Below are positions 1-25,060 of a stretch of 25,060 nucleotides of DNA, piece by piece. Below the pieces are notes generated by a model, which worked only from the letters and a program-made list of their open reading frames with translations, did no database searches and was not told the DNA's origin. Origin of the DNA: a virus. The translations under genes and the position numbers were made by a program. Within the stretch, counting starts at the first letter, position 1; the number at the start of each line of letters is the position of its first letter. The stretch covers positions 1 to 25,060 of the IMG/VR virus record IMGVR_UViG_3300042937_000138; one strand, written 5' to 3'.

Positions 1-2230
1 ATCGGCTAGAGCAAATGACCACTCTACATTAGTAGCTTCTTATGCCAATGATGCTATAACGTTAGAATCGGCTAGAGCAAACGACTACTCTACATTGGTA
101 GCTTCTTATGCTAATGACTCGGTAACACTAGCATCGGCTAGAGCAAATGACCACTCTACATTAGTAGCTTCTTATGCTAATGACTCGGTAACATTAGCAT
201 CGGCTAAAGCAAACGACTACTCTACATTGGTAGCTTCTTATGCTAATGACTCGGTAACATTAGCATCGGCTAGAGCAAATGACCACTCTACATTAGTAGC
301 TTCTTATGCTAATGACTCGGTAACACTAGCATCGGCCAGAGCAAATGACCACTCTACATTAGTAGCTTCTTATGCCAATGATGCTATAACATTAGCATCG
401 GCTAGAGCATATACAGACGCAGCAAATTCTTATTTGATATCAAACAAATATGATAAGACTGGGGGAACGATTTCCGGAAATGTTATTATAACAGGAGATC
501 TCTCTATAAATGGAACCACAACAACAATAAATTCCACAACATTATCCGTAGATGATAAAGAAATAGAATTGGGATCTGTAGATTCCCCCACAAACACCAC
601 TGCAGATGGTGGAGGAATTAGACTAAAAGCCGGGGTTTTCGGAGACAAACTACTAAATTGGATTTCATCCAGCAATTCATGGACAAGTTCCGTGGATTTC
701 AATTTATCTCCTTCCGGATCGTCATATAGAATTGGGGGAACATCAGTATTATCCACATCTGTACTGGGTTCTAGTGTTACTACTTCATCTTTAACTTCTG
801 TTGGAACATTGACAAGTGTTACCACTTCGGGTCAAATAGTTTCTACCGATGTTTGGGATGCTACTACTGGTGGCGGAAATATTAGTTTAAATTCTTCTAC
901 AGGAAACAGAATAGACTGGAATACAAATGGAGTAAATCCTCCTTCTACTACAACAAGAAGTACAGGAACTAAATTAGTATTATATCCATCGGTTTCAGCT
1001 TCGGCAGTAGATTATGCTATAGGAATTGAAAATAGTACTTTATGGAATTCTGTTCCTCTATCATCAAATGCATTTAAATGGTATGCTAATACCACGGCAG
1101 TAATGACTCTTTCTGGTACTGGAGTTCTAACTGCAGATGGTTCCGGACTAACAAACCTAAATGCAACAAATTTATCTTCCGGAACAATTCCCGGAGATAG
1201 GGGTGTAAGTGCGGGTTCAACATCAGCTTCTTTTGTTGAATATAATGGAACTACAAAAACAATAGGTCAATTTGACGGCGGTTCGACTGCACCAACAAAT
1301 ACTACTAGATTAAATTACGATGGTAATTTATATGCCACAACATTCTATGGTGCTGGTACTGGTTTATCAGGAACTGCATCTAGTTTAACTGCTGGTGCGG
1401 TTACTAATGGTGTTTATACATCTAGATCATTAACAATAACAAATGGTACAGGAATTACTGGAGGATCTGCACAAAACTTAGCTGCTGATAGATCATGGAC
1501 TATTGGATTAACTGGACAAGCACTAGCATTCCATAATCTAGCATCAAATGGATTGGTTACTAGAACTGCTGCTGACACCATTGCGGCAAGAAGTATTGCC
1601 GCATCAACAGGAATTAGTGTTACTAATGGTGATGGTGTTGCTGGAAATCCTACAATAACAAATACTGGGGTTACTTCAATAACTGGAACTGCTAGTCAAA
1701 TAACTGCCTCTGCTTCCACTGGAGCAGTTACACTTTCTCTTCCACAGAATATAACAACAACAGCTACCCCAACATTTGGTGCATTGAATATTAGTAGCAC
1801 ATCTCCAACCATTAATATGGTAGACACAGATAATGTTACTAGATATCTTCACACAAATTCTAATATAATAGGATTTTTAACTAGTGCTTCTGCTTGGGCA
1901 TTCCAATGTGATAATTCTGGAAATGTTACTGCAACAGGAAACGTAACAGCATATTCTGATGAAAATCTAAAAGAAAATATTGAGACTATTCCAAATGCAT
2001 TAGATTCCGTAAAACAAATGAGGGGTGTAAATTTCGTCAAGAAAGATACCAAAGAAGCAGGAACTGGTGTAATTGCACAAGAAATCCAAAAAATCGTTCC
2101 AGAAGTAGTACTAGAAGATGCTACAGGAACATTATCCGTTGCTTATGGAAACTTGGTTGGATATTTAATCGAAGCAATTAAAGATCAACAAAAACAAATA
2201 GACGAATTAAAATCTAAAATAGGAAATTAA
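1..2230 (+). CDS. Long tail fibre protein with C-terminal S74 chaperone domain (5' partial)
   Basis: The reading frame (codons starting at base 2) is open from the left edge to a TAA at 2228-2230, so the true start lies outside the window; the TTG at 95 sits inside a repeat and is not a start. In order: six 22-residue Ala/Asn/Asp-rich repeats (bases 2-397), a fibre-shaft beta domain with the DDKEIELG and TADGGGI signatures (about 540-640), two modules shared with the 6936 fibre, then a C-terminal intramolecular chaperone of the S74 peptidase type (about 1940-2230). In S74 proteins a Ser-Lys pair spaced by five residues performs autocleavage after trimer folding. Here SDENLK places Ser at codon 1955 and Lys at codon 1970, followed by the GVIAQEIQ motif and a terminal coiled coil. 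Probable role: trimeric receptor-binding fibre. Which T4 fibre it replaces cannot be told. Confidence 0.88.
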   Translation, partial: SARANDHSTLVASYANDAITLESARANDYSTLVASYANDSVTLASARANDHSTLVASYANDSVTLASAKANDYSTLVASYANDSVTLASARANDHSTLVASYANDSVTLASARANDHSTLVASYANDAITLASARAYTDAANSYLISNKYDKTGGTISGNVIITGDLSINGTTTTINSTTLSVDDKEIELGSVDSPTNTTADGGGIRLKAGVFGDKLLNWISSSNSWTSSVDFNLSPSGSSYRIGGTSVLSTSVLGSSVTTSSLTSVGTLTSVTTSGQIVSTDVWDATTGGGNISLNSSTGNRIDWNTNGVNPPSTTTRSTGTKLVLYPSVSASAVDYAIGIENSTLWNSVPLSSNAFKWYANTTAVMTLSGTGVLTADGSGLTNLNATNLSSGTIPGDRGVSAGSTSASFVEYNGTTKTIGQFDGGSTAPTNTTRLNYDGNLYATTFYGAGTGLSGTASSLTAGAVTNGVYTSRSLTITNGTGITGGSAQNLAADRSWTIGLTGQALAFHNLASNGLVTRTAADTIAARSIAASTGISVTNGDGVAGNPTITNTGVTSITGTASQITASASTGAVTLSLPQNITTTATPTFGALNISSTSPTINMVDTDNVTRYLHTNSNIIGFLTSASAWAFQCDNSGNVTATGNVTAYSDENLKENIETIPNALDSVKQMRGVNFVKKDTKEAGTGVIAQEIQKIVPEVVLEDATGTLSVAYGNLVGYLIEAIKDQQKQIDELKSKIGN
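2..397 (+). repeat. Six tandem 66-bp in-frame repeats in fibre gene
   Basis: Six head-to-tail 66-base units begin at 2, 68, 134, 200, 266 and 332. Each encodes 22 residues of the form SARANDxSTLVASYANDxxTL plus A or E. Each unit is itself two 11-residue halves sharing the pattern A-N-D-x-x-T-L, suggesting a hendecad helical or coiled-coil shaft. Units differ by only a few bases, and the Ala-Ile variant of the second half recurs 330 bp apart (units 1 and 6). The array probably continues left of the window. An in-frame multiple of three lets copy number change without breaking the gene. Confidence 0.9.
1161..1390 (+). repeat. Fibre module B, copy 1 (paralogue at 9262-9491)
   Basis: This 230-base stretch encodes a module starting NATNLSSGTIPGDRG and running through DGGSTAPTN to an FYGAGTGLSGTA end. 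It aligns without gaps to 9262-9491 in the other S74 fibre. The core (about 1280-1340) is almost base-for-base identical between copies, including third codon positions, which indicates recent duplication or gene conversion rather than ancient homology. Confidence 0.8.
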
Positions 2231-2231
2231 A

Positions 2232-2573
2232 ATGTCGGCAGGATACTTGGAACTTTTCTTAGAACAGGGAGAAACATTTTCAGCAAATGTTTCTCTAGAC
2301 CAAATCAACGGATCTGCATATGATTTATCAAATTATACAGCAAAAAGCGACATAAAAAAATCATATTGGTCTTCAAATACTTCAGCATCTTTTATCACTT
2401 CTATTGATGATACTGATGGAACCATAGGATTATATTTGTCAGCCAATACAACTCAAAGGTTAACATCTGGTAAATATGTTTATGATATATTTCTAACGGA
2501 TACTGTAACAAATGCAAGGTCAAAAGTTTTAGAAGGAATTCTTTTTGTTGAACCTAGTGCAACTAAAATTTAA
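2232..2573 (+). CDS. Small structural/baseplate-associated protein, conserved in T4-type marine phages
   Basis: A 113-residue protein whose ATG lies one base after the stop of the S74 fibre, so it is translationally linked to it. It opens with MSAGYLELFLEQGETFSANV and reads as an all-beta protein: a strand-rich first half (AYDLSNYTAKSDIKKSYW) and a second half ending in YVYDIFLTDTVTNARSKVLEGILFVEP. No signal peptide, membrane helix or catalytic motif is visible. From memory, similar proteins sit beside fibre genes in cyanomyoviruses and are annotated only as hypothetical or virion proteins; the organisation resembles small immunoglobulin-like baseplate accessory domains. A structural role is inferred from context and fold type, and the precise function is unknown. 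Confidence 0.72.
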   Translation: MSAGYLELFLEQGETFSANVSLDQINGSAYDLSNYTAKSDIKKSYWSSNTSASFITSIDDTDGTIGLYLSANTTQRLTSGKYVYDIFLTDTVTNARSKVLEGILFVEPSATKI

Positions 2574-2578
2574 AATTA

Positions 2579-2587
2579 CATAAATAA
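2579..2587 (+). promoter_or_regulatory. T4-type late promoter (CATAAATAA)
   Basis: The nonamer CATAAATAA lies six bases after the stop of the 2232 gene and 26 bases before the ATG at 2613. It matches the single-element late promoter of T4-type phages (TATAAATA, relaxed to NATAAATA in marine relatives) recognised by gp55-type sigma factors. Expected transcription start is about six bases downstream of the element. The intergenic position supports it; activity is inferred. Confidence 0.6.
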
Positions 2588-2612
2588 GATATATACTAAC
2601 CGGGGATTAAAA

Positions 2613-2900
2613 ATGTCTTTAAGAGCAGTATCAGTAAAAATTAATGATATTAGTTCTGCTAGAATTAGAAATATATCTTATGATTCTAATATCAATGTAA
2701 AAGTAGATACACAACAAGATTACAAAGTTAAATCTATTGGTTTTGGGACCAAAAGATTAAAAAATCTTGAAGATGTTTCGGCATTAAGCCCACAAGACGA
2801 AGATGTTTTGATTTATAATGCTGTTTCCGAAAAATACGAATCCAAAAAAATATCCTCTGACCAAATAGATTTAGATAATATAGACGCAGGAACATTCTAA
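2613..2900 (+). CDS. Small virion structural protein ending in DAGTF
   Basis: A 95-residue protein, ATG preceded by a late promoter and a CGGGGA ribosome-binding stretch. The first half is beta-rich with no recognised domain. The second half (about residues 48-82) carries LKNLEDVSALSPQDEDVLIYN, a short module frequent in phage fibres and baseplate proteins (pattern L-x-x-L-x-D-V ... L-x-Y-N ... W/Y-E). It ends in ID-A-G-T-F, a tail resembling those of the 2902 and 4490 products. It stops one base before the next ATG, so it is probably co-translated with the 2902 fibre. A virion or fibre-connector role is likely from module content and context; the exact function is unknown. Confidence 0.68.
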   Translation: MSLRAVSVKINDISSARIRNISYDSNINVKVDTQQDYKVKSIGFGTKRLKNLEDVSALSPQDEDVLIYNAVSEKYESKKISSDQIDLDNIDAGTF

Positions 2901-2901
2901 T

Positions 2902-4416
2902 ATGGCAAATACAATTATTCAAATAAAACGTTCGCAGAGTACCGCGTTACCAACATCCTTGCAATATGGCGAATTAGCCTATTCATTTCAATCTGGTAAA
3001 CTTTTTCTAGGAGATATTCTAGGAAATGCTGTTGCTATCGGCGGCAACACATATAATCAGATTATAGATGCTGCTACAGCATCAAATATATCTGGAACAT
3101 TAGTAAAACGCAATTCTTCTGGCGATTTTTCTGCCTCTGCAGTAACTGCAGACTTATATGGAAATGCAAATACTGCTTCCAAATGGCAAACTTCAAGAAC
3201 ATTTGGTTTAGACGGAGATGTTTCTGGACAATCTACTATAGACGGTTCTGCTAACGCCAATACTACAGTAACATTAAAGGATGTAAATTCTAATATAGGA
3301 ACATGGGGTGGTGTTACAAACATTCCGGTATTTACTGTAAACTCCAAAGGTCTAGTTACTGCAGCATCGAATGTTGCAGTATCCACAGCATTAAGTATTG
3401 CTGGAGATTCTGGTTCGGATAGCGTTTCTCTATTAAACGACACTTTAACTTTTGTCGGTGGAGATGGCATTACATCGGTAGTGACCGACAATACTGCTTC
3501 ATTTGCGGTTGATGCAACTGTACTTCGTACAACAGGAGATCAATCAAAAACTGGTAATTTTACCATAATTGGTAATCTTAATGTTTCTGGTAATACTTCA
3601 TTTACGGGTAATACATCTTATATCGATATAGAACATTATTCAGTTACAGATCCATTAATTTATTTGGCTGCTAATAATTACTATTCTGATATTGTTGCTA
3701 TCGGTTTTGCTGGTAATTATTTTGACGGTACTAACGAGTTACATACTGGTTTATTTAGAGTACCACAATCAAATACATATTATCTGTTTACCGGAGTTAC
3801 CGACGAACTTTCGGCAAATAACGAAATAAGTCCATCTTCAAATGGATTTACAACTGCAACATTAGTATCCAATATAGAACAAGGGAGAGTTTCAAATCTC
3901 ACAGCCGCAATTAGTGTAACCGATGGTGGAACTGGATTGCGTCAAGTTGCTACTGGTGATATTTTATATGCTAACAATACCAACTCACTAACAAGACTAG
4001 CCGCAGTATCCCAAGGAAATGTCTTAATTTCTGGTACAACTCCTTCTTATGGAAAAGTTGGATTAACTACTCATATTGATGGAGTTCTAGGGATTCTAAA
4101 TGGCGGTACTAATTCCATAGCAACTCCAACTGCTGGTGCTATCGCTTATGGTAATGGAACTTCTTATCTATTCAATACCCCAGGAACTTCTGGACAAGCA
4201 GTAATTTCTGGAGGATCTTCTGCTCCAACTTTTGGAACATTAGATTTAAGAGGTGGTGGTTTAGGATTTACCACAGCGAACACTAATTCTGTTACCTATT
4301 ATTCTGGTAGCGGGAATTTAATGTCTTCTACTAATACTCCATCCGATGGATATGTTTTGCAATATGCTACAACTGCTGGGGTCCATTTCGGTGGTCTTGA
4401 CGGCGGAAATTTCTAA
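2902..4416 (+). CDS. Tail fibre protein with Mtd-like N-terminal domain
   Basis: A 504-residue fibre. The N-terminus (MANTIIQIKRS ... PTSLQYGELAYSFQSGKLFLGD, residues 1-40) is the short attachment domain found at the start of many phage fibres and of the Bordetella phage tropism determinant (I-Q-x-K-R ... P-x-x-L-x-x-GELA). It is followed by Gly/Ser/Thr-rich shaft repeats. A globular beta domain at about 215-320 (GNLNVSG ... YSVTDPLIYLA ... HTGLFRVPQSNTYYLFTG) resembles the region at 8286-8650 in the large fibre. C-terminal modules rich in NGGT and GAIAYGNGTSYLF follow. It ends LDGGNF. A hairpin terminator lies 24 bases after the stop. No chaperone domain or enzyme motif is visible. Role inferred: receptor-binding or baseplate-attached fibre. 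Confidence 0.82.
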   Translation: MANTIIQIKRSQSTALPTSLQYGELAYSFQSGKLFLGDILGNAVAIGGNTYNQIIDAATASNISGTLVKRNSSGDFSASAVTADLYGNANTASKWQTSRTFGLDGDVSGQSTIDGSANANTTVTLKDVNSNIGTWGGVTNIPVFTVNSKGLVTAASNVAVSTALSIAGDSGSDSVSLLNDTLTFVGGDGITSVVTDNTASFAVDATVLRTTGDQSKTGNFTIIGNLNVSGNTSFTGNTSYIDIEHYSVTDPLIYLAANNYYSDIVAIGFAGNYFDGTNELHTGLFRVPQSNTYYLFTGVTDELSANNEISPSSNGFTTATLVSNIEQGRVSNLTAAISVTDGGTGLRQVATGDILYANNTNSLTRLAAVSQGNVLISGTTPSYGKVGLTTHIDGVLGILNGGTNSIATPTAGAIAYGNGTSYLFNTPGTSGQAVISGGSSAPTFGTLDLRGGGLGFTTANTNSVTYYSGSGNLMSSTNTPSDGYVLQYATTAGVHFGGLDGGNF

Positions 4417-4430
4417 TATAATTTAAATGT

Positions 4431-4438
4431 TATAAATA
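4431..4438 (+). promoter_or_regulatory. T4-type late promoter (TATAAATA)
   Basis: A perfect TATAAATA octamer in the gap between the 2902 fibre and the 4490 gene. By the T4 rule the transcript would begin near 4444, which falls inside the 5' arm of the terminator hairpin at 4441-4472. Promoter and terminator therefore overlap in function. Confidence 0.7.
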
Positions 4439-4440
4439 CA

Positions 4441-4472
4441 AGCGTAGAGGATCTTATTCTCTACGCTTTTTT
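4441..4472 (+). terminator. Rho-independent terminator
   Basis: A perfect 9-bp stem (AGCGTAGAG at 4441-4449 with CTCTACGCT at 4459-4467), a 9-base loop, and a run of six T from the end of the stem (4467-4472). It follows the 2902 fibre stop by 24 bases and should end transcription of the upstream fibre unit. It is the only canonical terminator I see in the window. Confidence 0.88.
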
Positions 4473-4489
4473 ATATTTAGGAGTATATA

Positions 4490-4996
4490 ATGAATAATGA
4501 AAGATTTTTCAATCACTATGTTGAAATATTAACCTCTACTCTTCACGAAGCATTGGGTAAAAATATTGTATTTCAAGCACAAGCAAAAGTTTCTGCAGAA
4601 GATTTTGAATCTCTACAAAATACAATTACTCATCTGAATGATAAAATAGAAGAATATAAAAATATAGAAAACAATGTACAAACAAAAGATAGTGCGATCA
4701 GAGAAAAAGAAGACGAAATAGGAAGACTGAAGTCAGAAAGAGATTCTGCAAAAAACGAAGCATCACATATAGAAACTTTCAGAAATGAATTAATTGCTGC
4801 AAGAAACGAAATACAAAAAAGAGATATAGAAATTAATAATATTAAAACAGGATACGAAAATAAACTAAAAGATTTGGAAGAAACTATAAAATACTTGCAA
4901 ATGACTCCAGCACAAAAAAGAAAATTTGATTCGACAAAGACAAAAGTCATCCAGACTAATATAGTATCCGATAATAACGATGGCGGTAGTTTTTAA
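4490..4996 (+). CDS. Coiled-coil protein ending in DGGSF
   Basis: A 168-residue protein with an AGGAG ribosome-binding site six bases before its ATG and its own late promoter. Residues about 40-138 are a long, highly charged coiled coil rich in Glu, Lys and Asn (IEEYKNIENNVQ ... EDEIGRLKSERDSAKNEA ... IQKRDIEINNIK). The N-terminus (MNNERFFNHYVEILTSTLHEALGKNIVFQAQAKV) is predicted helical and conserved-looking. The C-terminus is a low-complexity tail ending DGGSF, close to that of the preceding fibre (DGGNF). No enzymatic motif is seen. A scaffold, whisker-like or fibre-bundling role is possible, but I do not recognise a family with a known function. Confidence 0.7.
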   Translation: MNNERFFNHYVEILTSTLHEALGKNIVFQAQAKVSAEDFESLQNTITHLNDKIEEYKNIENNVQTKDSAIREKEDEIGRLKSERDSAKNEASHIETFRNELIAARNEIQKRDIEINNIKTGYENKLKDLEETIKYLQMTPAQKRKFDSTKTKVIQTNIVSDNNDGGSF

Positions 4997-5009
4997 TTAG
5001 AGACATCTA

Positions 5010-6014
5010 GTGGCAAACACATCAATTCAATTAAAGAAATCTATAATATCGGGAAATATTCCATCTTCTCTATTGCCAGGAGAATTGGCTATAAACACCG
5101 CAGACGGAATTCTTTTTTATAAAGATTCTAGTGATGTTATACGACAAATCAAAACAGGGACTTCCGGAAATACATTTTCAACTCTAAATGTAAATTCAAG
5201 TTTATTAATTGCAGCATCAAATAATGATATATTAACTATCGATAGTAGTAACTCTATAACAATATCAACTGATGTATTTTATAACAAAATAACTATTGGT
5301 GTTAGAGAATCATCTACTTCGCAACGAGGAACTGTTCAATTATATGATAATATCGACTCCCCATCATCGACACTAGCCGCAACAGCAAATGCTGTATATA
5401 CTGCATATAATTTAGCAAATTTAGCATTTAATAGTTCCGGATCTGGACCGACAACAACCAATTTAACATACCAAGAATTTACATCTTCTAATAATCAAAC
5501 AATATTCTCTATTACAAATGGTTATAGCATTGGAAAAATTAAAGTATTTGTAAATGGAGTATTATTAAGTTCTTCGGATTATACAGCAACTAATGGAACC
5601 TCAATAATATTATCTGTCCCGGCATGGTTAAATGATCAGGTAGTTGTTGAAAAGTGGTATAATGACGTTGGATTATCCAACACATATAATTTATTTTACG
5701 GGTCTTTAGATTCTAATAATATAACAACAAGCACAAATTCTGCAAATCAAGTTTTAGATTTATTTTCTACAGATTTATATAGATCAGTAAAGTATCAAAT
5801 ACAAGTTACAAGTTCAACAGATTATCAAGTTAGTGAAATATTGGTAATACATAATGGCACTACTTCATATTTAACTGAATACGGCTTAATTACAACTAAT
5901 GGCCTATTGATGAACTATGATACTGACGTAAATTCCGGTTCTGTTAGACTATTAATGAGTCCTATTAATAATATAAACACTGTCAAATTATTAAAAACTT
6001 CAATAGTGGTATAA
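5010..6014 (+). CDS. Tail fibre protein with Mtd-like N-terminus
   Basis: A 334-residue fibre read from GTG at 5010, 13 bases after the previous stop; GTG is chosen because it gives the MANTSIQLKKS start that matches the 2902 fibre. Domains: Mtd-like attachment domain (1-40, with LPGELAINTADGILFYKD); shaft with an Ala-rich helical patch (AATANAVYTAYNLANLAF, about 121-140); a beta domain at about 150-215 (NQTIFSITNGYSIGKIKVFVNGVLLSSSDY), which is common in phage fibres; and a C-terminal domain at about 240-334 (STNSANQVLDLFSTDLYRSVKYQIQV ... VRLLMSP), also a recurrent fibre tip module. It stops four bases before the next ATG. Probable receptor-binding or accessory fibre. Confidence 0.8.
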   Translation: MANTSIQLKKSIISGNIPSSLLPGELAINTADGILFYKDSSDVIRQIKTGTSGNTFSTLNVNSSLLIAASNNDILTIDSSNSITISTDVFYNKITIGVRESSTSQRGTVQLYDNIDSPSSTLAATANAVYTAYNLANLAFNSSGSGPTTTNLTYQEFTSSNNQTIFSITNGYSIGKIKVFVNGVLLSSSDYTATNGTSIILSVPAWLNDQVVVEKWYNDVGLSNTYNLFYGSLDSNNITTSTNSANQVLDLFSTDLYRSVKYQIQVTSSTDYQVSEILVIHNGTTSYLTEYGLITTNGLLMNYDTDVNSGSVRLLMSPINNINTVKLLKTSIVV

Positions 6015-6018
6015 CTAA

Positions 6019-6852
6019 ATGTCTAAGTCTAGAACACTTGCAAATTCAGCATCACTTTTAACTGCTTCTGGTGGTGCAAATTTTTCATCGAATGTTTCAG
6101 TATCGGGACAACTTAATGTATCTTATACTCCAACATCACCAACGGGATCTGCAATAAATGTTATCGCCAAAGATACTTTTGGCGGTACAGGTTACGCAGA
6201 TTTCTTAAAAGTTACTAATACAACCAGTGGTGCTACCAATCCAAACAAAACATTTCGCCTAAACAGCACAGGCATTATAGAGATTATCAATAGTGATTAT
6301 ACCAACGTTATCACTTCGTTATCAAATGATGGTAATTTAATCACTACTGGTACAATTATTCCTGGCGCATACTCTGCAGGACAAGTTATTAAGGAGGTTG
6401 TTTTGGGAAATGGAGATTTAACTCAGATACAACAAGGCGGTCTTAACAGGTTTTGCACAGATAGTTATAATAGAGATTTTGTTACTTACAGCTACACTCC
6501 AATAAGCAGTTCAAGTTATCTTGTCGTACAGTTCCATTTAAGTAAATATCTTTGTACCGGAGGTACTGGCAACGACAGTTTCTATTCACAAATAAAAGTA
6601 AATGCTACTAGTTCTTATAGTAGAAACGGGAATGGAGAAGGAAACGGCACTGAAATAGTATATAATTTTCATAATACTGTAAATGGATTTCGCACAGGAA
6701 CATTATTTCCATTAACTGGTAGATATACAAACAGCGATACCAATGCCAAGACAATAGCAATTTCGGCTCGTAGAGAATCTGCCGATGATTATTGGGAGTA
6801 CGATTGGACTTCTACTTCAGTTTGGATGAGAATTACCGAGATTGCTAGATAA
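6019..6852 (+). CDS. Short tail fibre with jelly-roll-like C-terminal tip
   Basis: A 277-residue protein. The N-terminal half holds fibre-shaft repeats (SVSGQLNVSYTP ... FRLNSTGIIEIINSDYTNVI). The C-terminal half (about 120-277) is a compact beta domain: QVIKEVVLGNG, SYTPISSSSYLVVQFHLSKY, a Gly/Asn-rich loop, and the closing strand pair SVWMRITEIAR. This tip, ending I-T-E-I-A-R, recurs at the end of many marine phage fibres (from memory) and looks like a trimeric jelly-roll. Start ATG follows the previous stop by four bases. It is the last gene of the 4490-6852 unit before a new late promoter. Likely role: receptor-binding tip of a short fibre. Confidence 0.78.
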   Translation: MSKSRTLANSASLLTASGGANFSSNVSVSGQLNVSYTPTSPTGSAINVIAKDTFGGTGYADFLKVTNTTSGATNPNKTFRLNSTGIIEIINSDYTNVITSLSNDGNLITTGTIIPGAYSAGQVIKEVVLGNGDLTQIQQGGLNRFCTDSYNRDFVTYSYTPISSSSYLVVQFHLSKYLCTGGTGNDSFYSQIKVNATSSYSRNGNGEGNGTEIVYNFHNTVNGFRTGTLFPLTGRYTNSDTNAKTIAISARRESADDYWEYDWTSTSVWMRITEIAR

Positions 6853-6895
6853 TATTGTAACCAAATAATTTATAAATTCCCCAATATAATTATTT

Positions 6896-6903
6896 CATAA
6901 ATA
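6896..6903 (+). promoter_or_regulatory. T4-type late promoter (CATAAATA)
   Basis: CATAAATA lies in the 83-base gap before the 1883-residue fibre gene, 32 bases ahead of its GTG start. The gap also holds an 8-base AT-only inverted repeat (6863-6870 with 6888-6895), too weak to call a terminator. Confidence 0.6.
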
Positions 6904-6935
6904 GTTATATACTAATTTCACGAGGATAGGGAATC

Positions 6936-9900
6936 GTGTCTACAAAAAGATTTATCGCCAAACATGGTTTGGATAATAATAATCAGACCATAACTAATGT
7001 AGCAAATCCAATAAATGGTTCGGATGCAGTAAACAAAAACGTATCGGATGTCATTTATGATAGAGCTAATACCGCGTATATTTATGCATCTTCTACAGCT
7101 AACAATGCATATAATACAGCTAATAATGCATGGAATCAGGCAAATTCTGCATACAATAAGGCAAATTCGGTTTATACCGAAACTAGTAAATTAGCCAATA
7201 GTGCATATGACCGAGCTAATACAGCATATTCACAAGCTAACGATTCATATATTTTCGCATCTTCTACAGCTAATAATGCATACATAACTGCAAACAATGC
7301 ATGGAATGCTTCGAATACCGCCAATACATGGCTCCAAGCAAACGATGGTATAACATTAATTGCTGCTAAAGATTATGCAAATTCTAATGATTCTATAACA
7401 TTAGCATCGGCAAAAGCTAATGACTATAATACATTAATAGCGGCATATGCTAACGACAGTTCAACACTAGCATCGGCAAAATTTTATACAGATTCTGCAA
7501 ATAATTGGCTACAGGCCAACGATGTTATAACATTAGCTATCGCAAAAAATTATGCTAATTTAATATATAGCTATACATCATCTATAGCTAATGATGCATA
7601 TAATACTGCAAACTCCGCATGGGCTGATGCTAATGTTGGAATTTCCATTGCACAAGCTGCTTATGATGCTGCTAATAATGTTGCACCGCAAATTGCTCCA
7701 GCACACCAAAAAGCAAATGCTGCATATGCAACTGCTAATAATGCATGGGCTGGAGCCAATGCTTCGTATACCTTTGCATCATCTACAGCAAATAATGCTT
7801 ATATAACAGCAAATAATGCTTGGGCAGGTGCTAATGTGTCTCATCAAAAAGCTAATGCGGCATATAGTACTGCGAACTCTGCATGGGCTGGAGCCAATGC
7901 TTCGTATACCTTTGCATCATCTACAGCAAATAACGCATATAATACAGCAAATAATGCATATAATACAGCAAATAATGCATGGGCTGGTGCTAATGCTTCG
8001 TATACATTCGCATCAAGCACAGCGAACAATGCCTATATAACAGCTAATAATGCTTGGTTTGCGGCAAATGCGTCTCATCAAAAAGCTAATGCAGCATATA
8101 GTACTGCAAACTCTGCATGGGCAACTGCTAATGCTTCGTATACATTCGCATCGTCAACTGCTAATAATGCTTATATAACAGCTAATAATGCATGGGCTGG
8201 AGCCAATAATTCGTATACCTTCGCATCAAGTACTGCAAATAACGCATATAATACAGCAAATAATGCTTGGGCAACTGCAAATTCCAAATTAAATTCTTCC
8301 GGAGGAATAATATCAGGTAGTTTATCTGTTACCGGAAATGTACAAATAGATGGAACTTTGTCTGTCTCTGGTAATGTATTTTCGATACAGGCGAATAACT
8401 TATCTATTACAGATAATATGATTTATCTTAATAGAGGAGCAAATACAGCTAATCCGGATATTGGTATTACTGCTGGTTATAATGATGGAATATATCATCA
8501 TACTGGATTTTTCAGAGACGCTACCGATGGTATATGGAAAGTATTCGACAATTATGCACCAGAACCGGACGAATCAGTATATATTGATACAAGTAATAAT
8601 ACATTCAGAATAGCAAGTTTCCAAGCCAACACCATTTATGGTAACACGTTCATAACTTCGGCTATTAATGGAATTGCACCATTTGTAGTATCATCGACAA
8701 CACTAGTTTCAAATTTAAATGTAGATTATCTAGATAATAATCATGGGAGTTATTATTCTGGATTGAGCAACACCGCCTTTGATCGAGCAAATACTGCATA
8801 TTCACAAGCTAACGCTTCGTATACATTTGCATCAAGTACTGCTAATAATGCTTATAATACTGCGAACTCTGCTTGGGCAGGAGCTAATGCGTCTCATCAA
8901 AAAGCTAATGCGGCATATAGTACTGCGAACTCTGCTTGGGCTGGAGCTAATGCTTCATATACATTTGCATCAAGTACTGCTAATAATGCATACAATACTG
9001 CAAACTCTGCATGGGCTGGAGCTAATGCTTCATATACATTTGCATCAAGTACTGCTAATAATGCTTATATAACAGCTAATAATGCTTGGGCAGGTGCTAA
9101 TGCGTCTCATCAAAAAGCTAATGCGGCATATAGTACTGCGAACTCTGCTTGGGCTGGAGCTAATGCTTCATATACATTTGCATCAAGTACTGCTAATAAT
9201 GCTTATATAACAGCAAATAATGCATGGGCTGCTGCAAACACAGCAAATACCTACAGAGGAAATGCCACAAATTTATCTTCTGGTACAATTCCGGGCGATA
9301 GAGGTGTTACCGCTGGTTCCACAACTCCATCGTTTATTGAATATAATGGAACTACGAAAACTGCTGGTCAGTTTGATGGTGGTTCGACTGCACCAACAAA
9401 TACTAATAGATTAAATTACGATGGTAATTTATATGCCACGACATTCTTTGGAGCAGGAACCGGATTAACTGGAACTGCGTCAAATTTAACTGCCAATGTT
9501 GCAACATACGAAGTAATAAACAATACTACTTCTGGAATATACTATCCACAGTTGATTTCTGATACTAATGGAAATCTTGCTGGATTTGCTAACAACGCAC
9601 TTGCTTTTGACGCTGGAACTGGGAGTCTTGGGATTGGAATGGTCCCACTCAGCGGTCCTCTTTCTGGAGGGGCATTACAGGTTTATGCATCTTCGACTAA
9701 AAATTATGGCACTTTTGATTGCGAAACTGCCGGGTTAGGGTATCTAACTTTTAGTTCAGGCAGCAATATTTACGGATACATCGGACCAGACGTTAATAGT
9801 ATTGGAGAAATGGGAGTTGCTTCGATAGGCGATTTGATTTTCGCAACAGATTCTGTAGAACGTCTTCGGATCAACTCATCGGGTAATGTGGGAATTGGGA

Positions 9901-12587
9901 CCACTCCGAGTGCTTGGAATTCATCATATAAAGCGGTCGAAATCGGAAATGGTTCTATAGACGCAAGTATTTCCGGTTCTCTTGTTCGAGTAGCCTCTAA
10001 TGCGTATTTAAACGATAGTGGTCAATTTATCTATAGAACGACAGGAACGGCGTCTGCATATACACAAAACTTTGGGAGTCACCAATTTTTTACCGTAGTA
10101 TCTGGTACTGCTGGTGCGGTGATTTCTCCTACACTAGCAATGACGCTGACATTGGCTGGGAATTTGGGGATTGGAGTTAGCTCCCCATCTTACAAACTAG
10201 ACGTTAACGGAACCGCCAAAGCAAATACATTAGCACTAACTGCAAATACCGCTTCTACTAATACTACAACAGGAACATTAATTGTAACTGGTGGCGCTGG
10301 AGTTTCTGGCAATGTTTATGCCACAACATTTTTTGGAGCAGGAACCGGATTAACCGGAACAGCATCAAGTTTGTCTATCGGAGGAAGCTCTGGATCGGTT
10401 GGAAATGCAGTAACGTTTAACAACGGCGGATCTGGTGCAGCTTCTGGAACAACCTTTAACGGTTCTACTGCCGTGACTATTTCGCATAATAGCATAGGAG
10501 CACTTGCATTAGCGGGTGGGACATTAACTGGACAACTAACATCTACCCTTGCATGGAATGCTGCTACGGGCAGTGGTCAAATTTATATAAATGGTGCAAC
10601 GGGCAATAGAATTGATTTTAATACCAACGGAGTTGGTGCTCCAGCATTTACTACTAGAAGTGCAGGTACGAAAATCGTTTTATATCCCAACGTAGGAGCA
10701 TCATCAGTAGATTTTGCATTAGGTATCGAAAATAATAATTTGTGGTTTAGTACCGTAGATAATACAAATGGTGGATTCAAGTGGTATCACGGCACAACTA
10801 ACACCATGAGTCTCCTTGCAACTGGTATACTTAGTGTTGTAACAGGATTTCGTATCAACAATGCAGCAACGTCTGGTCAATATCTCCGAGGTAATGGTAC
10901 TAATTTCGTTTCTTCTGCAATTCAAGCAGCAGATGTACCAACTCTGAATCAGAATACTACGGGAAGTGCGGGTTCTGTCGCGTGGTCTGGCATTACCAGT
11001 AAACCAACCACAGTATCCGGGTATGGTATTACAAACGCCTTAGTCCGTGGTGGGGCTATTGGCAATATAGATTTTAACGCCCAGCGAACGCTTGCCTCTG
11101 GCATTTACAGTGTAAATGATGCACCTACTAACGGTCCCCCTGTCAGTGCGTATAGTAACTTCATCCAGATGTACGAACGAGGGGATACAGCAGCACAGCT
11201 TGTTATCGAGTACTCCACTGGCCGGATGTACTCAAGAGGTATCCAGACGGCTATACCTACTTACTCTCCTTGGCGAACGCAAATTGATGATGGTAACTAC
11301 ACTTCTTATGCAATGCCAGCAGGGTCTTCTGCAACAAACAGCGTTGATGTAAGAGCGCCAATATTCTACGATTATAATGATACCGGATATTATATAAATG
11401 CAGCAAGCACATCAAGCACAAATCATATAATAGCAAGCAGAATAAAATTAACTAGAAATTATGGGCATAGTGTTTTTGGTGTATACGATTCAACAAGATA
11501 CCAAGGCGTTTGGTCTATGGGAGAAAGTTGGTACTTGCCGGATGACGGAACAAATACCGGCAACCTATACGGGTTGGCTTGGTCGCACCCAAACGCTGGA
11601 GGAGTTGCAGGAAACTTAAATGATCACGGATTATTAGTTTTGGTTAATGGGGGTTTTAGAGCGTCTGTTACTGGGAGTATTAGATGCGTTACCGATATGA
11701 GATCTCCGTTATTCTATGATTATAATAATACTGCATATTATGTAGATCCAAACGGAACTTCTCAATGTAGTCGTATAAATTGCGACAATATGTTTTATGG
11801 AAACGGAAATTTTTCATATTTTACCGGATTTTATGATACTAATGATACTGCATATTTTGTAGATCCAAATTCTGTATCACATTTAAATGATTGTAGAGCT
11901 AATGTATTCTATTTAAGAGGCGACACAAACAATTATTTTACTCCCAATGCTCTTTTTATAAGAGGCGCTTCTCCTACTATATATTTCAGAGATACTGATG
12001 CCAATTGTGCAATGCTTCATAATAACAGCAACCTTTTGTATATTTTGAGAGGAGGAAATGATACAACAACTTGGACTACGGTAGGTAGCGGTTCATGGCC
12101 CATGACTCTAAATTTAACTAATAATGATGTAACATGGGGCGGAAATATTTCAGCAATATATAACGTTACTGCATATGCTTCGGATAAAAGATTAAAAGAA
12201 AACATCAAAGAAATTCCAAATGCTATAGAAAAGATTAAAAAAATAAGAGGTGTTACCTTTGATTGGAACGATTTAGCAGAGGAAGTTGGATTTACTCCAG
12301 AAAACAAATATAACGATATTGGCGTAATTGCACAAGAAATCGAAGAAGTTTTACCACAAGTAATTACTTTAGCACCATTTGATCGTTGGACGCCGGAACC
12401 AGAAAAAGAATATTCAGAAGAAGAATTATCAAGACTAGGAAAATCTAAATCTGGTGAAGATTATAAAACAGTTCAATATGATCGAATCGTTCCCTTATTA
12501 ATACAAGGAATAAAAGAACAACAAAATCAAATTGATAAACAACAAGAAACAATAAATAAATTAAAATTATTATTAAATTTGGAGTAA
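6936..12587 (+). CDS. Giant tail fibre protein with S74 intramolecular chaperone
   Basis: An 1883-residue fibre starting at GTG 6936, with GAGGAT about nine bases upstream. In order: attachment region (1-40); Ala/Asn-rich heptad arrays (about 40-450 and 615-770) with the ANxAY / ANxAW pattern of trimeric coiled-coil shafts; a beta knob between them (about 451-572); module B (776-852); GIG-type repeats (LGIGMVPLSG, VGIGTTPSAWN, LGIGVSSPSYKLDVNG, about 890-1095); module A (about 1222-1298); a pyocin-knob-like domain (about 1372-1452, GIYSVNDAPTNGP ... IEYSTGRMYSRG ... SPWR); three YDxNxTxYxxxP-type repeats (from about 1477, 1593 and 1632); and the S74 chaperone. The catalytic pair is Ser1749 and Lys1754 in SDKRLK, followed by GVIAQEIEEVLPQV and a terminal coiled coil. 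Predicted product: a self-processed trimeric receptor-binding fibre. Confidence 0.88.
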   Translation: MSTKRFIAKHGLDNNNQTITNVANPINGSDAVNKNVSDVIYDRANTAYIYASSTANNAYNTANNAWNQANSAYNKANSVYTETSKLANSAYDRANTAYSQANDSYIFASSTANNAYITANNAWNASNTANTWLQANDGITLIAAKDYANSNDSITLASAKANDYNTLIAAYANDSSTLASAKFYTDSANNWLQANDVITLAIAKNYANLIYSYTSSIANDAYNTANSAWADANVGISIAQAAYDAANNVAPQIAPAHQKANAAYATANNAWAGANASYTFASSTANNAYITANNAWAGANVSHQKANAAYSTANSAWAGANASYTFASSTANNAYNTANNAYNTANNAWAGANASYTFASSTANNAYITANNAWFAANASHQKANAAYSTANSAWATANASYTFASSTANNAYITANNAWAGANNSYTFASSTANNAYNTANNAWATANSKLNSSGGIISGSLSVTGNVQIDGTLSVSGNVFSIQANNLSITDNMIYLNRGANTANPDIGITAGYNDGIYHHTGFFRDATDGIWKVFDNYAPEPDESVYIDTSNNTFRIASFQANTIYGNTFITSAINGIAPFVVSSTTLVSNLNVDYLDNNHGSYYSGLSNTAFDRANTAYSQANASYTFASSTANNAYNTANSAWAGANASHQKANAAYSTANSAWAGANASYTFASSTANNAYNTANSAWAGANASYTFASSTANNAYITANNAWAGANASHQKANAAYSTANSAWAGANASYTFASSTANNAYITANNAWAAANTANTYRGNATNLSSGTIPGDRGVTAGSTTPSFIEYNGTTKTAGQFDGGSTAPTNTNRLNYDGNLYATTFFGAGTGLTGTASNLTANVATYEVINNTTSGIYYPQLISDTNGNLAGFANNALAFDAGTGSLGIGMVPLSGPLSGGALQVYASSTKNYGTFDCETAGLGYLTFSSGSNIYGYIGPDVNSIGEMGVASIGDLIFATDSVERLRINSSGNVGIGTTPSAWNSSYKAVEIGNGSIDASISGSLVRVASNAYLNDSGQFIYRTTGTASAYTQNFGSHQFFTVVSGTAGAVISPTLAMTLTLAGNLGIGVSSPSYKLDVNGTAKANTLALTANTASTNTTTGTLIVTGGAGVSGNVYATTFFGAGTGLTGTASSLSIGGSSGSVGNAVTFNNGGSGAASGTTFNGSTAVTISHNSIGALALAGGTLTGQLTSTLAWNAATGSGQIYINGATGNRIDFNTNGVGAPAFTTRSAGTKIVLYPNVGASSVDFALGIENNNLWFSTVDNTNGGFKWYHGTTNTMSLLATGILSVVTGFRINNAATSGQYLRGNGTNFVSSAIQAADVPTLNQNTTGSAGSVAWSGITSKPTTVSGYGITNALVRGGAIGNIDFNAQRTLASGIYSVNDAPTNGPPVSAYSNFIQMYERGDTAAQLVIEYSTGRMYSRGIQTAIPTYSPWRTQIDDGNYTSYAMPAGSSATNSVDVRAPIFYDYNDTGYYINAASTSSTNHIIASRIKLTRNYGHSVFGVYDSTRYQGVWSMGESWYLPDDGTNTGNLYGLAWSHPNAGGVAGNLNDHGLLVLVNGGFRASVTGSIRCVTDMRSPLFYDYNNTAYYVDPNGTSQCSRINCDNMFYGNGNFSYFTGFYDTNDTAYFVDPNSVSHLNDCRANVFYLRGDTNNYFTPNALFIRGASPTIYFRDTDANCAMLHNNSNLLYILRGGNDTTTWTTVGSGSWPMTLNLTNNDVTWGGNISAIYNVTAYASDKRLKENIKEIPNAIEKIKKIRGVTFDWNDLAEEVGFTPENKYNDIGVIAQEIEEVLPQVITLAPFDRWTPEPEKEYSEEELSRLGKSKSGEDYKTVQYDRIVPLLIQGIKEQQNQIDKQQETINKLKLLLNLE
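7050..8285 (+). repeat. First Ala/Asn heptad repeat array in giant fibre gene
   Basis: About 410 residues built from heptads of the form A-N-x-A-[YW]-x-x, mixed with 25-residue cassettes (ASYTFASSTAN followed by two heptads) and 21-residue cassettes (ASHQKAN followed by two heptads). A stretch at about 7340-7560 instead uses the hendecad A-N-D-x-x-T-L repeat seen in the fibre at the left edge. The DNA is correspondingly repetitive and likely to expand or contract by recombination. Confidence 0.85.
8779..9240 (+). repeat. Second Ala/Asn heptad repeat array in giant fibre gene
   Basis: The same 25- and 21-residue cassettes alternate here. A 119-base segment at 8871-8989 recurs at 9084-9202 with a single visible difference (8882 versus 9095), giving a 213-base (71-residue, 25+21+25) period. 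The copies are far more alike than cassettes elsewhere in the gene, so this duplication looks recent. Confidence 0.85.
9262..9491 (+). repeat. Fibre module B, copy 2 (paralogue of 1161-1390)
   Basis: Encodes NATNLSSGTIPGDRG through DGGSTAPTN to FFGAGTGLTGTAS. It aligns gaplessly over 230 bases with 1161-1390. The tail of the module (ATTFFGAGTGLTGTAS) also recurs at about 10319-10367 in this same gene. Confidence 0.8.
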
Positions 12588-12589
12588 AA

Positions 12590-12946
12590 ATGACAATTAC
12601 ATATACTTGGAAAGTTACCGGATTAAAGGTACAAAATGTTTCTGAAAATAAAGAAAACGCAGTAGTACAAACATACTGGGAAAAGATTGGCACAGACGAA
12701 AACGGAAACGAAGGAAAGTTTTCTGGAGCAACCCCGTTTACTCCAGACCCAACCGATAATTCTGGACCGTTTGTTCCATTCGACCAACTTACAGAAGAAA
12801 ATGTTCTTGATTGGATTAAATCTATTGTTGTTGGCGATTACGAAAGACACGTAAACGAAAAAATCCAAGAGCAAATAGATTTGAAAATAAACCCAGTAAC
12901 AGAACCTTCTTTACCTTGGGCAAATACGGAAAATGTTTCGGTATAA
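12590..12946 (+). CDS. Conserved hypothetical protein of T4-type marine phages
   Basis: A 118-residue protein starting three bases after the giant fibre stop. The N-terminal half is beta (TITYTWKVTGLKVQN ... NAVVQTYWEKIGTDENG), followed by a Pro/Thr loop (SGATPFTPDPTD). The C-terminal half is helical (EENVLDWIKSIVVGDYERHVNEKIQEQID). From memory the same architecture, with a V-V-Q-T-Y-W core and L-x-W-I-K helix, is widespread next to fibre genes in cyanomyoviruses, with no assigned function. The two-part beta/helix form would suit a small fibre adaptor or assembly factor, but nothing here proves that. Its stop codon overlaps the next late promoter. Confidence 0.7.
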   Translation: MTITYTWKVTGLKVQNVSENKENAVVQTYWEKIGTDENGNEGKFSGATPFTPDPTDNSGPFVPFDQLTEENVLDWIKSIVVGDYERHVNEKIQEQIDLKINPVTEPSLPWANTENVSV

Positions 12947-12949
12947 ATA
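12942..12949 (+). promoter_or_regulatory. T4-type late promoter (TATAAATA)
   Basis: A perfect TATAAATA overlapping the stop codon of the 12590 gene, 24 bases before the ATG at 12974. The predicted transcript starts near 12955 and leaves a leader of about 19 bases containing ATGGAG as ribosome-binding site. Confidence 0.65.
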
Positions 12950-12973
12950 AATATTTAACATGGAGAAAACGAA

Positions 12974-13156
12974 ATGAATGAAGAAAAATTATTAACTTTA
13001 CAATTAAACATTAATGAAATCAACCTTGTTCTTGCTGGACTTGGTAAACTTCCTTTAGAATCTTCTTTACAAATGTTTAATAATATTCATAAACAAGTTA
13101 ACGATCAAATGGAACAAAAACCAGATGGTCCTTTATCCGATAAAGTTGTAAAGTAA
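12974..13156 (+). CDS. Small conserved hypothetical protein (60 aa)
   Basis: A 60-residue helical protein: LLTLQLNINEINLVLAGLGK, then LPLESSLQMFNNIHKQVNDQ, then a polar tail. The pattern of a Leu-rich strand, N-x-I-x-x-x-L helix and a second amphipathic helix ending in Q is seen, from memory, in very small proteins of many tailed phages, always without function. It follows a late promoter and stops four bases before the next ATG, so it is the first gene of the 12974-15268 unit. Confidence 0.65.
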   Translation: MNEEKLLTLQLNINEINLVLAGLGKLPLESSLQMFNNIHKQVNDQMEQKPDGPLSDKVVK

Positions 13157-13160
13157 AATT

Positions 13161-13514
13161 ATGCCAAAATATAACGAAACGTCTGTTACTGGTGAAAGTT
13201 GGATCAGATCCAATAAAATTATTTGTACAAACGACTACGGACAACCTCCTAGAATCTATTATCAGGAAGAAGAATTATTTAATTTTTCCGACGGGAAAAT
13301 AGTTAAGTCATTATACACTACATTTAATCCTGTAACGGAAACTTTTATTTCCGATAATGCCAATACAACTTTTGAATTAATTAATCCAGAGACAGAATTA
13401 CCAACGGGAAATACTGCAACATATCAAGATTTGTACGTTTTAATACATTCTTTGTATTTTCATTTAGCTGAAAAGAGAGATTTGGCAGATAAATTTACAG
13501 ACCCAACACCATAA
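13161..13514 (+). CDS. Fibre-associated protein, paralogue of the 15315 product
   Basis: A 117-residue protein with the N-terminal signature MPKYNETSVTGESWIRSNKI, followed by EEELFNFSDGKIVKSLYTTFNP and the C-terminal helix YQDLYVLIHSLYFHLAEKRD. The whole length aligns with residues 1-115 of the 15315 product (MPNYDKTNVNGETWIRANKI ... YFHLAKERD). Each paralogue sits directly upstream of a fibre with the same SIGG-type N-terminal domain, which points to a dedicated partner: an attachment adaptor or assembly factor for that fibre class. No catalytic motif is seen. Function is inferred only from pairing. Confidence 0.68.
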   Translation: MPKYNETSVTGESWIRSNKIICTNDYGQPPRIYYQEEELFNFSDGKIVKSLYTTFNPVTETFISDNANTTFELINPETELPTGNTATYQDLYVLIHSLYFHLAEKRDLADKFTDPTP

Positions 13515-13517
13515 TAT

Positions 13518-14495
13518 ATGACACTAGCGGCATCTGGAGAAATGTCAATTGGCGGATCTACGGCTAATAGATCCATCAATTTAGAAATAACAAGAGCAGC
13601 AGGAGCAACGACGAATTTAAATGAAACTGTCGTTAGAACTCTTGCTGGTGTTGCGTCTGGAGCAATTTCTCTAAGTAATTTTTATGGAAAATCGTATATC
13701 CTCCCCCCTTCTTCCGTAGAGTATTACGTTGTTGCTGGTGGTGGTTCTTCTGGGGGAACAACTTCCCAAGGACATCCTGGCGCTGGTGGTGGGGGAGGTG
13801 TTTTGACAGGTTCTGTAGCAGTTTCTACTGGAGTAGCGTATACAGTAACAGTAGGCGCTGGTGGAGCAAGCGTGGATGCCGCTGGATCTAGTTCTGTTTT
13901 TTCTTCGATAACTGCTACTGGAGGAGGAAAAGGCGCGAGAAATTCCGCTACCGCTTCAACAGGAGGTTCCGGAGGTGCTGGTGGATCAACAACCAGTTAT
14001 ACCGCTGGTGCAGCAGGAACTTCTGGACAAGGATTCGCTGGTGGGAATGGTTTACTTGGGGGTGCGTTGGTAGGAGCCGGAGGAGGAGGAGGAGGAGCAG
14101 GTGCTGCCGGAGGAAATTCTACTACCAGAAATCCAGTTGGAAATGGGGGTGCCGGAAAATCTACTTTTGGTGGAACCTTTGGTGGCGGCGGCGGCGGTTG
14201 TTCAACTATTGACATAGGAGCCGGTGGATCTGGCGGCGGCGGTGCCGGGGGAGTGGGGACAAACGGAACTTCTCCACAATCAGCAACAGCAGGGACAGTA
14301 AATACTGGAGGAGGCGGCGGTGCTACTGCAGCAGGATCATCTCTTAATAGTGGAACGGGTGGTTCTGGAATAGTTGGCATAAGATACTCTAATACACTTA
14401 AAGATGCTGTATCTACAACAGGATCTCCTACATATTTAAATTCTGGGGGATATAAAATATATACTTTTACTGGATCTGGAACTATTACTTGGTGA
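13518..14495 (+). CDS. Glycine-rich tail fibre/adhesin
   Basis: A 325-residue adhesin. Residues 1-62 are an attachment domain (MSIGGSTANRSINLEI ... LAGVASGAISLSNFYGKSY) shared with the 15805 fibre. Residues about 72-300 are very rich in Gly with Ala, Ser and Thr, including blocks of four to six glycines, plus a beta motif VSTGVAYTVTVGAGG. The C-terminus (SGIVGIRYS ... GGYKIYTFTGSGTITW) is a typical end for this adhesin type. Glycine-rich sandwiches of polyglycine-II helices form the receptor-binding gp38 adhesin of some T-even phages; the same principle may apply here, but sequence homology to gp38 is not claimed. The locally high G+C reflects glycine codons. Confidence 0.78.
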   Translation: MTLAASGEMSIGGSTANRSINLEITRAAGATTNLNETVVRTLAGVASGAISLSNFYGKSYILPPSSVEYYVVAGGGSSGGTTSQGHPGAGGGGGVLTGSVAVSTGVAYTVTVGAGGASVDAAGSSSVFSSITATGGGKGARNSATASTGGSGGAGGSTTSYTAGAAGTSGQGFAGGNGLLGGALVGAGGGGGGAGAAGGNSTTRNPVGNGGAGKSTFGGTFGGGGGGCSTIDIGAGGSGGGGAGGVGTNGTSPQSATAGTVNTGGGGGATAAGSSLNSGTGGSGIVGIRYSNTLKDAVSTTGSPTYLNSGGYKIYTFTGSGTITW

Positions 14496-14501
14496 GTAAG
14501 T

Positions 14502-14867
14502 ATGGCACATTTTGCAAAATTAGACGAGAATAATATTGTTGAAACTGTGATAGTTGTTAATAATAATGTTATAAGAGATCTACCCTTTCCGGAGTCTGAA
14601 CCAATAGGAATAGAATTTTGTAAATTTTTATACGGTAATAACACCACATGGAAGCAAACCAGTTACAATGGGGCATTCAGAAAACGTGGCGCTGGGATAG
14701 GGTTCAAATACGATTCGGAAAAAGATTGCTTTATAGAACCACAACTTTATCCTAGTTGGATTTTAAATGAAGAATGTGATTGGGAAGCCCCAGTTCAATA
14801 TCCCCAAGACGGAAATATATATGACTGGAACGAAGAAACTCTCTCTTGGAATATAGTAGAATTATGA
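14502..14867 (+). CDS. Conserved hypothetical protein (MAHFAKLDENN family)
   Basis: A 121-residue protein opening MAHFAKLDENNIVETVIVVN, with a central KQTSYNGAFRKRGAGIGFKY and the C-terminal tail PSWILNEECDWEAPVQYPQD. I recognise this from memory as a recurring cyanomyovirus protein of unknown function found near fibre genes; the VVNNN strand and GIGFKYD turn are its landmarks. Its C-terminal Trp-rich tail (about residues 82-117, P-S-W ... W-x-x-P ... P-x-D-G-x-x-Y-x-W) is also fused to the 15315 product. Its stop overlaps the ATG of the next gene (ATGA at 14864-14867). A virion or chaperone role is possible but unproven. Confidence 0.72.
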   Translation: MAHFAKLDENNIVETVIVVNNNVIRDLPFPESEPIGIEFCKFLYGNNTTWKQTSYNGAFRKRGAGIGFKYDSEKDCFIEPQLYPSWILNEECDWEAPVQYPQDGNIYDWNEETLSWNIVEL

Positions 14868-15268
14868 TAAAAATTGAAGATATCTATAAATTTGTATTAG
14901 AAAACAATCCGCCAATAGAAGAAGTCATACCGGAATACAAAATTACTATAAATTATTACGATAGAAGCGAAGAAATCTTAACAAAAGATCTATCAATATT
15001 AAAAGATACACCTTGCCCAAACGCTCATATAGATTTTTTGAACGAAAAAGAATATGATATATATCACAAAAAAATCTACGAATTTAAAGATAGAGCCGAA
15101 TATATTTGGTACTTAATACTAAAACATTCTTGGCTTAACGTAAAAGAAGAAGAGTTTGAAGAAATATACAAAAATATGTGGGATAAATATTATAAAGAAG
15201 GTGGATGGGACTTAGTAGCGCATAATATGGAAGAATATTACAAATTCAACTATTCCCAATCCGAATAA
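14864..15268 (+). CDS. Acidic hypothetical protein, translationally coupled
   Basis: A 134-residue protein from ATG 14864, overlapping the upstream stop as ATGA. The alternative TTG at 14846 would overlap by 22 bases and is less likely. The sequence is rich in Glu, Lys, Tyr and Ile (MIKIEDIYKFVLENN ... WLNVKEEEFEEIYKNMWDKY) and mainly helical, with an aromatic C-terminal segment (WDLVAHNMEEYYKFNYSQSE). No known domain is recognised. The four-base overlap implies coupled translation with the 14502 gene. Confidence 0.6.
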   Translation: MIKIEDIYKFVLENNPPIEEVIPEYKITINYYDRSEEILTKDLSILKDTPCPNAHIDFLNEKEYDIYHKKIYEFKDRAEYIWYLILKHSWLNVKEEEFEEIYKNMWDKYYKEGGWDLVAHNMEEYYKFNYSQSE

Positions 15269-15271
15269 ATA
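15264..15271 (+). promoter_or_regulatory. Late-promoter-like element (AATAAATA)
   Basis: AATAAATA overlaps the stop of the 14864 gene and lies 43 bases before the ATG at 15315. It fits the relaxed NATAAATA form and is placed exactly like the octamers at 2579 and 12942, at a gene end ahead of a new unit. It is weaker than the perfect TATAAATA sites. Confidence 0.45.
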
Positions 15272-15314
15272 TTTATTTTTATAGATAACAAAAAGATCAA
15301 TAGAAGGTGAATTA

Positions 15315-15800
15315 ATGCCAAATTACGATAAAACTAATGTAAATGGAGAAACTTGGATAAGAGCAAATAAAATTGTTCTTTTAAACGACTATGGGGAATC
15401 TCCTTCCATCACATATATAGAAGAAGAATTATTTAATTTTACCGATGGTACTTTGCTAAAAAAACAATACAATCCATTGTGTCCTGTATACAAATCTCTT
15501 ACACAAGAAAATTCAAATACCGTTTTTGATATTGTAGATTCCGAAACCAAGCAAAATTCTGGAAAGTCGATGACTTATAAAGAATTATACGATTCTTTAT
15601 ATTCTTTATATTTTCATTTGGCAAAAGAACGCGATAAAGGACCACAACCATATCCAAGTTGGTCATGGAGCGAAGAAACAAATTCTTGGATGTCACCAAT
15701 TCCAAAACCAGAAGATGGACAAGACTATTATTGGGACGAATCTTTGCAAACATGGGAAATTCAGAATATATCCAAACCACCATATCCAATAAGCGGATAA
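15315..15800 (+). CDS. Chimeric fibre-associated protein (13161-type N-terminus, 14502-type C-terminus)
   Basis: A 161-residue protein. Residues 1-115 are a paralogue of the whole 13161 product (NGETWIRANKIVLLNDYG ... EEELFNFTDG ... YFHLAKERD). Residues about 118-155 (PYPSWSWSEETNSWMSPIPK, then a P-E-D-G-Q-x-Y-x-W stretch) match the C-terminal Trp-rich tail of the 14502 product. The gene is thus a fusion of two modules that are separate genes in the cassette just upstream. It is followed after four bases by a SIGG-type fibre, as the 13161 gene is. Likely a fibre-partner or adaptor protein; the biochemical role is unknown. Confidence 0.7.
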   Translation: MPNYDKTNVNGETWIRANKIVLLNDYGESPSITYIEEELFNFTDGTLLKKQYNPLCPVYKSLTQENSNTVFDIVDSETKQNSGKSMTYKELYDSLYSLYFHLAKERDKGPQPYPSWSWSEETNSWMSPIPKPEDGQDYYWDESLQTWEIQNISKPPYPISG

Positions 15801-15804
15801 AATA

Positions 15805-16818
15805 ATGCCTTTAAATACTACAGGAACATTATCAATTGGTGGCACGACTGTTGGTCAGTCTATAAATTTGGAATTGGGCAGGACTGCAACGCAATCTTCC
15901 AATCTAAACGAAACACCACTAAGAACTTTGGCTGGAGTGGCTTCTGGACAGATATCTATTAGTAATTTCTATGGAAAAGCTAATGATATTACAAGTCAAT
16001 ATGGCCTATATCTAGGGTCTGGTTGGGGGGTAGGTCTTATAACTTTTAATAGTCGTAAGTATGGGTATTCTACTGGTTTATCCGTCGAAACTACTTCAGT
16101 ACCTACCGCTAGAACATCTTCGGCCAGAGCCGTTACTAGTACATCCACATTTGCATTTATGGGAGGTGGTGTCGAGGGTTACTATATAGCTACCACAACA
16201 AGATTCACATTCTCAAATAACTCGTATACAAACTCTACTAACTTAAATAGAGTACATTCGGCAGGATCTGCTATAGGAAATGCAACACAAGCTGTATTTA
16301 GTCATTCACAATTAAGTTCCATAAATTTGTATACTAATACAACCTCCATTTATACTTACTCCACAAATTCATGTGTTTCTGGTACTAATCTAACAGATAC
16401 AGATTATTTTTGTACCGGAACAAATAATAGCACTTATGGATATTTCTTTTCCTCATATACAGGAACTAACAAACTAGATAGATGGAATCTAACAAACAAC
16501 ACAAAAACTGTCGGATATCTTTATTTTAGTGCATATTTTGCGGCTTCAACCTCTACAACGACTGATGCGTATATATCACACTATAATAGTCATGGTAGGT
16601 ACACATATAGCAATAATGCCTTTGTCAATAGAAATGCTCTTCCTAATTCTCCACAGGGACATTCTGGAGCCGGTAACGGTACTATAGGATGTTATGCTTC
16701 TAGTACGAATATTTTACAATATACTTATTCTTCCGATACTTCGATAACGGTTAGTAATGTTTTTCCATATAATGCCGATGGGACCGGAGCAGCATCAAAT
16801 CCTCCCGGAAGTTTTTAA
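15805..16818 (+). CDS. Tail fibre with propeller-like repeats
   Basis: A 337-residue fibre. Residues 1-62 are the same attachment domain as the 13518 adhesin (LSIGGTTVGQSINLELGR ... LAGVASGQISISNFYGK). The rest consists of diverged repeats of about 45 residues with recurring Y-T-Y-S-x-N, G-T-x-L and A-x-G-N turns (TTRFTFSNNSYTNSTNLN, TSIYTYSTNSCVSGTNL, HGRYTYSNNAFVNRNALP, ILQYTYSSDTSITVSNV). This matches the Kelch-like or beta-propeller receptor-binding tips seen in marine T4-type fibres (recalled, not searched). It ends in GSF. The gene has no chaperone domain and is the last fibre before the neck genes. Likely a host-recognition tip. Confidence 0.75.
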   Translation: MPLNTTGTLSIGGTTVGQSINLELGRTATQSSNLNETPLRTLAGVASGQISISNFYGKANDITSQYGLYLGSGWGVGLITFNSRKYGYSTGLSVETTSVPTARTSSARAVTSTSTFAFMGGGVEGYYIATTTRFTFSNNSYTNSTNLNRVHSAGSAIGNATQAVFSHSQLSSINLYTNTTSIYTYSTNSCVSGTNLTDTDYFCTGTNNSTYGYFFSSYTGTNKLDRWNLTNNTKTVGYLYFSAYFAASTSTTTDAYISHYNSHGRYTYSNNAFVNRNALPNSPQGHSGAGNGTIGCYASSTNILQYTYSSDTSITVSNVFPYNADGTGAASNPPGSF

Positions 16819-16835
16819 TTTTTTAGGACAATATT

Positions 16836-17495
16836 ATGCATTCTAGTAATAACAGATTAAACACAAATTTTCAAATTTTATACTTTTTAGTGGGGTCGTG
16901 TCACACGACAGATGGAGCATACTTTATTCTAAAAGATCTAAGAGAAGACAGGTCGAATGCACTAAAAATGACGAAAACCACATTATTAAAAAATAAAGCG
17001 AAAAAACTATCTGCCTCAAGAGCATTAAATAGCCCCGATGAGGTAGAAATTTTATTAGCAGAAGCAGATTTGGCGGAATTAGAAGCTGTGGAGGACACAT
17101 TTAACAACACCGTGAAAGCTGCATCAGAAGAACTGGAATTTATAGAAGAATGTATACGTAGAATAGAACCTCATAGAAAATATTCTCACGTACCCGACTC
17201 AGAAGCCAGCGAAATTTCTCAACGTGAAGAATGGAGATTGGAGTTAATTAATAGGGCGGAAAATTGTCTTATAACATCCGGAACTATTCCCATAGACGAA
17301 TTCAATACTATGAGAATGCATCCAGATTTCAAATCAAGTATTCTACCAGAAATAACAAATATAAAACAATGCATAGAAGATGGTAGAGTACAAGATAGGT
17401 TATTTCCAGAAAACGTAACTCAAATCAGACAATTAATCGAATCCGAAGAAATTAAGAATTTGTTAGAAAACAAAACTCTACCATTAATAGAATAG
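16836..17495 (+). CDS. Conserved hypothetical protein upstream of gp13
   Basis: A 219-residue, mostly helical protein with AGGAC upstream of its ATG. The N-terminus (MHSSNNRLNTNFQILYFLVG, then SCHTTDGAYFIL) is distinctive and, from memory, conserved in a gene that precedes gene 13 in cyanomyoviruses. It is followed by a charged coiled coil (about 60-115: DEVEILLAEADLAELEAVED ... EELEFIEECIRRIEP) and a C-terminal helical domain with PDFKSSILPEI. FQILYFLVG is hydrophobic but too short and polar-flanked for a sure membrane helix. Context suggests a virion assembly or neck-associated role; the position is where T4 has wac (fibritin), but no similarity to fibritin is visible. Confidence 0.7.
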   Translation: MHSSNNRLNTNFQILYFLVGSCHTTDGAYFILKDLREDRSNALKMTKTTLLKNKAKKLSASRALNSPDEVEILLAEADLAELEAVEDTFNNTVKAASEELEFIEECIRRIEPHRKYSHVPDSEASEISQREEWRLELINRAENCLITSGTIPIDEFNTMRMHPDFKSSILPEITNIKQCIEDGRVQDRLFPENVTQIRQLIESEEIKNLLENKTLPLIE

Positions 17496-17548
17496 ATTCT
17501 TATTAATGAAAATTAAAATTTAAAATTAACTAAGGAATTTAAACTCAA

Positions 17549-18295
17549 ATGTCAACAGTATCATCAAGAGAAGAATTAAAAGATTATTGTCTAAGAAGAC
17601 TCGGTTTTCCTGTCATAGAAATTAATATTTCCGATGAACAGATTGAAGATCGTATATCTGACGCATTTCAATTTTATTCCGATTATCATTACGATGCTGT
17701 AATTAAAACATACTTAAAACATACTGTAACATCAACGGATATTGAAAATAGATATATTTCAGTAGACGATTCTATTACTGGCGTGACAAGAATTCTTCCT
17801 CTCAATAATCTTCTTTCTAAATCTTATATGTGGGATATTAGATATCAATTGATTCTTAATAATCTTTGGGATCTTTCTTCCACTTCAATGTTGTCATACA
17901 CAATAGCTATGCAACATATAAGATCTTTGGAATTATTATTTGTCGGAGAAATTCCTATTAGATTTCAAAGACATCAGAATAGAGTATATGCTGATATGGG
18001 TTGGGGAACTTCCCAATGTCCAGAAGGAACAGAATTAGTATTTGAATGTTATAAATTAATCGATCCAGAAATTTTTAATGATGTTTATAATGATCGTTGG
18101 ATAAAAGAATATGCTACTGCATTAATTAAACGTCAATGGGGAGAGAATCTTCGTAAATTCCAAGGGATAACTCTTCCGGGTGGTATCAATTTAAATGGTG
18201 ATAATATCTATCAAGATGCTCTTCAACAAATAAAACAACTCGAAGCGGAAATGCAAGATAAGTACGAACTCCCGTGCGAGCTAATGATGGGGTAA
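17549..18295 (+). CDS. gp13: Neck protein, T4 gp13-like
   Basis: A 248-residue homologue of the T4 neck protein gp13, which with gp14 closes the portal after DNA packaging and forms the site for tail joining. Supporting features: N-terminal helix EELKDYCLRRLGFPVIEINI, the following DEQIEDRISDAFQFYSDYHYDA, then SVDDSITGVTRILPLNN, and a C-terminal helical part with WIKEYATALIKRQWGENLRKFQG and a terminal acidic helix. All are characteristic of the family in marine T4-type phages; it is shorter than T4 gp13 (309 aa). The order 13-(endonuclease)-14-15-16-17-18 confirms it. AAGG at 17532 is the likely ribosome-binding site. No late octamer is visible in the 53-base AT-rich gap upstream. Confidence 0.92.
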   Translation: MSTVSSREELKDYCLRRLGFPVIEINISDEQIEDRISDAFQFYSDYHYDAVIKTYLKHTVTSTDIENRYISVDDSITGVTRILPLNNLLSKSYMWDIRYQLILNNLWDLSSTSMLSYTIAMQHIRSLELLFVGEIPIRFQRHQNRVYADMGWGTSQCPEGTELVFECYKLIDPEIFNDVYNDRWIKEYATALIKRQWGENLRKFQGITLPGGINLNGDNIYQDALQQIKQLEAEMQDKYELPCELMMG

Positions 18296-18313
18296 ATTAA
18301 TTTTTAAAAAAAT

Positions 18314-18343
18314 GTAGGTCGCGGAACCAGCATTCCCACCTAC
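18314..18343 (+). other. GC-rich hairpin between gp13 and homing endonuclease
   Basis: GTAGGT (18314-18319) pairs with ACCTAC (18338-18343), and inside it GGAA (18323-18326) pairs with TTCC (18333-18336) around the six-base loop CCAGCA. It is strikingly G+C-rich for this genome and is not followed by a T run, so it is not a canonical terminator. It starts 19 bases after the gp13 stop and ends 22 bases before the AGGAG of the endonuclease. Possible roles: mRNA 3'-end protection, processing site or attenuator for the mobile gene. Confidence 0.6.
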
Positions 18344-18378
18344 TCTAAATCCAAAACTTTAATATAGGAGATTCAGCT

Positions 18379-19167
18379 ATGAATATTTATACCATATATA
18401 AAGCAAAAAATGTAATTAACGGAAAAGTCTACATTGGTTTTACCCAAAACTTTGATAAAAGGAAAAAAGACCATATAAAAAATGTCACAGAAAAACTAAA
18501 TAATAAACATTTTTCTGCATTTTATGAAGCAATTAGAAAATATGGAATTAATAATTTTTCGTGGGAAGTTCTATATCAATCTAAATATAGAGAACATACA
18601 AAAAATGTAATGGAAAATTATTTCATCCTCGAATATAAATCATATTGTGGGTTTATAGATTGCAAGGGTTACAATTTAACTCTGGGCGGTGAAGGATCAC
18701 ATGGAAGAAAATGTGGGCGCTCGACCAAAAATAAAATAAGAAAAAAAGCTCTCGAAAGATTTAAAGATGAAAAATTTAAATCCAAACATTCCGAAATAAT
18801 GAAACAATGGTACGAAAACCTAACCGAAGAACAGAAAGAAGAAACTTCCAAAAAAATTTCCGAATCATTAATAGGAAACCAATATGCTTTAGGAATGACT
18901 TATTCGCACACAGAAGAAGCAAAAGAAAAAATCTCAAAAAGTAGATTAGGGAAAAAACCTTCAAAAGAAACTGTGGAAAAACAAAAACAATCCAGAACAG
19001 GGAAAGGAATGGGAGAAAGAAATTCTATGGCCGATCCAGAAAATCGAAAAAAAGTTTCCGAATCCAAAATAGGAAGAAAAAAATACATAAATATTGAATT
19101 AAACAAATTTAAATATTGTTTTCCGGGAACAGAGCCGGAAGGATATAAATTAATATCGGACATATAA
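18379..19167 (+). CDS. GIY-YIG homing endonuclease (Seg-like, free-standing)
   Basis: A 262-residue mobile-element nuclease. The GIY-YIG domain (about 1-100) shows the core as T5-I6-Y7 and Y18-I19-G20, the catalytic Arg28 in FDKRKKDH and the metal-binding Glu79 in NVMENYFI, ending in the LTLGGEGSHG turn. The C-terminal half is basic and carries NUMOD3-type DNA-binding motifs (SHTEEAKEKISKSRLGKKPS, then ETVEKQKQSRTGKGMG and NRKKVSESKIGRKK). T4 Seg enzymes have this architecture and cut at or beside their own insertion site to spread. It lies inside the otherwise contiguous gp13-gp14 pair, with a strong AGGAG eight bases before ATG, and stops four bases before gp14. Catalytic residues appear intact, so it is probably active. 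Confidence 0.9.
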   Translation: MNIYTIYKAKNVINGKVYIGFTQNFDKRKKDHIKNVTEKLNNKHFSAFYEAIRKYGINNFSWEVLYQSKYREHTKNVMENYFILEYKSYCGFIDCKGYNLTLGGEGSHGRKCGRSTKNKIRKKALERFKDEKFKSKHSEIMKQWYENLTEEQKEETSKKISESLIGNQYALGMTYSHTEEAKEKISKSRLGKKPSKETVEKQKQSRTGKGMGERNSMADPENRKKVSESKIGRKKYINIELNKFKYCFPGTEPEGYKLISDI

Positions 19168-19171
19168 AATA

Positions 19172-20050
19172 ATGGCTACTTCAGCATTTTTTAATAATTA
19201 CAAATCCAAGCCAGAACAAAATCTTGTTGAGGATTTAATTCACGAAGCAGTCAAAATCATGGGATTTGATTGTTATTATTTACCAAATTCAAATGACCAA
19301 GCAAGGGATTTAGTATTCTCAGATGATCCTCTTAAAAAATTTGAGGCAGCATATCCTCTAGAAGTCTATCTTTCAAATTCTGTAGATCCTGGAATGTCCG
19401 GAGAATTTTTTTCCAAATTTGGCTTAGAAATTAAAAACTCTATAAGAATTCAAATGCCAAGAAGAGCATTTGCTAAAAGAGTTCCTCAAGATAAATTTCA
19501 AAGACCAAGAGAAGGAGATTTAGTTTATATTCCATTTTTATCGGGAACCGGAGAACTTTATGAAATTAAATTTGTAAACGATGCTACGGATTTCTTTACT
19601 CTGGGTAGATCTTCTCCATATTATTGGGAACTTGAATTAGAACTATTCAAATATTCAAACGATGAAATCAATACTGGTATCGAAGATATTGATATCATAA
19701 ATGAAATGGATGCATATTCTATAGAATATATAGTTTCCTCCGGAACTGGTAATTATACAATCAATGAGATTGCTTTTCAAGGAGCTAATGTTTTATCATC
19801 CACGGCAAAAGGAACAGTACACGGTTGGAATTATCCAGCAAATACTTTAACGCTTACAAATATTTCTGGAGTATTTTCTAATACAGAAACTATTATAGGA
19901 AACTCTAGTAATGCTAGATACATATTACAAACATACGATCCTTTGAATTATTCGCAAAAAGAAAATTCTTGGGATAATAAAGTAATAGAAACTCAGGTAG
20001 ATAATTTTATTGATACCTCTGAATCTAATCCATTTGGAGGATTATTTTGA
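19172..20050 (+). CDS. gp14: Neck protein, T4 gp14-like
   Basis: A 292-residue homologue of neck protein gp14, partner of gp13 in the collar between head and tail. Family features: LVEDLIHEAVKIMGFDCYYL near residues 20-40, AAYPLEVYLSN, EFFSKFGLEI, then REGDLVYIPF and LFEIKFV-type strands followed by FFTLGRSSPYYWELELELFKYSNDEI, and the terminal ESNPFGGLF. These parallel T4 gp14 (256 aa). It is longer because of an extra beta module at about 190-253 (EIAFQGANVLSSTAKGTVHG ... ISGVFSNTETIIG) that also occurs in gp15. Its ATG is only four bases after the endonuclease stop, with no strong ribosome-binding site, so its translation may now depend on the inserted gene. Its TGA overlaps the gp15 TTG start. 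Confidence 0.93.
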   Translation: MATSAFFNNYKSKPEQNLVEDLIHEAVKIMGFDCYYLPNSNDQARDLVFSDDPLKKFEAAYPLEVYLSNSVDPGMSGEFFSKFGLEIKNSIRIQMPRRAFAKRVPQDKFQRPREGDLVYIPFLSGTGELYEIKFVNDATDFFTLGRSSPYYWELELELFKYSNDEINTGIEDIDIINEMDAYSIEYIVSSGTGNYTINEIAFQGANVLSSTAKGTVHGWNYPANTLTLTNISGVFSNTETIIGNSSNARYILQTYDPLNYSQKENSWDNKVIETQVDNFIDTSESNPFGGLF

Positions 20051-21087
20051 CAACATTAAGTAATTATTATAAAACTATTAGAAAAATTAATATTGCATTT
20101 GCTTCATTATTTAATAATATCGTTTTAATAAGACAAAATCCTAATAATACAGAAAATCAAAGATTTATTGTTCCCATAGAATATGGTGATGGCGAAAAAT
20201 ATGTAAAACGTTTAAGAGGAGATCCGGAATTACAGAAAAAAATTCAGATAGCACTTCCTAGAATGTCGTATGAAATGGTAGGATTTAATTATGATGCTTC
20301 TAGAAAATTAAATACTAATAACAAAAATTTTGCTTCTAGTCCGTCTGGTGGAGCAAATGCTCTTTCAATGTATAATCCAGTACCGTATGATTTTGGATTT
20401 TCATTGACAATTTATACTAGAAATGTCGAAGACGGAAATCAAATAATCGAACAAATAATTCCTTATTTTACTCCGGATTACTCAATGAAATTAAATCTTG
20501 TTCCGGAAATGGGAATATCCAAATCAGTTCCGATTGTTCTTAACGATGTTCAACAAATAATAGAATCTGATGGAGACTTCAATTCAGAAGTAAGAACAGT
20601 AATTTGGTCATTAAAATTTACAGTAAAAGCATTTATATTCGGTGCAATAAAAGATACTAAACTAATCGCAAATACAACTTTAAATATTTCAACCTCTACA
20701 GGAGTTTCTTCAAATTTCGATGGAGAAGGAGTTTGTTGTACAGGAGAAATCTCGAAATCATATACTGTACTTCCTAATGGATATGGAGATTATGGTAATA
20801 AAGAATTAGTATATCAAGGACAATCTTTGGATTATGCCTACGCGACAGGTAAAGTTCAATTGTGGGATGCAAACGCAAATACTATAATTATATCGGATGT
20901 TTGTGGTGATTTTAAATTAAATCAACCTATAATCGGTTCCGAAACACTATCTATACATATCCCAATTGCTCCATCGGTAAATACTGTAATAGCAATGAGA
21001 ATAACAACAACCGCAGATCCCACAAACGCCAACGCAAATTCTTATTGGACAGCAAATACGATAGTAACAGAATACCCAAATACATAA
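20047..21087 (+). CDS. gp15: Tail completion/sheath stabiliser protein, T4 gp15-like
   Basis: A 346-residue homologue of gp15, the hexameric ring that caps the tail tube and sheath and joins the tail to the neck. It starts at TTG 20047, overlapping the gp14 stop (TTGA), which gives MTTLSNYYKTIRKINIAFAS and implies translational coupling. Family features: FASLFNNIVLIRQN, RFIVPIEYGDGEKYVKRLRG, IALPRMSYEMVGFNYDASRK, YNPVPYDFGFSLTIYTRNVE, QIIEQIIPYFTPDYSMKLNL and VIWSLKFTVKAFIFG. T4 gp15 has 272 residues; the surplus comes from a C-terminal beta module (about 232-301, ELVYQGQSLDYAYATGKVQL) related to the one in gp14, plus a Thr/Asn-rich tail. Confidence 0.92.
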   Translation: MTTLSNYYKTIRKINIAFASLFNNIVLIRQNPNNTENQRFIVPIEYGDGEKYVKRLRGDPELQKKIQIALPRMSYEMVGFNYDASRKLNTNNKNFASSPSGGANALSMYNPVPYDFGFSLTIYTRNVEDGNQIIEQIIPYFTPDYSMKLNLVPEMGISKSVPIVLNDVQQIIESDGDFNSEVRTVIWSLKFTVKAFIFGAIKDTKLIANTTLNISTSTGVSSNFDGEGVCCTGEISKSYTVLPNGYGDYGNKELVYQGQSLDYAYATGKVQLWDANANTIIISDVCGDFKLNQPIIGSETLSIHIPIAPSVNTVIAMRITTTADPTNANANSYWTANTIVTEYPNT

Positions 21088-21091
21088 TACT

Positions 21092-21538
21092 ATGACAAGT
21101 AAATTTGAAAAAAATATGGAAGAGTTCTTCGATGTAACTCCTGTAGAACCGTCTAATCTTCCCAAAAAAACATACGATTCAATTCCGCACGAAACTCTAG
21201 AATTAGATCTGAAAAAAGATTATGAAATTGCTAGAGAAAATATGCATGAATTGATAGAAAAAAGTAAAGATGCAATTGATGATATTCTAGCTATAGCAAG
21301 AGAATCGGAAAAAGGACGAGATTTTGAAGTTGCTGCTGGGCTATTAAAAAATACCATCGAAGCAAACGAAAGAATGATTGATCTCCACAAAAAAGTGAGA
21401 GAAATATCAAACTACAAACAAAAAGGTTCTTCTGATGGTCAAACAACAATCAAGAATGCACTATTTGTCGGTTCTACTTCGGAGCTATCGAAACTAGTAA
21501 AACAAATGAACGAAGATAATATTAAAGAGATAAATTAA
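21092..21538 (+). CDS. gp16: Small terminase subunit, T4 gp16-like
   Basis: A 148-residue homologue of gp16, which forms a ring, recognises phage DNA and stimulates the gp17 ATPase at packaging initiation. The central helical hairpin is characteristic: ELDLKKDYEIARENMHELIE, AIDDILAIARESEKGRDFEV, then AAGLLKNTIEANERMIDLHK, followed by the C-terminal LFVGSTSELSKLVKQ that resembles the T4 end. Length is close to T4 (164 aa). It is separated by four bases from gp15 and by a single base from gp17, consistent with coupled expression of the packaging pair. Confidence 0.93.
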   Translation: MTSKFEKNMEEFFDVTPVEPSNLPKKTYDSIPHETLELDLKKDYEIARENMHELIEKSKDAIDDILAIARESEKGRDFEVAAGLLKNTIEANERMIDLHKKVREISNYKQKGSSDGQTTIKNALFVGSTSELSKLVKQMNEDNIKEIN

Positions 21539-21539
21539 T

Positions 21540-23246
21540 ATGACGGATTTGAGTGATAGCTACCGAGCGAATCCACTCTTAAAAAGATGTAATGTTCAAT
21601 TAGAATATACTCAGGAGCAACTAGAGGAATATTTAAAATGTTCCCAAGATCCGATATATTTTATAGAAAATTACATGAAAATCATTCACGTTGATAGGGG
21701 TGTGATCCCTTTCAAGTTATATGATTTCCAAAGAGAGATGATCAAGACTATTTACGATAATCGTCGCGTTGTAGGCAGAATTGGTCGCCAATCTGGTAAA
21801 AGTCAAACTACTATAGGTTATGTTTTATGGTCATCTCTATTTAAAGATACACAAAATATTGTTATCCTTGCTAATAAAGGGTCATTGGCTAGGGATCTTC
21901 TTGATAGGTATCAAAGATCATACGAAAATCTGCCCATGTTCTTGCAACAAGGGGTAGTAGTGTGGAATAAAGGTAATATTGAATTAGAAAACGGATCGAA
22001 AGTAACCGCCGCCGCAACATCTTCATCAGCAGTGCGAGGCGGAAGTTATACCCATGTCATACTTGACGAATTCGCCCACGTTCATAATAATCTAGCCGAA
22101 GAATTCTTTACATCGGTATATCCAGTTATTTCTTCCGGCGAAAAAACAAAGATCACTATCATTAGTACTCCTAATGGTATGAATCTATTCTATAAAATCT
22201 TTACCGATGCAAAATCTGGAAAAAATGATTATTCATGTATCGACGTTCACTGGACTCAAGTTCCGGGAAGAGATGAGAAGTGGAAAGAAGAATTTATAAG
22301 AAATACTTCAGAAAGACAATTCGCACAAGAAATTGAATGTTCGTTCCTCGGTTCAACCAATACATTAATCTCTGGAGAAAAATTAGCTTGTCTTCCGTAC
22401 AAAGAACCTATTGGCGAATATTCCAATATGACAATATACGAGCAACCTGTAAAAGAAACAATTGATGATTATACAGGAAAACCCATATCTGGAGATCATT
22501 TATATGCAATTACTGTAGATGTCTCGGAAGGAAAGAATTTAGACTATTCTGCATTTTCTGTGTTTGATATTTCAGCAATTCCATATAAACAAGTAGCAGT
22601 ATATAGAAACAATAATATTTCTCCTATGGTATTACCAGCTATTGTCAAAGCATGTGCGGATTATTACAACACTGCACACGTTTTGGTGGAAATCAATAAT
22701 AATCCACAAGTAGCAGACATATTACAAGAAGATTTGGGATATGAAAATGTTTTTAGGGTATCGTCGGGGAATAAAAAAGCTCAAACAATTTCATTAAGAT
22801 CCGGTAAAACATTCTCTGGATTGAAGATGAGTCCTTTGGTTAAAAGAGTAGGATGTTCATCATTAAAAACATTAATAGAAAATGATAAACTAATCATTAA
22901 TGATTTTGAAACTATTTCTGAACTAACTACATTTGTAGTAGATGGTCCAACATACAGAGCAGAAGAAGGTTGTAATGATGACATAGCAATGACTTTAGTA
23001 ATATTTGCTTGGTTAGCTTCACAAAAATTATTTAAAGAAATTGTATCACATGATATTAAAAGACAATTACAAATAGAACATTTTGAAGAATTTGATGACG
23101 ATGAAATGTTACCTGTAATTGGTCCAACAAATGGAATGCAATTAGATTTCTATCAGGAAGATGGCACTTTGTGGGTTAATGCTAATCTGGGTACTAAAAA
23201 TGATGATATCTATAAAGAACTTTTTGATAATTTCTTTAGAGGTTAA
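21540..23246 (+). CDS. gp17: Large terminase subunit (packaging ATPase and nuclease), T4 gp17-like
   Basis: A 568-residue packaging motor that translocates DNA into the prohead and cuts the concatemer. N-terminal ATPase: Q-motif-like LYDFQREMIKTI (60-71), Walker A GRQSGKS (82-88, Lys87), Walker B HVILDE (172-177, Asp176 and Glu177 as catalytic Glu), and coupling motif STPNG (209-213). C-terminal RNase-H-like nuclease: Asp327 in ITVDVSEGKNLDYSAF, Glu384 in VLVEINNN, and Asp480/Asp481 in CNDDIAMTLVIFAWL. These match the D-E-D triad of T4 gp17. It is complete, slightly shorter than T4 gp17 (610 aa), and ends in a short acidic/aromatic tail. No intein or intron break is seen. Confidence 0.97.
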   Translation: MTDLSDSYRANPLLKRCNVQLEYTQEQLEEYLKCSQDPIYFIENYMKIIHVDRGVIPFKLYDFQREMIKTIYDNRRVVGRIGRQSGKSQTTIGYVLWSSLFKDTQNIVILANKGSLARDLLDRYQRSYENLPMFLQQGVVVWNKGNIELENGSKVTAAATSSSAVRGGSYTHVILDEFAHVHNNLAEEFFTSVYPVISSGEKTKITIISTPNGMNLFYKIFTDAKSGKNDYSCIDVHWTQVPGRDEKWKEEFIRNTSERQFAQEIECSFLGSTNTLISGEKLACLPYKEPIGEYSNMTIYEQPVKETIDDYTGKPISGDHLYAITVDVSEGKNLDYSAFSVFDISAIPYKQVAVYRNNNISPMVLPAIVKACADYYNTAHVLVEINNNPQVADILQEDLGYENVFRVSSGNKKAQTISLRSGKTFSGLKMSPLVKRVGCSSLKTLIENDKLIINDFETISELTTFVVDGPTYRAEEGCNDDIAMTLVIFAWLASQKLFKEIVSHDIKRQLQIEHFEEFDDDEMLPVIGPTNGMQLDFYQEDGTLWVNANLGTKNDDIYKELFDNFFRG

Positions 23247-23283
23247 TTTAATCTAACTTTAGTCATCGAGGGTGAATTTTGGG

Positions 23284-23312
23284 TGCAACTTACCCTACAC
23301 GGGCAAGTTGCA
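23284..23312. other. Long hairpin after gp17
   Basis: TGCAACTT (23284-23291) pairs perfectly with AAGTTGCA (23305-23312), and CCC (23293-23295) with GGG (23301-23303), around the loop TACAC. The single mismatch (A-C on plus) becomes G-U on the minus strand, giving 12 continuous pairs there. It is followed on plus by ATTTTG, too short a U tract for a classical terminator. It could still be a weak terminator or mRNA 3'-end stabiliser for the gp17 transcript, or the closing stem of an antisense RNA. Confidence 0.65.
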
Positions 23313-23589
23313 ATTTTGAAACGTCATCGTATGGAGCCATTTCGGTTTGCATTTCAAGTAGAAGAACCTTATTACAGGTATACAAGGGGGGTTAGCTGTC
23401 TCCTTTTACCTTCGTCTTAACTAGCTGTAAGAAATTGGTAGCACTTGAAACTACATCCAATTCTTTAATGGTTATCGTCGTATAGAGCCATTATCCGCCG
23501 TGAGCTTTGAACTATTGGGTTGACCATCAGCGCAAGAACAACTTTATATGTTGCTTGATGATGTGCTATCTATAGCAATTGTCTGTGTT

Positions 23590-23597
23590 TATTTATA
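23590..23597 (-). promoter_or_regulatory. Late-promoter octamer on the minus strand
   Basis: Reading the minus strand, TATAAATA runs from 23597 to 23590, a perfect T4-type late element; the predicted start is near 23584, and transcription would go leftward through the hairpin region toward the gp17 end. It is opposite to every gene here. In AT-rich DNA the octamer can arise by chance (a handful are expected in 25 kb on both strands), so only its location in the gap supports it. Confidence 0.35.
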
Positions 23598-23640
23598 CGT
23601 CTTAAAATTCCAACTAATCTTTGGTGAAAAAGTGTGATTT

Positions 23641-23681
23641 ACTAAATAATTTATAATAAAACATATTTTTTATTAAAGGAG
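23641..23681 (+). promoter_or_regulatory. gp18: Probable gp18 promoter region and strong ribosome-binding site
   Basis: ACTAAATA (23641-23648, two mismatches from the late octamer) and TATAAT (23652-23657) lie in front of gp18. AAAGGAG at 23675-23681 is the strongest ribosome-binding site in the window, seven bases before the ATG. This suits the very high expression needed for tail sheath. The choice between the two promoter elements cannot be made from sequence. Confidence 0.45.
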
Positions 23682-23688
23682 ATTATAT

Positions 23689-25060
23689 ATGAGCATAATT
23701 AATCAACTAAGCCCTGGAATTGCTGTCAACGAAATTGACTTAACCACTATCGTACCTAGTGTAGCAACCTCCGTTGGAGCTTATGTAGGACAATTCAACT
23801 GGGGTCCATGTGACGATCCTTCATTGATTTCTGACGAAAATCAATTAATAGAAGTTTTTGGAAAACCAGTATCAACAATAGAAAATTCTTTTTCTGCTGT
23901 TTCTTTCTTTTCTTGCGCGAACTTCTTATCTTATACCAACGCATTGTATGTAGTAAGAACTGTTGACGCAAATACCGCAAACAATGCTACTGCAAATGTT
24001 AGCAGAACTTTGCTATGCAAAAACCAAGATACATTCGAATCTACGTACTTCTACGCTAATAATACAAATTCTTTTGGTCCATTTGCTGCTAGATATCCAG
24101 GAACACTAGGAAATTCTTTAACAGTTTCCATTTGTGCAAAAAATTCCGATTTTACAGATTGGAATTATTCCCGTTATTTCGACAATGCTCCAGGAACTTC
24201 TCAATATATCATTGAAAAGACTGGTAACTACGTTGCCAATGACGAATTACATATTGTTGTTATCGACTCTGCTGGTGGATTTACCGGAAAAGCAAATACA
24301 ATTATTGAGAAGTTTGCATTTCTATCAAAATCATTTGATGCTGTTGATATTAATGGTAGAAGTTCTTATTACAAAGAATATCTAAAACAAAATTCTCAGT
24401 ATATCTATGCAATGGACCCAGTAGATTTTTCGAATACTTCTACAACATGGGGCAAATTGTCTTCGGATCTTACTATGGGATCTGGATTCTACTCTCCATC
24501 AAACTATACTGTTACTTTAACTGGTGGTGCTAATGGTTCTACTCCTTCTGACGGAGCATTAGAATTAAACTGGGATAGATTCAAAGATAAGGATAGATAC
24601 GAAATTTCTCTTGCATTCGTTGGTTCTTCTAGTGTCGGAGTTGCTCAACATGTTCTAGATGAAATTGTTCTAGGACCAGAATCCGAATCTCCAACTGTTG
24701 GTAGAAAGGATTTGATGTTATTCGTTTCTCCAAGATTCTCGGATGTTGTGAATAAACCGAATCAAGAAGTCGAAAGAATCGTAACAGATAATGACAGCTT
24801 CCTAAACACTCTATCAAGATCCAGTTCATATATGGTTTCTGACTCCGGTTGGAAATATCAATATGATCGTTACAACAACGTTTATCGTTGGGTTCCTTTG
24901 AATGCTGACATTGCTGGTCTGTGTGCTTATACTGACTCTGTTGCCGATCCTTGGTTCTCTCCAGGCGGTTTCAATCGTGGCAAGATTAAAAATGTTGTTA
25001 AATTAGCTTGGTCGCCAAATCTGACAGAAAGAGATGCACTATACAAAAATGGTGTTAATC
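23689..25060 (+). CDS. gp18: Contractile tail sheath protein, T4 gp18-like (3' partial)
   Basis: The frame is open from ATG 23689 to the right edge (457 codons visible; T4 gp18 has 659 residues), so the C-terminus is missing. gp18 polymerises around the tail tube and contracts to drive the tube into the host. Family features: N-terminal LSPGIAVNEIDLTT, then SVGAYVGQFNWGPCDDPS with LIEVFGKP (the arm that interlocks subunits), FAARYPGTLGNSLTVSIC, a variable surface domain around residues 230-290, VGRKDLMLFVSPRFSD, and the highly conserved WVPLNADIAGLCAYTD, then DPWFSPGGFNRGKIKN and KLAWSPNLTERDALYKNG. The strong AAAGGAG site fits a major virion protein. Confidence 0.96.
   Translation, partial: MSIINQLSPGIAVNEIDLTTIVPSVATSVGAYVGQFNWGPCDDPSLISDENQLIEVFGKPVSTIENSFSAVSFFSCANFLSYTNALYVVRTVDANTANNATANVSRTLLCKNQDTFESTYFYANNTNSFGPFAARYPGTLGNSLTVSICAKNSDFTDWNYSRYFDNAPGTSQYIIEKTGNYVANDELHIVVIDSAGGFTGKANTIIEKFAFLSKSFDAVDINGRSSYYKEYLKQNSQYIYAMDPVDFSNTSTTWGKLSSDLTMGSGFYSPSNYTVTLTGGANGSTPSDGALELNWDRFKDKDRYEISLAFVGSSSVGVAQHVLDEIVLGPESESPTVGRKDLMLFVSPRFSDVVNKPNQEVERIVTDNDSFLNTLSRSSSYMVSDSGWKYQYDRYNNVYRWVPLNADIAGLCAYTDSVADPWFSPGGFNRGKIKNVVKLAWSPNLTERDALYKNGVN

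Follow-up and report, generated by a model that had tools for sequence, protein, structure and literature searches.

The neck protein gp14 and the tail completion protein gp15 encoded in this stretch of viral DNA carry homologous copies of one module family, a wider domain that is reused over the tail and neck and has neither a curated Pfam entry nor a solved structure. It is most likely a mobile all-beta module, inserted in many virion proteins of the Kyanoviridae, that acts as an exposed decoration of the neck-tail junction; decoration is its most likely role, and a dedicated interlock between the two proteins is a minority possibility. These results outline a promiscuous virion domain, missing from Pfam, for an abundant aquatic phage family.

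The window, i.e. the whole stretch of DNA that was analysed, covers 25,060 bases (positions 1 to 25,060 of virus record IMGVR_UViG_3300042937_000138). Its right half has the T4-type gene order gp13, gp14, gp15, gp16, gp17, with the small (gp16) and large (gp17) terminase genes after gp15, and the large terminase shares about 50% identity with those of Synechococcus phages, e.g. S-H38 and S-SM1. The gp14 gene is flanked by a gp13-like gene (17549-18295, PHROG Ad2 2.5e-42) and the gp15 gene, with an ORF for a GIY-YIG homing endonuclease (18379-19167) intervening after gp13. In the relatives, gp13 and gp14 are separated by about 0 to about 860 bases, and in one by 1,465. Only some of the window's relatives have a relative of the GIY-YIG ORF, a patchy occurrence that is as expected for a mobile intergenic endonuclease.

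The gp14-like neck or head closure (Hc2) protein has 292 amino acids and is encoded on the plus strand, like all the features described below, at 19172..20050. It belongs to the T4 type, with a match to Pfam T4_neck-protein (2.1e-23, 83.5 bits against a gathering cut-off of 25), a PHROG match of 3.4e-62, a match of 1.8e-18 to T4 gp14 in the PDB and T4 gp14 (9mkb) as the best Foldseek match. The Pfam match spans the T4-like core, residues 6-183 (19187..19720). The module follows at about residues 183-256 (19718..19939), and alignments of relatives mark off a C-terminal tail (19940..20047) with the last residues SESNPFGGLF. The SExNPfG terminus is kept throughout the relatives, and T4 gp14 has a faint resemblance to it (ESSPFDN). 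The gp15-like tail completion protein or sheath stabiliser has 346 amino acids (20047..21087) and is likewise of the T4 type, matching Pfam T4-gp15_tss (1.5e-61, 208 bits, cut-off again 25), PHROG (2.9e-64) and the T4 gp15 structures 4huh and 3j2m. Its start codon is TTG, in a 4-base overlap with the gp14 stop (20047-20050). Here the T4-like core given by the Pfam span comprises residues 7-220 (20065..20706), the module about residues 235-305 (20749..20961), and a final segment residues 306-346 (20962..21084), for which further strands are predicted and which was set by alignment. Both modules were delimited by sequence and profile comparisons together with predicted strands. Thus the gp14 copy is located within the C-terminal arm, between core and conserved tail, and the gp15 copy after the core.

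T4 gp14 (PF11649, PDB 9mkb, 9lu4) resembles the window's protein in the core residues 6-183 and in the order of the genes around it, but it has about 50 unrelated residues in the C-terminal arm instead of the module, and about 25 more residues at the N-terminus. T4 gp15 (PF16724, PDB 4huh, 3j2m, 9mkb), which is alike in core residues 7-220, has 272 amino acids and also no module, and a search of the T4 genome for the module found no copy. The sequence-only reading had attributed much of the excess length over the T4 proteins to the module. This is the case for gp15, where the module makes up about 71 of the 74 extra residues, and only in part for gp14, where the net excess is just 36 residues owing to the additional N-terminal and the other post-core residues of T4 gp14.

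That reading had also proposed, from a shared residue pattern, that the same extra module is present in both proteins. The pattern fits exactly in gp14 residues 199-243 and gp15 residues 253-297, and homology is borne out by several comparisons. BLASTP aligns the two segments without a gap, with 19 of 65 residues identical (29%) and 39 of 65 positive (E 7e-11 as a single comparison). Their BLOSUM62 local score is 94, while shuffled segments score 25.1 on average (sd 4.7, maximum 60). When the gp14 module was searched against the window record, the gp15 module was returned at 20767-20949 (E 6e-8). Scans of viral contigs (18 and 80 loci) gave sequences long enough for use, 47 of gp14 and 56 of gp15, and in these the profile of one module finds the other copy in both directions and in all members: the gp15-module profile matches 47/47 related gp14, and the gp14-module profile matches 56/56 related gp15, the latter being a biased count of module possession because the search for gp15 loci relied in part on patterns taken from the module itself. 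Compared profile to profile, the two module families match at 99.6% (E 2.2e-24, 66 columns). Each of the segments has a low charge and a high content of N, T and G, and phage fibre proteins are often similar in composition, yet a chance or compositional likeness of beta-rich, Gly/Asn/Thr-rich segments is exceedingly improbable and was rejected, given the gapless alignment, the profile matches in every family member, the fact that 0 of 20,000 composition-preserving shuffles reach the observed score, and a next best segment elsewhere in this fibre-rich window that scores only 48.

AlphaFold2 models of gp14 and gp15, built separately from family alignments, predict the same order of strands in the two modules. 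The mean pLDDT of the whole models is moderate, 65 for gp14 and 71 for gp15, with about 74-89 in the module blocks. In a register fixed by sequence alone, 62 of 68 positions have the same strand prediction in both modules. For a fixed stretch of 62 residues the sequence register gives 58 strand agreements, and the other slides tried all give 50 or fewer. For the cores, the nearest PDB structures in Foldseek searches of the whole models are T4 gp14 and gp15; over the PDB and viral predicted structures together these searches return mainly T4-like cores or long alignments of low quality, and no fold class for the module. A PDB sequence search with the module found no solved relative, 28 module sequences matched no Pfam family significantly (the best matches were isolated and unrelated), and in the papers covered by a literature search neither a neck structure of a kyanovirus nor a description of the module was found.

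Ig-like and similar domains, e.g. Hoc, decorate phage virion proteins. The module is likewise small, all-beta and added to otherwise conserved virion proteins, its all-beta class being predicted by the models only. However, it has no sequence match to any Ig-like Pfam family.

A decoration common to the two ring proteins only, as first supposed, proves too narrow. We sampled 19 annotated Kyanoviridae records around the neck (L100-L103, L105, L106 and L138-L150), seven chosen via a module match and 12 via whole gp14 or gp15. The iterated module profile matches gp14 in 18 of the 19 records, including all 12 of those chosen through whole proteins. The exception is HTVC008M, which has the module in a baseplate-region protein instead of gp14. 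Further copies are carried by gp7, gp8, VrlC and a baseplate wedge protein in P-SSM4, and S-CREM1 has the same set (gp7, gp8, VrlC and a further wedge-region protein). Among the window's sister contigs with a gp8 gene, there is a module match inside the gp8 frame in 4/4; on the long contig of the window itself (G001) copies are found in gp14 and gp15 only, and no gp8 was found there. A module specific to the neck is therefore rejected. The module-bearing gp8 proteins of the relatives are gp8-type baseplate wedge proteins by PHROGs and by Pfam Phage-Gp8 (PF09215; L134), and their alignment shows the module cleanly inserted in a loop between segments common to T4 gp8. T4 gp8 itself has no trace of the module, and an origin there was rejected.

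In the marine Kyanoviridae (S-PM2, Syn30, P-SSM4, Bellamy, S-SM2) the gp14 protein has the same module ahead of its C-terminal tail, with the motif GE-x-VTGG/TSG where the window's has E-x-VYQG, and some of them add a second module type, 'GGSGYT'. In the gp8 baseplate wedge proteins of the window's relatives and of cyanophages, the same module lies within a T4-like core; these differ in being located at the baseplate, not the neck, and in having an additional 'GGSGY...GDGSGA' module.

The gp15 copy has a different distribution. The module profile gave no match in gp15 of the annotated Kyanoviridae, including the 18 records with the module in gp14. The suggestion that the modules are peculiar to this phage group survives for the copy in gp15, which was seen only in relatives of the window. 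In S-PM2, Syn1, S-SSM5, Syn33 and S-CREM1 the C-terminal region of gp15 is short, with no extension, and in P-SSM4, Syn19, S-SM2, Bellamy and P-RSM6 it has a different small module, V-x-RG-x-x-x-x-x-x-x-x-H. This variability points to the gp15 C-terminus as a site where modules come and go, and the presence of the module in marine gp14 with none in gp15 means that the gp14 copy is independent of a gp15 partner. The other marine module, more fully V.RG..GT....H..G..V, occupies the site of the window's shared module (L151:43723-44754, L140, L149, L142). In a module tree of 80 rows and 77 columns, in which many forks are unsupported, the gp14, gp15, gp8 and baseplate copies of the window group fall together and are set apart from the marine gp14 modules by a 99/99 branch. 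Forcing all gp14 modules into one clade was rejected at the borderline (AU p 0.046, for a group named after the tree was seen), and we therefore claim no direction of transfer between gp14 and gp15.

Within both families the module diverges faster than the core: the mean pairwise identity in gp14 is 0.51 for the module and 0.69 for the core, and in gp15 it is 0.44 and 0.71, respectively. The conserved module positions are mostly Gly, aromatic or hydrophobic, which suits a constraint of fold and not a catalytic site.

We propose that a single mobile domain, all-beta and some 65-75 residues long, was put into many virion proteins of the Kyanoviridae and their relatives, either in loops or at the ends of conserved T4-like cores. 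At the neck it would be an add-on, probably exposed at the surface, that lends bulk and decoration to the exterior of the neck-tail junction, and we infer six copies in each ring, provided that the rings are hexameric as in T4, and decoration over a specific lock. The gp14 copy would be old and nearly family-wide, and the gp15 copy would have been gained at a site where other cyanophages have nothing or a different small module. Homology of the copies, their absence from T4, the copies at the baseplate, the faster divergence and the common strand pattern all support this reading. That said, the structural support comes from predicted models that are moderate overall (pLDDT 65 and 71), faster divergence is also possible at co-evolving interfaces, and both copies are in or beside segments that make contact in T4, which would fit a role in the joint equally well.

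An interlocking neck-tail joint, also put forward in the sequence-only reading, would have the gp14 and gp15 modules (6 + 6 copies) pack together and strengthen the connection of head and tail. In T4, gp14 residues 178-256 are disordered before tail joining and then make extensive contacts with gp15 residues 203-245 (PMC12270204). By alignment, this contact arm corresponds to residues from about 163 onward in the window's gp14, and the gp14 module is inside it. The stretch of the window's gp15 that matches the T4 contact segment ends inside the gp15 module, which extends further. As the T4 contact segments align in or beside both modules, the two copies are, by analogy, likely to be close together at the neck-tail seam, and in the window's relatives both proteins bear one. 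The idea of an interlock is nevertheless weakened, and we regard it as rather unlikely, since the Kyanoviridae that carry the module in gp14 have a gp15 that is unextended or has a different module, and since the same module is found in baseplate proteins, far from the neck. It is also unlikely, to a similar degree or a little more so, that within the window group gp15 gained a copy of the module already carried by its binding partner gp14 and that a matched double ring of the two has formed at the seam. If the copies do touch, they would clearly exemplify a joint that arose as one domain spread into both partners.

Less likely again is a docking role, in which the modules would bind other virion parts, such as collar, whisker or tail fibres, or ligands on the host surface or in the environment. 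The tail does have the module at either end, on wedge proteins of the baseplate and on the neck, the site of fibre attachment in T4, but the module has no prominent conserved surface motif and matches no known binding domain. Furthermore, the fibre-binding neck protein of T4 is gp13, to which fibritin binds (PMC12270204), and gp13 gave no module match here.

The module also bears on annotation. In these phages, proteins of both the neck and the baseplate draw their decorations from a common set of small modules, and sequence matches between such proteins are therefore not to be taken as orthology. The module is probably behind at least one misnaming of this sort: a baseplate protein of the Pelagibacter phage HTVC008M, I899_gp055 (L153:11436-14486), is annotated as 'head closure Hc2', a name that it probably received through the shared module. 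Its neighbours are baseplate wedge genes, its Pfam match is to Baseplate_wedge (8e-13), and the true gp14 of this phage is I899_gp074.

A second small module (GGSGYT..P.I.I...GDGSGA.A) is common to some cyanophage gp14 (L142, L149, L106, L148) and baseplate gp8 proteins (L134, L135, L137, L151). Elsewhere in the window, large fibre-like proteins are encoded at 2-2230 and 6936-12587, with long tandem repeats (STLVASYANDSVTLASARANDH; ANNAYNTANNAWAGANASYTFASST), and their C-termini, judged by eye, resemble a self-cleaving tail-spike chaperone.
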